A stretch of 64,000 nt of DNA from Poriferisphaera corsica (GTDB lineage Bacteria > Planctomycetota > Phycisphaerae > Phycisphaerales > Phycisphaeraceae): the NCBI RefSeq assembly GCF_007747445.1, contig NZ_CP036425.1, forward strand, positions 3,208,175-3,272,174. The letters run 5' to 3'. How positions within the stretch are numbered: position 1 is the first letter of the stretch; each line of letters opens with the position of its first letter. The notes below the pieces were generated by a model, which did no database searches, was not told the origin of the DNA, and was given only the letters and a program-made list of their open reading frames with translations. Shown piece by piece: positions 1 to 64,000 of this stretch. The position numbers and the translations under genes were made by a program.

Positions 1-348
1 GGGGCAGTGTTTTTGGATGTAAGTCAATGGGAGCCGATAGGCCTGACGAGATCATTTTAGTGCGTTTTTTGAGGGAATGCTGGGGGATTGGGCGATGAGA
101 GGCGGGTAGATCATGTTGACCCAGGTCAGGTGAATCGTCATATTACAGAGATGGGCGGCATGATGCGAAAAAGTGGTTGTTAAGTCGGGTTATTTGGGCT
201 AATTACATGGTCTGTAGGCAATAAAAGGGATCCTCCAGGGAGGCTGGCAGGAAGTTCAGTGATTGCAACGGGTTTGTGAACATTGTTTCATGAAAAACCG
301 TAAAATAAGCAGTCGGAACAGTCTCCAGTACTGGAAGAACAACACGAT
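1..348. other. Leading intergenic region before the sigma factor gene
   Basis: No open frame of convincing length or composition is visible. The last 100 bases before the sigma factor start are AT-richer and include a GGAAC at 315-319, which resembles the -35 element of ECF sigma promoters, but I see no matching -10, so autoregulation is only a guess. A small CCTCCAGGGAGG hairpin lies near 231-242 and has no T-run. Confidence 0.4.
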
Positions 349-1017
349 ATGACGCAGGTCTCAGAGCGGGAAATAATCTCGCAGATCAAGAAAGGTAATC
401 AGGCGGCGTTGGGATCGCTGCTGAAGAGCCAACAAACACGGCTCTTCAATGTATGCCTGCGCATGGTGGGGAACCGTGATGATGCGGCGGAAGTGACTCA
501 AGAGACATTTCTGAAGGTGATTGCGAATATATCGAAATATCGCGGGGATGCGAAGCTGACGACGTGGATGACGCGGATTGCGATCAATCAGTCGATCAGT
601 TTTTTGCGTAAAAGGAAGTATCGTCTGGTGGTGAGCTTGGACGAACCTCGAGGGACATCGGGGGGTGGTTCGGGTTATGACGATCAGGCAACAGCTCTTC
701 GGGCACAAATTGCGGATGATCGGGAACCGGGGCCAGAGCTGAGCGTCGAAAAGAAAGAGATGCTCGGTAAATTGCAAGAAGCGATGGGTGATCTAGAAGA
801 GGAATTCCGAGCGATTTTGATTCTGCGTGATATCGAGCAGATGGAATATAAGCAGATCGCGGATGTTCTCCATTTACCACAGGGGACCGTGAAAAGTCGA
901 TTGTTTAGGGCAAGGCTGGCGTTGCGTGAAGCGATGCAGAAGCGTTGTTCTGATGAAAAGTCAGATCGTGGCGCGATGAGCGGCGCGGCGGGACAAGGCG
1001 AGGTGCAGCATGACTGA
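349..1017 (+). CDS. RNA polymerase sigma factor, ECF subfamily
   Basis: A 222-residue sigma-70 family protein of the extracytoplasmic function type, which would direct RNA polymerase to a specific promoter set. Region 2 is visible at about residues 20-95 (RLFNVCLRMVGNRDDAAEVTQ, then TTWMTRIAINQSISFLRKRK). Region 4 is at about 145-200, with the helix-turn-helix QIADVLHLPQGTVKSRLFRA. A polar linker of about 45 residues separates them, with no region 3, as usual for ECF factors. The start has only a weak GGAAG at long spacing. The 3' end overlaps the next gene by 8 bp, so the two are translationally coupled, the usual arrangement for a sigma factor and its anti-sigma factor. Family assignment is secure; the regulon is unknown. 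Confidence 0.93.
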   Translation: MTQVSEREIISQIKKGNQAALGSLLKSQQTRLFNVCLRMVGNRDDAAEVTQETFLKVIANISKYRGDAKLTTWMTRIAINQSISFLRKRKYRLVVSLDEPRGTSGGGSGYDDQATALRAQIADDREPGPELSVEKKEMLGKLQEAMGDLEEEFRAILILRDIEQMEYKQIADVLHLPQGTVKSRLFRARLALREAMQKRCSDEKSDRGAMSGAAGQGEVQHD

Positions 1018-2674
1018 TCGGTATGATCAGGACAAAGTGCTTGGGTACTTAGAGGGTACCTTGGATGAAGCTGAACGGGCTGCGTTTGAAGCGGAGCTTG
1101 TGAAGGATGAGCGTCTGCGCCAATTGGTGGAGGGGATGCTGGAAGATATGGCCTTGTTGGGCGAGATGCCGGTGGAGCGGCCGGGGATTGATTTGGTTGA
1201 GGAAGTGATGCAGCAGCAGGAAAGAAATATGCTGCTAGGCGAGCCGGATCAGCCGCTGAGTGTGGATGGGGATGAGAAACAGATTGCAGGGCGGATCAAG
1301 TTTGCGAGAGTGGTGGGGTACACAGCGATTGCAGCGATACTGATGTTGTGTGGCGGTGTAATGATTGCGACGCTGTTTAATTCAGGTGCCTTGAGTGAGT
1401 TGGCAAGCAAATCGCCGAGTAAGAAAGAAATCTTGGCGCTATTGAGCAGCCCTCAGAGCGATGATCTGGAATCACAGATCGCAATGGATTCGATGGCGAA
1501 AGGCACCTCAAGTGTTGCAGGCCTGGAGATTGCCGATGCGGTGAAGATGGGTGGCACGGAAACAGCAATGGTGGCTAAAGCAACGCCGCTCGCGAAACAG
1601 ATCGCGGCTGAAACTCGGCGGAAAAAGGCTGAGGATAAAGTTGATGTGTTGACTGAAGAGAAGACTCGGCTCGCTGAAGAGAATGTGCGATTGAAGCAAG
1701 AAATGCTTGCGATGGCTCGGGGTCAGGCAACAGAGAAACTGAGCGGTGCGAAACGCATGAGCATGGCAGCGGGTGTTATGGAAACTGAGCGTGTGAGTAC
1801 GCCAGATTTATCCGTGGCAGATGCGGGCGATAGAACGATGCGATTGGGTACTTATGGAGTAGCAGATGTTGCCGAAGCGAAAATGGTTGCTCCGACAATG
1901 GCTTTACAGCCGGCGAATCAAGTTCGTGCTGAGCCTTTGATTGTGCCCGCAGCGGAAAAGGTGCTGGCTTTGAATGTTGTGACGGACAGTCGATATGCGA
2001 CTGAACAGCAACTGCTACGCTGGGCATCACGCGAGAATGTGGACGTTTACAAGACGCCTAAGAAAGTGACGGTCGATAGTGATTACTTGAATATGTCGCT
2101 GGCGGGTAACTCTGTACCTGCGTCTTCATCAGCTATGGCAACGATGAATGAACGATCTATGATGAGTGAAGAAGTGCAGCTCGGGAACCGCCAAAGCGTA
2201 GCGAGGAAGGCATCGAAAAAGAATACTGAGAGTTCCATTGCAGCGAGAATTGAAGGATTAAAATCGTTAAAGCGCGGGGCGAAGGATAAAAACGAGGTGG
2301 CTGCAGCTGCAACCCCGGCAGCAACGCAGGCTGAGGCTAACCAACAAGAATTTGTGGTGGAACTCAGCGCGGATCAGATGGGTGAGCTCGTGAAGCGTAT
2401 GAAGCTTAGACAGGGGCAGACGATTGATCTTGTAACGCAGCGGATGAGTGCGGATGAAGCGGAAAAGATGAAGCAGCAGATGGTAAAAGATGTGCCGCTG
2501 AATTTCGTCTGGGTTATGAATCGCGATGCTGATAGCGAAGAGAATAAGCAGGTTTGGGGGCAGAAGATGTTTAGAAATCTCCCGTTAGTACCGAGTCGCC
2601 CGATTTTACGTGTTGGTGATACGCAGCAGATTCATTTGCCTGTGACGATTACTGAGAATGACGCGAAGCCATAA
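1010..2674 (+). CDS. Putative membrane anti-sigma factor with long extracytoplasmic region
   Basis: A 554-residue protein overlapping the ECF sigma gene, with a good ribosome site (GAGG) before the ATG. Residues 1-55 form an acidic helical segment (VLGYLEGTLDEAERAAFEAE) like the cytoplasmic sigma-binding end of anti-sigma factors, but without zinc-binding His/Cys. One transmembrane helix spans about residues 100-122. A predicted coiled coil follows at about 205-240, then Ser/Ala/Met-rich linkers. The last 110 residues form a more ordered domain (EFVVELSADQMGELVKRMKL onward). Location and overlap support an anti-sigma role; the sequence gives no enzymatic clue. At 554 residues it is far longer than classical anti-sigma factors of about 200-250, so it may also sense an envelope signal directly. 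Confidence 0.65.
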   Translation: MTDRYDQDKVLGYLEGTLDEAERAAFEAELVKDERLRQLVEGMLEDMALLGEMPVERPGIDLVEEVMQQQERNMLLGEPDQPLSVDGDEKQIAGRIKFARVVGYTAIAAILMLCGGVMIATLFNSGALSELASKSPSKKEILALLSSPQSDDLESQIAMDSMAKGTSSVAGLEIADAVKMGGTETAMVAKATPLAKQIAAETRRKKAEDKVDVLTEEKTRLAEENVRLKQEMLAMARGQATEKLSGAKRMSMAAGVMETERVSTPDLSVADAGDRTMRLGTYGVADVAEAKMVAPTMALQPANQVRAEPLIVPAAEKVLALNVVTDSRYATEQQLLRWASRENVDVYKTPKKVTVDSDYLNMSLAGNSVPASSSAMATMNERSMMSEEVQLGNRQSVARKASKKNTESSIAARIEGLKSLKRGAKDKNEVAAAATPAATQAEANQQEFVVELSADQMGELVKRMKLRQGQTIDLVTQRMSADEAEKMKQQMVKDVPLNFVWVMNRDADSEENKQVWGQKMFRNLPLVPSRPILRVGDTQQIHLPVTITENDAKP

Positions 2675-2702
2675 ATGTGGCGATGGAATTCATTTCTATA
2701 TT

Positions 2703-5249
2703 TTATTTAATAAAAGTTGTTGTATTTATTTCACCTAAAGGTGTGATGGTAAGATGAATCATGCCATGCTTTGCGGTGACATAGCGTTGAGTTTTTCCAT
2801 TCTCTAACAGGGCTGGCCATGGATCATTTTGCAGACGTTTCCTGCCGCTGGATTGAAGAACGACAGAAGGCGCGATAGTCGTTACGAATGATTCTGAAGC
2901 AGAGTTATAACTACCGTGATGCGGGAGTTCAAGCACATCGACATCGGAGAGATCATATTGCTGTTGGATATGTTCTATGGCATCCTGGCCAATATCGCCG
3001 ACTAATAATATGTTTTTGTTTGCAAATGATATTTTCAAGACAATTGAAGTATCGTTATCCTGCTTGGGTGCGTAAGTAACAGGTGGCCAAAGCACTTGAA
3101 CTTGTAAGTTTGAGTTGCTGAGCTCATTGCGATGAACTGGCAGTGCTCCCCCTTTCGCTACTGATTGAATTGGGATTTGTTTTTGTCTTAGCTGATTGAT
3201 CAGGTAGGACGTTGCATACTTGAGGTTGTTGCTGTTTTCATAGGCTGATTTTTCTAATAATTGCGGCGAAACGATGACGGCTTCAACTGGTATTAAATCT
3301 ACTAAATCCAAGACTCCGAGGTAATGATCGATGTCTGCATGGGACACGATAATGTTTTGAATCTTGTTAATGCCTTGCATCTGCATCGAGGGAACGATTG
3401 ACTTGCTGGCTAATTCATAAAAAGAACTAGATCCACAATCAAAAACAAAGTTTTGATCTCTATGGCGTATCAATATACAGGTGCCGTCACCAACTGAATA
3501 CATATATAAGTGAAGGTTTTGATCCGAAGCTTGACGAGAAATACTAACCCCCAAAATCGCATTGGTATTGAAGATATACATCAGCAATATTGGGAGAATC
3601 AACGCTGGCACAATGATTCGTTTAGGAAAATTCTTCTTGATGATTAGAAGCAATGAAATAACTAATAGAAAAGCTATCCAAGACTGGACGACATGGTTTT
3701 TCATTTGTAATGTCGCAAATGGCAACGCGTCTGCCTTCATGATGACATACTGAAATACATCAACTATCAACCTAAGTATATCGGCTAAGAAAACGGAAGC
3801 AGATGGCAAAACCGTAAAGCATATAATTTTTGCTAACCCAATAACGATAACAATTGATAAAAATGGTATTGCTAATATCGAAAGAAAAATGGCAACTGGA
3901 CTTACTATTTGAAAATGATAAATCACAAAAGGCAATGCCACACAGAATGCCATGAGACTAACTGAGAAGTAATCGACTAGCCTCTTTAAAAGTAATTGTT
4001 TGATGCTGGGATGACGTGATGAAGACTGATAGATTCTACGAGTTAGGGAATCTGTAAAAATAAGCAATGCGGCTACGATGGCAAAGGATAACTGAAAACC
4101 TGGGGTAAAGACATCTATTGGATTAATGATGACTGAGATGATGCCGGCAAATGCCCATGCATTGATTGCGCGGATTGGTCTTCCTGAAATTGTGCCGAAA
4201 AGAAAGCATGCAGCCATAATGGATGCGCGAAGAATCGGTACCCGTATGGGCAAAACGGTGAGGTATAAACTTAATACGAATAATACTAGAAATGCTGCAT
4301 TTCTTGGATGGCTACAACAAGTTATACCAATCAACCAAGTAATACCAAGAAGTATTGCCAAGTGCGCTCCGCTAATCGAGAGAATATGTGAGAGCCCTAC
4401 CCTGCGATATTGCTCGGTTAAAGTACGGTCAGTTTGAGTCCAATCCCCCAGCAGGATTGGGCGTAAGAGGCTGACCGCTAACGGTGAGTCTGGATCAAAT
4501 CCTGCGGCTAATGCATTCAATGAATAATTGGCTAATGCAAAACGAAACTGCTGGAACCTATTAATGAAAGTGACAGGTTCTTTTCGTGACGCCTGCCAAT
4601 GCTCTCTGGATTCAAGGGTGATGACACCGTAAACGTCCCCGTTGCGCATCAGTTCCGGAAAATCGACATCGCCGGGATTTGCTCTTGGTGCAAACGATTG
4701 AAGCCAACCTGTAAGTTGAACACTTGCATTCTGTTTAATACGGTGTTCACTTTGGTTAATTTTGACATACAGATTGCCTGAGCTTGGCTGATATCGATTG
4801 TTAATTTGAATTTGATTGACATGCAAGAAGAAAGATGTGCCGGGCTGTCTGTAAGTGAAGTTCTTGAAGGCACCTTTTGCAGGCTCCGTAATGCGTGGTT
4901 TGCTGTCTACGCGTCCGATGATTTGAACTAATTTCGGCGAGCTATTGACATACTTTGAGATGTGCGTATCTGAAACATACTGTGTTCTAACGGTAAAGTA
5001 GATTGAGGACAGGATGATAAGAACGAAAAGCAAAAACAAGCTGGTAACGCGATACATGCGATTTAGGTAATGATAGTATGCGGCAACAAACAGCACTAAA
5101 GGGATAAAAAACCAATAGATTGAAATGGTGATTAGGTTGGCGAGAAGAATGCCGATCATTAGGCTTATAAAAACGAGAACGACGGGCGTAAAAAACAGAG
5201 GCTGTGCATGTTGTAAATGATCTGTAATGTCATCTGCAGAATGAATCAT
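2703..5249 (-). CDS. comEC: ComEC/Rec2-type DNA uptake channel protein
   Basis: An 848-residue inner-membrane protein matching ComEC, the channel that moves single-stranded DNA into the cytoplasm during natural transformation. An N-terminal hydrophobic block precedes a soluble OB-like region (about 90-220, with PRANPGDVDFPELMRNGDVYG). The competence transmembrane domain follows (about 240-560, with LSHILSISGAHLAILLG). The C-terminal metallo-beta-lactamase domain carries VSHADIDHYLGVLD and LPHHGSYNS. It lies 58 bp downstream of the DUF4159 gene and probably shares its transcript. There is no Shine-Dalgarno; a TAAAAT lies 9 nt before the ATG. Full length for the family; no other competence genes are in the window. 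Confidence 0.93.
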   Translation of the reverse strand: MIHSADDITDHLQHAQPLFFTPVVLVFISLMIGILLANLITISIYWFFIPLVLFVAAYYHYLNRMYRVTSLFLLFVLIILSSIYFTVRTQYVSDTHISKYVNSSPKLVQIIGRVDSKPRITEPAKGAFKNFTYRQPGTSFFLHVNQIQINNRYQPSSGNLYVKINQSEHRIKQNASVQLTGWLQSFAPRANPGDVDFPELMRNGDVYGVITLESREHWQASRKEPVTFINRFQQFRFALANYSLNALAAGFDPDSPLAVSLLRPILLGDWTQTDRTLTEQYRRVGLSHILSISGAHLAILLGITWLIGITCCSHPRNAAFLVLFVLSLYLTVLPIRVPILRASIMAACFLFGTISGRPIRAINAWAFAGIISVIINPIDVFTPGFQLSFAIVAALLIFTDSLTRRIYQSSSRHPSIKQLLLKRLVDYFSVSLMAFCVALPFVIYHFQIVSPVAIFLSILAIPFLSIVIVIGLAKIICFTVLPSASVFLADILRLIVDVFQYVIMKADALPFATLQMKNHVVQSWIAFLLVISLLLIIKKNFPKRIIVPALILPILLMYIFNTNAILGVSISRQASDQNLHLYMYSVGDGTCILIRHRDQNFVFDCGSSSFYELASKSIVPSMQMQGINKIQNIIVSHADIDHYLGVLDLVDLIPVEAVIVSPQLLEKSAYENSNNLKYATSYLINQLRQKQIPIQSVAKGGALPVHRNELSNSNLQVQVLWPPVTYAPKQDNDTSIVLKISFANKNILLVGDIGQDAIEHIQQQYDLSDVDVLELPHHGSYNSASESFVTTIAPSVVLQSSGRKRLQNDPWPALLENGKTQRYVTAKHGMIHLTITPLGEINTTTFIK

Positions 5250-5307
5250 AGCGGATTCATTTTAAGTCATATTGGTCGATATCGAAATCTCTAAAATGTA
5301 AATGTTT

Positions 5308-7599
5308 TTATTGTGTTTGCTCTTGAAGCAAAGTGGAGATGCCGTCGGGCATGATTGATTTCGTGGGTACAATGGTTTTCGCATTCGGATCTAACGATTG
5401 CTTATAGTAAAGGAGCATATTGCTCCAGAGTTTACGGGCGTCGCTGATTTCGTAGCCGTTAACACCCCAACGTTTCATACCGAGTGCGCCCAACGTGATA
5501 TCTTCATGTGTGAAGATGATCGCAGGACGATCATTGATGTAGATTGCTTCGAGGCGAGATTGATTTTTTATACCAATGAACTCTGTTGTGTAATTTCGAT
5601 ACTTGGGACGTACCAACGAATATCCGCCAATGGCTTTGCCATCGAGAATGGGACTTGTATCGGGAATGCGGACAGATGGTTTTTGGAGTGACTGTGTTAA
5701 TTGCTCTTGAATACTGATTGAAAAATCGCCTAAACCGCCAATGGTTTCGACAAGAATTGTGCCGCCTTGCTCTGTGAATGAAGAGATTGCGTTGAGCTGA
5801 TCACCAGAAAGTGAAATAGCTTCATTGCCTGAAAGATGTACGAATGCGTTTGGATATGAAGCGATTTTATCGAGCGGCACATTTGCTCTTTGCAGGTTGA
5901 TGCCTGCATTATTATGAAGAAGACTGGCGATGGCATGAAGCCATAATGGTTCTTGTCCCCAGCTGCCTGAGTAACGTGCACGAATAACGGTGATCTCGCT
6001 TGTAGAAGCTGTATTCTTCTTTGAGATCATGGGCATGGTTAAACGGTGAGATAAACGGCCACGATCAGAAACCATTGCATACAGATTAAACATTGCGAGA
6101 TCTGGTTGGTAATTAAAAGCTGACTTGCCGGTCTGCAAAACATAGCCCCAATCGCGGGGCAGCGTAATCGCGAGATCACGAACGCCGTTCGTCAGAATTC
6201 GAATTGGTTTTGAGCTTGGGATTTTAATTTCATGGATCAGATTGAGCATTGGATGCGTCGAGGGCATGTCGATCCATTTGGCTCGCGGGAAGAGTTTGCT
6301 GAGTGTAAGCCGCATCGACTCAGAAAATTCTCTACTGTTATTCTCTGGGTTAATGATGAGCAGGCCACCCATTTGTATGTAGGTACGTAGGTTTTCGAGT
6401 TCCAATTTTTGTGCGCTGAATTCTTCTCGAGCGCTGATCCAGGCGATGGGCGCGTTAAGCCAATAGAACGGATCAGAGGCGATGTTAATTACTTGCCAAT
6501 TTTGCTCTTGCTCACGACGTGCGCTAAGACGCCTAGTGAGAAGGTTGATATCGTTGGGCCTGTTGTTCCATTTGATATCGTTGAGCTGAATTTTGTTGAT
6601 CCAAACAGGAACTCTGCCGCGAGATAGATAGAGAAGCGCGAAGGATGTGTTGACGTTCGAACCCCCTGCCCAGCCTTGTGAGTTGGAAAAACTGCCATCT
6701 CTTGACATTTTTTTGAGAATGTATTCTGAGCCAGCCTCAAACCAATCTCGGCCGCCGAACATTTTGGCCCCTGAGGCGAGTGCAACGCGCTCGACGCCGT
6801 ACATGTCATACATTTTGCTGACACCAACAACACCGTTGTGTTTTCTGGCCATTACATCAAGGTAGACGAGGCCTCTGCTGATTGCGTCTTGAAGTTTTTC
6901 GTTGGCGGTGTCACGGCCTCTGTAGAGCATCTCTTGGGCAATCAGAAGTGAAGTCACGCCTGCTGCAGCCATCGCGACATCTGATTGACGCTTGGGTGTA
7001 TATCCCCAACCACCGTCATCATTCTGGCTGCTTTGAAAATGATCGATCACGCTTGGCCAAACATTTGAGCCAACTGAAATACTACGTTTTGCGCATTCCC
7101 ATAGCCCTAGGATGCCATATTGCGTATTGGAATGATCAAAGGAATTACTGGGCTGAGCGTAAGTATATCGCCCACCATCTTGATTTTGCGCGAGCCACCG
7201 GGCATCGACAGAGAGTTTACCGGCAAATTGTGATGACATTGCGGCAAGGCAATGAGCTCGGAGGGAAACGGCGTAAGTGCCATTCATCTCACAGTTGATG
7301 AGATACTTGATCGTTTTTTCAAGACGGGGGTCTTGGGGGCTAATACCGCTGGTGATAAGCGCATATGTGACGATCGCAGTTTCACCACCAACATACTTGG
7401 GTGAGCTATATCTGCCTTCCCAGTTACCGTCAGCGTTTTGCGTGCTGAACAAGTAATTTTGAATTCGTTCAATTGCAGCTTGCACATGTTCGTCAGTCAC
7501 ACGTGCTTGTAACCTTGATGGGGTAAGCAGGAGAAGCAAGGCAATGAAATAACAAAGCAAATGCGGCCACTGCTTTTGAAGAGTTTGAAAACAACGCAT
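5308..7599 (-). CDS. Squalene-cyclase-type repeat protein with C-terminal DUF4159 domain
   Basis: A 763-residue exported protein. I chose the ATG at 7599, with GGGTGA just upstream; the frame continues to a TTG at 7659, but the ATG puts a signal peptide (hydrophobic YFIALLLLLTP, cut near LQARV) at the N-terminus. Residues about 40-330 hold alpha/alpha-toroid repeats of the prenyltransferase/squalene-cyclase fold (DGNWEGRYSSPKYVGGETA, DGGWGYTPKRQSDVAMAAAG). The C-terminal part, about 360-745, resembles DUF4159, a domain with a class I glutamine-amidotransferase-like fold (LLIINPENNSREF, GGTILVETIGGLGD). The acidic residue typical of cyclase catalysis is not obvious, so a binding role is as likely. 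This fusion is familiar in planctomycetes; its function is not established. Confidence 0.75.
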   Translation of the reverse strand: MRCFQTLQKQWPHLLCYFIALLLLLTPSRLQARVTDEHVQAAIERIQNYLFSTQNADGNWEGRYSSPKYVGGETAIVTYALITSGISPQDPRLEKTIKYLINCEMNGTYAVSLRAHCLAAMSSQFAGKLSVDARWLAQNQDGGRYTYAQPSNSFDHSNTQYGILGLWECAKRSISVGSNVWPSVIDHFQSSQNDDGGWGYTPKRQSDVAMAAAGVTSLLIAQEMLYRGRDTANEKLQDAISRGLVYLDVMARKHNGVVGVSKMYDMYGVERVALASGAKMFGGRDWFEAGSEYILKKMSRDGSFSNSQGWAGGSNVNTSFALLYLSRGRVPVWINKIQLNDIKWNNRPNDINLLTRRLSARREQEQNWQVINIASDPFYWLNAPIAWISAREEFSAQKLELENLRTYIQMGGLLIINPENNSREFSESMRLTLSKLFPRAKWIDMPSTHPMLNLIHEIKIPSSKPIRILTNGVRDLAITLPRDWGYVLQTGKSAFNYQPDLAMFNLYAMVSDRGRLSHRLTMPMISKKNTASTSEITVIRARYSGSWGQEPLWLHAIASLLHNNAGINLQRANVPLDKIASYPNAFVHLSGNEAISLSGDQLNAISSFTEQGGTILVETIGGLGDFSISIQEQLTQSLQKPSVRIPDTSPILDGKAIGGYSLVRPKYRNYTTEFIGIKNQSRLEAIYINDRPAIIFTHEDITLGALGMKRWGVNGYEISDARKLWSNMLLYYKQSLDPNAKTIVPTKSIMPDGISTLLQEQTQ

Positions 7600-7726
7600 A
7601 GATTCACCCAGAATAGATTGAATACCCTTCACATCATACTTTGCATCGCATTGAAGCAAAGCATCTGCCTATAACATATGGCTATGCTTATCGTACAGAT
7701 TCTGTTTGTGATAAGGAAGGATTGCA

Positions 7727-7755
7727 GAAAAAAACCGTCATGAAAATGACGGTTT
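7727..7755 (-). terminator. Intrinsic terminator of the Ser/Thr kinase gene
   Basis: AACCGTCAT (7733-7741) and ATGACGGTT (7746-7754) form a 9-bp stem with a 4-nt loop. On the minus strand it is followed by a run of seven T. It lies 30 bp after the kinase stop codon and separates the kinase from the DUF4159-comEC unit. Confidence 0.9.
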
Positions 7756-7784
7756 GAATGACTTGTTATATAGGGTTATGCGAT

Positions 7785-8723
7785 TCAGCTAGCGTCACGT
7801 TGCCGTGAATCGGATGAATCCAGAGGATCGATATCATTGATATCAAACTCTACTGCAGTATCGTCCATGGCGGGTTCTGATTTAGCCGCTTCAGGGTTGC
7901 CACGTCTCATGATCTGAGCGGTGGCAATATCGATGCGGTCAACTAACTGCTGCATGGTGGAAGGTCGATCTTTAGGATGCTGTTCAACACAGTCCATGAT
8001 GAGGCTGGAAAGAGCTGGCGGGATATCAGGGTTTAGTTCTGATGGTGGTACGCATTGCTCATCGGTGCGGATATCGACACCGGCTTTGCCCTTGGGGATC
8101 ATGGTGGGTACGTGGCGTTTGGTAAGCATCCAGTACATGGTTGCACCAAGATTGAACACGTCTGTTTGCGGCGTGATGTTTCGACGCATGACTTGTTCGG
8201 GTGCAATATAGTCAGGCGTGCCTTGAATACGTTCTTTGACAGCACCGTTGGGACAGCTTTGTCCGAAGTCGATGACTTTAACCTGGCCACTGGTAGTGAC
8301 CATCACGTTGTTAGGCTTCATGTCCGCATGGACGATATTTTGCTGATGCATAACACCGAGTCCAGTTGCAACATGCTTGCAGATATGGACGAGCTCAATA
8401 ATGCCTGAGGACTGATATTGCTCGAGGGTGAGACCATCAACCATTTCCATCAGGACATAAACTTCGCTGGTGCGAAGAAATGATCGCTGTCTATATAGCT
8501 TAAGGCTTTTACGAAGGATGGGGTGGTCAAACCGTGCTGCGACTTCGTGCTCAGAGACCGCTTGGTCAATGAAACGTTGGTCGCTAGGACCAGATCTGAC
8601 TACGCGCTTGAGGGCATAGACTTGGCGGCTTTTCTTGTCACGTACAGCATATATGGTGCTGCGAGCACCATGGCCTAGTGTGGCAATGACTTCAAAGCCG
8701 AGAATTTCATGAAACTCAGCCAT
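7785..8723 (-). CDS. Cytosolic serine/threonine protein kinase
   Basis: A 312-residue Hanks-type kinase. Visible elements are the glycine-rich loop LGHGARSTIYAV (about 16-27), the ATP-anchoring Lys39 in YALKRV, the catalytic loop HADMKPNNV with Asp134, the metal-binding DFG at 152-154, and the GTPDYIAPEQ activation-segment end. There is no transmembrane helix and no PASTA or TPR domain; the last 50 residues are acidic and probably disordered. Unlike PknB-type receptor kinases it therefore appears soluble and must take its signal from a partner. The catalytic loop reads HAD rather than the usual HRD, a change found in some bacterial kinases. It is transcribed alone, with a strong terminator after it. 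Substrates are unknown. Confidence 0.92.
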   Translation of the reverse strand: MAEFHEILGFEVIATLGHGARSTIYAVRDKKSRQVYALKRVVRSGPSDQRFIDQAVSEHEVAARFDHPILRKSLKLYRQRSFLRTSEVYVLMEMVDGLTLEQYQSSGIIELVHICKHVATGLGVMHQQNIVHADMKPNNVMVTTSGQVKVIDFGQSCPNGAVKERIQGTPDYIAPEQVMRRNITPQTDVFNLGATMYWMLTKRHVPTMIPKGKAGVDIRTDEQCVPPSELNPDIPPALSSLIMDCVEQHPKDRPSTMQQLVDRIDIATAQIMRRGNPEAAKSEPAMDDTAVEFDINDIDPLDSSDSRQRDAS

Positions 8724-9127
8724 AATCTGGCTTGCTTGTTTAACCGCAAGGCGTATCGGCTAAACGCGCTCCATTTCCTATCTAACAAAACAACAAACTC
8801 GATATCAAACGGATGCACAACAATAGCGATGTTTCATCCGTAACACAACACGACTCCACTGCAGAATCGACCTACACACGCTGTTACTTGATGGTTATTG
8901 TTCAATAAGGCACGAAATTCGCGCTTTCAATCACACAACTCATTATAAACGTGCGGATCAGTCGTATTTGAGATTTGTACTGGAGAGGCAATGAAAATGC
9001 CCCATATCCTCCCAAACAGGCCATAACCGACAAAAATGCCGGTCATGATTACTTGAGCCATTGTAATCGAAATCCGAGTGATTTCCGCGTAAATTCACAA
9101 AGCTGTGGAAAATAATCTTCTCAAAAC
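8724..9127. other. Intergenic region upstream of the kinase
   Basis: About 400 bp between the kinase start and the amidase terminator. No plausible coding frame, RNA gene or repeat is seen. It should carry the kinase promoter, reading left, but I cannot pick a convincing -35/-10 pair. Confidence 0.4.
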
Positions 9128-9152
9128 AAAAACCCCGCCAGTTGCGGGGCTT
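9128..9152 (-). terminator. Intrinsic terminator of the amidase gene
   Basis: CCCCGC-cagtt-GCGGGG forms a short GC-rich stem. On the minus strand it is followed by TTTTTG. It lies 26 bp beyond the amidase stop codon. Confidence 0.85.
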
Positions 9153-9177
9153 GTTGTGGATTACTTTATAGGATTCA

Positions 9178-9828
9178 TCATGGAATCAGCTTAAACAACT
9201 GCTGGCGAAAATGTACTTCTCTGAATAATGATGTGTTCGAGAATTGGCCGGAGCCTACTTGAACGAACACGCGATCCTGAGGAATACGGTATTGCTTTTG
9301 CAATTGACGAACGAGCCAGATGAGCTCGCTCATTTGTTTGTCTGTAAGCGGCTTACGATCAAGATCACCAACGACTGCAATGCCGATGCCGAAATCGTTG
9401 AATTCACGATTGTTCACCTTGACTGCTTCGGTCATGGTGTCATCGATATCGAAGTAAGCACCGCTTTCCTGGCGTTGCCAACGGTAGCCAATTTCAATAA
9501 GGCCATCTTGCTTTTCGGAGCCGTTATTGACGACGAAATGATACGCAAGGCCACCTTTTCCTAGTTCAGCATCAATTGCGTTCAATGAATCTGCTGAACC
9601 GTCGCTGGCACGCGTGTCATGGATAACTATGCGATCCCACTGACGTTCAGCCTCTTTGGAAAAGAGACGTTCTTCAGGCTGCACATCAACTTCGGTGGAC
9701 ATAAGTGTTACGTCACCGAGTGGTGCAAGCGGTCGTGGCTCAAGTACCAATAACAAGCCGCTGATAATTGTCATGCCAATAACCAGCGAAGCCAAAACGG
9801 TCAAAGTTCTTTTATCAGGTACGATCAA
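9178..9828 (-). CDS. N-acetylmuramoyl-L-alanine amidase / PGRP-like domain protein
   Basis: A 216-residue envelope protein. The likely start is TTG at 9828, with GGGGTG about 7 nt upstream. An N-terminal membrane anchor or signal (TVLASLVIGMTIISGLLLVL) precedes an amidase_2/peptidoglycan-recognition fold from about residue 65: IVIHDTRASDGSADSLNAID, then LAYHFVVNNG and GIAVVGDLDRKPLTDKQM. The first zinc ligand position (IHDT) and the second (YHF) are present; the usual third ligand near the C-terminus is not clear (REVHFRQQ could supply it). It would cleave the lactyl-amide bond of muropeptides or only bind them. Planctomycetes do have peptidoglycan, so the role is plausible. A terminator follows directly. 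Confidence 0.75.
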   Translation of the reverse strand: MIVPDKRTLTVLASLVIGMTIISGLLLVLEPRPLAPLGDVTLMSTEVDVQPEERLFSKEAERQWDRIVIHDTRASDGSADSLNAIDAELGKGGLAYHFVVNNGSEKQDGLIEIGYRWQRQESGAYFDIDDTMTEAVKVNNREFNDFGIGIAVVGDLDRKPLTDKQMSELIWLVRQLQKQYRIPQDRVFVQVGSGQFSNTSLFREVHFRQQLFKLIP

Positions 9829-10126
9829 CCCGATTCACCCCAGCTAGTGAGTGTTTAAAATTAGTTGTATCACAACATCTGCAATCGACCAATTAATTTA
9901 TCGGCCAGATCACAGGGCGACTTTGATAAAACTCATCTAGGGCTGATAAAAAACTATCAATCAGGACTGACCAACGTCTTTTCTAAGCAAAACAAGAAAA
10001 ATGCAACCCGTACTATCGGAATAACCACTGCAAAAGTAAGTCGGTTGCTCGCTGATTCGTCCCTGAACTAGCAAAAATCATCCTCGATTGAGCAAATTCT
10101 CAATAATCACCTAAAGAGCTCAGAAA

Positions 10127-10360
10127 TCATTCAACCTCACCAAGCGGAGCCAAGCGTTGCCTGAGATTTCTCTCAAATTTACCTGGCTGAGTCGGATCTT
10201 GTTGCTGGTAACCGCCACGGTCCTTGCCACGCAATTCCGAATAACGTTGATAAGGCGAACGAGTGCCTGTTTTTGGGAATAGAGGATCACGGCAACCACT
10301 CAGAAACAGAGCCGTCACCGCTAACATCAAGATTCCGAATCCCAAAGCACTCCTGAACAT
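10127..10360 (-). CDS. Small putative lipoprotein
   Basis: A 77-residue protein. An N-terminal hydrophobic segment (FGILMLAVTALFLSGC) ends in a good lipobox, LSGC, so Cys22 or thereabouts would be lipidated. The mature part is about 55 residues, charged and Gln/Arg-rich, with no recognisable domain. No Shine-Dalgarno is present; a TAGAAT at 10367-10372 lies 6 nt before the ATG, suggesting a leaderless transcript. Function unknown. The lipobox and the -10-like element support it as a real gene despite its size. Confidence 0.65.
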   Translation of the reverse strand: MFRSALGFGILMLAVTALFLSGCRDPLFPKTGTRSPYQRYSELRGKDRGGYQQQDPTQPGKFERNLRQRLAPLGEVE

Positions 10361-11196
10361 GGCACAATTCTACTGCTAAATTCCACACCCCACAAGCATT
10401 TCAACATATCCACAGATTGCTGCTAATACATGATTTACAAAAAATTAAGTAAAGCTACTAGCCAGAATTTATGACCTCCCCAAGATGACCTTCTATTCCC
10501 ACTAGCAAAACGGATAAACAAACAGTTTCCCACGTCCGAGAACTCGAAATTCGACAAGAAAAGCACAACACCAGTCAAGCAATTGCTGAATATGAGGTCT
10601 TTTCACTCGTAACGCTAAAGAAACCAATAAAGAAAGACGAAATCCACATAAACAGGGTTTACCCTGTATGCCAAAAGGGTTAGTATTTATCTTGTACGAA
10701 ATTCATACTCTTTCGTCTCAAGAACCGTTTGGCAAGTGTTCTCAGTGGGTTACAGCAATTGCCGGGGCAGATTTGGTTGAAGTTTCAAGCCCCCGTTTTG
10801 AGGCTCTTGATGAAGATAAGCTCATTCCCAAAACGCGCGATTACAGTGCCTGTACTACGGTCACAAGCTGACTCGTACACAGCTTGTGGATTGTCTGGTT
10901 TTGCGACTGGCATAAGCGATGCAATAAGCCAAATGCGCCGAAACCGAATGCTTAACTTGGATACATGGCAATATCTTCCAACTAAAACCACAACAATTGC
11001 AAAAAATACTACTTGGCGTCACGACTATCGTGACACTGTTGATATAGCTAAAACTTGTCACCTCCTCATGTCGCCATTCAATCAATTGGCAACACCGGAG
11101 GTTACTCAACCGTTAGACAATTCAAGCTCAATCCAGGGCATGGGTAAATGTCTCGCCTAACAATCAATTAGTTCTTTTCCAGATCAGGATTTAATC
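10361..11196. other. Long intergenic region with a palindrome
   Basis: About 835 bp with no convincing gene. Two overlapping frames (10668-10871 and 10729-11160, plus strand) have no homology I recognise and no ribosome site. A perfect inverted repeat ACAGGGT-TT-ACCCTGT occupies 10652-10667, ending right at the ATG of the 67-codon frame, and could be an operator. The promoter of the beta-barrel gene at 11197 should lie in the last 150 bp. Confidence 0.45.
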
Positions 11197-12132
11197 ATGT
11201 TCACCAACAACTTCACAAAATCAACAGCTGCTGCAGTGTTCTCTGCTGGCATGCTCATTGCACCCAACGTGTTTGCTTCTGAAGACCTATCTTTGGTTGA
11301 TGATGCACTCATGGAATCTATAGTAGAAGTTACAGATAGAGACTTAAATTTAAGTCGAATTTCGATTTTCGGTGGTGTTGATGTTGTTACAGCATACTAC
11401 AGCCGTGGCTTAAAAGAAGAAGACCGTGGCGTCATCATCCAACCCTGGGGCGGTATCAGCTTCAACCTCTTCGACAAGCCCGAAACAGACGATCTTATCA
11501 AAAGTCTTGATGTTTATGGCGCTTGGTGGGGCAGCATCCACAGTAATGAAACAGGCTCAACCCAAACACCTGATTCATTTTACGAATCTGATTACAGCAT
11601 CGGACTGACAGCAGGTCTGCAAGCAGGCTTCACACTCAATGCGGAATATGCAATCAATACATCACCAAGCGGCTCATGGGACGATAGCCACGATGTGAAT
11701 TTGAAAGTTTCTTACGATGACGCTGAGTTCTGGGAAGCTGCGGGCGTGGAATTCCCAGGGTTCGCAGGGTTCCAGCCTTACTTCAAAACTTGCATCCGCG
11801 TCAAAGCAACCAGCAACGAAACCGGCTACTTCTGGATCGGCGTCAATCCAACATTTGATTTGCTCCAGAGTGAATCTCTGCCAATCACATTCAGCACACC
11901 GATGACGATCGGCTTTGGTGATGGTGGCTACTACGACAGCACCGATGGCGGTAGTGATTTTGGGTACGCTGACGCAGGAATCACAGCTTCAATGCCTTTG
12001 GAGTTCATCCCTAAGGAATACGGCGACTGGGCAGGCTATGTTGGCTTCAAAGTCATCTACATCGGCGAAGACGCACGTGTAGACCGTACGTGGGAGCCGG
12101 TTGCCAGCTTCGGCCTGTCATTCTCCTACTAA
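11197..12132 (+). CDS. Putative outer-membrane beta-barrel protein
   Basis: A 311-residue exported protein. The signal peptide spans residues 1-27 (SAGMLIAPNVFASEDL, probable cut after VFA). The mature part alternates hydrophobic and polar residues and is rich in Gly/Tyr/Trp/Asp: FGGVDVVTAYYSRGLKEEDR, IGLTAGLQAGFTLNAEYA, YFWIGVNPTFDL. It ends in an aromatic residue (GLSFSY), typical of barrels inserted by BamA. The opening strand resembles the TorF family of putative porins, a tentative match. AGGA lies 8-9 nt before the ATG and a strong terminator follows. Ligand and role cannot be read from the sequence. Confidence 0.65.
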   Translation: MFTNNFTKSTAAAVFSAGMLIAPNVFASEDLSLVDDALMESIVEVTDRDLNLSRISIFGGVDVVTAYYSRGLKEEDRGVIIQPWGGISFNLFDKPETDDLIKSLDVYGAWWGSIHSNETGSTQTPDSFYESDYSIGLTAGLQAGFTLNAEYAINTSPSGSWDDSHDVNLKVSYDDAEFWEAAGVEFPGFAGFQPYFKTCIRVKATSNETGYFWIGVNPTFDLLQSESLPITFSTPMTIGFGDGGYYDSTDGGSDFGYADAGITASMPLEFIPKEYGDWAGYVGFKVIYIGEDARVDRTWEPVASFGLSFSY

Positions 12133-12168
12133 AATCTACAATCTCTCTCAATATAAACATGAGTCGTT

Positions 12169-12206
12169 CAACAGCCCCCATGTCGTTTCGGGGGCTGTTG
12201 TTTTAT
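12169..12206 (+). terminator. Intrinsic terminator of the beta-barrel gene
   Basis: CAACAGCCCCC and GGGGGCTGTTG (12169-12200) form an 11-bp stem followed by TTTTATT. It lies 36 bp after the stop and well before the proS start, which argues against the long upstream extension of the proS frame being coding. Confidence 0.93.
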
Positions 12207-12332
12207 TCTGGCAACCAGATACCCTCGCTATGTAGAGCCAAACCACTGAAAAGGGTATCATGCTCGGATATTTCTTGGCTTCGCAGCCGGATATGCAGTC
12301 ACACACCACTCCCCAAAACAGGACGATTCATC

Positions 12333-14210
12333 ATGCCCACCATGTGGTCAAATACGCTGATCCCCACCTCTCGTCAGGATCCTTCTGATGCAGAAGTACC
12401 ATCACATAAACTCATGATCCGTGCAGGCATCCTCCGCCGCCTCGGTTCAGGGTCCTATGACTATCTCCCGCTTGGTGTTCGCTCACTTCATAAAGCGATG
12501 AATATCGTCCGGCATGAAATGGATGCGATTGGTGCAGCTGAAGTCTTCCTGCCATCCTTACAACCCATTGAACTTTGGGAAAAAACTGGACGCCGCGAAG
12601 CGTATGGCGACAATCTTTTCGTCGTAAAAGATCGTCATGGCCGGGAACAAGCATTGGGTCCGACACACGAGGAAGTGATTACCGAACTCGCTTCAGCATA
12701 CCTCACGTCTTACAAAGATTTACCCAAGACGCTGTACCAGATCCAGACCAAATTCCGCGATGAATTCCGTCCACGCTTTGGCATACTACGTTCACGCGAA
12801 TTCCAGATGAAGGACTCGTATTCTTTCCATATCACGATGGATGGCGAAGGCGGTTTAAATGAAGCTTACGACAAACACTATCAAGCATACTGCCGTATCT
12901 TCGAATCATGCGGCCTGCCCTACATGCCTGTCGAAGCTGAAGCCGGTCCAATCGGCGGCAACGCATCACATGAATTCATGGCACCTTCACCAACCGGCGA
13001 AGACATTATCCTAAAGTCAGACAAGGGCAACTATGCCGCGAACGTAGAGAAAGCTGAAATCGGAACACGAGAAGCTAACTTTACTGCTGAACCAACAGCA
13101 ACTCTCGAAACCATCAACACGCCTAATTGCCCCGGCATTGCAGAGGTTGTCAGCCTTCTTGGCATCACCGATGCGGACATGCTCAAGACACTCGTATTTG
13201 AAGCTTCAGTCAAATCAGAAGAGGATCTTGAAGCTGAGCAACAATACGAGGCGCAGTACACACCTGCCCCACGTGAGTTTGTCCCCGATCGTTTCTTTGT
13301 AATCGCTGTCGTTCGCGGCGACCATGAAGTGAACGAAGCAAAACTACTTCAAGCGGTCAAGCAGCAGATCAATCCAAAGATTGAAGCTGTCGCGCTCATC
13401 GAAGAACACGAGGCGCAGCGACAAGAGTTCGCGATTGGTTATGTTGGCCCACAACGCGCCGTCAATGCGCCACTCACGCGTCTAATCGTTGATTACGATG
13501 CGGCACAACCCAACACCAACCCATCCGGCTGGGTAACAGGTGCAAACCAAAAAGATCATCACGTCAAACATTTTGATTGGCAACGCGATGTAGTTTCACA
13601 GCTCAACAAAGAACGCGCACCGATTGCTGCGGACATCCGCAATGCTCGTACTGGCGACCCATCTCCAAAAAACGATGGCGGTGTTCTTGAAGAAACACGT
13701 GGTATCGAATTGGGCCATATCTTCAAGCTCGGCACCAAGTATTCGCAAGCACTCGGCGCAACCGTACTTGATGATAAGAACAAGCATATCCCCATGCTGA
13801 TGGGCTGCTATGGCGTTGGTGTCAACCGAATCCTCGCTGCCGCAATCGAATGTAATCAAGGCCACGACGAAAACGGCATCATTTGGCCTGCAGCTATAGC
13901 TCCGTACAAAATCGTCATTACGCCGATCAAATATGCGGGTGAAGCTGCAGAAGCAGCCAACAAACTCGCCAATGATCTCGAGGCGCAAGGGATTGATGTA
14001 CTGATCGACGACCGCAAGGAGCGCCCCGGCGTCAAGTTCAAAGACGCAGACCTCATCGGCATCCCCGTTCGCATCGTTGTCGGTGACAAAGGTCTTGCCA
14101 ATGGCGAGATCGAAATCAAGTTACGCAACGGCACAAACGGCCCCAAAGGTGAGAATATCAAGCTTGATACCGCAATCGAAACGATTGCTAAGAAACTCAA
14201 ATCACTCTAA
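12333..14210 (+). CDS. proS: Prolyl-tRNA synthetase, bacterial type with editing insertion
   Basis: A 625-residue class II aminoacyl-tRNA synthetase that charges tRNA-Pro. The frame is open from 12090, but the ATG at 12333 has AGGA upstream and gives the family N-terminus (LIPTSRQDPSDAEVPSHKLM). Motif 1 is near GSGSYDYLPLGVRSLHKAM. Motif 2 and the proline-binding TxE are at GPTHEEVITELA and TKFRDEFRPRFGILRSREF. A YbaK-like editing domain occupies about residues 225-385 (CPGIAEVVSLLGITDADMLK; RFFVIAVVRGDHEVNEAKL). Motif 3 is at MLMGCYGVGVNRILAAAIE, and the anticodon-binding domain forms the C-terminus. It is slightly longer than the usual 570 residues because of a charged insertion in the editing domain. 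Transcribed alone, with a terminator after it. Confidence 0.97.
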   Translation: MPTMWSNTLIPTSRQDPSDAEVPSHKLMIRAGILRRLGSGSYDYLPLGVRSLHKAMNIVRHEMDAIGAAEVFLPSLQPIELWEKTGRREAYGDNLFVVKDRHGREQALGPTHEEVITELASAYLTSYKDLPKTLYQIQTKFRDEFRPRFGILRSREFQMKDSYSFHITMDGEGGLNEAYDKHYQAYCRIFESCGLPYMPVEAEAGPIGGNASHEFMAPSPTGEDIILKSDKGNYAANVEKAEIGTREANFTAEPTATLETINTPNCPGIAEVVSLLGITDADMLKTLVFEASVKSEEDLEAEQQYEAQYTPAPREFVPDRFFVIAVVRGDHEVNEAKLLQAVKQQINPKIEAVALIEEHEAQRQEFAIGYVGPQRAVNAPLTRLIVDYDAAQPNTNPSGWVTGANQKDHHVKHFDWQRDVVSQLNKERAPIAADIRNARTGDPSPKNDGGVLEETRGIELGHIFKLGTKYSQALGATVLDDKNKHIPMLMGCYGVGVNRILAAAIECNQGHDENGIIWPAAIAPYKIVITPIKYAGEAAEAANKLANDLEAQGIDVLIDDRKERPGVKFKDADLIGIPVRIVVGDKGLANGEIEIKLRNGTNGPKGENIKLDTAIETIAKKLKSL

Positions 14211-14232
14211 TTTAAATCACATACAAACACAG

Positions 14233-14259
14233 CAAACCCCGCTTTATGTGGGGTTTTTT
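14233..14259 (+). terminator. Intrinsic terminator of proS
   Basis: AACCCCGC-tttat-GTGGGGTT followed by TTTTTT, 23 bp after the proS stop. The stop codon of the convergent zinc-ribbon gene (14258-14260) falls inside the T-run, so the two genes are packed tail to tail. Confidence 0.9.
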
Positions 14260-15049
14260 ATATCCCACGCAAACGATCATCTTGAGCAATATCTGCCGTT
14301 TCTTCATGAATGATCTTGCAAGCAAACATCGTCACTAGAGAACTGGCCAATACAAAAACGAAAACAATCACGAGAAAGCAGCAACCGCCCGTCGTAGACG
14401 TAAGTAAAAATGGAGCAACAACCATTAATGCCGCTGAAACATAAGCCAAACCTCGCACCCAGCCAGACAAATACTCACACAATAATTGATTTAAGATTAC
14501 CCTCATTAAACGTCCAAGCATGACAAGTAACAACACACTTCCCAAACCCGCCATCAACAAATAAACATTAATCTGATTCAACTTAACCTGCTGGAAAATA
14601 GCCGCAACAAGCACCACAAACACACTACCTGTCACAGCTAGCATAACAAGCCTAATCCCCCAACTCGTCAACATGCCTGCGCCTTTAACCCGTTCACTGG
14701 GTGTGGCCAATCTCCATATCCCCAAACCCATAAGAGCAACACCGCAAGCTGCTATTCCATGGATAGGCAGCCAAACAGCAATACTATCCGCACCAATAAA
14801 TACTCCGAATATAATGCAGAGCGCGATCCATGCGCCAAAAACGATCATCCCCCAATACATTAAGCCTGAACCGCGGTAAACGGCTTTCGTCCATACAGCA
14901 TCCGTAATCGCACGACCGTAACATCGACTGCAAGAAACATCCAATCCACATTCAGGACATTTCGCCTTCACTTCCATACCGCGTAAGTCATACCCACATC
15001 CGATGCAATACAGGCCAACATCCCTCGCATACAACTTTGATCCAGCCAT
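14258..15049 (-). CDS. Zinc-ribbon multi-pass membrane protein of unknown function
   Basis: A 263-residue protein. Residues about 15-45 form a zinc ribbon (CIGCGYDLRGMEVKAKCPEC, four cysteines in two CxxC pairs). About six transmembrane helices follow, with short loops. GGAGAGG lies 6 nt before the ATG. It sits 12 bp downstream of a second protein of the same design, so the two form an operon and probably arose by duplication. CxxCGY(D/N)LR...CPECG ribbons joined to membrane domains are recurrent in planctomycetes. Function unknown; a membrane stress or trafficking role is guesswork. Confidence 0.7.
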   Translation of the reverse strand: MAGSKLYARDVGLYCIGCGYDLRGMEVKAKCPECGLDVSCSRCYGRAITDAVWTKAVYRGSGLMYWGMIVFGAWIALCIIFGVFIGADSIAVWLPIHGIAACGVALMGLGIWRLATPSERVKGAGMLTSWGIRLVMLAVTGSVFVVLVAAIFQQVKLNQINVYLLMAGLGSVLLLVMLGRLMRVILNQLLCEYLSGWVRGLAYVSAALMVVAPFLLTSTTGGCCFLVIVFVFVLASSLVTMFACKIIHEETADIAQDDRLRGI

Positions 15050-15061
15050 CCAAAACCTCTC

Positions 15062-15883
15062 CTACGGCCTTATGACTTCTCCAACACTCTCGATCACAAT
15101 CCCGCAAAATTTCACGGTACGCCACCACAGCCACAGAAGAATCAAACAAACAAAACCCATTAAAACCGGGGCATAAAGCCAGTTGTAATGGCCATACTGT
15201 GTGTATATCACATTACCGATGTTCGCCAACAAACCAATCCCAAGTATGCCACCCGCAGCCCCAATCCATTCCCAAGTCACTCGCTTGCAGCCATTGATTA
15301 GTTTGTCGTCTGGTATCCGCTCTCCCAATACCCGAACGTTTCGCCATGCTAAAAGTACACCTAAGAGATAAACCGCATGCACACCTAAAAACAGGACATC
15401 AAAATACGGCACTTCCGTAAACATCCCCCTCTCCATGGCAAATACCGCCCAACCAATGCTCACCATCACGCCAATAAACCCCATCGCACCGATACTTAAA
15501 AGACCCTGAGCCGCCAGCCTGAGATTCCGATCTTTCGTCGGCTCTTCTCGGCCAGATTGCTTCTGTAATAAATGAAAAAAGCCAACTGTTCCAACAACGA
15601 CGCCAATGTATAACATCGGAAAAGCGAGGATCACACCAAGCCGCAACAACTTCAAACCGCGCACGATCATCATCAACCATGCTGGCGAAGCATCACGAAG
15701 CAGATCTTTCCGCAAGCTTACCTTCACACCCATCCCACACTCCGGGCAATCTCCTTCCACCGCAAGTGTGCGTAAGTTATATCCACAATTCAAACACTCA
15801 AAATCTTCACCAATATGCCCATCCACGACATGATTCTTCACATGCTCAACAATTTGTTCCTTCTGTACTGCCATGACACTCAT
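15062..15883 (-). CDS. Zinc-ribbon multi-pass membrane protein, paralogue of the next gene
   Basis: A 273-residue protein from the ATG at 15883, with AAAGGA about 7 nt upstream; the frame extends to a GTG at 15910 with no ribosome site. A zinc ribbon at about residues 28-55 (CLNCGYNLRTLAVEGDCPEC) matches the ribbon of the downstream protein. Then come about six hydrophobic helices (FPMLYIGVVVGTVGFF, LLSIGAMGFIGVMVSIGWAV). First gene of a two-gene operon. The membrane parts of the two proteins differ more than the ribbons, so the ribbon is probably the conserved functional element. Function unknown. Confidence 0.7.
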   Translation of the reverse strand: MSVMAVQKEQIVEHVKNHVVDGHIGEDFECLNCGYNLRTLAVEGDCPECGMGVKVSLRKDLLRDASPAWLMMIVRGLKLLRLGVILAFPMLYIGVVVGTVGFFHLLQKQSGREEPTKDRNLRLAAQGLLSIGAMGFIGVMVSIGWAVFAMERGMFTEVPYFDVLFLGVHAVYLLGVLLAWRNVRVLGERIPDDKLINGCKRVTWEWIGAAGGILGIGLLANIGNVIYTQYGHYNWLYAPVLMGFVCLILLWLWWRTVKFCGIVIESVGEVIRP

Positions 15884-16025
15884 CTTCCATTCCTTTCCGC
15901 AATTTGTCACCCCTCTCTATCAATATTGGCGGAGCCAACGCCCAATTCTTTCAGTCTAGATGCTTAAACCGGCGATACCGCTTAAAATACTCAGCATCAT
16001 CACTGCCACATGTGTTGTAATCATC

Positions 16026-17348
16026 ATGACAGATCCAAACGCACAAGCCGATTCCTCTCCCAATCACAATGATGACACGCTCAAGCGTGCCGCCACATCC
16101 ATCGTCCAGACACTCCAAGACGCCGGCCACACCGCGTACTTCGCCGGCGGATGCGTCCGTGATACCCTCCTCGGTTTTACGCCCAAAGATTACGATATCG
16201 CCACCGATGCGAAACCCGAAATCGTTCGCAAACTCTTCTCCCGCTCACGCTATGTCGGCGAATCCTTCGGCGTCGTCCTTGTCTACATCAACCATCAGCC
16301 GCTCGAAGTCGCAACCTTCCGCAAGGAGTGGGGCTACACCGATGGCCGCCGCCCAGATGAAGTTGCCTTTACCGATGCCGAGCATGACGCCCAACGTCGC
16401 GACTTCACCATCAACGGCCTCTTCTCCAATCCACTTGACCTTGATCAAAATAATCAACCCACCATCATCGACTTCATCGGCGGCATCAAAGATCTCGACA
16501 ACCAGCTCATCCGCGCCATAGGCAACCCCGACGAACGATTTGCTGAAGATTACCTTCGCATGCTTCGCGCGGTTCGCTTCGCAGCTCGTTTCGATTTTCC
16601 ACTTGAAATCAACACCGCAAATGCCATTATCACTAACGCTCCAAACCTCAAGGAGATCTCACGCGAACGCATTGGCCAAGAGTTGCGACTCATGCTCACC
16701 GGCCAGCGTCCAGCCCTCGCCGCCAAACTGATCCAAGACCTCAAACTCGACAACCCCATCCTTGGCGAACCCCATAAACCCGCCAAGCTCATCACACTCA
16801 GCAGCCTCAAAGCCAACCCGCCCTACCCTGTTGCACTCGCAGCTTGGCTGCTTGATCGCCTCGCACCAACACGCTCAACCGACGCCCCAATCTCACTCCA
16901 AACCGCAACAATGCTGATCAACAACGAAACGATCCGGCCCATACTCAAACGTATCCGTAAATCACTCTGCCTATCAAATGAAGACCGTGACGTACTCCAA
17001 GCAATTCTTCTTGATCTATCTAAGGTCTGGGATTGGGCATCACTCACCCCAGCCCACCGCAAACGATTGCTAGCCACGCCACACTGGAATCTCACACACC
17101 AACTCGCCTACGCGATCCAGCCAGATGCATTTATGCAGAACCTCGACAAAGCAGCCGAACAATTGCGTAACGACCCCATCGGACTCACTCCTGACCCACT
17201 CATTACCGGCGACGACCTCATTGCAGAAGATTTTACCCCCAGCCCCAGCTTTCGTATCGTGCTGGATAAAGTCTACGACGCACAGCTAGAAGGGCTCATC
17301 ACAACCCGTGAACAGGCGATCCAACTGGCACACTGTCTTTACTTCTAA
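16026..17348 (+). CDS. CCA tRNA nucleotidyltransferase / poly(A) polymerase family protein
   Basis: A 440-residue class II nucleotidyltransferase from the ATG at 16026; the frame is open from 15960, but those 22 residues look like non-homologous leader. The head domain has GGCVRDTLLG (about 41-50), the metal-binding aspartates in KDYDIATD (Asp55, Asp57), FGVVLV and the RRDFTINGLFSNP motif. The neck has RFAEDYLRMLRAVRFAARF. It would either add CCA to tRNA 3' ends or polyadenylate RNA; the two activities cannot be told apart by eye. The tRNA-Cys gene in this window does not encode CCA, so the organism needs a CCA-adding enzyme. No clear Shine-Dalgarno. Confidence 0.9.
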   Translation: MTDPNAQADSSPNHNDDTLKRAATSIVQTLQDAGHTAYFAGGCVRDTLLGFTPKDYDIATDAKPEIVRKLFSRSRYVGESFGVVLVYINHQPLEVATFRKEWGYTDGRRPDEVAFTDAEHDAQRRDFTINGLFSNPLDLDQNNQPTIIDFIGGIKDLDNQLIRAIGNPDERFAEDYLRMLRAVRFAARFDFPLEINTANAIITNAPNLKEISRERIGQELRLMLTGQRPALAAKLIQDLKLDNPILGEPHKPAKLITLSSLKANPPYPVALAAWLLDRLAPTRSTDAPISLQTATMLINNETIRPILKRIRKSLCLSNEDRDVLQAILLDLSKVWDWASLTPAHRKRLLATPHWNLTHQLAYAIQPDAFMQNLDKAAEQLRNDPIGLTPDPLITGDDLIAEDFTPSPSFRIVLDKVYDAQLEGLITTREQAIQLAHCLYF

Positions 17349-17513
17349 CTCCGCCACACACACCAACTTATCCACACGATAAACCCAGCCACTAATCCGT
17401 ACCCCCGCTGCGACGCTCAAACTCACGCTCTCTCCCGCACTTGGCACTGAAGTGACTCTCGGCCTCCCCCCAATTGAGCCGCATCCACCAAAACCGTTAC
17501 AATCTGCTACCTC

Positions 17514-18140
17514 ATGGAAGAACTGATTCAGCAATTCGCCTCACAGGCACCGTATCTCATCATCATTGGAGTCATCCTCCTCTCGGGATTTGGCGCACCT
17601 ATCCCCGAAGACCTCCCAATCATGCTCGGCGGCTACCTCTGCGGCAAAACCGACCCCACCGCCTCTGCATACATCATGCTCCCCGCTCTCTTTATCTCCA
17701 TTGTCGGCGCAGATTGCATCGTCTTCTTCCTCGGCCGTAAATATGGCCACCACGTCCCCAAACTGCCCCTGCTCCGCAGATATCTCACCGAAAAACGCCT
17801 CAAAAAAACCGAAGCCTCGCTCAACAAGCACGGCGGCAAATTCATCTTCGTCGCTCGCTTCCTCCCCGGCATGCGTGCACCCGCTTTCTTCACCGCCGGC
17901 ATATTCAAGCTACCTTATTGGAAATTCCTTTTCTACGATGGCACCGCCGCTCTGCTCTCCGTCCCGTTCTTTTTCTTCGTTGCCTACTTCTTAGCAGATC
18001 AATTCGACAAAGCCAAAGCCTGGGCCGCGGAGGTCCAAATCGTCGCCATTTTTGCCATCATCGGACTTATCGCTCTCTTCGTGCTCGCCAAGTGGGGTTT
18101 CAAGAAACTCCTCACCCGCTCCGGGGTGTATGATTCCTGA
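17514..18140 (+). CDS. DedA/SNARE-associated family membrane protein
   Basis: A 208-residue inner-membrane protein of the DedA family, implicated in undecaprenyl-phosphate and phospholipid transport across the membrane. Visible signatures are the re-entrant motif GFGAPIPEDLPIMLGGYLCG (about 24-43), an FFLGRKYG box, and the second motif KFIFVARFLPGMRAPAFFTA with the conserved Arg and Gly. Three to four transmembrane helices follow. Length is normal. There is no Shine-Dalgarno; a TACAAT at 17498-17503 lies 10 nt before the ATG. It stands alone between the nucleotidyltransferase and yggS. Confidence 0.92.
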   Translation: MEELIQQFASQAPYLIIIGVILLSGFGAPIPEDLPIMLGGYLCGKTDPTASAYIMLPALFISIVGADCIVFFLGRKYGHHVPKLPLLRRYLTEKRLKKTEASLNKHGGKFIFVARFLPGMRAPAFFTAGIFKLPYWKFLFYDGTAALLSVPFFFFVAYFLADQFDKAKAWAAEVQIVAIFAIIGLIALFVLAKWGFKKLLTRSGVYDS

Positions 18141-18274
18141 TACACAAATTTCGCCTTATTGGACGATGCACACTTAAAGCAGCCGCGCACCACCCCAACA
18201 AGAACCCTGCTGCGCTCAGCGTGGATCATTACAATCCCCTTGCAAACCAACACACATAACACATAATCTAAACT

Positions 18275-19066
18275 ATGACGACTGAAAACATGATCACACC
18301 GACAAACCTGCGGGATGCATACGACAGCATCAATGAACGGATACATAACGCCGCGGCCAAATCAGGACGACGCGGCAGTGATATCATCATGGTCGCTGTC
18401 ACTAAGAATGCTACCCCAGACCAAATCCGTACCCTCGTTGAAATGGGGCATGCCGATCTCGGCGAATCTCGCGTTCAACAGCTCGCGCAACGCGCTCCAC
18501 AACTCAACGAATTCCTCGCACGCAAGAAAACCCTTGCCCGTGCCGCCCCACAATCCGCACTCGGCGTCCCCGATAACGTCCGCTGGCACATGATCGGCCA
18601 CCTACAACGCAATAAAGTCAAGCAAGTAGCACCACTTGTCACACTTATCCATTCTGTCGATTCACTCCGCCTCGCTGAGGAAGTTCACAACTTCGCAGTA
18701 CGCACGGATCGCATCATCGACATCCTCATCCAAGTCAACGCCTCCGGTGAAGAGCAAAAATTTGGCGTTGCGGCTCCCGCAGTCAGCCATCTTGCCGAGC
18801 AAATCGACACCATGATGCACCTCCGTTTTCGCGGTCTCATGACCATGGCACCCCTTTCTGACAACCCAGAAGATGCTCGCCCCACATTCGCTCGCACCGC
18901 TGATATCTTCAACGACCTCCGCAAAGACAAAATCGGCGGCCCAGACTGCAATGTCCTCTCTATGGGTATGTCCAAGGACTTCGAAATTGCCATTGAAGAA
19001 GGTGCAAACGTCGTTCGCATCGGAACCGCCCTCTTCGGCTCAAATCCCATGCCTGAAGACGATTAA
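18275..19066 (+). CDS. YggS/PROSC family pyridoxal-phosphate homeostasis protein
   Basis: A 263-residue member of the YggS family, a fold-type III PLP-binding protein that buffers pyridoxal 5'-phosphate and affects amino-acid pools. The PLP lysine is Lys44 in MVAVTKNATP. Also visible are GESRVQQL, WHMIGHLQRNKVK, the phosphate-binding LSMGMSKDFEIAIEEGAN and RIGTALFG. It has an insertion of about 15 residues before the WHMIGHLQ motif (KKTLARAAPQSALGVPDN). No Shine-Dalgarno; a CATAAT at 18262-18267 ends 7 nt before the ATG, consistent with a leaderless message. An intrinsic terminator follows. Confidence 0.93.
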   Translation: MTTENMITPTNLRDAYDSINERIHNAAAKSGRRGSDIIMVAVTKNATPDQIRTLVEMGHADLGESRVQQLAQRAPQLNEFLARKKTLARAAPQSALGVPDNVRWHMIGHLQRNKVKQVAPLVTLIHSVDSLRLAEEVHNFAVRTDRIIDILIQVNASGEEQKFGVAAPAVSHLAEQIDTMMHLRFRGLMTMAPLSDNPEDARPTFARTADIFNDLRKDKIGGPDCNVLSMGMSKDFEIAIEEGANVVRIGTALFGSNPMPEDD

Positions 19067-19103
19067 GCGTCTTGCATACAGGCTGATACTTAGAACCATT
19101 ACT

Positions 19104-19131
19104 AGCCCACCATAGATACGGTGGGCTTTTT
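19104..19131 (+). terminator. Intrinsic terminator of the yggS-like gene
   Basis: AGCCCACC-atagatac-GGTGGGCT followed by TTTT, 38 bp downstream of the stop codon. Confidence 0.88.
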
Positions 19132-19272
19132 CATACCTTCTACCATTTCTGACCACCCACCTTCAAACCATCCTCACTTCAAAACCGATATAAATTACAG
19201 CCATTCATATTCACTCAACACACGCAGCTTGCCTATCATCAATCACCGCACCAAGGGGATAAATCACAAGCC

Positions 19273-20802
19273 ATGCTCAGTCAAAGCCAAGTCAAAGTCA
19301 TCCGTCGACCTGACAAATTCCACTCCGACGACGCCCGCGTCATTACACGCTTCTTCGTCATCGGCGGCGAGCATCGCATCCACTCACTCATCGCACGCAT
19401 ACTCCCCCTCAACGAGCCCGAGGTCAAGATCCTCCTCCAACAAACCTTTGATCAATTCGCCGATCGTCATAAAGACATCAAATCCGCATTCCGCAGGCAT
19501 TTCGGCTATGTTCGCCAATACCTCGATCACCCCGATGAAATCTCAGAAAATAAACAGCTCCTCATCGGCTCGTACTTCACCATGGAGTACTCCATCGAAT
19601 CAGCTGCCCTCTTCAACCCTTCCATCGTCCTCCACCCCGACCAGTCCGGCATGCTCCCCCATGAAGCTCGCTTCATCATGTCACTCCGCGCCACCGGCGA
19701 AGGTCACGTCTCCTCCATCGTCTTTCGAACAGGCAAAATCTGCTGTGATGGACACGTCGAATTCGACCCTCCCGGCCGATTCACCTCAAAACTCCGCACG
19801 AACGAAGACCAAACCTTCCAAAAGCACCTCTTCTTCCTCAAGCTCATTGAAATGGCAGCATACTCCGATACCGCTCGCGTCATCCTCGACGAACTTCCCG
19901 ATTACTTCACACTTCATCACCTTGATCAAAAAATCTCCGAAGTCCGCACCAGACACGACCGCCCCGAGCCTTTCGATGAAACCGCTGAAAACATGCACTG
20001 GCTCGCTCGATCCAACTACCACCTCTTCGTTCCACCTGAAACAGATCCTTCCGAGATCGTCATCTTCCCGACCTCAGAAAATGAATCTCGCGGCATCGAA
20101 GACGTTCGACTCACACGCTTCATCGATGACGACGGCACACTCACCTACTACGGAACCTATACCGCATACAACGGCTACCGCATCCTCCCCCAACTCCTTG
20201 AAACACACAACTTCACGGACATCTCCATCCACACCCTCAACGGCAAGTATGTCCAAAACAAAGGCATGGCCCTCTTCCCCCGACGTATCGACGGCTTCTA
20301 TCACATGATTAGCCGACTCGACGGCGAAAACATGTTCCTCATGAAATCAGACAACGTCCACTTCTGGAACGAAGCCGTCAAACTCCAAACCCCCCGCTAC
20401 CCCTGGGAATTTGTCCAAATCGGAAACTGTGGCCCCCCCATCGAAACAGCCGAAGGCTGGCTCCTCCTAACCCACGGTGTAGGCCCCATGCGACGCTACT
20501 GCATCGGCGCATCTCTACTTGACCTAGAAAACCCGTCAAAAATCATCGCCCACACCCCACAACCTATCATGGTTCCTGCCGACAACGAACGCGATGGCTA
20601 CGTCCCCAACGTTGTCTATTCCTGCGGCGCACTCGTACACGACAACCATCTCATCGTCCCGTACGCCATGTCCGACTCCGCCTCCTCCGTCGCCACTATC
20701 AAGCTCTCCGAACTGCTCAGCTACATGCGTCAATCCTCTCCCCTCTGCCCTCTCCCCAACAATGGTGAATTCGAACACCACGATTCTGACACACAACTCT
20801 AA
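19273..20802 (+). CDS. Glycoside hydrolase family 130 protein (beta-mannoside phosphorylase-like)
   Basis: A 509-residue protein whose C-terminal 300 residues match the five-bladed propeller of GH130, whose members phosphorolyse or hydrolyse beta-mannosides. Signatures are SRGIEDVRLTRFIDDDG (catalytic Asp in the ED pair), YYGTYTAYNG, KGMALFPRRIDGFYHMISRL, WEFVQIGNCGPPIETAEGWL, THGVGPMRRYCIGASLLDLE and GYVPNVVYSCGA. The N-terminal 200 residues, with FNPSIVLHPDQSG, are longer than in short GH130 phosphorylases, suggesting a subfamily with an N-terminal extension. No signal peptide, so probably cytosolic. No sugar transporter is adjacent. A shared terminator follows. Phosphorylase versus hydrolase cannot be decided from the sequence by eye. 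Confidence 0.88.
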   Translation: MLSQSQVKVIRRPDKFHSDDARVITRFFVIGGEHRIHSLIARILPLNEPEVKILLQQTFDQFADRHKDIKSAFRRHFGYVRQYLDHPDEISENKQLLIGSYFTMEYSIESAALFNPSIVLHPDQSGMLPHEARFIMSLRATGEGHVSSIVFRTGKICCDGHVEFDPPGRFTSKLRTNEDQTFQKHLFFLKLIEMAAYSDTARVILDELPDYFTLHHLDQKISEVRTRHDRPEPFDETAENMHWLARSNYHLFVPPETDPSEIVIFPTSENESRGIEDVRLTRFIDDDGTLTYYGTYTAYNGYRILPQLLETHNFTDISIHTLNGKYVQNKGMALFPRRIDGFYHMISRLDGENMFLMKSDNVHFWNEAVKLQTPRYPWEFVQIGNCGPPIETAEGWLLLTHGVGPMRRYCIGASLLDLENPSKIIAHTPQPIMVPADNERDGYVPNVVYSCGALVHDNHLIVPYAMSDSASSVATIKLSELLSYMRQSSPLCPLPNNGEFEHHDSDTQL

Positions 20803-20819
20803 TACTCGAATAGCTAAAT

Positions 20820-20848
20820 AAAAAAAGCCACCCTTTAAGGTGGCTTTT
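20820..20848. terminator. Bidirectional terminator between GH130 and PEP-CTERM genes
   Basis: AAAAGCCACC-ctttaa-GGTGGCTTTT with A-runs on the left and T-runs on the right, so it can act on both strands. It lies 18 bp after the GH130 stop and 22 bp after the stop of the convergent PEP-CTERM gene. Confidence 0.9.
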
Positions 20849-20869
20849 CAATCTAAAATTTAACGGCGA

Positions 20870-22063
20870 TCACTTCCTCTTCATCGCCAAACCAATCATT
20901 CCACCCAACAACACCAAGCCAACACCCGGCTCAGGAATCGTCGCAATCCACAAGCTCTTGGCACCACTCGCATCAAAACCCCACCCACTGAAAGTCATCC
21001 CATCAGCACTCACTTGCGACGCACTCATCAAATCCCAACCTGCTAATGCATCTGTCAATCCATGCTCTTTCAACAACGTTTCAATTGATCGCATACCATT
21101 CACTTCATCCCAAACGAATGGATCCTGCCGGTATGTTGAACCATCATTGACACTACTAGCACCCACAACAAAAGAGCCATCATCAGAAATATCATATGCA
21201 TAACTGCTGATATTTGATTCGTCTAAACCACCCAGTAGCGTAGCTCCTTCCCCATCAATCCATCTAAATGCCTGCCCACCAAAACCCTCTGCAATCGTCC
21301 CTGCAATCATATCCCCCGCATTATTCACAGCCGCCTCACGCTTCCCTGAATAATAATCATACGAATGTCCATAATTTATCCCCAAATCTTCCATGACATC
21401 ATTCTGTTTCTGGTATCGATAGTAACCGGTTGAACCATCGTCCCGCGTACTCAAACCAACAAGTGTTGCCCCATCACCTGACAGATCCAAACCCACACTA
21501 TGATTGATTGCCGCATCGTCAGATAGCCATCCCAATCCCTCAAGGCCATCACCTACCGTCCACCGAAAAGCCTGCCTTTTGTCCTGACTATGATCAATAC
21601 CAGCAATGACATTCCCATCATCACTCACATCAACCGCAACTGAATATTGCCCATCTGCCGCAAGATGCCCCAGCATTGTTACACCCTGATTCTCTACCCA
21701 TTTCGATGCTTCAGTAATCAATCCTGTGTTCGATTCTCTACTGGTGCTGCCAACGACCACATTACCATCACCAGACACACCATATGCCGTCATCCAATTC
21801 CAATCCGCACCATTCAAATAGCCTAGGTACTCAACACCTTTCCCCTGTTCCCATCGGAATCCTTTGCGTAAAAAACCACCTTGATCATCCACATATCCCA
21901 CCACGACACGCCCATCATCCGACATATCCGTAACACGAACTTTACTGAACGTCGATGTATCATTGATCACACGTTCAAAACTCGCTGCAACACCAATCGA
22001 AGACAACCCCATCCCCGCAACAATAGGAACACCACATAACAATACACGCAACTGATTTAGCAT
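20870..22063 (-). CDS. PEP-CTERM sorted protein with HAF-type repeats
   Basis: A 397-residue exported protein. The ATG at 22063 has GGAGAGG 4-5 nt upstream; the frame runs on to 22114 without support. The signal peptide covers about residues 1-27. The body is a chain of six to seven repeats of about 50 residues built on DISDDGSFVVGASS / GVSGDGNVVVGSTS followed by a FRW or KWV strand, the HAF-repeat pattern, probably a beta-propeller. The tail is TIPEPGVGLVLLGG plus a hydrophobic stretch and MKRK, a PEP-CTERM signal recognised by an exosortase that would process and anchor the protein at the envelope. The exosortase gene is not in the window. Confidence 0.9.
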   Translation of the reverse strand: MLNQLRVLLCGVPIVAGMGLSSIGVAASFERVINDTSTFSKVRVTDMSDDGRVVVGYVDDQGGFLRKGFRWEQGKGVEYLGYLNGADWNWMTAYGVSGDGNVVVGSTSRESNTGLITEASKWVENQGVTMLGHLAADGQYSVAVDVSDDGNVIAGIDHSQDKRQAFRWTVGDGLEGLGWLSDDAAINHSVGLDLSGDGATLVGLSTRDDGSTGYYRYQKQNDVMEDLGINYGHSYDYYSGKREAAVNNAGDMIAGTIAEGFGGQAFRWIDGEGATLLGGLDESNISSYAYDISDDGSFVVGASSVNDGSTYRQDPFVWDEVNGMRSIETLLKEHGLTDALAGWDLMSASQVSADGMTFSGWGFDASGAKSLWIATIPEPGVGLVLLGGMIGLAMKRK

Positions 22064-22185
22064 TTTGCCTCTCCGGTTAAAATCTGATTTTACACAATAT
22101 ACAATAATAACCAAGCATCGTTAAGAACACATTACACAAACTTTAACACAGGAAATTGCCCCGAAACTACCCAATTTACCCATTC

Positions 22186-24660
22186 CTACAGCATCACCAC
22201 CGGATCAACATCCACCGCCGTATGCATATCTGAAAGCAACAACTTATTCCCCCGCATCACACCCATCAACTTCTGCAACTGCCCCGGCTTATCCGCAATC
22301 AATTCTATTTCAAACCGGTAATACTCAGCTATCCGTGAAATAGAACATGGCATCTGCTGCAACACATTCACACCAGCCCCAATCGTATCATTACATCTCA
22401 CCAACTGTTCAAACAGCTCTCTCGCATGCTCCTCACCCTTCCCATGATTTTTGTTCCTCACCACAACCCGCACCATTCGCCTCACCGGCGGATGCCCCAC
22501 CTCTTCCCTGATCTCTATCTCGCGCTTAGCAAAAGCAACATAATCATGCTCCGCAGCCATCTGAATAATCGGATCATCCCCATTAAACGTCTGCACCACC
22601 GCAAACCCTGGCTTCTCACTCCGCCCTGCTCTCCCACAAACCTGCGCAATCAACTGAAACGTCCGTTCCCCCGCACGAAAGTCTGGCATGTTCAACGATG
22701 TATCACCACTAATCACACCCACTAATCTCACCTTCGGAAAATCCAAACCCTTCGCAATCATCTGCGTTCCAAGCAAAATATCCACATCCCCTCGCCTGAA
22801 CCCGTCTAAAGTCTCCTGGTAATCCTGCCCTGTCCGCATCGTGTCCGAATCCATCCGGACCGCTGTAAAGTCTGGAAATTTTTTGCTCAACTCTTCCTCA
22901 ACCCGCTGCGTTCCAAGCCCAAACGTTGTCACCCGCTTCCCACAATCCGGGCATATCGCCGGGAGTAGCTGCTCTGCCCCACAATGATGGCACTTCACCA
23001 CTCCCCCAACAACCTGCCTATGCTTGTGATAGACCATCGATACATCACAATACTTGCAACTCATCAGCCAACCGCACTTCTGATCCGGGCACGCGATATA
23101 ATTCGCATACCCCCTTCGATTCAAAAGCAACATCACCTGCCCCCCATCCCTCACCACCGCTTCAATTCCCTTCTCCAATCGCTGACTCAGCAGATGAATC
23201 CCCCGCCGCTCTCTTCGCTCCTCCACCATATCCACAATCTCAACCCGCGGCAGCTTCATCCCTGGAACACGCTCTGCCATACTCACCACACCATACACCC
23301 CACGTTTCACCGCATTATAAAAACTCTCAACACTCGGCGTCGCGCTGCCTAATACCACATTAGACCCGCACAATTGCCCCCGTTTCACCGCAACGTCCCG
23401 CGCATGGTATCGCGGCACCTGATCCTGCTTGTAACTCCCCTCATGCTCCTCATCTACCAATATCAACTTCAAATCACGCACCGGCGCAAACACCGCACTC
23501 CGCGCACCCACCACAATATGAGCCTCTCCCTCATAAATCCGCCGCCACTGCTCATGCCGCTGCGCCGCCGTCAAACCTGAATGCAGCACTGCCACACCAT
23601 CAAACCGCCCCACAAACCGTCCCACCGTCTGTGGCGTCAGCGCAATCTCTGGCACAAGAATGATGACTCCCGCCCTTTCATCCTTCTTCAAAACTTCTTC
23701 AATCAACCGCAAATAAACTTCCGTCTTCCCGCTCCCCGTCACGCCATGCAAAACGTTCACCGCAAACTCATCCAACTTACCCGTCAACTGCTCCAGTGCA
23801 TCCGACTGACACTGACTAAGCGATGGTTTAACAACACCAAAATTGCCCGCCAGCGCCTCCTCCCTCGCCTGCTGCACCAAATCCCCTCGCGATCTAACCA
23901 TCGACTGCAATTTAACCTCAAGCACCCCCATCTGCACCAGCTTCTTCACCGGCCCACTCGTCTTCGCCCCCGCCGCATAAGCCAACTCCTTCACCTCAAC
24001 CCAATCCTCCCCCTGTTGCGTATCATCATCCTTATTACGCTCACCATTTGAATCCGCGCATCGATCAAGCCCACGGGTTCCAACCTGTGGGGTATCTTCT
24101 CTGCAACTCAATTCCCCCGCCTTACTCACAATCGCCTTCTGCAATTTCGTTAACTTTTTCTTATGCTGCTCTTCAGGATTAAGCTTCAACCACGCATCAC
24201 TCAGCCGCACCACCTGCACCTGCTTCGTCCCCGTCTTCTGCTTCACTGCCGCAGGCAGCATCGCCGCAAAAACCATCCCCAAAGGACTGCAATAATAAAC
24301 ACTGATCCACTTCGCCAGCTCCACCAAATCCGCCGTCAACCGTATCCTTCCCTCATCCTTCGCAATCACTCCCTTCACCTTCCCCTTAAGTTTCGCATCC
24401 AAATCTTCTTCACCCAGCACGCCCACCACATAACCCCACACCTTCTTATTCGCCCTTCCTAAAGGCACCATCACCCGATCCCCCTCACATAACCCATCAC
24501 CCTCCTTAAATTCTTTCCCCACTGCATACGTCAGCCCGCCCCCCGCCGCATCACCACCCCGCTCCAGTGCAACCACAACATAACCACCACTCGCATCAAC
24601 TTTCGCAGCCCGCTTCTTCGTCCCATCACCCAAATCATTGCCAAACAAAGTCTCACTCAT
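22186..24660 (-). CDS. priA: Primosomal protein N' (replication restart helicase PriA)
   Basis: An 824-residue superfamily 2 DNA helicase that reloads the replisome at stalled forks. Present are the N-terminal 3' DNA-binding domain, Walker A VTGSGKTEVYL, the DEEH box LILVDEEHEGSYKQDQ, and VVLGSATPS. Eight zinc-binding cysteines lie in the C-terminal half (CPDQKCGWLMSCKYCD and KCHHCGAEQLLPAICPDCGK). Helicase motifs V and VI are at GTQMIAKGLDFPKV and QVCGRAGRS. A hydrophilic insertion near residues 190-225 lengthens the protein. No Shine-Dalgarno; a TATACT (24667-24672, minus strand) lies 6 nt before the ATG. Divergent from mutS with a 178-bp shared upstream region. Confidence 0.96.
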   Translation of the reverse strand: MSETLFGNDLGDGTKKRAAKVDASGGYVVVALERGGDAAGGGLTYAVGKEFKEGDGLCEGDRVMVPLGRANKKVWGYVVGVLGEEDLDAKLKGKVKGVIAKDEGRIRLTADLVELAKWISVYYCSPLGMVFAAMLPAAVKQKTGTKQVQVVRLSDAWLKLNPEEQHKKKLTKLQKAIVSKAGELSCREDTPQVGTRGLDRCADSNGERNKDDDTQQGEDWVEVKELAYAAGAKTSGPVKKLVQMGVLEVKLQSMVRSRGDLVQQAREEALAGNFGVVKPSLSQCQSDALEQLTGKLDEFAVNVLHGVTGSGKTEVYLRLIEEVLKKDERAGVIILVPEIALTPQTVGRFVGRFDGVAVLHSGLTAAQRHEQWRRIYEGEAHIVVGARSAVFAPVRDLKLILVDEEHEGSYKQDQVPRYHARDVAVKRGQLCGSNVVLGSATPSVESFYNAVKRGVYGVVSMAERVPGMKLPRVEIVDMVEERRERRGIHLLSQRLEKGIEAVVRDGGQVMLLLNRRGYANYIACPDQKCGWLMSCKYCDVSMVYHKHRQVVGGVVKCHHCGAEQLLPAICPDCGKRVTTFGLGTQRVEEELSKKFPDFTAVRMDSDTMRTGQDYQETLDGFRRGDVDILLGTQMIAKGLDFPKVRLVGVISGDTSLNMPDFRAGERTFQLIAQVCGRAGRSEKPGFAVVQTFNGDDPIIQMAAEHDYVAFAKREIEIREEVGHPPVRRMVRVVVRNKNHGKGEEHARELFEQLVRCNDTIGAGVNVLQQMPCSISRIAEYYRFEIELIADKPGQLQKLMGVMRGNKLLLSDMHTAVDVDPVVML

Positions 24661-24838
24661 TCCCCCAGTATACCGCCCTCACCGCATCCCCGCCCCAACT
24701 CTCCCCATCTTCACAACTCCCCCCACTCTTGCCCCAAATTCGCCTTTCATTTCTACTTATAACACTGTCTCTCCACCTTCCCACAACCCTTTCCACATCC
24801 CCCAAATCCTCGCCTTTCTCCTGTAAAATAGAAACCCT

Positions 24839-27592
24839 ATGTCCACCACGAAATCGCAAGAAAAACCAAAAAAACTCACGCCCGCCATGCAGCAGTTCTT
24901 TCACTTCAAAGAACAATACCCAGGCTGCCTGCTCTTCTTCCGCATGGGCGATTTCTACGAGATGTTCTACGAAGACGCCGAAACCGCACACCGCGTGCTA
25001 GGCCTCACCCTCGCGCAGCGTTCCAAAGGTCAACCCATGGCAGGCGTCCCTTTCCACGCCGCCGAAACCTACCTCGCGCGTCTCGTCAAAGCAGGCTACC
25101 GCGTCGCCGTTTGTGATCAAGTCGAAGAAGCCTCCCAATCCAAGGGCGTCGTCAAACGTGACGTCACACGCGTCATCACCCCAGGCACCCTCACCGACGA
25201 ATCGCTCCTCACCGAAGAACAAGTCAATCATCTCGCCGCCGTCTGTTTCCACTCAGACACCGAAGCCTCCATCGCATGGGCCGAGCTCTCCACCGGCTCC
25301 CTCCACATCGCCATCCTCCCCATCAGCTCCCTTGCCGATGAACTCGCGCGCGTCAATCCTTCCGAACTCCTCTACGCCGAAACCGCAACAGGCGATACAC
25401 CCGATCGCATCAAAGCACTCTCCAACTCGCTCGGCTGCCCAACCGCGCCACGCCCCCAATACAACTTCCGCCACGCAGAAGCCATCGAAACCATCAAGCG
25501 GCAATACCAAGTTCAAACCCTCGAAGGCTTCGGCCTCGCCCCCGACAACCCCGCACTCGCTCCCGCAGCCGCAATCATTCACTACCTCCTCGAAACACAA
25601 CGCTCCGAATCAGGCCGCCTCTCTCACCTTCAACCCCCACGCCTATTCGAACGTAAAAACCATCTCGTCATCGACCAAACCTCACTACGCTCACTCGAAG
25701 TCGAACAAACCCTTCGCACAGGACAAACCGAAGGCTCACTCCTCTCCACACTACAAAACTGCGTCACCGCAATGGGTAAGCGCATGCTCCGCCATTGGCT
25801 CTGCTATCCACTCTGCGAGCAAGCACCCATCGAGCAGCGTCAGCGTGTCGTCGAAGCCCTCGTCTCCGACTCACGTTTCCTCGAACAACTTCGTGAATCA
25901 CTCGACAACGTCCACGACGTACCTCGCATCATCGCGCGTCTCTCCGTAGGCCGCGCAACCCCACGCGACCTCGTCGGCCTCGGCCGCTCCGCACAGGCTA
26001 TCCGTGAGATAGAAGACCTGCTCGCCGACCGCCCCACCGTCTCCGACTACCACGCACGCGCCAAAGATCTCCTCGAAGTTCTCACCACACTCGCCGAAAA
26101 GATCAATGCCGCCTGCGTCGAAACGCCGCCCGCTCACATGCGTGAAGGCGGCTTAATCAAAGACGGCTACGACGCACAACTCGACGAGTACCGCGTCTTG
26201 CAACGTGATTCCCACGCATGGCTCGCCCAATACCAGGCCTCACTCCTCGAAGCCCACGACATCCCCAACCTCAAAGTCGGCTACAACAAAGTCTTCGGCT
26301 ACTACATCGAACTCACCGCCGTTAACCGCGACAAAGCCCCCGACTCATGGACCCGCAAACAAACCCTCAAAAACGCAGAACGTTTCATCACCCCCGAACT
26401 CAAAGAATTTGAAGGCAAAGTCCTCTCCGCCGACTCACACGCCATCTCACGTGAACAGCACCTCTTCGAAACCCTCTGCTCACGTGCCGCGAAACAAATC
26501 ACACAACTCCAAAACTTCGCCGACCTTGTCGCCGAACTCGACTGCCTCGGCTGCTTCGCGCAACAAGCCATCAAACACCGTTTCATCAAACCCACCATCA
26601 CACAAGACCCCGTCCTCATCGTCCGTGCAGGTCGTCACCCAGTCCTCGACCAACTCCTCGGCGACCAATTCGTCCCCAACGATAATGACCTCGGCCTCAC
26701 CAACCTCGCATCTAATTACAAAATAGACTCCGAAAGCTCGCCCCCTGCTCTCGCAACTCTCGGGCTCATCACCGGCCCAAACATGGCTGGTAAATCAACC
26801 TACATCAGACAAACCGCCCTCATCGCGCTCCTCGCACACACCGGCTCCTTCGTTCCCGCCGAACATGCAACCGTCGGCATCGCCGACCGTATCTTCACAC
26901 GCATCGGCGCTTCCGACGAACTCCACACCGGCCAATCAACCTTCATGGTCGAAATGACTGAAACCGCCAACATCTGCCACCATGCAACACCCAAGTCTAT
27001 CGTCATATTAGACGAAATCGGCCGCGGCACCTCCACGCTCGACGGCCTCTCCCTCGCATGGGCCATCGCCGAACACATCGCACAAACCAAATCACGCTGC
27101 CTCTTCGCAACTCACTACCACGAACTCACCACACTCGCCGACCAATACGACAACGTCACCAACCTCAACGTCACCGTCCGTGAATGGCAAGACCAAATCG
27201 TCTTCCTCCACCGCATCGCACCCGGCTCAACCAACCGTTCCTACGGCATCCACGTCGCCAAAATCGCAGGCCTCCCCAAATCCGTCCTCGAACGCGCAAA
27301 CATTCTCCTCTCTCAGCTCGCCGTCTCCCACGAAGGCCCCGCAGCACTCCCAACCCCACCACAAAACCCCACCACCCCAGCAGCCGAACCGCAACCCACC
27401 TCAAAACCAAAATCCAAACAACAGCCCGACTCACAGGACTCACAATTCTCCCTCTTCTCAGAGCCAACCTACATCGACCACCCTGCCCTCGACCAACTCA
27501 AAAACCTCGATATCCTCAACCTCACCCCCCTCGCTGCCTTCGACCTCCTCCGCAAGCTCCACGAGCAATCCCTCTCCGAGCCAAGCGAATAA
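24839..27592 (+). CDS. mutS: DNA mismatch repair protein MutS
   Basis: A 917-residue MutS that recognises base mismatches and small loops. The mismatch-binding Phe-x-Glu motif is in the N-terminus (CLLFFRMGDFYEMFYEDAE). Connector, lever and clamp domains follow. The ATPase has Walker A GPNMAGKSTYIRQ, Walker B IVILDEIGRGTSTLDGLSL and the conserved ATHYHELT. A Pro/Gln-rich linker at about 845-875 joins the ATPase to a short C-terminal segment. No Shine-Dalgarno; a TGTAAAAT extended -10-like element ends 9 nt before the ATG. First gene of a rightward series that also includes nth, so repair genes cluster here. No mutL is seen. Confidence 0.97.
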   Translation: MSTTKSQEKPKKLTPAMQQFFHFKEQYPGCLLFFRMGDFYEMFYEDAETAHRVLGLTLAQRSKGQPMAGVPFHAAETYLARLVKAGYRVAVCDQVEEASQSKGVVKRDVTRVITPGTLTDESLLTEEQVNHLAAVCFHSDTEASIAWAELSTGSLHIAILPISSLADELARVNPSELLYAETATGDTPDRIKALSNSLGCPTAPRPQYNFRHAEAIETIKRQYQVQTLEGFGLAPDNPALAPAAAIIHYLLETQRSESGRLSHLQPPRLFERKNHLVIDQTSLRSLEVEQTLRTGQTEGSLLSTLQNCVTAMGKRMLRHWLCYPLCEQAPIEQRQRVVEALVSDSRFLEQLRESLDNVHDVPRIIARLSVGRATPRDLVGLGRSAQAIREIEDLLADRPTVSDYHARAKDLLEVLTTLAEKINAACVETPPAHMREGGLIKDGYDAQLDEYRVLQRDSHAWLAQYQASLLEAHDIPNLKVGYNKVFGYYIELTAVNRDKAPDSWTRKQTLKNAERFITPELKEFEGKVLSADSHAISREQHLFETLCSRAAKQITQLQNFADLVAELDCLGCFAQQAIKHRFIKPTITQDPVLIVRAGRHPVLDQLLGDQFVPNDNDLGLTNLASNYKIDSESSPPALATLGLITGPNMAGKSTYIRQTALIALLAHTGSFVPAEHATVGIADRIFTRIGASDELHTGQSTFMVEMTETANICHHATPKSIVILDEIGRGTSTLDGLSLAWAIAEHIAQTKSRCLFATHYHELTTLADQYDNVTNLNVTVREWQDQIVFLHRIAPGSTNRSYGIHVAKIAGLPKSVLERANILLSQLAVSHEGPAALPTPPQNPTTPAAEPQPTSKPKSKQQPDSQDSQFSLFSEPTYIDHPALDQLKNLDILNLTPLAAFDLLRKLHEQSLSEPSE

Positions 27593-27837
27593 CACCATCT
27601 AACAATCTCATCAACCCTCATTTTCTCGCTTGCCTTGTCGAGACAATTATCACATCGCCCAAAACGATCACAACCCCACTCAATCTTCTTATCATCGTCT
27701 ATTTCAATTAAACCATCTCCTCGCCATTCATGCTCTCACAACTTCCCTAGAGTCCATAAATTTTCTCACCACATCACTAGACATCCCACGCCACCTCGCC
27801 AAATATTTACTGTTGTTCATCCGACCCCCTCCCTCGA

Positions 27838-27877
27838 GGTTCGTTGGCGAAACCCCACCGTCAACGAACCCATTTTT
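27838..27877 (+). terminator. Putative intrinsic terminator of mutS
   Basis: GGTTCGTTG (27838-27846) and CAACGAACC (27862-27870) form a perfect 9-bp stem with a 15-nt loop, followed by CATTTTTTT. It lies about 245 bp after the mutS stop, far for a dedicated terminator, but nothing else is present between. Confidence 0.7.
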
Positions 27878-27880
27878 TTG

Positions 27881-27891
27881 CCCCCCCCCCC
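27881..27891 (+). repeat. Homopolymer tract of 11 C
   Basis: A T7-G-C11 run lies between mutS and moaE. No gene frame depends on it, so it is more likely a slippage-prone spacer than a phase-variation switch. It sits about 75 bp upstream of the moaE -10-like element. Confidence 0.8.
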
Positions 27892-27977
27892 GGAAGTGCT
27901 CTTTCTTCTATTTCCTATTTTGTCTTCACCCTTCGCTTCTCTAGCACATCTTTCTCCCCGCCTTTACAATACCTCTC

Positions 27978-28526
27978 ATGACAACTTCCGCTCAGCAGAA
28001 CAACGATTGCTTCATTGAGACCGCCCTACACGAAGGCCCCGTCTCCATCTCCCCACTCGGTTGGCCCGCCGACTGTGGAGCCGAATGCATCTTTCTTGGC
28101 AGAACCCGACTCGAATCACACCCCAAACGCGGCCTCCTCCAGCGCATCATCTATCACACATACCACGAAATGGCCGAAACCAAACTCAACGAAATCGCCA
28201 TCGCTGCCTCGCAAAAATTCCCCATCCGCGCCATCCGCATCATCCACGCCCACGGCCCAGTCCCCCCCTCACACGCTTCTGTCCTCATCCAAACCGCAAC
28301 CCCACACCGCTCCGAATCCTTCGCTGCCACAAAGTTCGTCATCGACACCCTCAAACACGCCGTCCCCATCTGGAAACAAGAAATCTGGGCCGACAACTCC
28401 TCCACCTGGGTCAAAGGCTGCATTGCACACGACCTCGACGAACACGGTCAATCACAGGACCCCAACCACGACCCCGATCAACATCGCCATCACACACCAC
28501 CACTTGATCTACCCTACAACCCCTAA
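27978..28526 (+). CDS. moaE: Molybdopterin synthase catalytic subunit MoaE
   Basis: A 182-residue MoaE, the large subunit of molybdopterin synthase, which converts precursor Z to molybdopterin using sulfur from MoaD. Family landmarks are GAECIFLGRTRLES, LIYHTYHEMAETKL-like helix residues (IIYHTYHEMAE), AIRIIHAHGPVPPSHASVLI, and the active-site lysine region TLKHAVPIWKQEIWAD followed by WVKG. The His/Asp/Gln-rich C-terminal tail of about 30 residues is not part of the fold. No Shine-Dalgarno; TACAAT (27965-27970) ends 7 nt before the ATG. No moaD, moaA or moaC is nearby, so it is an isolated cofactor gene. Confidence 0.92.
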   Translation: MTTSAQQNNDCFIETALHEGPVSISPLGWPADCGAECIFLGRTRLESHPKRGLLQRIIYHTYHEMAETKLNEIAIAASQKFPIRAIRIIHAHGPVPPSHASVLIQTATPHRSESFAATKFVIDTLKHAVPIWKQEIWADNSSTWVKGCIAHDLDEHGQSQDPNHDPDQHRHHTPPLDLPYNP

Positions 28527-28580
28527 TCAGCAATTAGACATGATCATCCTTATCAAACCGGGATCATACCTGATCCCAGA

Positions 28581-28628
28581 CCCCACAACCCCACAACCCC
28601 ACAACCCCACAACCCCACGACCCCACGA
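28581..28628 (+). repeat. Six tandem copies of an 8-bp unit (CCCCACAA / CCCCACGA)
   Basis: Four perfect CCCCACAA units are followed by two CCCCACGA units, 48 bp in all, then a GC-rich palindromic patch (GGCCCCGCGGGGC). The array lies between moaE and the DUF4149-like gene, outside any real frame. All pyrimidine-rich bases are on the plus strand, matching the C-rich strand bias of this block. Confidence 0.95.
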
Positions 28629-28762
28629 CCGCCGGCCCCGCGGGGCGTTTGAAACGACACACCCCCAATCGCCTGCAACAACGCAAGCCCAACACACACA
28701 ACTGCCCCGGGAAGAACCACTTGCGTCATAACTAGCATTAACATCTAGCACTAGCACTAAAA

Positions 28763-29350
28763 ATGACCAAACTCATCCAATCCTTCTACTACCTCTTCCT
28801 CGGCTCATGGCTCGGCTCGCTCATCATGCTTGCCCTCACCGCCGCCGCCTCATTCAAAACCCTCCGCACCTACCAAGCCATCCCCGGCATCGAACCCTAC
28901 AACCTCCCCATCTTCGCCAACAAATACCCCGAAATCCTCGCCGGTGCCGTCGTCGGCCAGTCCGTCGAATACCTCACCCTCTTCCAAATCATCTGCGCCA
29001 TCGGCACCTTCCTCGCACTCTTCCTCAATTACACCATCAACCGCAAGCAAAACCGCAAACTCCCCTCATTTATCCGCACCACCCTCTACCTCCTCACAGT
29101 TGCCACCCTCCTCATCCACATCTTCCTCACCGCTCCCTCCATGAACTCGCTCCGCGACAAAATCTACAACCCCGACATCACCCAAACCGATCGTGACGCC
29201 GCCTATACCAAATTCCAATCACTCCACAAATTCTCCGAACGATCCACCGGCTCCGCCGTCTTCCTCCTCGCCGCCATCATCCTCATCTCCCCATTCACCC
29301 AAAAACCCAGATCTATCCAACCATTAGATTCACCTCCTACCAACTCATAG
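28763..29350 (+). CDS. DUF4149/TMEM205-like membrane protein
   Basis: A 195-residue protein with about four transmembrane helices (LGSWLGSLIMLALTAAASF; FQIICAIGTFLALFLNY; RTTLYLLTVATLLIHIFL; GSAVFLLAAIILISPF). The spacing of an LGSL opening, a KYPEILAG-like loop, and a FQSLHKFSERSTGS segment before the last helix resembles DUF4149. I place it there with moderate confidence. Function of the family is unknown. No ribosome site is visible. A 9-bp hairpin (CCCAGCACC-ggt-GGTGCTGGG, near 29368-29388) follows the stop, without a T-run. Confidence 0.6.
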   Translation: MTKLIQSFYYLFLGSWLGSLIMLALTAAASFKTLRTYQAIPGIEPYNLPIFANKYPEILAGAVVGQSVEYLTLFQIICAIGTFLALFLNYTINRKQNRKLPSFIRTTLYLLTVATLLIHIFLTAPSMNSLRDKIYNPDITQTDRDAAYTKFQSLHKFSERSTGSAVFLLAAIILISPFTQKPRSIQPLDSPPTNS

Positions 29351-29478
29351 TCCCTCCCTCCATCAAGCCCAGCACCGGTGGTGCTGGGGAGTTTAAAGCA
29401 AACACACTCAATCATCTGCAACAACTTCATAACCCCGCTTACGACTTGCACAAGCCTACAACACCAACACGACACAAA

Positions 29479-30261
29479 ATGCCAAAGAAAAAAGCTACCA
29501 AAAAGAAATCCTCTCGCAGCTACGCACCTCCCACCTACACCCCCGCAGAAAAACGCCGCGCCAAGACCATCTACAACAAACTTCTCGAACTCTACCCCGA
29601 TGCTCATTGCGCCCTCATCCACAAAAACCCATGGGAACTACTCGTCGCCACCATCCTCTCCGCTCAATGCACCGACGTGCTTGTCAACAAAGTAACCCCA
29701 GATCTATTTCGCGCTTACCCCACCCCGCAAGCCACCGCCAAAGCCGACCTTGAAGACATCCGCAACCTCGTCAACAAGGTCAACTTCTGGCAAAACAAAG
29801 CCAAGTCCATCCACAACGCCGCCAAGATGGTCGTCACCGACTTCAATGGAGCCGTCCCTACTTCAATGGACGAACTCATCAAACTTCCGGGGGTCGCCCG
29901 CAAAACCGCCAACGTCGTTCTTGGCAACGCCTTCAACATCAACCACGGCGTCGTCGTCGACACACACATCGCCCGCCTCTCACACCGCTACAACTTCACA
30001 AAGCACAAAGACCCCAAAAAAATCGAACAAGACCTCATGGCCCTCTTCCCCCGCGACACATGGACCATGCTCGCACACCTACTCATCTATCACGGCCGCC
30101 AAGTCTGTAAATCTCGACACGCCCTCTGTGACCAATCCCCTCTCTGCACAAAATACTGCTCAAACGCCAAGATAGTCGCCACCGAACGCGCCAACAAAAC
30201 CAAGAAAAAAGCAGTCAAAAAGAAAGCTACAAAGAAGAAAGCCAAAATCAAAATCTCATAA
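29479..30261 (+). CDS. nth: Endonuclease III-like DNA glycosylase/AP lyase
   Basis: A 260-residue bifunctional glycosylase that removes oxidised pyrimidines. The ATG at 29479 is preferred over an upstream TTG. The helix-hairpin-helix LIKLPGVARKTANVVLGN carries the catalytic Lys142, and VVDTHIARLSHR the catalytic Asp161. The iron-sulfur loop is unusual: cysteines are at 210, 217, 223 and 227 (CKSRHALCDQSPLCTKYC), whereas the standard C-x6-C-x2-C-x5-C would need 220 and 226; position 220 is Ser. Both ends carry lysine-rich tails (MPKKKATKKK and about 20 residues at the C-terminus), which likely add nonspecific DNA affinity. It lies in a rightward series with mutS. Confidence 0.93.
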   Translation: MPKKKATKKKSSRSYAPPTYTPAEKRRAKTIYNKLLELYPDAHCALIHKNPWELLVATILSAQCTDVLVNKVTPDLFRAYPTPQATAKADLEDIRNLVNKVNFWQNKAKSIHNAAKMVVTDFNGAVPTSMDELIKLPGVARKTANVVLGNAFNINHGVVVDTHIARLSHRYNFTKHKDPKKIEQDLMALFPRDTWTMLAHLLIYHGRQVCKSRHALCDQSPLCTKYCSNAKIVATERANKTKKKAVKKKATKKKAKIKIS

Positions 30262-30338
30262 TTAACTATTACCCAATCTCTCAACTCGCTACCATATCAT
30301 CTGCAATCTCTTTCTACTCCTCACTTCCGGAGGCTCAG

Positions 30339-31517
30339 ATGAAAAAGCAAAGCACCAAAAAATTATTCACACTCATCTACATCCCAGCCCTCATCCTAAT
30401 ACTCGGGCTCCTCATCGTCTCACAAATCAACAAGCAACAAACATTCTACGAACAAGAATTCACCCAAGATCAACCGACAACAACTTCCTTCTCACAGCCC
30501 CTCGACCTCACCATCTCACCAGACCAGATCCGCAAAGACATCCAAGTCAACCTCACCCAAGGCCTTTTCAAGTACCAACTCATCGACCCCACCGGTAACT
30601 CCGCCGACTCATTCTCCATGGGGCAAGGCTCAATCAACAACCCCCTCTCCTTCAAACCACTCCCGCCCGGCCAATACAAAGTCGACATCTCACTCGAAAA
30701 CGCAATCGGCTCTGCCTCCATCACAATCACTGGCGCCAATCACATCCCATTCCTCGCCACCGCCTCGCTCTTCCTCCCCGGCCTACTCATGCTTCTCGTC
30801 AGCGCAACATTCATCTTCATCGGCATCCACATCTACCCCGCCAAAGCTCGATACTTCTTCATCGGCGCCGCCATCTGGTTCGTCGGCGTCCTCCTCAAAT
30901 TCGCATGGGCCATCCCAACCAACAACATCATCGTCAAATCCATCTACAACGTCCTCCCCGAAACCTCTGCCCTCATCATCGCCAGCATCTACATCGGCCT
31001 CCTCACCGGCATCTTCGAAATCGGCATCACCATCCTCGCCGCTTACCGCTTCAAAAGCCTCTCACTCACCCCATCACGCGCCATCACCATCGGCCTCGGC
31101 GCAGGCGTCATCGAAGCCATCCTACTCGGCCTCACCGCACTCATCGCCGCACCATTCGCCGCAGAACAAAACCAAAACCTCACCTTCTTCCTCGTCATCG
31201 CTGCCTCCCTCGAACGCACCCTCACCATCCTCTGCCACATCGCCTCCCGCCTCCTCGTCTTCTACGCCGTAGCAACCAAACGCTGGTACCACAACATCAC
31301 CGGCTTCATGCTCCTCACCATGATCGACATCGCCGCAGGCTACTACCTCCTCGCTCAAATGAACGCATCCCAAGTTTATTGGCTCTACCTCGCCATCGCC
31401 CCATTCGCCATCATCAGCCTCATCCTCATCCCCTACCTCGCCACGCGTTGGCCGCAGTCCATCGAAGCAACATCACAATCCGATACCCAACCTGAAACCC
31501 CTAGGCAAACCACATGA
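30339..31517 (+). CDS. Membrane protein with YhfC-like (glutamic intramembrane protease type) domain
   Basis: A 392-residue membrane protein with an excellent ribosome site (GGAGG). A transmembrane helix (about 10-26) is followed by an exported beta-rich segment (about 40-130, ending PPGQYKVDISLENAIGSASI). Six or more helices come next. The second half resembles the YhfC family of putative glutamic intramembrane proteases: GLGAGVIEAILLGLTALIA with a buried Glu, then SLERTLTILCHIASRLLVFY with Glu-Arg and His, and a final helix with MIDIAAGYYL, where the family usually has a His before the Asp. The stop overlaps the next start by 4 bp (ATGA), so both are coupled. Proteolytic activity is inference; the N-terminal exported domain is an unusual addition. 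Confidence 0.6.
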   Translation: MKKQSTKKLFTLIYIPALILILGLLIVSQINKQQTFYEQEFTQDQPTTTSFSQPLDLTISPDQIRKDIQVNLTQGLFKYQLIDPTGNSADSFSMGQGSINNPLSFKPLPPGQYKVDISLENAIGSASITITGANHIPFLATASLFLPGLLMLLVSATFIFIGIHIYPAKARYFFIGAAIWFVGVLLKFAWAIPTNNIIVKSIYNVLPETSALIIASIYIGLLTGIFEIGITILAAYRFKSLSLTPSRAITIGLGAGVIEAILLGLTALIAAPFAAEQNQNLTFFLVIAASLERTLTILCHIASRLLVFYAVATKRWYHNITGFMLLTMIDIAAGYYLLAQMNASQVYWLYLAIAPFAIISLILIPYLATRWPQSIEATSQSDTQPETPRQTT

Positions 31518-32299
31518 CCTCGCAATCCACCTTGCAAAATGATTGGTTCGCCTCCTACTACAACACTGAATACGCAGATTCAGTCAAAGATTTACTCTCG
31601 TCTGAACTAACTAAGCGTGAGATAGATTTCATTCTAAAAACCACCAACCTCCCCACTCGCGCCTCCATCGCCGACCTAGGCTGCGGGCAAGGCCGTCACG
31701 CCATCGAACTCGCCAAACGTGGGCACCACCTCACTGCTATCGATCTCAATTCTGATTTTATCCGCGAAGCAAAACAAACCGCCAACCAATCAAATCTTCA
31801 AATCAATTTTCTCGCGACCGATATGCGACAATCCATCAAACCCTCAAAACCCTACAACCTCATCCTCTCCCTCTTCAACTCCTTCGGCTTCTTCTCCGAT
31901 CCCGAAAACCAAAACCTAATCAAAAACTGGACAAACCACCTCGCACCCGAAGGTTTCCTCATCATCGACATCTGGAACCGCGACAACCTCATCCGCAACT
32001 TCCAGCCACATCGCACCCATCAACCCAACCCCGATCTCACCGTCACCGAAGACGCAACCCTCGACACCCTCGCCGGCCGCATCAATCGTCAATACACCTA
32101 TACCTATTCAGACAACCGCACCAAGACTTATCAAACATCATTCAGGCTTTACACCCCCGCAGAATTAAAAGCCATCATCGAGGCCGCCGGACTTTACGTT
32201 CATGCCATTCATGGCAACCTGCTCGGTCAAGATTACTCACTCGACACGCCGCGTCTTGTCATGATCGCCCGCAAGCAACCTGTATTTTTCTACGAATAG
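31514..32299 (+). CDS. Class I SAM-dependent methyltransferase
   Basis: A 261-residue Rossmann-fold methyltransferase. The SAM-binding motif I is IADLGCGQGRHAIELAKRG (about 55-73), followed by the acidic TAIDLNSDFI and motif LILSLFNSFGFFSD. It resembles the small-molecule type (methyltransf_11/25), with a C-terminal Tyr-rich sheet, but the substrate cannot be read. Its start overlaps the stop of the YhfC-like membrane protein by 4 bp, so the two are co-translated and may act on the same process. Last gene of the rightward series. Confidence 0.88.
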   Translation: MTSQSTLQNDWFASYYNTEYADSVKDLLSSELTKREIDFILKTTNLPTRASIADLGCGQGRHAIELAKRGHHLTAIDLNSDFIREAKQTANQSNLQINFLATDMRQSIKPSKPYNLILSLFNSFGFFSDPENQNLIKNWTNHLAPEGFLIIDIWNRDNLIRNFQPHRTHQPNPDLTVTEDATLDTLAGRINRQYTYTYSDNRTKTYQTSFRLYTPAELKAIIEAAGLYVHAIHGNLLGQDYSLDTPRLVMIARKQPVFFYE

Positions 32300-32585
32300 C
32301 CTGAGCACGTTTTGCGCACAATCTGACCAGACATTTTGTGCGCGCGTTTTGAGACCGCTTCAAATCACGACAAAACCCGACAAAATCACGCCGTTTCCGC
32401 CCAAATCGCGCAAAATCCCTTCAAAAACCGACATTTTCGCAAATATGCGAATCCGCCGTGCGCACAATCCCCCCCTGTTAAACATTGAACTACTAAGCAG
32501 TTGCAGCTTCCACAAAACACATCACACAAATGTTGTGCGCACAAAAAATGTGAGTAATTCGTGTATAAAAACGATCACATCGCAC
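32300..32585. other. Intergenic region A rich in GCGCACAA/TTGTGCGC motifs
   Basis: A non-coding spacer between convergent genes. It holds GCGCACAA at 32315 and near 32459, TTTTGTGCGC near 32335, and a perfect 12-bp palindrome TTGTGCGCACAA at 32533-32544, plus several CAAAAYC tracts. A segment at 32366-32396 resembles the reverse complement of 51593-51623 in the other motif-rich region. No open frame is convincing. Confidence 0.6.
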
Positions 32586-32617
32586 AAAAAAACCGCGACA
32601 TCTACAAAAATGTCGCG
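32586..32617 (-). terminator. Intrinsic terminator of argC
   Basis: CGCGACAT (32594-32601) pairs with ATGTCGCG (32610-32617). On the minus strand it is followed by GG and a run of seven T. It lies 34 bp beyond the argC stop. Confidence 0.9.
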
Positions 32618-32650
32618 ACTCAAAATCATTCATTTTGTGCTAACTGTTGA

Positions 32651-33694
32651 TTAGAGCAGGCCCATTGTTTCAGGCAAATCAAATAGCAGGTTCATGTTCT
32701 GAACCGCAGCACCGCTCGCACCCTTAACCATGTTATCAATCGCGCTGAACACAACAATCGTCTGGTTATCGCCTTGTTGAGTCAATCGAACCGTCACATC
32801 GCAGAAGTTCGTATTCCGCACATGCTTCACGTTTGGCATCCCTTCCAGCACGCGAACAAACGGCTCATCCTTGTACGTATCTTCAAACGCTTCAAAGAGT
32901 TCCGCCTCGGTGACATCATCCGTCGCAGGCTCCAAGTAGATCGTTTCAAGAATCCCGCAATCCAATGGCAACAAATGCGGCACGAATAAAGCAGGCACAT
33001 CCTTGCCCGCAATACGTTTATAAGTTTGTTCGATCTCACATTGATGGCGGTGACCGCCGATCTTTCCGTAAGCGAAAAAGCTTTCGTTCTGTTCAGGATA
33101 ATGCAGATGCGGAGCCGCCTTACGCCCTGCCCCGGTGACACCCGAAGCGGCGTTAATGACGATCTTATCAAGCTTTACAAGGCTATGCGTAATCAGAGGC
33201 GCAACGCCCAATGCGGCAGCACTCGGGTAGCAACCGGGGTTGGCAACCAGATCCGCGTCTTTGATTTTGTCACGGAACAGTTCCGGCAAACCGTACGCAG
33301 CTATTTCAAGATTAGACGGATCACCATGCGGCGTCTCATACACTTCCTCATACAACGACTGACTATCCAAGCGATAGTCAGCGGAGAGGTCAACAACTTT
33401 CAGCCCAGCTTCAAGCAGCTTTGGTGCGTACGCCATCGCTGCACGGTGCGGCAGCGCAAGGAATGCGACATCGCACTCCGCGGCAATGGCCTGCGGATCA
33501 ATCGGGCGACACTGAGCGATCTCATCATCTATGCGTCCACGCAGCTGCGGAAACTCGTCACGGATGTCCGGGAGCTGGTCGCGGTGACTGGCAAGGTATG
33601 CCAACTCTGCTTGGGGGTGGCGCAGAAGAATATCGATGAGGTAAACGCCTGTGTAGCCGGTCGGCCCAATAATGGCTGCTTTGATACTGTTCAT
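32651..33694 (-). CDS. argC: N-acetyl-gamma-glutamyl-phosphate reductase
   Basis: A 347-residue NADPH-dependent reductase, third step of arginine (ornithine) biosynthesis. The ATG at 33694 gives the canonical N-terminus MNSIKAAIIGPTGYTGVYLI with the nucleotide-binding glycines; AGGAG lies unusually close to it. The frame continues to 33739 without homology. The catalytic cysteine is Cys155 in VANPGCYPSAAALG. Also seen are VDLSADYRL and the HxH region GGHRHQCEIEQ. No other arg genes are in the window. A strong terminator follows. Confidence 0.96.
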   Translation of the reverse strand: MNSIKAAIIGPTGYTGVYLIDILLRHPQAELAYLASHRDQLPDIRDEFPQLRGRIDDEIAQCRPIDPQAIAAECDVAFLALPHRAAMAYAPKLLEAGLKVVDLSADYRLDSQSLYEEVYETPHGDPSNLEIAAYGLPELFRDKIKDADLVANPGCYPSAAALGVAPLITHSLVKLDKIVINAASGVTGAGRKAAPHLHYPEQNESFFAYGKIGGHRHQCEIEQTYKRIAGKDVPALFVPHLLPLDCGILETIYLEPATDDVTEAELFEAFEDTYKDEPFVRVLEGMPNVKHVRNTNFCDVTVRLTQQGDNQTIVVFSAIDNMVKGASGAAVQNMNLLFDLPETMGLL

Positions 33695-34024
33695 GCTCCT
33701 ATTGTTTACGATTTTTGGGTTTAGATCAAAACAGGCCATCTTTGGGGTACTTAAATTGGGCTATTTGAGCTTTAGGGCTGAAAGTTCGGGAGGATCGTGC
33801 TGGTCATGACGGATGGGCGGATGGTGTTGCCAATATGACAGCGACAACGGTGCGTCGGATGAGTACGTGGCAGGTACGAATTACGATTAAACCCGTACAA
33901 ATCGGCGATTTGCGTGTAATAGACGCGGCACGGGAGTTGCGTATTATTTTCACAGAAAGCTCGCGAATAAGACTGTTTTGGCGGGCTGGTCGGTCAAAAG
34001 TTGATTGTCTGAAAGGAGAACATC

Positions 34025-34444
34025 ATGTTGCCTTCAATTCGTAGAACGTGGGAAACGCCGTTGGATACTTTGAATCGTGAGCTGAATCGTTTATTTGGCG
34101 ATGAGCACGATAAGCCGATGTGCTTCCCGGTGGATATTTATGAGAAAGATAATGAGATTGTGATCGAAGCAGAGTTGCCGGGCTTCAAGCGTGATGAGAT
34201 TGAAGTCACGACGGAACAGAATACGCTGACGATTAAAGCTGAGCATAATGAAGAGAAGCATGAAGACAGCGACAAGAACAAGCATCACATCAGTGAACGC
34301 AGATATCAGACGCTGTCGCGCTCTTTCGACTTCCCGAGTACCGTGAATAGCTCGAAGGTTGAGGCGCACTATGAGCGTGGTATTTTGACGCTGAAGCTGC
34401 CGAAGCGCGGTGAGGTGCATGCTCGCAAGATTGAAGTCAAATAA
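34025..34444 (+). CDS. Hsp20/alpha-crystallin family small heat shock protein
   Basis: A 139-residue ATP-independent chaperone that holds unfolding proteins. The alpha-crystallin domain spans about 32-128 (PVDIYEKDNEIVIEAELPGF; EITVTTEQN-like EVTTEQNTLTIKAEH; SRSFDFPSTVNSSKVEAHYE; RGILTLKLPK). The C-terminal I-x-I/V-type motif (ARKIEVK) is weak. AAAGGAG lies 6 nt before the ATG. The upstream 250 bp contain no obvious CIRCE element. A terminator follows; it is monocistronic. Confidence 0.95.
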   Translation: MLPSIRRTWETPLDTLNRELNRLFGDEHDKPMCFPVDIYEKDNEIVIEAELPGFKRDEIEVTTEQNTLTIKAEHNEEKHEDSDKNKHHISERRYQTLSRSFDFPSTVNSSKVEAHYERGILTLKLPKRGEVHARKIEVK

Positions 34445-34490
34445 TGGCTTGTGCGAGTTGCTAGTATGCGACGAGAATTGAAGCAAATGA

Positions 34491-34522
34491 TGCCTCTGCA
34501 CGTTATCGCGCAGGGGCATTTT
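34491..34522 (+). terminator. Intrinsic terminator of the hsp20 gene
   Basis: TGCCTCTGC (34491-34499) and GCAGGGGCA (34510-34518) form a 9-bp stem with one G-U pair, followed by TTTTC. It also lies 45 bp after the stop of the convergent HAD gene. Confidence 0.8.
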
Positions 34523-34566
34523 CAATGCGGCACTAGAGGATCAGTGCGGTGATCACTCGCTGCGTG

Positions 34567-35409
34567 TTAAATACAGGGTGGTGCTTGATGTTGAAGTGCA
34601 TATTTTTGGATGGCATGCGCGACGCCGTGGTTTTGGTTTGAGGGAACGATTTGATCCGCGATTGCTTTGGTGTCGGGCCATGCGTTTTCGACTGCGATAC
34701 CGAGACCTGCCCAGCGGATCATGCCTTCATCGTTCTGAGCATCGCCGATACACATCACGTTTTCACGGGCGATATTGTAGTACTCTGCGACTTCACGGAC
34801 TGCGTGTTCTTTGTCGACAGCAGGATCAACGATTTGAATGAGATGATCGTCTGATTGATGGATGGCGATTTGATTGCCAAAGGTTTCTCGTACTTGGGTA
34901 TGGATTGGCTTGAGGCGGTCAGGCGGCGCGAGGAGCATGAGCTTCGTCACAGGTTCGTGGAAGATCTCATCGAGGTGCGCGACAAGGTCGGGGCCGAACT
35001 GCTTCGCGGTTTCTACAAGCAGGTTTTCATCGACACGATCGGTGTACCATTTGTCCTGCACTTCGAGCGAGACACAGACATCAGGGTCGACTTCACGAGC
35101 AAGATCGACAATTGCACGGGTGAATTGAGGGTTGAGTGGTAAGTGCTTAGTGAATTGCTGTCTAATCATGTCATAGTGAGCAGCACCGTTGTAGTTGATC
35201 TGGATGGTGTCGAGATTGAGCGTTTCGTAATAAGAGCGGACGCCACGCGGGGGGCGAGCGGAGGCGATGACAACAATGATGCCTTGGCTGACGGCTTGCT
35301 GTATGGCGGCGATATTCTCAGGGGAAATGGTTTTATCGTCACGGAGGAGCGTGCCGTCGAGATCGGTGGCGATCATTTTAATAATGGGCGAATTGGGTGT
35401 TGTGGGCAT
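34567..35409 (-). CDS. Cof-type HAD-superfamily sugar-phosphate phosphatase
   Basis: A 280-residue haloacid dehalogenase-type phosphatase. The long frame starts at 35646, but the ATG at 35409 gives the family start, with KMIATDLDGTLLRDD (nucleophile Asp16, acid/base Asp18). Motif II is VVIASARPPRGV. Motif IV is MCIGDAQNDEGMIRWAGLGI, followed by AVENAW. A type IIB cap sits between them. Such enzymes dephosphorylate sugar phosphates or FMN-like metabolites; the substrate is not predictable. No clear Shine-Dalgarno. The upstream extension overlaps the promoter of the divergent amidohydrolase, another reason to reject it. Confidence 0.9.
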   Translation of the reverse strand: MPTTPNSPIIKMIATDLDGTLLRDDKTISPENIAAIQQAVSQGIIVVIASARPPRGVRSYYETLNLDTIQINYNGAAHYDMIRQQFTKHLPLNPQFTRAIVDLAREVDPDVCVSLEVQDKWYTDRVDENLLVETAKQFGPDLVAHLDEIFHEPVTKLMLLAPPDRLKPIHTQVRETFGNQIAIHQSDDHLIQIVDPAVDKEHAVREVAEYYNIARENVMCIGDAQNDEGMIRWAGLGIAVENAWPDTKAIADQIVPSNQNHGVAHAIQKYALQHQAPPCI

Positions 35410-35538
35410 TGGGATGCTCTGTGAAGACTGGCCTGGCGGGTGTGGTCTATTTTGGGTCACGATGAATAGTTTTGGGTATAGGAGGATTATACCTGTAATC
35501 GGGGGAATCGTGCGCCTGCGTAGTTGCGTGGGAGAGCC

Positions 35539-35544
35539 TATAAT
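35539..35544 (+). promoter_or_regulatory. Likely -10 element of the amidohydrolase gene
   Basis: A perfect TATAAT lies 33 bp upstream of the chosen ATG. A convincing -35 is not visible at 17 bp, so this may depend on an activator or a different sigma factor. Confidence 0.5.
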
Positions 35545-35577
35545 CGCGGTAATTGGTGGGAAGCGGGAGCACAACAA

Positions 35578-36651
35578 ATGAATAGCCGATGTGAGACGGG
35601 AAATACAACTGGAGTGACTTACATGCCACACACGCAGGGAAGCCATAGCTTGAATGATGCCAACCGATTAGGTTTGGATTATCGGCTTGAAAGTTCGGAG
35701 TTGCCATATGAAGAGCCGATTTGGGATGTGCACACACATGTTCAGTCGGTGAAGTCGGCGGAGATGATGCTGGCGGCGATGGATGCCTATGGGGTGGAGA
35801 AGATTTGGTCGATGTCGAATCTGGAGATCGTGCCTGATCTGAAGCGCATTTTTGGTGATCGTATTGAGTTTATTGCGGTGCCAAATTTTTCGGAGAAAGA
35901 TGAGGAAGGGACATTCACGACGGACTGGTATCGCCGAATTGAAAAATTTGCAGAATGCGGCACAAAAATCTGCAAATTCTGGGCAGCGCCGCGTGGGATT
36001 GACTTTGATCCATCGTTTGCGATCGACCACCCATCAAGAAGAACAGCGATGGATATCGCGCGTGATTGCGGGATGATGTTTATGACGCATGTGGGGGACC
36101 CGGACACATGGTTTGCTACGCATTATCGTGACAAGCAGAAATACGGGACGAAGGCAGATCACTTGGCGGCATTGGAGACGATGCTTGATGTTTATGATGA
36201 TGTCACGTGGATCGCGGCACACATGGCTGCGCAGCCGGAACACTTGGATGTGCTACAAGGTGTCTTGGATCGTCACCCTAACTTGTACTTAGACACGTCG
36301 GCAACAAAATGGATGGTTCGAGAATTGTCGCGTCACCCTAAAGAATTTTCGGATTTTTGTGAAAGGAATCAGGGACGCGTGATGTTTGGCTCGGATATCG
36401 TGACGAGTGATGAGAATATTGATTTCGATTTGTATGCGTCGCGTTACTGGTCGCTGCGAACGATGTACGAGACGGATTACGATGGGCTGTCTCCGATTGT
36501 AGATCCGGATCTGGTGATGCTGAGTCCTGAGAAGGGCGACAAGCAGACGGCGGATCTGCGTGGAGCATCGATGCCTAACGAACTATTAGATGTGGTTTAT
36601 CATAACGCGGCGAAGGAATTGTTGATGCCGCTATATGAAGCCGCTGTGTAA
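35578..36651 (+). CDS. Amidohydrolase family protein (PF04909-like)
   Basis: A 357-residue metal-dependent hydrolase from the ATG at 35578, with GGGAG 8 nt upstream; an in-frame ATG at 35623 (GGAG upstream) is an alternative. The TIM-barrel opens with IWDVHTHVQSVKS (HxH metal ligands). Further landmarks are MMFMTHVGDPDTWF, the helix HLAALETMLDVYDDVTWIAA with HMAAQPEHL, and the final metal Asp in GRVMFGSDIVTSDEN. This resembles the amidohydrolase_2 group of decarboxylases and hydrolases; the substrate is unknown. Monocistronic, with a perfect palindromic terminator. Confidence 0.87.
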   Translation: MNSRCETGNTTGVTYMPHTQGSHSLNDANRLGLDYRLESSELPYEEPIWDVHTHVQSVKSAEMMLAAMDAYGVEKIWSMSNLEIVPDLKRIFGDRIEFIAVPNFSEKDEEGTFTTDWYRRIEKFAECGTKICKFWAAPRGIDFDPSFAIDHPSRRTAMDIARDCGMMFMTHVGDPDTWFATHYRDKQKYGTKADHLAALETMLDVYDDVTWIAAHMAAQPEHLDVLQGVLDRHPNLYLDTSATKWMVRELSRHPKEFSDFCERNQGRVMFGSDIVTSDENIDFDLYASRYWSLRTMYETDYDGLSPIVDPDLVMLSPEKGDKQTADLRGASMPNELLDVVYHNAAKELLMPLYEAAV

Positions 36652-36674
36652 AATTAGCAAACATCGATAATGGC

Positions 36675-36702
36675 AAAGGCCTGCAATTGCAGGCCTTTTT
36701 TT
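36675..36702 (+). terminator. Perfect palindromic terminator of the amidohydrolase gene
   Basis: A 24-bp uninterrupted palindrome (AAAGGCCTGCAA and its complement) ends in a run of T. The stop codon of the convergent GNAT gene begins at its right edge, so both genes probably use it. Confidence 0.92.
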
Positions 36703-37234
36703 ATAATGTGATCCAATGCCGACGAACGTCTTTATTGTATTCATCAACAAAGAATGAGTTTTCATAGATACCGCCTGCATTGAGAATCAGTTTTTCGGAT
36801 GCGATGTTTCCTTCTTGGCAGCTGATCATGAGCCGATCCATGCTGCGTGAACGAGCGTACTCGAGGACGTGGTTGAGCATAAAGGTCGCGTAACCTTTAT
36901 GGCGATGATCGGGGTGGACAGCATAGCCGACGTGACCACCCCAATTGAAGAGTAGTTCGTTGAGTTCATGACGCAGGTCGATGGTGCCGAGCATTTGATT
37001 TTGATCGTTGAAAAGCCAGAAGGTGGTCTGCGCGACCCAGCCGGGCTTAACGTTTGATTGAGTACGAGAAAGAAGTGAAAGCTCAACAGCTTTCGCAAAA
37101 CCTTCGTCGGCGGCGTGACGCATCATGCCGATGCCGTCGATATCTTTGGGTGAGTCGAAGGCGGAGCAAAAATCCCAGAAAGGTTGCTCCATTTCTACGG
37201 TTGGTTCGATCATTTTTAGGATTTGCGTGTTCAT
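36701..37234 (-). CDS. GNAT family N-acetyltransferase, copy 1 of 3
   Basis: A 177-residue acyl-CoA-dependent acetyltransferase. The acetyl-CoA site is YAVHPDHRHKGYATFML (R-x-x-G-x-A), preceded by the strand LLFNWGGHVG and followed by MDRLMISCQEGNIASEKLIL. Its N-terminal 90 residues (EMEQPFWDFCSAFDSPKDID; PGWVAQTTFWLFNDQNQMLG) match the two upstream neighbours, so all three are paralogues. AGGG lies about 7 nt before the ATG. Last of the three genes; the acceptor substrate is unknown. Confidence 0.9.
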   Translation of the reverse strand: MNTQILKMIEPTVEMEQPFWDFCSAFDSPKDIDGIGMMRHAADEGFAKAVELSLLSRTQSNVKPGWVAQTTFWLFNDQNQMLGTIDLRHELNELLFNWGGHVGYAVHPDHRHKGYATFMLNHVLEYARSRSMDRLMISCQEGNIASEKLILNAGGIYENSFFVDEYNKDVRRHWITL

Positions 37235-37258
37235 GATTTGCCCTACTAAAAGCGAGAT

Positions 37259-37798
37259 TTATAGTTCGATCCACCAGCGCATGATTGGAACTGGACGATC
37301 GGAGATGGTGGCGGTTTCTTGAAGAATGCCGCCGCAGTTTTTGATGACACCGATAGAGGCGGGGTTATTGCTATCGCAGGTGATGAGCAGCCGGGTGAGG
37401 CCGTGTGTTTTGGCGACAGGAAGTGTTTGTTTGAGCATATACGTGGCGTAACCCTTACGGCGGTGGGCGGGGTGTACGTTGTAACCGATATGACCGCCAA
37501 ATTCGGCGAGTTGTGGCGATAGTTCATGTCGGAAATCGATCGAGCCGAGGATCTGATCATCAAAATTTATGAGCCAATAGACTGAGTGCGGAACAAGTCC
37601 TAACTGCGGGTTAGACTTTGCACGAGATTGCTTTAGCAGGTCGACGGCATGTGTAAAGCTATGGGTTTGAGACGAACGAAGTTCGTGCAAGCGCGGCGGC
37701 GTATTGGGTGGGTATAGCGCGTTATGGAAATCCCAGTAGGCTTGCTCCATATTCGGTGTTAGTTCGATGAGCTTTAGGTTTGATGTTGTTGTGGCCAT
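37259..37798 (-). CDS. GNAT family N-acetyltransferase, copy 2 of 3
   Basis: A 179-residue paralogue. The ATG at 37798 has AGGAG 7 nt upstream; the open frame to 37906 runs through the terminator of the previous gene and is not coding. The acetyl-CoA motif is YNVHPAHRRKGYATYML. The substrate-side part again shows NMEQAYWDFHNALYPP and SVYWLINFDDQILGSIDFRH. It is separated from copy 1 by 24 bp and probably co-transcribed with it. Confidence 0.9.
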   Translation of the reverse strand: MATTTSNLKLIELTPNMEQAYWDFHNALYPPNTPPRLHELRSSQTHSFTHAVDLLKQSRAKSNPQLGLVPHSVYWLINFDDQILGSIDFRHELSPQLAEFGGHIGYNVHPAHRRKGYATYMLKQTLPVAKTHGLTRLLITCDSNNPASIGVIKNCGGILQETATISDRPVPIMRWWIEL

Positions 37799-37863
37799 CG
37801 GCTCACTCCTAGAGATTTCGTCGCAAGATAAACAGATGTAGGACAGAGGGGGGGAGGGAGATA

Positions 37864-37891
37864 TAAAAAAACCCGCGAAACATGCGGGTTT
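37864..37891 (-). terminator. Intrinsic terminator after GNAT copy 3
   Basis: AAACCCGC (37869-37876) pairs with GCGGGTTT (37884-37891). On the minus strand it runs into seven T. It lies 27 bp after the copy 3 stop, so copy 3 is transcribed separately from copies 2 and 1. Confidence 0.9.
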
Positions 37892-37917
37892 GGTGGTCGT
37901 TCGCATGTGTGATTGTT

Positions 37918-38478
37918 TTATAAATTGATCCAGAATTTTTCGATCAGGTTGCCCGTGATATTGCTGACGTATTCTTCGGCCTTCACACCAGAGGACTTTT
38001 CAATCACGCGACGGGCGGCGGCGTTATCTTTATTGCATGTCAGAAGGATCGCGTCAATATTCTTATTTTTGGCAATAAGCTTGAGGGTATGGAGTAGCTG
38101 AGTGGCGGCACCGTGATTGCGGCTTTCAGGTTTAATTGCGAAGCCGATGTGGCCCCCTTCGGTGATGAGCGAGTCACTGAGGCGATGACGTAAACAGGCG
38201 GTTCCGTGGATGTTCTCGGAATTATCGATGAGCCAATAGGTGCTGCAAGGTACCCAACCTTTGGGAAGATTATCCTCGGAACGAAAATCCAGACAGCGTT
38301 TAATGCCATCAAGGAAATCTTCTTTGCAGGTGAGGGTTTCGTCTTCGGTAGAGCGCAGCATAGGCCCGATGCCGTTGATGTACTGCCAGTTATCGTAGTG
38401 GAAGTTCTGGCAGAACTGCATGTAGGCTTCATAAAGCGTTTCGTTGGGTTCGATGATGCGCAAACTTCTCACATCCAT
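37918..38478 (-). CDS. GNAT family N-acetyltransferase, copy 3 of 3
   Basis: A 186-residue paralogue of the two following genes. GAGG lies 8 nt before the ATG. The acetyl-CoA motif is FAIKPESRNHGAATQLL, where the usual GYAT reads GAAT. The N-terminal part keeps the shared pattern (EAYMQFCQNFHYDNW; PKGWVPCSTYWLIDNSENIH). It is the most diverged of the three. It has its own terminator downstream and another (tpx) upstream. Confidence 0.88.
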   Translation of the reverse strand: MDVRSLRIIEPNETLYEAYMQFCQNFHYDNWQYINGIGPMLRSTEDETLTCKEDFLDGIKRCLDFRSEDNLPKGWVPCSTYWLIDNSENIHGTACLRHRLSDSLITEGGHIGFAIKPESRNHGAATQLLHTLKLIAKNKNIDAILLTCNKDNAAARRVIEKSSGVKAEEYVSNITGNLIEKFWINL

Positions 38479-38499
38479 GTATGGACCTCACTGTGGGTA

Positions 38500-38537
38500 A
38501 AAAAAGAAAAATGGCTCGTACTGATAATACGAGCCAT
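38500..38537 (-). terminator. Intrinsic terminator of tpx
   Basis: ATGGCTCGTA (38511-38520) pairs with TACGAGCCAT (38528-38537). The minus strand continues in T-rich sequence. It lies 41 bp after the tpx stop. Confidence 0.9.
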
Positions 38538-38577
38538 TGTCTCATGTTTCTGCTGATTTGAACAGTCTAGGCCTCGC

Positions 38578-39093
38578 TTAGAGCAATTCTTTAGCGGCAG
38601 CAATGGCGGCATCGTAGTTTGGCTCTTGAGCGATCTCCGGGACGACTTCTACGTATTTCACGGTGTCGTCTTTATCGAGCACGACGATTTGCCGAGCAAG
38701 AAGGCCGAGCTCTTTAACACGAACACCGTAGGCTGAGCCGAAAGAGTGATCGTAGTAGTCGGAGAGGCATTCAACCGCATCGATACCTGCTGCACCACAC
38801 CAACGCTTCTGAGCGGGCGGAAGATCGACACTAATCGTGAGGATGACAACGCCATCGCCAAGCGAAGCTGCATCGGTGTTGAAGTGACGGGTCTGTGCAT
38901 CACAGACAGGGGTGTCGAGTGATGGAATGATAGAGATGATCTTAACTTTGCCTGCGTAGTCAGCGAGTGACTTAACAGAGAAATCGTTCGCACGGAGCTG
39001 GAAATCTGGAGCCTTTTGGCCGACTGTGATTTCATCGCCCACGAGTGTCATCGGGTTGCCCTTAAAGGTAATGGCGCCTGCGCGTTCGGTCAT
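38578..39093 (-). CDS. tpx: Thiol peroxidase (atypical 2-Cys peroxiredoxin)
   Basis: A 171-residue Tpx that reduces hydrogen peroxide and alkyl hydroperoxides with thioredoxin. The ATG at 39093 has AAAGGA 8 nt upstream. The peroxidatic Cys64 is in SLDTPVCDAQTRHF, and the resolving Cys99 in KRWCGAAGID, the spacing expected for Tpx. A third cysteine (VECLSDY) follows. FKGNPMTLVGDEITVGQKAP is the typical N-terminus. The frame extends to 39165 without support. Monocistronic. Confidence 0.96.
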   Translation of the reverse strand: MTERAGAITFKGNPMTLVGDEITVGQKAPDFQLRANDFSVKSLADYAGKVKIISIIPSLDTPVCDAQTRHFNTDAASLGDGVVILTISVDLPPAQKRWCGAAGIDAVECLSDYYDHSFGSAYGVRVKELGLLARQIVVLDKDDTVKYVEVVPEIAQEPNYDAAIAAAKELL

Positions 39094-39243
39094 CGGAATG
39101 TTCCTTTCGTGTGGCGGCAAGATCAGGATGGCAGCATTCAAACATGCATCCGAGCCGCACGACATTTTTATATATTTTCCCTTTACCCCCTGTTCTCACG
39201 TGCTGGCATTGTATGGCGGCAAAGGTCGTGTTGCCAGCTTTGA

Positions 39244-40155
39244 TTAACGAGCGATCGCTCCTGTTTTGTGGAGAAATGTTTCGATGGCAGCCCAGTACGC
39301 TTCTTGCGATGGCGGCGTGTTGTGGGACATATCGTCGAAAATCATCAACGTGCCTTGATCAGGTGAAAGAGTGGCAAAATTACGACGAGCATGATGTGGC
39401 GGAATGATCTCGTCGCGTCGGCCGTGAATGATCAGAACTGGTTGGTCGTAATTTTGCAGAACCGAATTGACATCAAGTTTGTCGAAAACAAGGAAGCCGG
39501 GCAGGAAAAATTTGCGAGCAAGCGGCGTCACGCTCGTAAAAGTGGATTCAAGTATGAGACCAACGGAAGGACGTTTTGCGGCCAAACCCGCTGCGATACC
39601 ACCCCCAATAGAGCGGCCATGCACGATGACACGATCAGCATCGACGTCAGGTCGCTGCGTGATCATATCGTAAGCTTGTGTAAAATCAGTCAAGATCGCG
39701 CGTTCACTGGGTTTACCCGCCGAGCGGCCATAACCTTTGAACTCCACTAATAAAACATGCAGCCCCAGCTGACGATAATCGTCAAATTCAAAAAGCCAAT
39801 TATCGATCACCTCGCCGTTCCCATGAGCAAAAATGATCACCGGAGCGGGTTGTTCAGGGCTAAGGTTATGAGCCTTGAGAAACCAAGCTTCGGTTCCCTG
39901 GCCACGAGCCGCCGAGCCGTTTTCGTCAAACCAGATCACCTCGATATCAGCCTGTAAGGCCTGACTCTCAGTGATCCCCTGCCCTGCATCGTTCATTGCC
40001 CAACGCGGCCACAGAATCATTCGTTGCATTGAACAACCAGCGATCACCAAGAAAACTACAGTTATGAGCAGAAACCAGATCAAGGTTTTGCGTACCCCGA
40101 AAAAAGTCTTCTTTTTAACAATTAACTGTTCAAACTCAATCAATTCTGGCTGCAA
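39244..40155 (-). CDS. Alpha/beta-hydrolase, predicted lipoprotein
   Basis: A 303-residue hydrolase. The best start is a TTG at 40155: a perfect GGGAGG sits 9 nt upstream, and no ATG precedes the signal sequence. A hydrophobic segment ends in VIAGC, a lipobox, so the protein is probably membrane-anchored by lipid. The fold shows VIIFAHGNGEVIDNW (oxyanion hole), nucleophile Ser in VIVHGRSIGGGIAAGL, Asp in IIHGRRDEIIPPHHA and His in FDDMSHNTPP. It resembles BEM46/DUF-type alpha/beta hydrolases. Substrate unknown. Confidence 0.85.
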   Translation of the reverse strand: MQPELIEFEQLIVKKKTFFGVRKTLIWFLLITVVFLVIAGCSMQRMILWPRWAMNDAGQGITESQALQADIEVIWFDENGSAARGQGTEAWFLKAHNLSPEQPAPVIIFAHGNGEVIDNWLFEFDDYRQLGLHVLLVEFKGYGRSAGKPSERAILTDFTQAYDMITQRPDVDADRVIVHGRSIGGGIAAGLAAKRPSVGLILESTFTSVTPLARKFFLPGFLVFDKLDVNSVLQNYDQPVLIIHGRRDEIIPPHHARRNFATLSPDQGTLMIFDDMSHNTPPSQEAYWAAIETFLHKTGAIAR

Positions 40156-40423
40156 GATCGAAATCCTCCCGAAAGGTTTTCTATAGAACCATTTTAATCT
40201 ATTGTGAATCCAAACGATACGAAAAATCAAAAGACAACTGTATCTACTATCTAGAATAGATGGCTGCAAACCTGCGACCTATTGTTTGGACACTTGGCGC
40301 ATCAAATTCGGCTATCTAACATGAAATAAAATCAGTTGCCTTTTGGCTATATTCAGGACAAACACTGATATCATTTGCTTAGTCGATCTATCATGATCCA
40401 AGCAAGCACAGGAGACCCCACCC

Positions 40424-41386
40424 ATGGCGCAGACGCAAGAAACGCCCACACTGCATAACAAGACCTATCCCAACGTTCTTCAAACGGTGTACAACACACC
40501 CTTGGTTAAGCTGAACAAGCTCTGCCCTGAAGGCGCGACGATTCTGGTCAAGTGTGAGTATTTCAACCCGATGGCCTCGGTGAAGGACCGTATTGGCCGA
40601 TCAATGATTGAGGACGCCGAAAAACAAGGCATCCTCACCCCTAAAACCCATATTATCGAACCCACTTCAGGCAACACCGGCATCGCGCTCGCGTTCGTTG
40701 CCGCAGCAAAAGGCTACAAACTCACCCTCACGATGCCTGAAACCATGTCCGTCGAACGCAGAGCCCTCCTCCGCGCTCTCGGTGCAAACCTCGTCCTTAC
40801 ACCCGGCTCCGAAGGCATGAAAGGCGCTATCGCCAAAGCCGCCGAGCTCGTTGGCACCAATGACAACGCATGGATGCCTCAACAATTCGAAAACCCTGCG
40901 AACCCTGCGGTTCACTATGCAACTACAGGCCCCGAAATATGGAACGACACCAACGGCAAAGCCGACATGGTCGTTTCAGGCGTTGGAACCGGAGGCACAA
41001 TCACCGGCATCACCAAGTTCTTCAAAGAACGCAACCCTGACTTCCGCGCCTACGCAGTCGAGCCCGCTTCCTCCCCGGTCATCGGTGGCGGCAAGCCGGG
41101 CCCACACAAAATCCAGGGCATCGGCGCCGGCTTCATCCCCAAAAATCTCGATACCTCGCTCCTCAATGGCACTGAAACCGTCACCGACGACGAAGCGTTT
41201 GATTGGGCACGCAAGCTCGCTCAAGAAGAAGGCATCTTTGGCGGCATCTCCACTGGAGCCAATATCTGCGCAGCGGTACGCATCGCTTCTCGGCCTGAAA
41301 ATCGGGGCAAAACCATCGCCACCATCGCATGTTCATTTGGTGAACGATATCTCTCTACCCCACTCTTTGATGGCCTAATGGGCTAA
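40424..41386 (+). CDS. cysK: Cysteine synthase A (O-acetylserine sulfhydrylase)
   Basis: A 320-residue PLP enzyme making cysteine from O-acetylserine and sulfide. The PLP lysine is Lys54 in [15 protein letters not shown]. The substrate loop is [13 protein letters not shown], the phosphate-binding loop [13 protein letters not shown], and [15 protein letters not shown] follows. AGGAGA lies 9 nt before the ATG. Monocistronic with a strong terminator. No serine acetyltransferase gene is adjacent. Confidence 0.96.
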
Positions 41387-41410
41387 CCCTAAAGACTAAC
41401 CCGCAATCAA

Positions 41411-41441
41411 AACCGAAGCACACTATGTGCTTCGGTTTTTT
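41411..41441 (+). terminator. Intrinsic terminator of cysK
   Basis: AACCGAAGCACA-cta-TGTGCTTCGGTT, a perfect 12-bp stem, followed by TTTT. It lies 25 bp after the stop. Confidence 0.95.
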
Positions 41442-41544
41442 CATACCCTTCATTGTCTCCCCACGCATCCTCCCTATTCAGGATTTTGCCTGAATGCCAA
41501 CCTCTATAGTCATTTCAGACTTTGCCTGCCTAAAGTTCACTGTC

Positions 41545-42315
41545 ATGAAGAGAATCCATCTTCCACATCCTCACCTCCCCCACATCCCTAGGCCGCACCT
41601 GCGTCTCCCCCACTCATGCCCCGTCTCTGGTGAAAGCACACCCACTCGTGATCGCATCCCTGTCACCGCAATTCAGCACAGCGTCATCGACATGATCCAC
41701 AACGATCACCCGTGCACGCAGACCGCGAAATGGATTTCGCGCGCTATCGTCGATGAATACAACTCTCGCCATGTCCAAAGCATACTTCACGCTGACAAAG
41801 GCGAACTCTCAAAACTCGACGAAGAAGTCATGCGCGCAATCCAAGAACAGGATATCCTCTCCACAAATATTCACGAAGAATACGAAGAGGACATGACCTT
41901 AGGCTCACGCGCAGCAGATACCGTCGCCACTTTCGGCGGCTCATGGATTTTCGTCATCAGTTTCACCGTCTTCATTATCTTCTGGATGGCGATCAACACA
42001 TACTGGTTCTTCCATCTTTCCAACTTCGATCCCTACCCCTTCATCTTGCTTAATCTCGTTCTCTCCTGCTTGGCTGCGCTCCAAGCCCCTATCATCATGA
42101 TGTCTCAAAACCGCCAAGGTGCAAAAGATCGCATCCGTGACGAGAACGAATACAAAGTCTCACTCAAAGCTGAACTTGAAGTGCGAAAACTAAGTGAAAA
42201 AATGGATGCGCACATGGAAAAACAATGGGGGCACATGATCGAACTACAGGAAGCACAAATGGAACTGCTCAGACACATCTACGAAAAGCACGATCAACAC
42301 CCTGATCACCTCTGA
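41545..42315 (+). CDS. DUF1003 membrane protein
   Basis: A 256-residue protein from the ATG at 41545. The DUF1003 core is at about 140-235: RAADTVATFGGSWIFVISFT, two transmembrane helices, FILLNLVLSCLAALQAPIIM, then MSQNRQGAKDRIRDENEYKV and a coiled-coil tail rich in Glu/Lys/Met. The N-terminus is His/Pro-rich (PHPHLPHIPRPHLRLPHSCP), which could bind metal or be disordered. No Shine-Dalgarno; a TAAAGT ends 8 nt before the ATG. Family function is unknown. Confidence 0.87.
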   Translation: MKRIHLPHPHLPHIPRPHLRLPHSCPVSGESTPTRDRIPVTAIQHSVIDMIHNDHPCTQTAKWISRAIVDEYNSRHVQSILHADKGELSKLDEEVMRAIQEQDILSTNIHEEYEEDMTLGSRAADTVATFGGSWIFVISFTVFIIFWMAINTYWFFHLSNFDPYPFILLNLVLSCLAALQAPIIMMSQNRQGAKDRIRDENEYKVSLKAELEVRKLSEKMDAHMEKQWGHMIELQEAQMELLRHIYEKHDQHPDHL

Positions 42316-42407
42316 ATACTTTCAGCTTCATCAAGGTTCTACATTGGTATACAATCCTGACAAGCAATCGTATTAAAGTGGTTTGTTCATCTCAATGGAG
42401 TCTACAC

Positions 42408-43424
42408 ATGGAATACCGCATTCTCGGCCGCACCGGCATCCGCGTCTCACCGCTCACCCTCGGCACCATGACCTATGGCTCCACGACCTCGCAAGACGAA
42501 GCCGACAAAATCGTCGCAACTTCCATTGACGCTGGCATCAACCTGATTGATACCGCTAATGTTTATAACACCGGGATTTCTGAGCAATTTGTCGGCAAAG
42601 CCATCGCCAAAACAGGCCTCCGCGAGCACATCGTCCTTGCCACCAAATGTCACGGCAACATGTTCAAAGATCAACCCCTCAACCCAAACCGTTGGGGAAA
42701 CTCACGCCGCCAAATCATACAGCAATGCGAAGCCTCACTCACACGACTCAACACAGACTACATCGACCTCTATCAGATTCATAGACCCGACCCTCATTGC
42801 CCGATTGACGAAACCATGCGCGCACTCGATGACCTCGTCCGTTCTGGCAAAGTACGCTATATCGGCTGCTCCACCTTCGCCGCGTGGCAACTCGTTGAAT
42901 CACTTTGGGTCAGCGAAAAACTCTCACTTAATCGTTTCGTCACAGAGCAGCCGCCTTACAACCTATTAGACCGTCGCATCGAACGCGAACTTATCCCCGC
43001 CTGCCAACACTACGGTCTCGGCATCCTTCCCTGGTCACCACTTGCAGGTGGCTTCCTCACCGGTAAATACACACGCCAAAACACATCACCCAAGGACGCG
43101 CGATACACCAACTCTCAGAACCCACGCGTCAATGAACTTATGAGTGAACGCTGCTTTGATGCGATCGAAAAACTACAAGAACTTGCTAGGCAAAAAGACA
43201 CTTCATTAACCACGCTTTCACTCGCGTGGTGTATGAATCAACCCGGTATCACCTCCCCCATCATCGGCCCACGCACACTCGAACAACTCATCGACAATCT
43301 CTCTGCTCTAAATCTGTCTATCACAGATGCCGATCGCGAAGCGATCGACAGCATCATCCCGCCCGGCACATTCCTCTCCCATTATTACGACACCCGCTCC
43401 TACGAATACCGAAGCGGACAGTAA
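42408..43424 (+). CDS. Aldo/keto reductase
   Basis: A 338-residue NADPH-dependent oxidoreductase with the (alpha/beta)8 fold. The ATG at 42408 has TGGAG 7 nt upstream. The catalytic tetrad is visible: Asp48 and Tyr53 in INLIDTANVYNTG, Lys80 in VLATKCHG, and His in YIDLYQIHRPD. The C-terminal cofactor site includes SPIIGPRTLEQLIDN. It resembles the YajO/AKR11-12 type. Substrate unknown. Followed by a long AT-rich spacer. Confidence 0.93.
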   Translation: MEYRILGRTGIRVSPLTLGTMTYGSTTSQDEADKIVATSIDAGINLIDTANVYNTGISEQFVGKAIAKTGLREHIVLATKCHGNMFKDQPLNPNRWGNSRRQIIQQCEASLTRLNTDYIDLYQIHRPDPHCPIDETMRALDDLVRSGKVRYIGCSTFAAWQLVESLWVSEKLSLNRFVTEQPPYNLLDRRIERELIPACQHYGLGILPWSPLAGGFLTGKYTRQNTSPKDARYTNSQNPRVNELMSERCFDAIEKLQELARQKDTSLTTLSLAWCMNQPGITSPIIGPRTLEQLIDNLSALNLSITDADREAIDSIIPPGTFLSHYYDTRSYEYRSGQ

Positions 43425-43985
43425 GAAACTATTTAAATTTATAAAGTCATTTAGTGACTTAATCCCACTATGAGGTAACATGCGTGTAAGGTTAATTGAA
43501 ACAAAGGCATCATCAACCTGCAACTATATATTTATACTACTTCAACTCTATCAAGGGATTCTATCCCTCTATTTATTGACATGTTCTGTATACAAATAGC
43601 TGAAACACAAGCACAACATTCAAGGCAAATAATTCGAGAATAAAAAATTTAGCTATCCCTAGAATCCAACGTCTCTAATCTAAATCATTTGTCAACATAA
43701 GTACTATATATCTCAGGCATATCTTAGACATGCGTAAAACCCCTAACTAATCAATCCAATGTGAAATACTGATTTAATGACAAGCAGCGCCAAATCGCTA
43801 TGTAACCTTGATTTTATAACTATCCACCAAATACTTATTTCACGAACTTGTGCAAAACTACATGCTTCATCTGTATTTTTACAGGGTAACTTCGTTTACA
43901 TTAAGCCACTTAAGCACTTTTAATTCTATCAATAAAACAAATTACATTTTACAGAACATTTTTATTGATATGCGACACAATAGTA
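43425..43985. other. AT-rich intergenic region after the aldo/keto reductase
   Basis: About 560 bp, markedly richer in A/T than its neighbours and free of open frames over 60 codons. A weak hairpin AAGTCA-tttag-TGACTT near 43444-43460 may end the reductase transcript. No tRNA or repeat is seen. Confidence 0.5.
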
Positions 43986-44017
43986 TTGACACAAAGCCAA
44001 GCCTAATGTTATATAAT
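43986..44017 (+). promoter_or_regulatory. Sigma-70-type promoter of the first prepilin-like gene
   Basis: A perfect TTGACA at 43986-43991 is followed by TTATAT at 44009-44014 (17-bp spacer), overlapping a perfect TATAAT at 44012-44017 (20-bp spacer). Transcription would start near 44022, giving a 5' leader of about 200 nt with a small GCAGC-rich stem. Confidence 0.7.
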
Positions 44018-44226
44018 TAGATAATGATTAGAATTTCTGGCGGCTAATCATTCTGTATTTTTACGATTTCTAGTCTCATTAAATATTTTTCTTATTTCAG
44101 CTTGTTTACTTTTACATAGTTTTTTAGCAATCAAATCTACTGCGCTAATGCCACTCATTCTAGTAAGAGTTAGTGCAGCAATATTTTTGCAGCAGCTATT
44201 GTTTACACATCTTCAGGAGAGCAATC

Positions 44227-45054
44227 ATGCCCACATCGCCGCGTTCATATCGACATGCATTCACTTTAATCGAACTTCTTGTTGTCATTTCAATTATAGC
44301 ATTGCTGATTGGTATTTTACTGCCAGCATTAGGGGCCGCTCGCAAAACTGCCCAAGGCATCCAATGCCTGAGTAATTCCAGGCAACTCGGCACCGCTGCA
44401 TATGTTTATTCACAAGCATATGATCAACACATGATGCCCGCACAAAGCCATTGGGGCGGAACATCTGTTCCCGACGAACAAAAGTATTGGGGCGGCTTGC
44501 TCAGTGCAGATGGCATAATCACATCACCTGAATTCTTCGTTTGCCCATCATTCAACCCAGTACGCGAATTCCTCGTATCTGCAATCGACCCCAATGACCC
44601 CACCGACTCTGGTTGGTTTTTCACACATTATGGATATAACGCATATCACTTAGGCTCACTCATCAGGCCATCAATCCTTGGCTACGTCGATTCAGAATGG
44701 TGGGTACCTACCACTCGCGAAGTTTACACCTTGAAGTATGTATCCATTCAAAATCCAACCGAAACCGTCATGTTCGCTGACTCGCACTATCCAGAGTGGA
44801 ACCCAAGCGGTAAAGAAGGTGGCATGTTTGCTTTAAGCGACTCATTCAAACTTGGCGGCACAGGTGATCCGCACCCTAGACACAACAAAAATGTAAACAC
44901 AACTTTTCTAGATGGCCATGCAGAATCGGTTGCCACAAGGTGGAATCCTGATGAACACGACAATGTGCATGACATCGAATATTCCGCATATGCAGATGAT
45001 ATCTTCGGCGGCATCAACACAACACCCGATGACAATAAATGGGACATGAAATAA
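44227..45054 (+). CDS. Prepilin-like (type II pseudopilin) protein with H-X9-DG domain, copy 1
   Basis: A 275-residue protein from the ATG at 44227, with AGGAGAG 6 nt upstream. A short basic leader is cut before [20 protein letters not shown], the N-methylation helix of type IV pilin/pseudopilins; the residue before the cut is Ala, not the usual Gly. The exported domain contains [20 protein letters not shown], the H-X9-DG signature of planctomycete prepilin-associated proteins, and ends DDNKWDMK. Role is probably in a type II secretion-like pseudopilus or a surface structure; neither is proven. A terminator and a second copy follow. Confidence 0.92.
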
Positions 45055-45079
45055 CTCCCCCCGCAAAATCAGAATTCCC

Positions 45080-45104
45080 AAACCCGCATCTCGCGGGTTT
45101 TTTT
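45080..45104 (+). terminator. Intrinsic terminator of prepilin-like copy 1
   Basis: AAACCCGC-atctc-GCGGGTTT followed by TTTT, 25 bp after the stop. The two prepilin-like genes are therefore separate transcripts. Confidence 0.92.
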
Positions 45105-45333
45105 ATGCGCCAAACAAATTCCAATCACAAATTTAACGTAAATTTAGCACGTACAATTAATATTCATTCATTGACTTATATTTTTGGCATCATTATTATA
45201 TAAGTAAGATACATTGATTTAATTGCATCAGTACGAAGTTATTTAGCACTTTTTATATTCTATTTCCAGGCAAAATACCGGCATAAAGCAATCTAAACGC
45301 TTAGGCCAATAAATACACACATCGGAGCTTTAT

Positions 45334-46170
45334 ATGAATCACCCTTCACTTCAATGTAGACCCAAAATAGGCTTTACACTTATCGAACTACTTGTCGTCA
45401 TATCGATCATCGCTTTGCTTATCGGCATTCTCCTCCCTGCCCTTGGCTCAGCACGCAAAACCGCCCAAGACATCAAATGCCTTAGCAATATCCGCCAAAT
45501 CAATATCGCACACCTCGCTTACACCATCGAGAATGATGACTTCATTGTCCACGCATCTCGAAACGACAAGGGCTATTTAGATATTTACTCATCAACCTCA
45601 AGATGGTGGTCAGCCCTTATCACAATCGGTGGCTACGGCTCAACACGCGAAATGTTTAGCTGCCCACGTTTCGACGTCGCAAAAGATCATACGGGTAGCA
45701 TCCATTTCGCCGACATGGAAAATGAATCAGACTACAGATGGACAAATGCAGACTACGGCCTGAACGCTTCAGTTCTCGCAAGACGCCGAGTATTCGAAAA
45801 ACTCGACCCCAAAAGCCCACTTTCATATGACGGCGACAATTCATCGCGCACCAACGACGCCCGCAATCCCGTTGACACACTCATGTTTGCCGACAGTTGG
45901 CTTGAACAATACGAAGACACCTCAGACCAACGCGGCCATATGTGGATGGGCTTCTCATTCGCCGGCGGACTACCACACGGCCGTCACAACGGCAAAAGCT
46001 GCAACATCGGCTGGCTAGACGGACACGCCTCCTCATTCTCATTCCCAAGCATCTATGTCTCCAAAGACGGATTCGACAACGGCCCATTCGGTGAGGAGCA
46101 ACTCGGCACCTACGGCGGCCCACTTGGCATCGAAACATCTTCCGATGACAACGTTTGGGACCTCAAATAG
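45334..46170 (+). CDS. Prepilin-like (type II pseudopilin) protein with H-X9-DG domain, copy 2
   Basis: A 278-residue paralogue of the previous gene, with CGGAGC 6 nt before the ATG. The leader ends in Gly before [20 protein letters not shown], the standard prepilin peptidase site. It keeps LPALGSARKTAQDIKCLSNI, LMFADSWLEQYED and GRHNGKSCNIGWLDGHASS, where the H-to-DG spacing is 10 rather than 9 residues, and ends DDNVWDLK. The middle regions of the two copies have diverged strongly, suggesting different partners. Confidence 0.92.
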   Translation: MNHPSLQCRPKIGFTLIELLVVISIIALLIGILLPALGSARKTAQDIKCLSNIRQINIAHLAYTIENDDFIVHASRNDKGYLDIYSSTSRWWSALITIGGYGSTREMFSCPRFDVAKDHTGSIHFADMENESDYRWTNADYGLNASVLARRRVFEKLDPKSPLSYDGDNSSRTNDARNPVDTLMFADSWLEQYEDTSDQRGHMWMGFSFAGGLPHGRHNGKSCNIGWLDGHASSFSFPSIYVSKDGFDNGPFGEEQLGTYGGPLGIETSSDDNVWDLK

Positions 46171-46198
46171 CACCAACACACAACTAAACCCTCTACAA

Positions 46199-46225
46199 GA
46201 ACCCGCACTTTCGCGGGTTCTTTTT
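46199..46225 (+). terminator. Intrinsic terminator of prepilin-like copy 2
   Basis: GAACCCGC and GCGGGTTC (46199-46220) form an 8-bp stem followed by TTTTT, 28 bp after the stop. Confidence 0.92.
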
Positions 46226-46287
46226 ATCCACACCTCCCCCCTTATTACCCAACCTCATCCTTCCTTCCCGACAATCCCCCTCATTTC

Positions 46288-46316
46288 TTGCTCGAAATTG
46301 CACTAAATGCTATGAT
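46288..46316 (+). promoter_or_regulatory. Promoter of tRNA-Cys
   Basis: TTGCTC (46288-46293) and TATGAT (46311-46316) are 17 bp apart. The predicted start near 46323 lies about 27 bp before the mature tRNA end. Confidence 0.65.
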
Positions 46317-46349
46317 TTCCCACTCGCATCACCGATGCAACATCTTTAT

Positions 46350-46423
46350 GGCCGTGTACCAAAGTGGACTAATGGGGCTGATTGCAAATCAGTTGTTCGT
46401 GGGTTCGAATCCCACCGCGGCCT
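46350..46423 (+). tRNA. tRNA-Cys (anticodon GCA)
   Basis: A full cloverleaf: acceptor GGCCGTG/CGCGGCC (one G-U pair); D-arm CCA...TGG with GG in the loop; anticodon arm GCTGA-TTGCAAA-TCAGT with GCA at the wobble-first position; T-arm GTGGG-TTCGAAT-CCCAC; discriminator U, correct for cysteine. CCA is not encoded, so it must be added enzymatically. Its own promoter and terminator flank it. Confidence 0.96.
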
Positions 46424-46437
46424 TTCAAACGCTACAA

Positions 46438-46463
46438 ACCTGCTCACCCGAGCAGGTTTTTTT
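46438..46463 (+). terminator. Intrinsic terminator of tRNA-Cys
   Basis: ACCTGCTC-accc-GAGCAGGT followed by TTTTTT, 15 nt beyond the mature tRNA. Confidence 0.93.
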
Positions 46464-46847
46464 ATTATTTTTCTACAAATACCTTCCATATTTCCTCACT
46501 TCACATCACCACACCAACTTTCTAAATCAGAATCCAACCAACCCGCATTATTATTGTTAATCACTTTTATATAAGTACTTACAATCTAAAACAGCAACAA
46601 TACAACCCACACCAACACACATAAAATGCCTAAAATTGCACCACCAAACAACACCACATACCCCTAATGCTTATTTTTTAAGCACATATACAGCCTCCTT
46701 GCATTCAAAATAATCACTCACTAAAATACCTCCCAGATTAAGGGCCAAATCGATCAGCTAAAAATCAATCCGATCGACCTACCCTCTAAACGAAGAACAC
46801 AACACGGGAAACACAACCCCAGAAACCGAGAACCAAGGAGTCTCAAC
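46464..46847. other. Intergenic region upstream of glnN
   Basis: About 380 bp, AT-rich in its first two thirds, with no open frame. It should hold the glnN promoter. I looked for a GG-N10-GC sigma-54 element and saw none. Confidence 0.4.
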
Positions 46848-49031
46848 ATGTCTGGCAGCGAATCAAGACTACGCGCAATCGCAGCAGTCAACGAAACTGA
46901 AGCCGTCACCGAGCCATTTAACTTTGCAGACGACCCCACCGCCGAACTCTTCGGCAAAAACGTCTTCTCCAAAGCCATCATGGTTGAGCGACTCCCTAAA
47001 ACCGTTTTCAAATCCCTCATCAAAACCATCGATAACGGCCAGCCTCTCGACCCAACCATCGCCGATGCAGTCGCATCTGCCATGAAGGACTGGGCCATCG
47101 AGAAAGGCGCCACCCACTACGCCCACGTCTTCTACCCACTCACCGGCTCAACCGCCGAGAAGCACGACTCACTCCTCTCATTCAACGAAAACGGCCAAGC
47201 CATCGCTGAATTCTCTGGTAAGCAGCTCATTCAAGGCGAACCCGATGCCTCCTCATTCCCCAACGGCGGCCTACGCCAAACTTTCGAAGCCCGCGGATAC
47301 ACCGCATGGGACGTCACCTCAAGCGCATACATTCTTGAGAATCCCAACGGCACAACACTCTGCATCCCAACCGCATTCATCTCATGGACAGGCGAAGCAC
47401 TCGACAAGAAAACGCCTGTCCTCCGCTCAATGAGAGCACTCGACGAGCAAGCGCACCGCATCCTCGCACTCTTCGACAACGACACCGACGGCTTCATCGG
47501 CGCAACATGCGGCGCTGAACAAGAATACTTCCTCGTCGACCGCAACTTCTACTACGCTCGCCCTGACCTGCTCACAGCAAACCGCACACTCTTTGGCGCT
47601 AAGCCACCAAAAGGCCAGGAATTCGACGACCACTACTTCGGTGCGATCCCTGAACGTGTCCTCGCCTACATGCTTGAAGTCGAACGCGAACTCTTCAAGC
47701 TTGGCGTCCCCGTTCAGACCCGCCACAACGAAGTCGCTCCAGGCCAGTTCGAAATTGCACCGCTCTTCGAGTCAGCAAACATCGCAACCGACCACCAGCA
47801 AATCACCATGACCGTTCTCGCTTCAACCGCGAAAAAATTCGGCATGAAGTGCCTCATGCACGAAAAACCTTTCGCTGGCGTCAACGGATCCGGCAAGCAC
47901 GTCAATTGGTCACTCGGCGGCCCCGGCGTTGGCAACCTCTTCAACCCAGGCGACAACCCACACGACAACGTACAGTTCCTCGTCTTCTGTGCCGCGATCA
48001 TCCGCGCCGTCGATAAGTTCGCACCACTACTCCGTGCCGTCGTCGCTTCTGCAAGCAACGACCACCGTCTCGGTGCAAACGAAGCCCCACCAGCCATCCT
48101 TTCGATCTTCCTCGGCGATCAGCTCACCGATGTATTCGAACAAATCAAAGCCGCTGGCACCGCCTCATCATCACTCGACAAATCAACACTCACACTCGGC
48201 GTCGACTCGCTCCCACCACTACCAAAAGATGCAGGCGATCGTAACCGCACCTCACCTTTCGCCTTCACTGGCAACCGCTTCGAGTTCCGTGCTGTTGGCT
48301 CACATCAATCCGTCGCAGGCCCACTCGCAGCACTCAACACCATTGCCGCTGACTCACTCGACTTCATTGCAACCAAGCTCGAAAAAGCCGTCGCAGCAGG
48401 CAAAGATCTCAACGAATCCGTCGCCGAAGTCCTTAAGGAAATCCTCGACAAGCACGGCCGAGTCATCTTCAACGGCGACGGCTACTCCGATGATTGGCAC
48501 GTTGAAGCTGAAAAACGCGGCCTACCCAATCTCAAGACAACCGTTGACGCACTACCTGCTCTCATTGACCCCGAAGTCATCGAAGCATTCGAAAAATTCA
48601 ACGTCCTATCCGAACGTGAACTCGAATCTCGTTTCGAGGTTTACACCGAGCAATACATCCTCGCATTACGCGTCGAAGCAAATCTCGTTCTCAAGCTTGG
48701 CCGCACCATGATTTTCCCTGCCGCCATCCGCTATCAGAACGAGCTCGCCAAGACTTGCACGAACCTCAAATCCATCGGCATCGACTTCGATACCAACACG
48801 CTCGATAAGATCACAACTCTCGTCAAGCAATTACAAGACGCACTCGAAGCCCTCGAAATCGAAAACGCAAAGGAAGATGCAAGCGAAGCAATCGACCACG
48901 CCCGCCACTACCTCGAAGTCATCGTGCCACTTATGAACAGAGTGCGTGAGGCATCCGACACACTCGAAGGCTACGTTGCCGACGACATCTGGCCACTCCC
49001 GACCTACCAGGAAATGCTCTTCATCAAATAA
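46848..49031 (+). CDS. glnN: Glutamine synthetase type III
   Basis: A 727-residue type III glutamine synthetase, which makes glutamine from glutamate, ammonia and ATP. AAGGAG lies 8 nt before the ATG. Landmarks are [20 protein letters not shown] at the N-terminus (about 30-50), [20 protein letters not shown] with metal-binding glutamate, [40 protein letters not shown] (ATP and ammonium site), [15 protein letters not shown] and [20 protein letters not shown]. The length, well above type I's 450-470 residues, is normal for GSIII. The type I adenylylation loop is absent, so control by adenylylation is not expected. Monocistronic. Confidence 0.97.
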
Positions 49032-49111
49032 TTACTGGTCGTCTCTACTAACTTATAGACGACCCTTGAGTTGCAGTAACTCAAACTAAAAATCTCAGCA
49101 CGAGGAACACA

Positions 49112-49138
49112 AACCCCCTGTGTTACAGGGGGTTTTTT
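49112..49138. terminator. Intrinsic terminator of glnN
   Basis: AACCCCCTGT-gtt-ACAGGGGGTT followed by TTTT. It lies between glnN (plus) and the small convergent membrane-protein gene (minus); the T-run is stronger on the plus strand. Confidence 0.92.
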
Positions 49139-49161
49139 AATGCGCCAACCACCCGAACCAA

Positions 49162-49437
49162 TCAACGCATTAAAACCGATAAGACAAATGCAAGCACAAA
49201 GCCAATTGCGATAACAAAACTAACACCAACACCGATCATCACCATCCAATACGTTCCCCCGATCAAAGCTGCCATGATTTCTGACACAACAATAACTCCA
49301 ACCGCAATTAGTGCCGCCCAAGCAAGCCTCGGCGTTCTTGCATGATAATCAATCATCAAACAACTCCCATAACTCGTTTCAAACTCATACGCCAAATAAC
49401 AACTCATTAACCAACTGCAAACAATCACACCCAACAT
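49162..49437 (-). CDS. Small membrane protein of unknown function
   Basis: A 91-residue protein with two or three hydrophobic segments: an N-terminal signal-like stretch (LGVIVCSWLMSCYLAY), then LAWAALIAVGVIVVSEIMAAL and MVMIGVGVSFVIAIGFVLAF. No ribosome site stands out and I recognise no family. Hydrophobicity pattern and its position between two terminated genes favour a real gene, but it could be spurious. Confidence 0.45.
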   Translation of the reverse strand: MLGVIVCSWLMSCYLAYEFETSYGSCLMIDYHARTPRLAWAALIAVGVIVVSEIMAALIGGTYWMVMIGVGVSFVIAIGFVLAFVLSVLMR

Positions 49438-49796
49438 GCTCGCCCATCTCTAAACCTAACTCATATATACCTACTCGACAACCAAAAACGCAACAATCAA
49501 AAAGTCGACCTAATCATCCATTAGACCCGATAAACATGTATCCCAATAATCACTTCATACGTAATTGAAGCCCCATACTCAAGCAAAACAAATCGATTAT
49601 CTAACCCACGCCCAAGTCATAATCGATACAACCCCACCCGATAAAATTCAGTAATTGCGCATCAACAGTCAATTTCATCTGATAGTCTGCCGATTTCACA
49701 ATATCCGCGGCTTTTTATCAGAAGCCGCTACCAGCAAGATCTCGAACACTTGATGCGTAACCTCTCACCTATGCATCACTTAGGCAAGGCAGGCAG
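49438..49796. other. Intergenic region before the YkgJ-type gene
   Basis: About 360 bp, AT-rich, no plausible frame or repeat. Nothing recognisable. Confidence 0.4.
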
Positions 49797-50228
49797 ATGA
49801 TGGACACGCCACTTCAACAAATCAATCAAACCTCACGGGATTGCGGCACATGCAATGCGTGCTGCACAGCTCTCTCCATCAGTAGCATTGGAAAAGAAGC
49901 TGGTGTGCATTGCCACAATCTATGTACTGCTGGGTGCGTGGTTTATGACGAACGCCCTGAACCCTGCAAAGGGTTTACATGCCTCTGGCTTGCAGACAAT
50001 AACAACCTGTTTGATCAATTCGATCATCGGCCCGATCGACTGGGCGTGATGTTTTATCCATCCCAGCAGTCATCTAATACCATTACTGCACATGAGTTAC
50101 GGCCTGACGCTCTGCAAAACGAGCAAGCGAAAATTATCACGAATTTCCTTTCACAGTTCTTCCCAATCGATATCAAAGCTCACAAAAAATCAGCTCAGCA
50201 ACCACCGAATCTGAGCGATGCTGCGTAA
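49797..50228 (+). CDS. YkgJ family cysteine-cluster protein
   Basis: A 143-residue protein; two adjacent ATG codons (49797, 49800) are possible starts, with AAGG upstream. The N-terminal cysteine pattern DCGTCNACCTALSIS, then HCHNLCTAGCVVYDERPEPC and KGFTC, is that of YkgJ/UPF0153 proteins, thought to bind zinc or an iron-sulfur cluster. At least nine cysteines fall in the first 65 residues. The rest is predicted helical with an acidic-poor tail. Molecular function of the family is not established. Monocistronic with a strong terminator. Confidence 0.85.
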   Translation: MMDTPLQQINQTSRDCGTCNACCTALSISSIGKEAGVHCHNLCTAGCVVYDERPEPCKGFTCLWLADNNNLFDQFDHRPDRLGVMFYPSQQSSNTITAHELRPDALQNEQAKIITNFLSQFFPIDIKAHKKSAQQPPNLSDAA

Positions 50229-50262
50229 TCGATTGATGTAACTAATTGATAAACAATCATTA

Positions 50263-50298
50263 ACAAAGGGCCATCTTTATCAGTGGCCCTTTGTTTTT
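50263..50298. terminator. Terminator between the YkgJ-type gene and hemB
   Basis: ACAAAGGGCCA (50263-50273) pairs with TGGCCCTTTGT (50284-50294), followed by TTTT on the plus strand. It sits between convergent genes and may serve both. Confidence 0.88.
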
Positions 50299-50343
50299 GA
50301 TTTACTTGGACGAATCCCCCTACCCCATTCATGAGCGAAATAA

Positions 50344-51700
<1,357 letters not shown>

Positions 51701-51815
51701 GAAAGGTTGGCATGAATATTGCCTTCAGTTTCGCGAAAATCCATTCGTACAATATCTACTCATCCATTATGATTTTCTTTGTCCATCCAATCTTATAGAA
51801 AATCTGGGGCATGAA

Positions 51816-52793
51816 ATGAGATTACCACACGTTGCGTCTTCGATTGATGCATTGCTTTGCTTACGGTTCATTGCGTTAGGCCGGCATCACCAACATGGAT
51901 TGGGATGGACATTTTGTGTTGCGATGTTGTTGGCAGTGATGCTTCCCATTGGGTGCACCTCGGTCAATTCTGTTTCGAGTACAGAATTTCCTAATCATCA
52001 ATTAGACAATCAACCATTTGATATTGACACCCGGAGTATGCCGAACTCATTTAAGACGGAAACCGATAGCGAAGTGATTGCTTCACAGACGGATCGTGGT
52101 AAGCGATCTAAGTTTACTTTGGAATCAAATTACAAAGAGATTGCGGCGCGGATGGGTCGTGGTGAGATTTTGTATAAAGACAAGATAGCGTTAGTCAATC
52201 GACTACTTGATTTTGGAGAAGACAAGGATACGGCATGGCGAAATGTGTGGTATGACATTCTATGTCAGGCGAATCAGGATGGGCTATTAAACGAAGCGCA
52301 AAAGCAGCGATGGGGCAAAATTCTCATTGGTGAATGCAGGCTGCAATTAACGCAAAAAGCCGATCATGGTAAGCGTACATCTGTGGTTGGTTTTGATGAA
52401 CTATTAGAGATTCAATTTGGTGATCCAAAATTGTTTCGAGGCTGGGTTGACTTTAGGTATCACGTAAATAACATGCGGAAGAATTTTGCATGGCGTTTAA
52501 CACTCAAGCAGGTTCGTTTTGGTGATATCATCAAAGATTTTCCGCAAAAAAAGATATGGTGGACATGCTCATTGAAGCCGGGATGGGTACAAGACTTACT
52601 TGAATATACATTTTATCGGGATTCATATTTCTTGGAATCATTGCGACAACAGTTTAAGGCTCAGGATGTCAAGATGATTGATATGTCGTTGATCTATGAG
52701 GTTGTATTCTTTGAAGATCAAGAAGAACTGGGTTTTACATGTACCGGGGAAACGCAATCCATAAGCATCAAGCGGGAGAATGTGAGAAAATAG
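51816..52793 (+). CDS. Putative lipoprotein of unknown function
   Basis: A 325-residue protein from the ATG at 51816, with GGGGC about 7 nt upstream; the frame is open from 51666 through region B, which is unlikely coding. A hydrophobic segment (WTFCVAMLLAVMLPIGC) ends in a lipobox, but it begins about 30 residues in, so the true start may be later. The mature part is hydrophilic with several Trp/Tyr-rich strands (FRGWVDFRYHVNNMRKNFAW; KKIWWTCSLKPGWVQDLLEY). I recognise no family. Composition is less G-biased than the MFS gene after it. Confidence 0.6.
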   Translation: MRLPHVASSIDALLCLRFIALGRHHQHGLGWTFCVAMLLAVMLPIGCTSVNSVSSTEFPNHQLDNQPFDIDTRSMPNSFKTETDSEVIASQTDRGKRSKFTLESNYKEIAARMGRGEILYKDKIALVNRLLDFGEDKDTAWRNVWYDILCQANQDGLLNEAQKQRWGKILIGECRLQLTQKADHGKRTSVVGFDELLEIQFGDPKLFRGWVDFRYHVNNMRKNFAWRLTLKQVRFGDIIKDFPQKKIWWTCSLKPGWVQDLLEYTFYRDSYFLESLRQQFKAQDVKMIDMSLIYEVVFFEDQEELGFTCTGETQSISIKRENVRK

Positions 52794-53007
52794 ATTTGCG
52801 TGTTGATGTTCGTTTACTTGCTTCAAGGGAGAGGGGATGGGAGGCAAGCGACTGAAGGATGTTGATGGATGACAATACTCACGCCAGTATGGGGTTTGGG
52901 AAGGATGAATTGGTTGGGGAGATGGGTTGAGGTATGATGATTGATGTGAAGATGAATGCCTGTGCGATAAATAGTTGTAAACGGATAACAGCATAGGTGC
53001 ATGACGG

Positions 53008-54354
53008 ATGATCTTTCATTTTTCTTTATATGGGTTTTTGAAAAATCAACGGTATTTTGAGCCGTTTTTGATGTTGGCGCTGTTGGATAAGAGGCTAAGC
53101 TTTTTCTGGATTGGTTTGTTGATCGGGATCCGGGAAGTGGCAACGAATGTGATGGAGATTCCGACGGGTGCGTTTGCGGATACGCTAGGGCGGCGGTACG
53201 CGATGATTGCTTCACATGTGGCTTATATCGGTGCGTTTATCTGTCTGGGGCTGTTTCGGCAGTTTGGGTTATTGGCAGCGGCGATGCTGATGTTCTCGAT
53301 TGGGGAAGCATTCAGAACGGGAACGCACAAGGCGATGATCTTTTCGTGGTTGAAGGCTAATAACAAGTTAGACGAAAAGAAACACATCTATGGATATACG
53401 CGGTCGTGGTCGAAGATGGGGACGGCGGTAGGCGCGCTGATTGCGGCGGGGTTATTATTGGTGACGCAGCGATATGATTGGGTTTTTTACATGTCGGCGG
53501 TGCCGATGGCTTTTGGGATTGTGAACTTCTTGTGTTATCCGAGTTGCGTGGAGTCGCCGACGACAGCGCAATCGAAGTTGTTGAAGCAGGGGGAATGTTC
53601 ACATGATGAGCCTATGGGTGGGTATGAGAAGATATCGGTGGGGCGCGTGGTGCGGACGCTTTGGAACGGGATTAAGAAGTCGTGGGTGGATCGGAAATTA
53701 CGAGCGTTATTGATTGAGGATGTGACGTTTGAGGCGATGTTTAAGGCGACGAAGGATTACTTGCAGCCAATTTTGCAGGCGGCGGCGGTGGCAGTGCCGG
53801 TGGGGGCGCTAATGGGGATACAGATGACGGAGACGCAGCGGACAGTGGTACTGGTGGCGGTGGTGTATGCGGTGCTATCAGTGATGGCGAGTATAGCGTC
53901 GCGGCGATCGGGTAAATTTAGTGAGCGGTTTGAAAATGATGCTTTGGCGACGAAGGCGATCTGGAGTTTGTGTCTGTGTTCGTTTGCAGTGGTCGGGATG
54001 GGGGTGCTGATGGGGTGGTATTTTGCGATCGCGCTGGGGTTTGTGGCGGTGGCGGTTTTCCAGAATTTATGGCGGCCGCTGCTGATTTCACGGATCTCGA
54101 ATTATGCGGATGACGAGACGATGGCGACGGTGCTATCGGTGGAATCACAGGGCAAAACAATGTTGACGGCAGTGATGGCGCCGCTGCTGGGTTTAGCGGT
54201 GGATTGGATGATGCGACAAGAGATGGGGAACGAGGCGTGGCAGTACGGGCCGATTGTAGTACTGGGGCTTGGGGTGTGTTTGTGGTTCAGATTTGCGGGG
54301 AAGAAGGAAGCGCGAAAAATTGTCTCGCAGAAAGAGATTGCGGCGTGGAAGTAA
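53008..54354 (+). CDS. Major facilitator superfamily transporter
   Basis: A 448-residue permease with about 12 transmembrane helices. The first conserved loop is visible as GAFADTLGRRYAMIASHVAY (G-x-x-x-D-x-x-G-R-R type), and a second-half equivalent is weak. Helix 1-2 has LIGIREVATNVMEIPTGAFA, a pattern common in DHA-like or uncharacterised MFS. AGGTG lies about 7 nt before the ATG. The gene is extremely G-rich on its sense strand (GTGGCGGTGG runs). Substrate unknown. Confidence 0.88.
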   Translation: MIFHFSLYGFLKNQRYFEPFLMLALLDKRLSFFWIGLLIGIREVATNVMEIPTGAFADTLGRRYAMIASHVAYIGAFICLGLFRQFGLLAAAMLMFSIGEAFRTGTHKAMIFSWLKANNKLDEKKHIYGYTRSWSKMGTAVGALIAAGLLLVTQRYDWVFYMSAVPMAFGIVNFLCYPSCVESPTTAQSKLLKQGECSHDEPMGGYEKISVGRVVRTLWNGIKKSWVDRKLRALLIEDVTFEAMFKATKDYLQPILQAAAVAVPVGALMGIQMTETQRTVVLVAVVYAVLSVMASIASRRSGKFSERFENDALATKAIWSLCLCSFAVVGMGVLMGWYFAIALGFVAVAVFQNLWRPLLISRISNYADDETMATVLSVESQGKTMLTAVMAPLLGLAVDWMMRQEMGNEAWQYGPIVVLGLGVCLWFRFAGKKEARKIVSQKEIAAWK

Positions 54355-54477
54355 AAAGATTGGTGAGGTTTCGCGCTTCCTCACAGACTTGAGTTGAGTT
54401 TGGAAACGACGGCTCCGCCACCGCGGTGGTAGGCTTGATGCGCGATCGTGTGCAAGATGGGAAACTTTGGGAAGAGA

Positions 54478-54506
54478 AAAAAGCTCGCAACTAGTGCGAG
54501 CTTTTT
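54478..54506. terminator. Bidirectional terminator between MFS and response regulator genes
   Basis: AAAAAGCTCGC-aactagt-GCGAGCTTTTT, with an A-run on the left and a T-run on the right. It can end both the MFS transcript and the convergent two-component operon. Confidence 0.93.
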
Positions 54507-54546
54507 AGGTTTTTGTTTACATGTCAAGAGGTATGAGAGGATGAGG

Positions 54547-55176
54547 TCATGCGGGACTAGCTTTGACGGCGCCTTCGACGGCGACGGCCATGCGTACGAG
54601 CTCGGCGAGGGAGCCTGCGTTCATTTTTTCCATGACGTGTGCGCGGTGGACTTCGATGGTTTTGTGCGAAAGGTCGAGTTCGGCTGCGATTTGTTTATTG
54701 AGGCGGCCTTGCACGACAAGGTCCATGACCTGTCGTTCGCGGGGAGTGAGGCGTTTGAGGCGTGTTTCAATTTCGCCTCGCTGCATCATGGATTCACGTC
54801 GTTCGGCATCTTGTTCGAGCGCATCACGGATGCGATCGAGGAGGACTTGATCGGAGAAAGGTTTCTCGATGAAGTCGAGTGCGCCGGCTTTCATAGCTCG
54901 GATGGCGACGGGGACGTCGCCGTGACCTGTAATGATGATGACGGGGAGGCGTATCCCGCGTTTTTTGAGCTGATCTTGTAGGTCGAGTCCAGACATGCCT
55001 GGCAGACGGACATCGACTACGAGAGCTCCTGCGGTGGCTCCTTCACACTCATTAAGGAAATCCATAGCGGTTTCGTAGTTTTTCACCTGAAGGCCAACGG
55101 ATTCGATGAGCCACTTTAGTGAGTCACGAACGGCCTTATCATCATCGACAACATATACGGTTGGGTTCTCGTTCAT
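54547..55176 (-). CDS. FixJ/NarL-type response regulator
   Basis: A 209-residue regulator. The receiver domain has the acidic pair VVDDDKAVRDSL, phospho-acceptor Asp in ALVVDVRLPGMSGLDLQ (about residue 57), Thr in VIIITGHGDVPVAI and Lys in DFIEKPFSD. The C-terminal LuxR-type helix-turn-helix is at about 140-200 (LTPRERQVMDLVVQGRLNKQ; SHKTIEVHRAHVMEKM). This order and the FIEKPF signature match FixJ. It lies 150 bp downstream of a large sensor kinase on the same strand and is very likely its partner. Confidence 0.95.
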   Translation of the reverse strand: MNENPTVYVVDDDKAVRDSLKWLIESVGLQVKNYETAMDFLNECEGATAGALVVDVRLPGMSGLDLQDQLKKRGIRLPVIIITGHGDVPVAIRAMKAGALDFIEKPFSDQVLLDRIRDALEQDAERRESMMQRGEIETRLKRLTPRERQVMDLVVQGRLNKQIAAELDLSHKTIEVHRAHVMEKMNAGSLAELVRMAVAVEGAVKASPA

Positions 55177-55326
55177 AAGCTTGCTTAGTTGTCGGGAAGC
55201 GTCATTAGTGAGGTCACTTTGACCCTTAGTGACGTATCCCCCTGTGCCCTGATATTACTTACATGATAACGTAAATTTTGCGACTTCAACAACAGTAACT
55301 ATTAAATTCTCCTACCGGGAAAAATC

Positions 55327-58300
55327 TTAGTCGCCTAGTTCATCGATTTCATCTGGGTCTTCACAAATTGGTAACGTCATGAAGAAGGTGAGGCCGGGTG
55401 TATTGGTATTGGGAGAAGCCCAGAGTTTGCCGCCGTGATTTTCTACGATGGATTGGCTAATTGTCAGTCCCATACCCATTCCATCGGATTTTGTACTGAA
55501 AAAAGGGTTAAAAATTTGTTTGATCTGTTCTTCAGTGGCTCCGATACCTGAGTCAGATACGGCCAGTTCAACGAGAGTTGAGTCGTCAGGTGAGATGCGA
55601 GAGGAAAGCGTCAATTGCCTATCCTCCGCGGGGGTTTCCCTCATCGCTTCGCCGGCATTTCGGACGAGATTGAGGACAACTTGTTCAATTTGGATCGCAT
55701 CGACGCCTATATTTGGAGTGCCCGTATCAAGGTTGTCCCTAACAGTGATACGGTTATCACGGTTTTCGGCGGCACAAAGTTCGAGAACGTCGTGGACGAT
55801 TTCGTTCACTGAAACAAAATTCTTTTGGGATTCACGTTTACGAACGAAATTTCGCATGCGTCGGATGATTTCCCCGGCTCGCTGCGCCTGGTTGCCGACA
55901 TTGGCAAGGGCTTCGATGAGGGTATCTTTGTCGATGTTGTCCATTTCGACGCGCTTGCGGCAGCCGAAAACATAGTTGCTGATAGCTGCGAGGGGTTGGT
56001 TGAGTTCGTGTGCAAGGCCGGAGGCCATTTCGCCCATTGTTGAGAGGCGGGCAACATGCGCGAGCTCATCACGGCGACGGCGTTCGAGCTCTTCAGCTTG
56101 TTTTTGTTCAGAAACGTCACGTTGGATTGAAACGAAGTTTGCGACTTCACCTTTTTCATCGCGAACTGGGGTGATGTGCCACTGGACGGTGTACTCTTTG
56201 CCATCTTTGCGGTAGTTAACGGTTTCGCCGGTGCATGGACGGCCTGTTTCGAGAGCGGTGCGGAGTTCGTTGAGTACAGAACGGTCAGTGTTTACGCCTT
56301 GAAGCACGCGAGGGGTTTGACCGACGATGTCGGCGGCGGCCCAGCCGGTCATGTGCTCGAAGGATGGGTTAACGTAGATAATCTCTGGGCCGGGGTGGTC
56401 GATACGGGCATCGGTGATGATGACGGCTTCGTCAATCTGGTCGATTGCGGTACGAACGAGTTTCCAGACTTGCTCGGCGTTGATGCGATCTGTGATGTCG
56501 GCAGAGATACCGCAGACGCCGGTTACTTTGTTATCAGAACCGTAGAGTGGGAATTTGATGGAGAGATTAACGCGAGGCTCGCCGTTAATCATCGCGGCTT
56601 CTTCAAACTCGATCGTTTTGCCATTGCTCATGACTTCGATGTCATTCGTCCGGTAGAGATTGGCAAGTTGTGGCCTGAAGATGTCGCTATCGGTTTTACC
56701 AACAACATCGGTGATTTTGCGCTGATAGCGTTGCTCGAACATGCGGTTGATGAAGAGGTATTTGCCGTCAGCATCTTTAAGGTAGATTGATGCTGGGGTG
56801 TTGTCGAGAATGCCTTGGAGGCGTTGTTCGGATTCTCGGAGACGATCTTCAGCGATTTTACGTTCGGTGATATCACGCGAGACGGCGAGGCCGCCATAGA
56901 TGTAGCCGTTTTCCTCTCGAAGAGGCGTGAGGATGTATGAGAAGCGTCGCTCGCCTTTGGTGGTCAGCATGTCGACTTCGCCGGATTGTGCTTGGCCACT
57001 GGCAAACATCGCTTTGGCTTTTTCAATCACTTGGCTCATACGATCAGGCGTAAATCCGACTTCGTATGGCGTTTTACCAAGGACGTATGACTCTTGGACG
57101 CCGTAGTCTTCGAGGATAGAAGCAGAAACCTGTAGCAGACGTGTTTGCGGATCAAATAGCCAAAGGTGGTCTGGCGAGGCGCTCATGATCGTGCTGAGCG
57201 TACGGGCCTGGTGCTCGGATTGCTCGGTTATGCGTTCGAGTTCTGCGGTACGCTGCATGACACGGCGTTCGAGTTGTTCGTTGAGCTCACGTAGTTTGAT
57301 TTCGTAGGACTGGCGTACAATCGCAGCGCCGAGTGTGCCTGCGACGGATCGGAGGAGATCGACTTCACGTTCGGACCAGTCGCGCTCTCGTGAACATTCA
57401 TCGAGTGCGATGTAACCCCACCATTGGCCGCCAGCAAAAATGGGAACTGCGACAACGGACTTAATACCTTTTGATGCGAGATCTCCGCGTTCTGATTCGG
57501 GCAAGTCTTTGACGTTGGCAAAGATGGTTTGATTGGCGATAAGCAGGTCGTGCCAACGCTGGAAGCCAGCTTTATCGTAGGGTATGGCTTCACAACGTGG
57601 TTTGACGCGTTCAGGCGGTATGTTGACGTTTTGCCATTCGTGAATTTGCGTGAAGAGGAGGTCGCCGACTTCAACTATGTAGTTTTTGCTGGGGTCGTCG
57701 ATGGGGCAGACACCGTAATGAATGTCGGCTTTGGTGGCTTCATGGTTTTTGAAGATGAAGACGTAGGAAACGCCGGTGGCAACACCGATGCGATCAAGGA
57801 CTTCGGGGAGACGAGACTCCCATGCGCCCATGCGGAGGAATTGTTCGACGGCGAAATGAACTGCATCCAGGATGGTATCGCGGGCTTCGAGTTGCTCCTC
57901 ATGGATTTTGCCTGCGGTGACGTCCCAGATGGCGCCTTTGAGATAGAGTGGCGGGTCGTGATCGGGGTCGGGGACCACTTGGCCGACTTCACGTACCCAT
58001 CGCCAAGAACCGTTACGGTGTTTAATGCGGTAAGTGAGGCGATATTCTTCTCTAGATTGTGCGGATTGCTGGATAACACTTTTCACACGTCTAGCATCGT
58101 CGCCGTGGATGAGTTCGCCGAAGGTTAGACCCTCATCCAGGAATTGAGATTTGTCGTATCCGGTAAGTGCTTCAACAGCCTCGTTGAGGTAGATCATGGT
58201 GTAGTGCGGCGGGTCGTTTTTACAGAAGTAGACAACCCCGGGCGCGTATTCGAGGACAGAACGGAATTGGTCGGCAAAATTGGGTATTAGTTGTTCTTGC

Positions 58301-58398
58301 AATCGGTAGGTATCGAGGCTTTTTTGAAGCTTTGAGACCTGATCTTGCAAATGTTGGACACTTTGGCTGAGGTTGTTCTGATCGTCTGATTTTGTCAT
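55327..58398 (-). CDS. Multi-PAS/GAF sensor histidine kinase (FixL-like)
   Basis: A 1023-residue kinase with no transmembrane helix, so it senses inside the cell. Domains in order: coiled coil (about 8-40); PAS 1 (about 60-170, VVYFCKNDPPHYTMIYLNEAVEALT split over two strands, ending in a PAC); GAF (about 190-370, KSVVAVPIFAGGQWWGYIAL); coiled coil; PAS 2 (about 400-515); PAS 3 (about 530-650, IYLKDADGKYLFINRMFEQR); PAS 4 (about 655-780, with ENPGPEII-like NPSFEHMTGW); the FixL-type H-box GLAHELNQPLAAISNYVFGC; and the ATPase with N box NLVRNAGEAM, DSGIG and GMGLTISQSIVENHGG. No heme-binding His context is certain. Forms an operon with the FixJ-type regulator. Confidence 0.95.
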   Translation of the reverse strand: MTKSDDQNNLSQSVQHLQDQVSKLQKSLDTYRLQEQLIPNFADQFRSVLEYAPGVVYFCKNDPPHYTMIYLNEAVEALTGYDKSQFLDEGLTFGELIHGDDARRVKSVIQQSAQSREEYRLTYRIKHRNGSWRWVREVGQVVPDPDHDPPLYLKGAIWDVTAGKIHEEQLEARDTILDAVHFAVEQFLRMGAWESRLPEVLDRIGVATGVSYVFIFKNHEATKADIHYGVCPIDDPSKNYIVEVGDLLFTQIHEWQNVNIPPERVKPRCEAIPYDKAGFQRWHDLLIANQTIFANVKDLPESERGDLASKGIKSVVAVPIFAGGQWWGYIALDECSRERDWSEREVDLLRSVAGTLGAAIVRQSYEIKLRELNEQLERRVMQRTAELERITEQSEHQARTLSTIMSASPDHLWLFDPQTRLLQVSASILEDYGVQESYVLGKTPYEVGFTPDRMSQVIEKAKAMFASGQAQSGEVDMLTTKGERRFSYILTPLREENGYIYGGLAVSRDITERKIAEDRLRESEQRLQGILDNTPASIYLKDADGKYLFINRMFEQRYQRKITDVVGKTDSDIFRPQLANLYRTNDIEVMSNGKTIEFEEAAMINGEPRVNLSIKFPLYGSDNKVTGVCGISADITDRINAEQVWKLVRTAIDQIDEAVIITDARIDHPGPEIIYVNPSFEHMTGWAAADIVGQTPRVLQGVNTDRSVLNELRTALETGRPCTGETVNYRKDGKEYTVQWHITPVRDEKGEVANFVSIQRDVSEQKQAEELERRRRDELAHVARLSTMGEMASGLAHELNQPLAAISNYVFGCRKRVEMDNIDKDTLIEALANVGNQAQRAGEIIRRMRNFVRKRESQKNFVSVNEIVHDVLELCAAENRDNRITVRDNLDTGTPNIGVDAIQIEQVVLNLVRNAGEAMRETPAEDRQLTLSSRISPDDSTLVELAVSDSGIGATEEQIKQIFNPFFSTKSDGMGMGLTISQSIVENHGGKLWASPNTNTPGLTFFMTLPICEDPDEIDELGD

Positions 58399-58860
58399 TG
58401 AGAAGGCTCGATAGCGGCGAGGGGCTCCGATATGAATATGATCGCGTAAGCGGGGCTCAAGACCGTAATTAGCGTGAAATATATGTCACTATAGGCCGTT
58501 GTGAGGGTTAAAAGAAAGCGACTGATGTGACAGCACTATGATAATCGGTATCGGACATGAAAAACAGGGTGAAAAGTTTGGGGTCTTGATCAGAAAAATA
58601 TTGGCGAAAACAAAGGTTAAGTGATTGGAGATAGGGGGTTGAGGGAAAGGAGGATGTGGGATGGGCTAAAGGACTTTACAAGGGGGCTGGGCGCTGCAAT
58701 ACTTTTAGAGTGTCGCTCGTCATTACTCACGCATTGACTGGTTGGTCGATTGCGGAGAACGAAATGTTATTCGTGGGTTGGCTGCTTAAATTACAAATCC
58801 AGTCCAGTGAATAATGATGTAAGGCACAGTATTTATTGCCCCCGTATAAGGGAAGTTGCA
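58399..58860. other. Intergenic region upstream of the sensor kinase
   Basis: About 460 bp with no convincing gene. It should contain the kinase promoter, reading left, which I could not assign. Confidence 0.4.
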
Positions 58861-58947
58861 GGGCCGTCTGAGACTGTCATAGGTTCTTGGAATGGACTGT
58901 TTTTCTGGAAAAGGAAAGCGGATGTGGGTTCGAACCCCACACGGCCA
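58861..58947 (+). tRNA. Degenerate tRNA-Ser-like sequence (GGA anticodon loop)
   Basis: The 3' half is a perfect T-arm (GTGGG-TTCGAAC-CCCAC, 58924-58940) followed by ACGGCC, which pairs with GGCCGT at 58862-58867 for a 6-bp acceptor. Between them, GGTTC-TTGGAAT-GGACT gives a 5-bp anticodon stem (two G-U pairs) with GGA in the loop, and TTTTC-tg-GAAAA a variable-arm-like stem, as in tRNA-Ser. The D-arm is only TGA-gactg-TCA and lacks the conserved GG. No CCA; the discriminator would be A, not the serine G. Either a decayed tRNA gene or a tRNA-like RNA; I do not regard it as a normal tRNA. Confidence 0.4.
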
Positions 58948-58978
58948 ATTGCCCGGATCATCGTGCATCGTAGTATTA

Positions 58979-59020
58979 GCAGCGACATGCATGGTTTCGG
59001 CGTTTTAAAAATGTCGCTGC
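58979..59020 (+). other. Long-loop inverted repeat before the RNase Z-like gene
   Basis: GCAGCGACAT (58979-58988) and ATGTCGCTGC (59011-59020) are perfectly complementary with a 22-nt spacer. No T-run follows, so it is not a normal terminator. It ends 21 bp before the ATG of the next gene and could act as an operator or leader hairpin. Confidence 0.6.
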
Positions 59021-59041
59021 GAAAGATGTAAGGTGTTCGTG

Positions 59042-59947
59042 ATGATCCCACGTGAACCGGCGCGTAATCCGAATTTAGGCTTTCTCTATATTCCCCCGTA
59101 TCGCATTCAAGGCATCTCGATTGCTGGTGAGCAATCGGTGGTGCAGATCCCTGAGTTAGATTTGGTTTTTGATATTGGTTTGGCGCCGAGGACGGCGTTG
59201 ACGAGTAACTTTTGTGCGCTAACGCATGGGCACATGGATCATGCGGCTGGGATTGCCTATTACTATTCGCAACGATACTTCCAGGGAATGGGGGCCGGGA
59301 CGGTGGTCTGCCCGAAGGCGATTGAGCAGGCGATTCATAATGTGATGGGCGCTTGGGTGGATTTGGAAGCGCAGAAGACGCCATACAAGGTGATTGGCCT
59401 GGCTCACGAGGAAGAGGTTGAAATCAAAAACAATATCTTCCTGAAGGGATTTGAAACGCAGCATACGGTGCCTTCGCTTGGGTATACGGTGATTGAGAAG
59501 CGATCGAAGTTGCGTAGTGATTTGGTGGGCCTGCCACAGGAGCAGTTGCTTGCGATGAAGGAGAAGGGGGAAGAAATCACGCAGACATTGCATATCCCGT
59601 TGGTATGTTATACGGGTGACACGATGTGGGGTGATCATTTTGATCGTGAGGATGTACTGAACGCGAAGATCTTGATTACAGAATGTACGTTCTTGGAAGA
59701 TGATCACAAATCAAGGGCGGGCGTCGGCAAGCATTTACATCTGGACAATGTGATTGAGCTGCTTGAAAAGGCAAAATCGGATGCGGTCGTGCTTGTGCAT
59801 ACTTCGCGACGAACGCACATTGCTCAAGTGAAGAAGACGCTGAATGAACGAATTCCGCGTGAGTATCAGGACAAGCTGTTTGTATTGATGGATAACCGGA
59901 CGAACAAGCAGCGATATCAGAAGCAGTTGGAAGAGGCTGAAGATTAA
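59042..59947 (+). CDS. Metallo-beta-lactamase fold hydrolase, RNase Z-like
   Basis: A 301-residue protein from the ATG at 59042 (AAGGTG upstream). The zinc motif is ALTHGHMDHAAG (His62, His64, Asp66, His67), with the bridging Asp in VCYTGDTMWGD and a late His in VVLVHTSRRTH. Also typical are the N-terminal strand LVFDIGLAPRTALTSNF and the long insertion between them. This matches RNase Z/ElaC-like nucleases, which trim tRNA 3' trailers, but the flexible arm characteristic of true RNase Z (GP-rich) is not clear, so a related hydrolase is possible. It lies just downstream of the tRNA-like sequence. A terminator follows. Confidence 0.8.
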   Translation: MIPREPARNPNLGFLYIPPYRIQGISIAGEQSVVQIPELDLVFDIGLAPRTALTSNFCALTHGHMDHAAGIAYYYSQRYFQGMGAGTVVCPKAIEQAIHNVMGAWVDLEAQKTPYKVIGLAHEEEVEIKNNIFLKGFETQHTVPSLGYTVIEKRSKLRSDLVGLPQEQLLAMKEKGEEITQTLHIPLVCYTGDTMWGDHFDREDVLNAKILITECTFLEDDHKSRAGVGKHLHLDNVIELLEKAKSDAVVLVHTSRRTHIAQVKKTLNERIPREYQDKLFVLMDNRTNKQRYQKQLEEAED

Positions 59948-60001
59948 TAATCACAGCTCAAGAAGCATTTTTAACGCTTTACAACAATTTTAGTGATCAT
60001 G

Positions 60002-60028
60002 AAAGCCCTGCGATTGCAGGGCTTTTTC
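60002..60028 (+). terminator. Intrinsic terminator of the RNase Z-like gene
   Basis: AAAGCCCTGC-gatt-GCAGGGCTTT followed by TTC, 55 bp after the stop and 32 bp before the next start. Confidence 0.92.
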
Positions 60029-60059
60029 TTGCGTGGGTAGGGTTGGGTATAATGTTTTG

Positions 60060-60881
60060 ATGCAGGAAGATAGTTTCAGATTGGCGGTTACCAAGGGGGC
60101 AGCAGATCACTATGCGATGATTAGTGATGTGGGGGAATTGGTTGAGGATCAAGGACAGGCGGTTATCAAGGGGTTTGATGCGGTGGTTGATTGGGATAAA
60201 AACGATGAGCGGCTGATCGTTCGGTTTTTAAAGATGGACAAGAAGATGGGGGGGAAACTGGGATCACTGCAATTTGATCTGACAGGCATTGATGTGAAGT
60301 CAGGGCATGGACGATCACTAAAGCAGCCGATCGCAAAAGCGGTGGGAATTAAACGGGGAGATGCGTGGCGACCCAAGGTTCTGGACTGCACAGCGGGGCT
60401 TGGGGAAGACGGATTCCTGCTGGCTGCATTTGGGTGTGAAGTGACCCTGATCGAACAACATCCACTCGTCTATGCAATGCTTAGAGATGCAATCAATAAA
60501 GCGGGTCAAGGGGACGAAGGATTGGCTGAGATTGTTGGGCGGATGGATCTGAGGCCCGGCAATGCGATCACTACAATGCGCGAATTAGAATCCGATGCAT
60601 ATGACGTGGTGTATCTTGATCCGATGTACCCCGAGAAGAAACGTCATGTATCAGCGCGAACAAAAAAATCGATCTGGTTTTTAAGGCAGTTACTGGGACA
60701 CGATGAAGCGGATTCGGATAACACGGTTGGCCTTTTTGAACAAGCGATTGCGGTCGCAAATAAGCGGGTTGTGGTCAAACGACCAAACCATGCGCCACCA
60801 CTGATCAATGAAGCGCATAAGAAACCGGAAGCAAGCCACAAGGGCAAGTCGTTCCGGTTTGATGTGTATCCGAGACATTAG
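60060..60881 (+). CDS. rsmJ: 16S rRNA (guanine-1516-N2)-methyltransferase
   Basis: A 273-residue RsmJ-like methyltransferase that modifies G1516 of 16S rRNA. The SAM-binding motif is VLDCTAGLGEDGFLLAAFGC (about 110-130), followed by VTLIEQHPLVYAMLRDA and the catalytic VVYLDPMYPEKKR. KRVVVKRPNHAPPL lies near the C-terminus. The ATG at 60060 is preceded at only 6 nt by a perfect TATAAT (60048-60053) and no Shine-Dalgarno, so the mRNA is predicted to begin at or next to the start codon. Converges on doxX with a 10-bp gap. Confidence 0.92.
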   Translation: MQEDSFRLAVTKGAADHYAMISDVGELVEDQGQAVIKGFDAVVDWDKNDERLIVRFLKMDKKMGGKLGSLQFDLTGIDVKSGHGRSLKQPIAKAVGIKRGDAWRPKVLDCTAGLGEDGFLLAAFGCEVTLIEQHPLVYAMLRDAINKAGQGDEGLAEIVGRMDLRPGNAITTMRELESDAYDVVYLDPMYPEKKRHVSARTKKSIWFLRQLLGHDEADSDNTVGLFEQAIAVANKRVVVKRPNHAPPLINEAHKKPEASHKGKSFRFDVYPRH

Positions 60882-60891
60882 TGCAATCATA

Positions 60892-61368
60892 TTACGAACT
60901 AGAAGCCAACTCTTTTTCGTGCGTATTTACTTGACTCTTTTTATTTCGATAGAAGAGTTGGGAAAGGCTCAGACGACCTGGGCCTGTAAAACAAAGCGTG
61001 AAAGCACCGAACATGTAGAGTAGATTGAGTTCAATTTCAATGCCGCCATGTTCATTCAACGCGAAACCTCCAAGCCCATCGGTTAAATAGACAGCCATGA
61101 TCATCGTGAAGGCTAAAATTGCGGCAGCTGGTCGAATTAAAAAACCAACTATGATAAGAATAGGCGCAACGGTTTCACCAAGGTGCACACCATAGGCCAT
61201 GACACCTGGAAGGCCTTGATCAATAAGATCGAGTTTAATATCATCGATACCTCCGGAAATTTTTGAAATACCGTGAAAGAGCATCAGGATGCCAAGTGAT
61301 AAGCGTAGCATCAACAGTCCAATATCGTTTTGTAGTCGCTTCAAATCGCTTTGATTACAAACAGGCAT
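60892..61368 (-). CDS. DoxX family membrane protein
   Basis: A 158-residue inner-membrane protein with four predicted helices: LGILMLFHGISKISGGIDDI, VHLGETVAPILIIVGFLIR, AAILAFTMIMAVYL and LLYMFGAFTLCFTGPGR. The GxHGxxK-like first helix and final GPGRLSLSQLF are DoxX traits. DoxX proteins are linked to thiol redox and quinone homeostasis. AAAGGA lies 9 nt before the ATG. It is 36 bp downstream of a marR gene and is probably under its control. Confidence 0.92.
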   Translation of the reverse strand: MPVCNQSDLKRLQNDIGLLMLRLSLGILMLFHGISKISGGIDDIKLDLIDQGLPGVMAYGVHLGETVAPILIIVGFLIRPAAAILAFTMIMAVYLTDGLGGFALNEHGGIEIELNLLYMFGAFTLCFTGPGRLSLSQLFYRNKKSQVNTHEKELASSS

Positions 61369-61404
61369 AATTAAAGTTCCTTTACTGCATGATAAGTTGT
61401 TGTT

Positions 61405-61917
61405 CTATCGATTCTGAATCGTTGGTGTGATTTTGGCCAACAGTTTTAATAGCTGGATTCTTTCTTTTTTAGTTAGAGCATCGAACAATGGATCCACTTG
61501 CTTGAAGTGAGTGGGAAGGATCTTTGCGATCAATTTTCTGCCTTTACGCGAAAGTTTTATGAATGAAGATCGGCCATCACTGGGGTTCGATTCACGCTCA
61601 ATCATTTGCTGATCTTGTAGATTTTTCAACAAGCCGGTAACGGTAGCCCGGCTTGAACTTACGGTTTGGGCAATACGTGCGGGCGTCCATTGTTCATTAC
61701 TGAGTAGAAAGAGCAGCACCATGATTGCAAAGCGACCTTGCGATAAACCAAATTGGGAAAAATGAGATTCTGCGCCAAGAATGGTGAGATGAGCAAAATC
61801 CATCAAAGCTAGCTGTGTTTCAATCAACTCGGTATTAGCAGATGGGTACTGCTCCGCAATTGCAGAGATCAGTTTAGTACGTGTTTTATCCTGCGGGACA
61901 ACGGTTTGTGTGGTCAT
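61405..61917 (-). CDS. MarR family transcriptional regulator
   Basis: A 170-residue winged-helix regulator. The recognition helix and wing are at about 80-120: WTPARIAQTVSSSRATVTGL, LKNLQDQQMIERESNPSDGR and SSFIKLSRKGRKLIAKI. GAGAG lies before the ATG. A twin palindrome in its upstream region (61937-61974) is the likely operator. It probably represses itself and doxX until it binds an inducer or is oxidised. No cysteine is in the expected OhrR position, so phenolic-type ligand sensing is more likely than peroxide sensing. Confidence 0.93.
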   Translation of the reverse strand: MTTQTVVPQDKTRTKLISAIAEQYPSANTELIETQLALMDFAHLTILGAESHFSQFGLSQGRFAIMVLLFLLSNEQWTPARIAQTVSSSRATVTGLLKNLQDQQMIERESNPSDGRSSFIKLSRKGRKLIAKILPTHFKQVDPLFDALTKKERIQLLKLLAKITPTIQNR

Positions 61918-61936
61918 CGCTGACTCTCTCTTATAC

Positions 61937-61974
61937 TAGTTAGGTACCTTATTATATAGTTCGGCACCTAACTA
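61937..61974 (-). promoter_or_regulatory. Predicted MarR operator: twin palindromes
   Basis: TAGTTAGGTACC (61937-61948) and GGCACCTAACTA (61963-61974) form a 12-bp inverted repeat, 11 of 12 matching. Each half is itself part of a palindrome (AGGTACCT; AGTTCGGCACCTAACT, imperfect). A TATAAG -10-like hexamer of the leftward promoter lies just inside, at 61930-61935, so bound repressor would block RNA polymerase. Confidence 0.75.
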
Positions 61975-62054
61975 TCAATAATATTTGTTTAAAAATAGGA
62001 CGTCCGAATGCGTCAGTATTTGACTTAAAGAACATTCGACGACATACAGACATT

Positions 62055-62083
62055 AAAAAAGCCCCTGCAGTGCAGAGGCTTTT
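62055..62083 (-). terminator. Intrinsic terminator of secDF
   Basis: AAAAGCCCCTGCA-g-TGCAGAGGCTTTT is a near-perfect stem with one mismatch. On the minus strand it continues into TTTTTTA. It lies about 21 bp beyond the secDF stop. Confidence 0.88.
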
Positions 62084-62103
62084 CATGTTAGCTATGAGGT
62101 TGA

Positions 62104-64000
62104 TCAGTCAAGGACTGGTTTGCGATCATAATCGCCGTTACTGCTGCCATCAGATGACATGGGTGAGTTCTTGGATGGCTTTTGAGCACCAAGAATGAGG
62201 AGGGTTGGCGAAGCAATCGCGATGGATGAGTAGGTACCGACGACGACACCGATGATCATGGCAAAGGCAAAGCCGTGAACGCCTGAACCGCCGAGCGTGT
62301 AGAGGGTAATCACAGCGAGGAGTGTGGTTGAGGAGGTGAGGATCGTACGGCTGATCGTTTGATTGATCGAGTCGTTGATAATCTTCGGTGTGATGTATGA
62401 GAGGCGGCCCTTGTTTTCGCGGATACGGTCAAAGACAACAATCGTGTCGTTGAGTGAGTAACCGACGATGGTGAGAAGGGCTGCAATCATCGCAAGATTG
62501 ATCTTGAACGGGTCAAGTAAGAAGAGTTCAAAGATGTCTGCTTCAGAAGCGTAGAGCCAGCCACAGATAGCGACGAGGCCGAGTGTGATGGCAACGTCAT
62601 GGACGAGTGCGAAGATGGCTGCGATGCCGTAGCGGAGCGATCCGAAACGGAACCAGATATAAGCGACAACAGCGAGCAGTGAGAGCACCATCGCGACGAT
62701 CGCCTGCTGTTTCATGGTCGATGAGACCTGAGACGAGAAGTTGGTCACGCCAGTGAGGCTGGTGTCGCGCTGGAGTGCATCACGGATCAGGTTCCATTCA
62801 GTGTCAGCGAAGCCGCCTGCATCGTCGAGCGTGTCGGGGTCTTCAGCATAGTTAGGTGAACCTGCGGTGTTGGTGATGACGACGACTTCGTCGTAGACAC
62901 CTTCCTGAACCGTGCGGCTGCCCTTGGTGACATTCTTAGTGCCAACCTGATTGATGCCGATGACTTCAGCGGCACGGTGGCCGAGTGATTGATAGGCTGG
63001 CTGGAAACGCATTCGCGTGATGCGTTGTGCGATTTCTTCAGTCGTTTGCGGCTCGGACATGCCCTTGACGACAGTTGCCACGCCGCCGATGTATTCACTG
63101 ACGTTAGCTGAGACAGTCGGTTGACCAATATCAGCGCCAAGGTCAGCAGATTTGATGGCGAAGACAGGAGCCAGCGCGACGTTTTCAGCGTTAACACCGT
63201 CGAAGTCGATTGGTTTGGTTGTTTCAAGACTGTCTTCAAAAGCAATCTTAGTCAGGTCGCTGACAGCTTGTGAATCCGTCATGAGTGTTGAGATAGAGAA
63301 GGCGCTGGCAAGGGTTTGCTTATCGTCTCTTTGAGTTTGACCTTCGGTGACAACGTCGGAGTTAGCGAAGTCTTCGAAATCGAGGCCGTCTGGTTCTGAT
63401 TTATATTCGCCGGCTGCGATAGCGGCATCATATTCAGCGATCGCGTTTTCGTAGCGTGTTTTTGCTTCAGCTACGATCGGCGAAACTTTGTCTTTCAGCT
63501 CGTTGTAGATGCTTTGTTCGTCAGCAGTCGGCTGATCGCCATGCTGTATGAGGGCTGCAACGATACCGAAACTTTCAATACGTTCACGAACGGTTGAGAT
63601 CGGAAGGGTTTCACCCTCACGGAGATCGAAAGACACTTGTGTACCTGAGCGGAATTCGATGTCGAGCATCTCATTGCCTTGCTCCCAGACCATAAAGAAG
63701 CCTGCGACGATGAGGATGCAACTGATTGCGAAGAAAGCATAACGCTTGGCGACCCAATCGACGTTGGGATGGAGAATCTTCTTGAGGCCTGGCACGAGCG
63801 TTGGAAGCATCGTGATGGACTTAGCCATACGGAAGTGAAAGATCGTATCGATGATGGTACGTGTGCAGAACAGTGCGGTGAAGAGGGTCGCGATGATACC
63901 GATACCGAGTGTCACGGCGAAGCCTTTGACTTCAGCGGATGCGGTATAGCCGAGCACGAGACAGGTAATCAAGGTGGTGATATTAGCGTCAAGAATGGTC
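62104..64000 (-). CDS. secDF: Protein translocase SecDF fusion, 3' part
   Basis: Open to the right end of the window; about 630 residues of the C-terminal part are visible. They begin in the last SecD membrane region (TILDANITTLITCLVLGYTA and KGFAVTLGIGIIATLFTALF) and run into a complete SecF: VWEQGNEMLDIEFRSGTQVSF, a periplasmic region, then five helices with GSLRYGIAAIFALVHDVAIT, TIVGYSLNDTIVVFDRIREN and TLLILGA. SecDF uses proton motive force to pull exported proteins. The SecF periplasmic region is about 300 residues, roughly three times normal, with an acidic, repetitive, Asp/Ala-rich middle. Start not in the window. Confidence 0.95.
   Translation of the reverse strand, partial: TILDANITTLITCLVLGYTASAEVKGFAVTLGIGIIATLFTALFCTRTIIDTIFHFRMAKSITMLPTLVPGLKKILHPNVDWVAKRYAFFAISCILIVAGFFMVWEQGNEMLDIEFRSGTQVSFDLREGETLPISTVRERIESFGIVAALIQHGDQPTADEQSIYNELKDKVSPIVAEAKTRYENAIAEYDAAIAAGEYKSEPDGLDFEDFANSDVVTEGQTQRDDKQTLASAFSISTLMTDSQAVSDLTKIAFEDSLETTKPIDFDGVNAENVALAPVFAIKSADLGADIGQPTVSANVSEYIGGVATVVKGMSEPQTTEEIAQRITRMRFQPAYQSLGHRAAEVIGINQVGTKNVTKGSRTVQEGVYDEVVVITNTAGSPNYAEDPDTLDDAGGFADTEWNLIRDALQRDTSLTGVTNFSSQVSSTMKQQAIVAMVLSLLAVVAYIWFRFGSLRYGIAAIFALVHDVAITLGLVAICGWLYASEADIFELFLLDPFKINLAMIAALLTIVGYSLNDTIVVFDRIRENKGRLSYITPKIINDSINQTISRTILTSSTTLLAVITLYTLGGSGVHGFAFAMIIGVVVGTYSSIAIASPTLLILGAQKPSKNSPMSSDGSSNGDYDRKPVLD

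Follow-up and report, generated by a model that had tools for sequence, protein, structure and literature searches.

A tRNA-like structure (TLS) was found in front of the RNase Z-like gene (rnz) of Poriferisphaera corsica, and its best explanation, to which we give a probability of about 0.6, is that it belongs to the untranslated 5' region of the mRNA for RNase Z, where it would be cut by RNase Z with RNase P and would serve a substrate-sensing autoregulation. The element, located in a 64,000-nt stretch of DNA (the window), is real and more than chance, and as judged from its sequence all that is retained in it is the acceptor stem and the T-arm, the minihelix that is recognised by RNase P and RNase Z. 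A tRNA-Ser, a simply decaying gene and an integration scar are all rejected as descriptions of it.

The tRNA-like element

The earlier note on this DNA had described a tRNA-Ser-like sequence with a T-arm, a 6-bp acceptor and a following A, and these parts were confirmed at their places, the A being at 58947 (Table 1). The acceptor and T-arm make up an 11-bp coaxial stack with a TTCGAAC loop and are followed by the trailer TTGCCC without CCA, which is the form expected of a minihelix substrate of RNase P and RNase Z, and an RNase Z cut site is predicted after 58947 or 58948. The minimum-energy fold closed the acceptor and placed a hairpin on it, and it also formed a 10-bp hairpin and the T-arm (z = -2.8; 2 of 200 shuffles were equally stable). 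With a first scoring scheme the minihelix score was 36, compared with a maximum of 23.5 in 40 shuffles; with a second it was 42, a value reached by one of 1348 control windows, by eye a complete tRNA.

Table 1. Features of the rnz leader and its surroundings (positions within the window)
Feature	Position	Strand	Remarks
Only tRNA-Cys(GCA) gene found in the P. corsica genome	46350..46423	+
Predicted leader promoter, TTTACA-17-AATACT	58675..58703	+	TG before the -10; sole promoter-like site in 58500-60050, 1.9 expected by chance
tRNA-like structure (TLS), predicted rnz leader	58861..58947	+	from sequence, fold, scans and sister comparison
Acceptor 5' strand GGCCGT	58862..58867	+	partner is 58941-58946; pair probabilities 0.97-1.0 at element positions 2-6
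Diverged core	58868..58923	+	takes the place of the D and anticodon arms and the variable region; predicted to form two hairpins
T-arm GTGGG-TTCGAAC-CCCAC	58924..58940	+
Acceptor 3' strand ACGGCC, then A A	58941..58948	+	L005 identical including the trailer TTGCCCGGAT
Leader stem GCAGCGACAT (58979-58988)/ATGTCGCTGC (59011-59020)	58979..59020	+	22-nt loop; 21 nt before ATG; 0/30 shuffles as good
rnz, short RNase Z-like metallo-beta-lactamase, 301 aa	59042..59947	+	Pfam Lactamase_B_2

The GGA anticodon arm proposed in the same note turned out to be the weak part of the description, since the minimum-energy fold differs and the arm was not found in the sister species; nor was an anticodon arm with a 7-nt loop common to the relatives found there. 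No tRNA was called at the element by ARAGORN, and the dozens of spurious calls given at a threshold lowered to 60% were disregarded. The covariance search that had been advised did list the site (14.4 bits, E 9.4), as the last of 48 hits of the Rfam tRNA model (RF00005) in the whole genome, but with a score below the gathering score of 29, above which 44 hits lay. A tmRNA match (RF00023) was rejected; in a lax scan of 801 bases it reached 13.2 bits against a gathering score of 47, covered the T-arm region only and skipped 304 positions.

Other tRNA-like pieces were seen in the P. corsica genome. One (L248:1518-1596, G000:C1:1262317-1262395; 23.8 bits) is a second tRNA-like element with a 7-bp acceptor, a T-arm, one long hairpin and no anticodon arm, standing just before a helicase-like gene in what by eye resembles a phage gene cluster. 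Two pieces below the cut-off (L249, G000:C1:2748106-2748169, 16.6 bits; L247, G000:C1:2102694-2102746, 25 bits, about 140 nt from a tRNA-Arg) contain a tRNA 3' half and are possibly integration-site remnants.

The rnz gene and its leader

As the earlier note had stated, an RNase Z-like gene begins 95 nt downstream of the element, with its ATG at 59042. Its product scored 69.9 bits with the NCBIfam RNase_Z model, below the curated equivalog cut-off of 293, and the model stayed below its own cut-off in 5 of 14 control genomes too. No other protein of the genome matched RNase Z as well as this product (66.8 bits; runner-up 28.8), its HxHxDH motif, HGHMDH, is invariant in 23 aligned sequences, and among solved structures rice RNase ZS1 (7xgt, E 3e-56) is nearest to it, ahead of the tRNase Z of Thermotoga maritima (E 3e-23). 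In P. corsica CCA follows the end, as given by ARAGORN, in none of the 44 tRNA genes, and the rnz enzyme should therefore be needed for tRNA 3' ends.

The hexamers of the predicted promoter recur, with the same 17-nt spacer, upstream of the element of the sister species (L002). Between the element and rnz neither a promoter-like nor a terminator-like site was seen, shuffles averaging 1.9 and 1.3 such sites; neither the match to a promoter nor the lack of further sites carries much weight, as both are within what shuffles give by chance. A stem between the place of the element and the ATG that none of 30 shuffles equalled was found in 14 of 44 family genomes only. Similar stems, with arms often like GGTCAGC...GCTGACC, a loop of 20-30 nt and a position 10-21 nt before the rnz ATG, are also present in TLS-less genomes; besides P. 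corsica, loci with such a stem are L006, L010, L013, L025, L033, L198-L201 and L203. In many rnz genes of other Phycisphaerae groups (L043-L050, L228-L246) a hairpin with a GAAA-type loop was seen by eye directly before the Shine-Dalgarno sequence, within the last 45 nt before the rnz ATG.

Across all elements, the distance to the start codon was 37-180 nt. In 25 of 26 elements the trailer has a TT, either immediately behind the discriminator position or shifted by one base, T-rich trailers being common after the tRNAs of the P. corsica genome anyway.

Comparison with the sister species

When 61 genomes were searched at the DNA level, three had a match, namely P. corsica itself, the other Poriferisphaera species (ZRK32) and G027, whose 26-nt match was dropped as it adjoins an ordinary tRNA-Met. 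The element of the sister species is flanked by the same two genes as in P. corsica, one for a histidine kinase and one for the RNase Z-like protein; it is 11 nt shorter, and its ends, that is the acceptor, the T-arm and 10 nt of the trailer, are the same. Identity between the two species was 30/31 in the minihelix, 33/57 (58%) in the core, 48/91 (53%) in the 80 nt upstream and 80/98 from the element to the ATG. From these identities it follows that the core evolves like the flank, whereas the minihelix and, less so, the stretch after the element do not. In seven such sister comparisons, six of them clear-cut, the minihelix was 86-100% and the core 38-91% identical. In L219/L221 minihelix, core and flank were equally conserved (94, 91 and 94%).

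Two of the origins that had been put forward earlier are disfavoured by these data: a decaying tRNA gene, because drift is seen in the core but conservation in the minihelix, and an attachment-site remnant, because the element has the same two neighbours in the sister species and no integrase was found among the eight neighbouring proteins (Pfam scan, 53008-63972). A search of 58700-59100 against phages likewise gave no match.

Distribution and descent within the Phycisphaeraceae

Searches with the RNase Z-like protein located it in 56 of 61 relatives; of the 51 family genomes, 47 have it. The DNA upstream of rnz was read for 44 of the 47, G068 and G073 being left out for a missing gene start and G069 (L093) being assigned to neither group, as it has a hairpin at the place of the TLS but no T-loop. 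Ten of the 44 genomes have a tRNA-Cys before rnz, 16 a TLS and 18 neither, so that the element is dispensable. The count of 16 comprises 10 that reached the scan threshold of 36 and six classed by eye, whose scores were 35, 32, 32, 29, 23 and none and two of which (G035, G027) are weak. Scores of at least 36 were thus obtained before rnz in 20 of the 44 genomes (10 tRNA-Cys, 10 TLS) and in 12 of 1348 control windows (57 of 80 named loci), the highest of which by eye is a real tRNA. The minihelix scans picked distant 5' strands for some loci, and in the scan with the first scheme the loci without a candidate, displayed as 0, are misses.

The tRNA upstream of rnz in the ten genomes was called as tRNA-Cys(GCA) by ARAGORN, and none of the ten assemblies had a second full tRNA-Cys match, one having a further 25-nt match; some of these assemblies are incomplete (51-82%). 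In P. corsica the only tRNA-Cys lies 12.6 kb upstream of rnz, and in ZRK32 about 18 kb; the P. corsica gene is presumably a relocated working copy. From the end of the tRNA-Cys genes to the rnz ATG there are 125-244 nt; 13 of the 16 TLS end 75-97 nt before the ATG, the others at 115, 153 and 180 nt. An enlarged variable region is unusual for tRNA-Cys, and tRNA-Cys genes with such a region, 80-84 nt long, were seen before rnz at L011, L014, L018, L020, L029 and L035.

When the ends of the element were compared with all 44 tRNA genes of the genome, tRNA-Cys fitted best (44; next 35), and in relatives tRNA-Cys occupies the syntenic place, both of which speak against the tRNA-Ser identity that had been suggested. 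In whole-length alignment tRNA-Ser(UGA) (62.5) was slightly ahead of tRNA-Cys (59.5), as is expected if the core carries no signal. Descent from tRNA-Cys is favoured because the relatives' tRNA-Cys shares the place before rnz, and tRNA-Cys followed by rnz would be the ancestral order, since the TLS is without a decoding body; the rnz tree itself does not show tRNA-Cys first, as the early-branching pair G002 and G030 has a TLS. In that tree (72 rows, midpoint root) parallel conversion between tRNA-Cys and TLS is suggested by the five changes that their distribution needs, of which well-supported branches force only one.

A distant clade and the pairing of the minihelix

Elements similar to that of P. 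corsica were found before rnz in a distant clade. Of a sample of 30 loci 29 were read (L220 is without a gene start) and nine had a TLS, in each case 37-47 nt before the rnz ATG, these being all nine of the genomes read from this clade; a tenth element, L120, came from named contigs. The nine rnz genes form one clade (100/99) that is parted from the family elements (lineage A) by element-less genomes. Against the 30 tRNA genes of G075, L217, L218 and L223 were clearly and L226 and L120 narrowly closest to tRNA-Glu(UUC), so that this source is clear for three of ten elements; L222, L224 and L225 had no clear source, and tRNA-Cys was among the first three matches of none of the ten. L219 (1377-1460) and L221 (2436-2518) were closest to tRNA-Leu(GAG), better than to tRNA-Glu, and look as if the tRNA before rnz had been replaced. 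Intact tRNA-Glu(UUC) was present elsewhere in all five genomes searched. In relatives of the clade a tRNA-Glu(CTC) was seen on the opposite strand upstream of rnz (L228-L232, L235-L238, L241, L242, L244 and L204).

The elements of this clade differ in how much of a tRNA they keep. L217, with an anticodon loop of 4 nt, still scored 45.7 bits, above the Rfam tRNA cut-off, and was called 'tRNA-???' by ARAGORN; L218 was called tRNA-Trp and the other seven were uncalled. L223 has a 2-bp anticodon stub and an acceptor closing probability of only 0.29. Outside these ten elements, the best fold of L195 is without a T-arm.

Since MAFFT left the 5' strands of lineage A unaligned, pairs were counted by tool on the distant clade only. 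In its 10 sequences 92.5% of the minihelix cells were paired, compared with at most 64.2% in slid versions, and four pairs (7 cells) were changed on both sides, with a covariation score of 0.383 that 1 of 500 shuffles reached; a slide of +2 had as many double-changed pairs (4) and cells (7) but a lower score (0.202). For lineage A a pair table of 13 elements was made, with 5' strands chosen by hand and the weaker G035, G067 and G027 omitted, so that its counts lean towards structure: acceptor positions 2-5 were paired in 13/13 with G-C/A-T and C-G/T-A exchanges, the T-stem pair 50-64 was T-A, C-G, G-C or G-T in 13/13, and the outermost acceptor pair was lost in 3/13. The replacement of C-G by T-A was seen in three clades standing apart in the tree (G014; G008; G031/G072/G074). 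At the level of sequence, the pairing of the minihelix is maintained through double substitutions.

Proposed mechanism and alternatives

The earlier note had remarked on the substrates of RNase Z and had listed a tRNA-like RNA with another use among its options; the remark proved to be the key, and the option is supported. Our proposal is that cleavage of the leader by RNase Z exerts a feedback on rnz, because RNase Z and RNase P need the part that was kept and translation needs the part that was lost; tRNase Z, RNase P and the CCA enzyme are able to use acceptor/T-arm minihelices (PMC3714273). The element and rnz would be transcribed together, and RNase Z, with RNase P on the 5' side, would recognise the minihelix and cut just after the discriminator base. 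Such a cut would separate the leader and give a 5'-monophosphate mRNA that has a shorter life or is translated less. As pre-tRNAs would compete for RNase Z, spare enzyme would lower its own synthesis and an overload would relieve it. In our view the element very probably functions within the rnz leader, cleavage of the leader by RNase Z is likely, and a negative feedback on rnz has slightly better than even odds.

It is unlikely, albeit the strongest of the alternatives, that the element serves processing or stability without feedback, the mRNA being trimmed by RNase P and RNase Z in the way expected of a joint tRNA-Cys-rnz transcript, with the trimmed 5' end and the stem as the useful product. 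This agrees with the order of tRNA-Cys and rnz in 10 of 44 family genomes and with the stem between element and ATG in part of those genomes, but it leaves unexplained why trimming was retained after tRNA-Cys left and why the distant clade enlisted other tRNAs in front of rnz. We regard as improbable that RNase Z binds the element uncut, with a block of translation or a more stable RNA as the result, in the manner of synthetases that bind tRNA mimics within the mRNAs encoding them. Binding mimicry has a precedent in yeast HisRS (PMC6542539), and the loss of the outermost acceptor pair in some family elements might slow cleavage. Set against binding are the nearly universal TT of the trailer, which is expected if a cut site is kept but is common in trailers here anyway, and the distance of the elements from the start codon.

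A functionless tRNA-Cys pseudogene that decays and persists by chance is very improbable: its ends would match tRNA-Cys, its core would diverge and relatives would lack it, all of which is seen, but such a relic would not account for a minihelix that in most sister pairs is better conserved than core and flank, for compensated changes, for a like distance to the ATG in 13 of 16 elements or for similar elements in a distant clade. An unusual tRNA, Ser-like or other, that works in translation is scarcely credible, as the good T-arm and acceptor and the first place of tRNA-Ser(UGA) in whole-length alignment are outweighed by a covariance score of no more than 14.4 bits, by the lack of an anticodon arm in common with the sister species and by the regular tRNA-Ser(GGA) that was found when the genome was checked for an intact copy.

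Relation to known systems

In E. coli the thrS operator is a tRNA mimic in the mRNA of a synthetase, and in tRNA-tufB tRNA genes are co-transcribed with a protein gene. The tRNA-Cys-rnz order of the relatives would resemble tRNA-tufB if the two are co-transcribed, and it differs where the tRNA became an element kept for its processing domain. With the tRNA domain of tmRNA the element shares a minihelix without a D stem, but it shows no apparent tag reading frame and does not have the length of a tmRNA. The preferred reading, cleavage with feedback, resembles E. coli rne, rnc and pnp, which exert feedback on the decay of their own mRNAs (PMC3997798); in both cases the leader would hold the substrate of the nuclease it encodes, plausibly so that expression follows spare capacity, but the present case concerns RNase Z, with a reduced tRNA gene as the leader substrate and a regulation that is predicted. 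The yeast HisRS mRNA (PMC6542539) also mimics the tRNA substrate of its enzyme and competes with it; HisRS is bound at an anticodon mimic, whereas the element before rnz keeps the acceptor/T-arm minihelix and has lost the anticodon arm, which suits a processing nuclease. The pseudo-tRNA tRNA-Other of Bacillus cereus is likewise a tRNA-like gene unused in translation, but it flanks a genomic island, and the portion of PMC3399842 at hand mentions no RNase Z leader. In the openly licensed literature we found no report of a control of RNase Z through its own leader.

Significance

It is an even matter whether the elements together form a class of regulatory RNA, in which tRNA genes would have been repeatedly domesticated into minihelix sensors in RNase Z leaders, with at least two origins (tRNA-Cys in the family; tRNA-Glu, perhaps tRNA-Leu, in the distant clade), each sensor being cut by the enzyme and reporting RNase Z relative to the whole pre-tRNA load, and in which living species would still present a series that starts with an ordinary tRNA and ends with an element stripped to about 55 nt. 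If true, this would be a clear case of tRNA genes becoming a regulatory element, which happened again in a second clade and can be tested in the cultured strains P. corsica KS4 and ZRK32. It would also mean that the enzyme that should here finish every pre-tRNA measures its own workload by means of a built-in decoy substrate.
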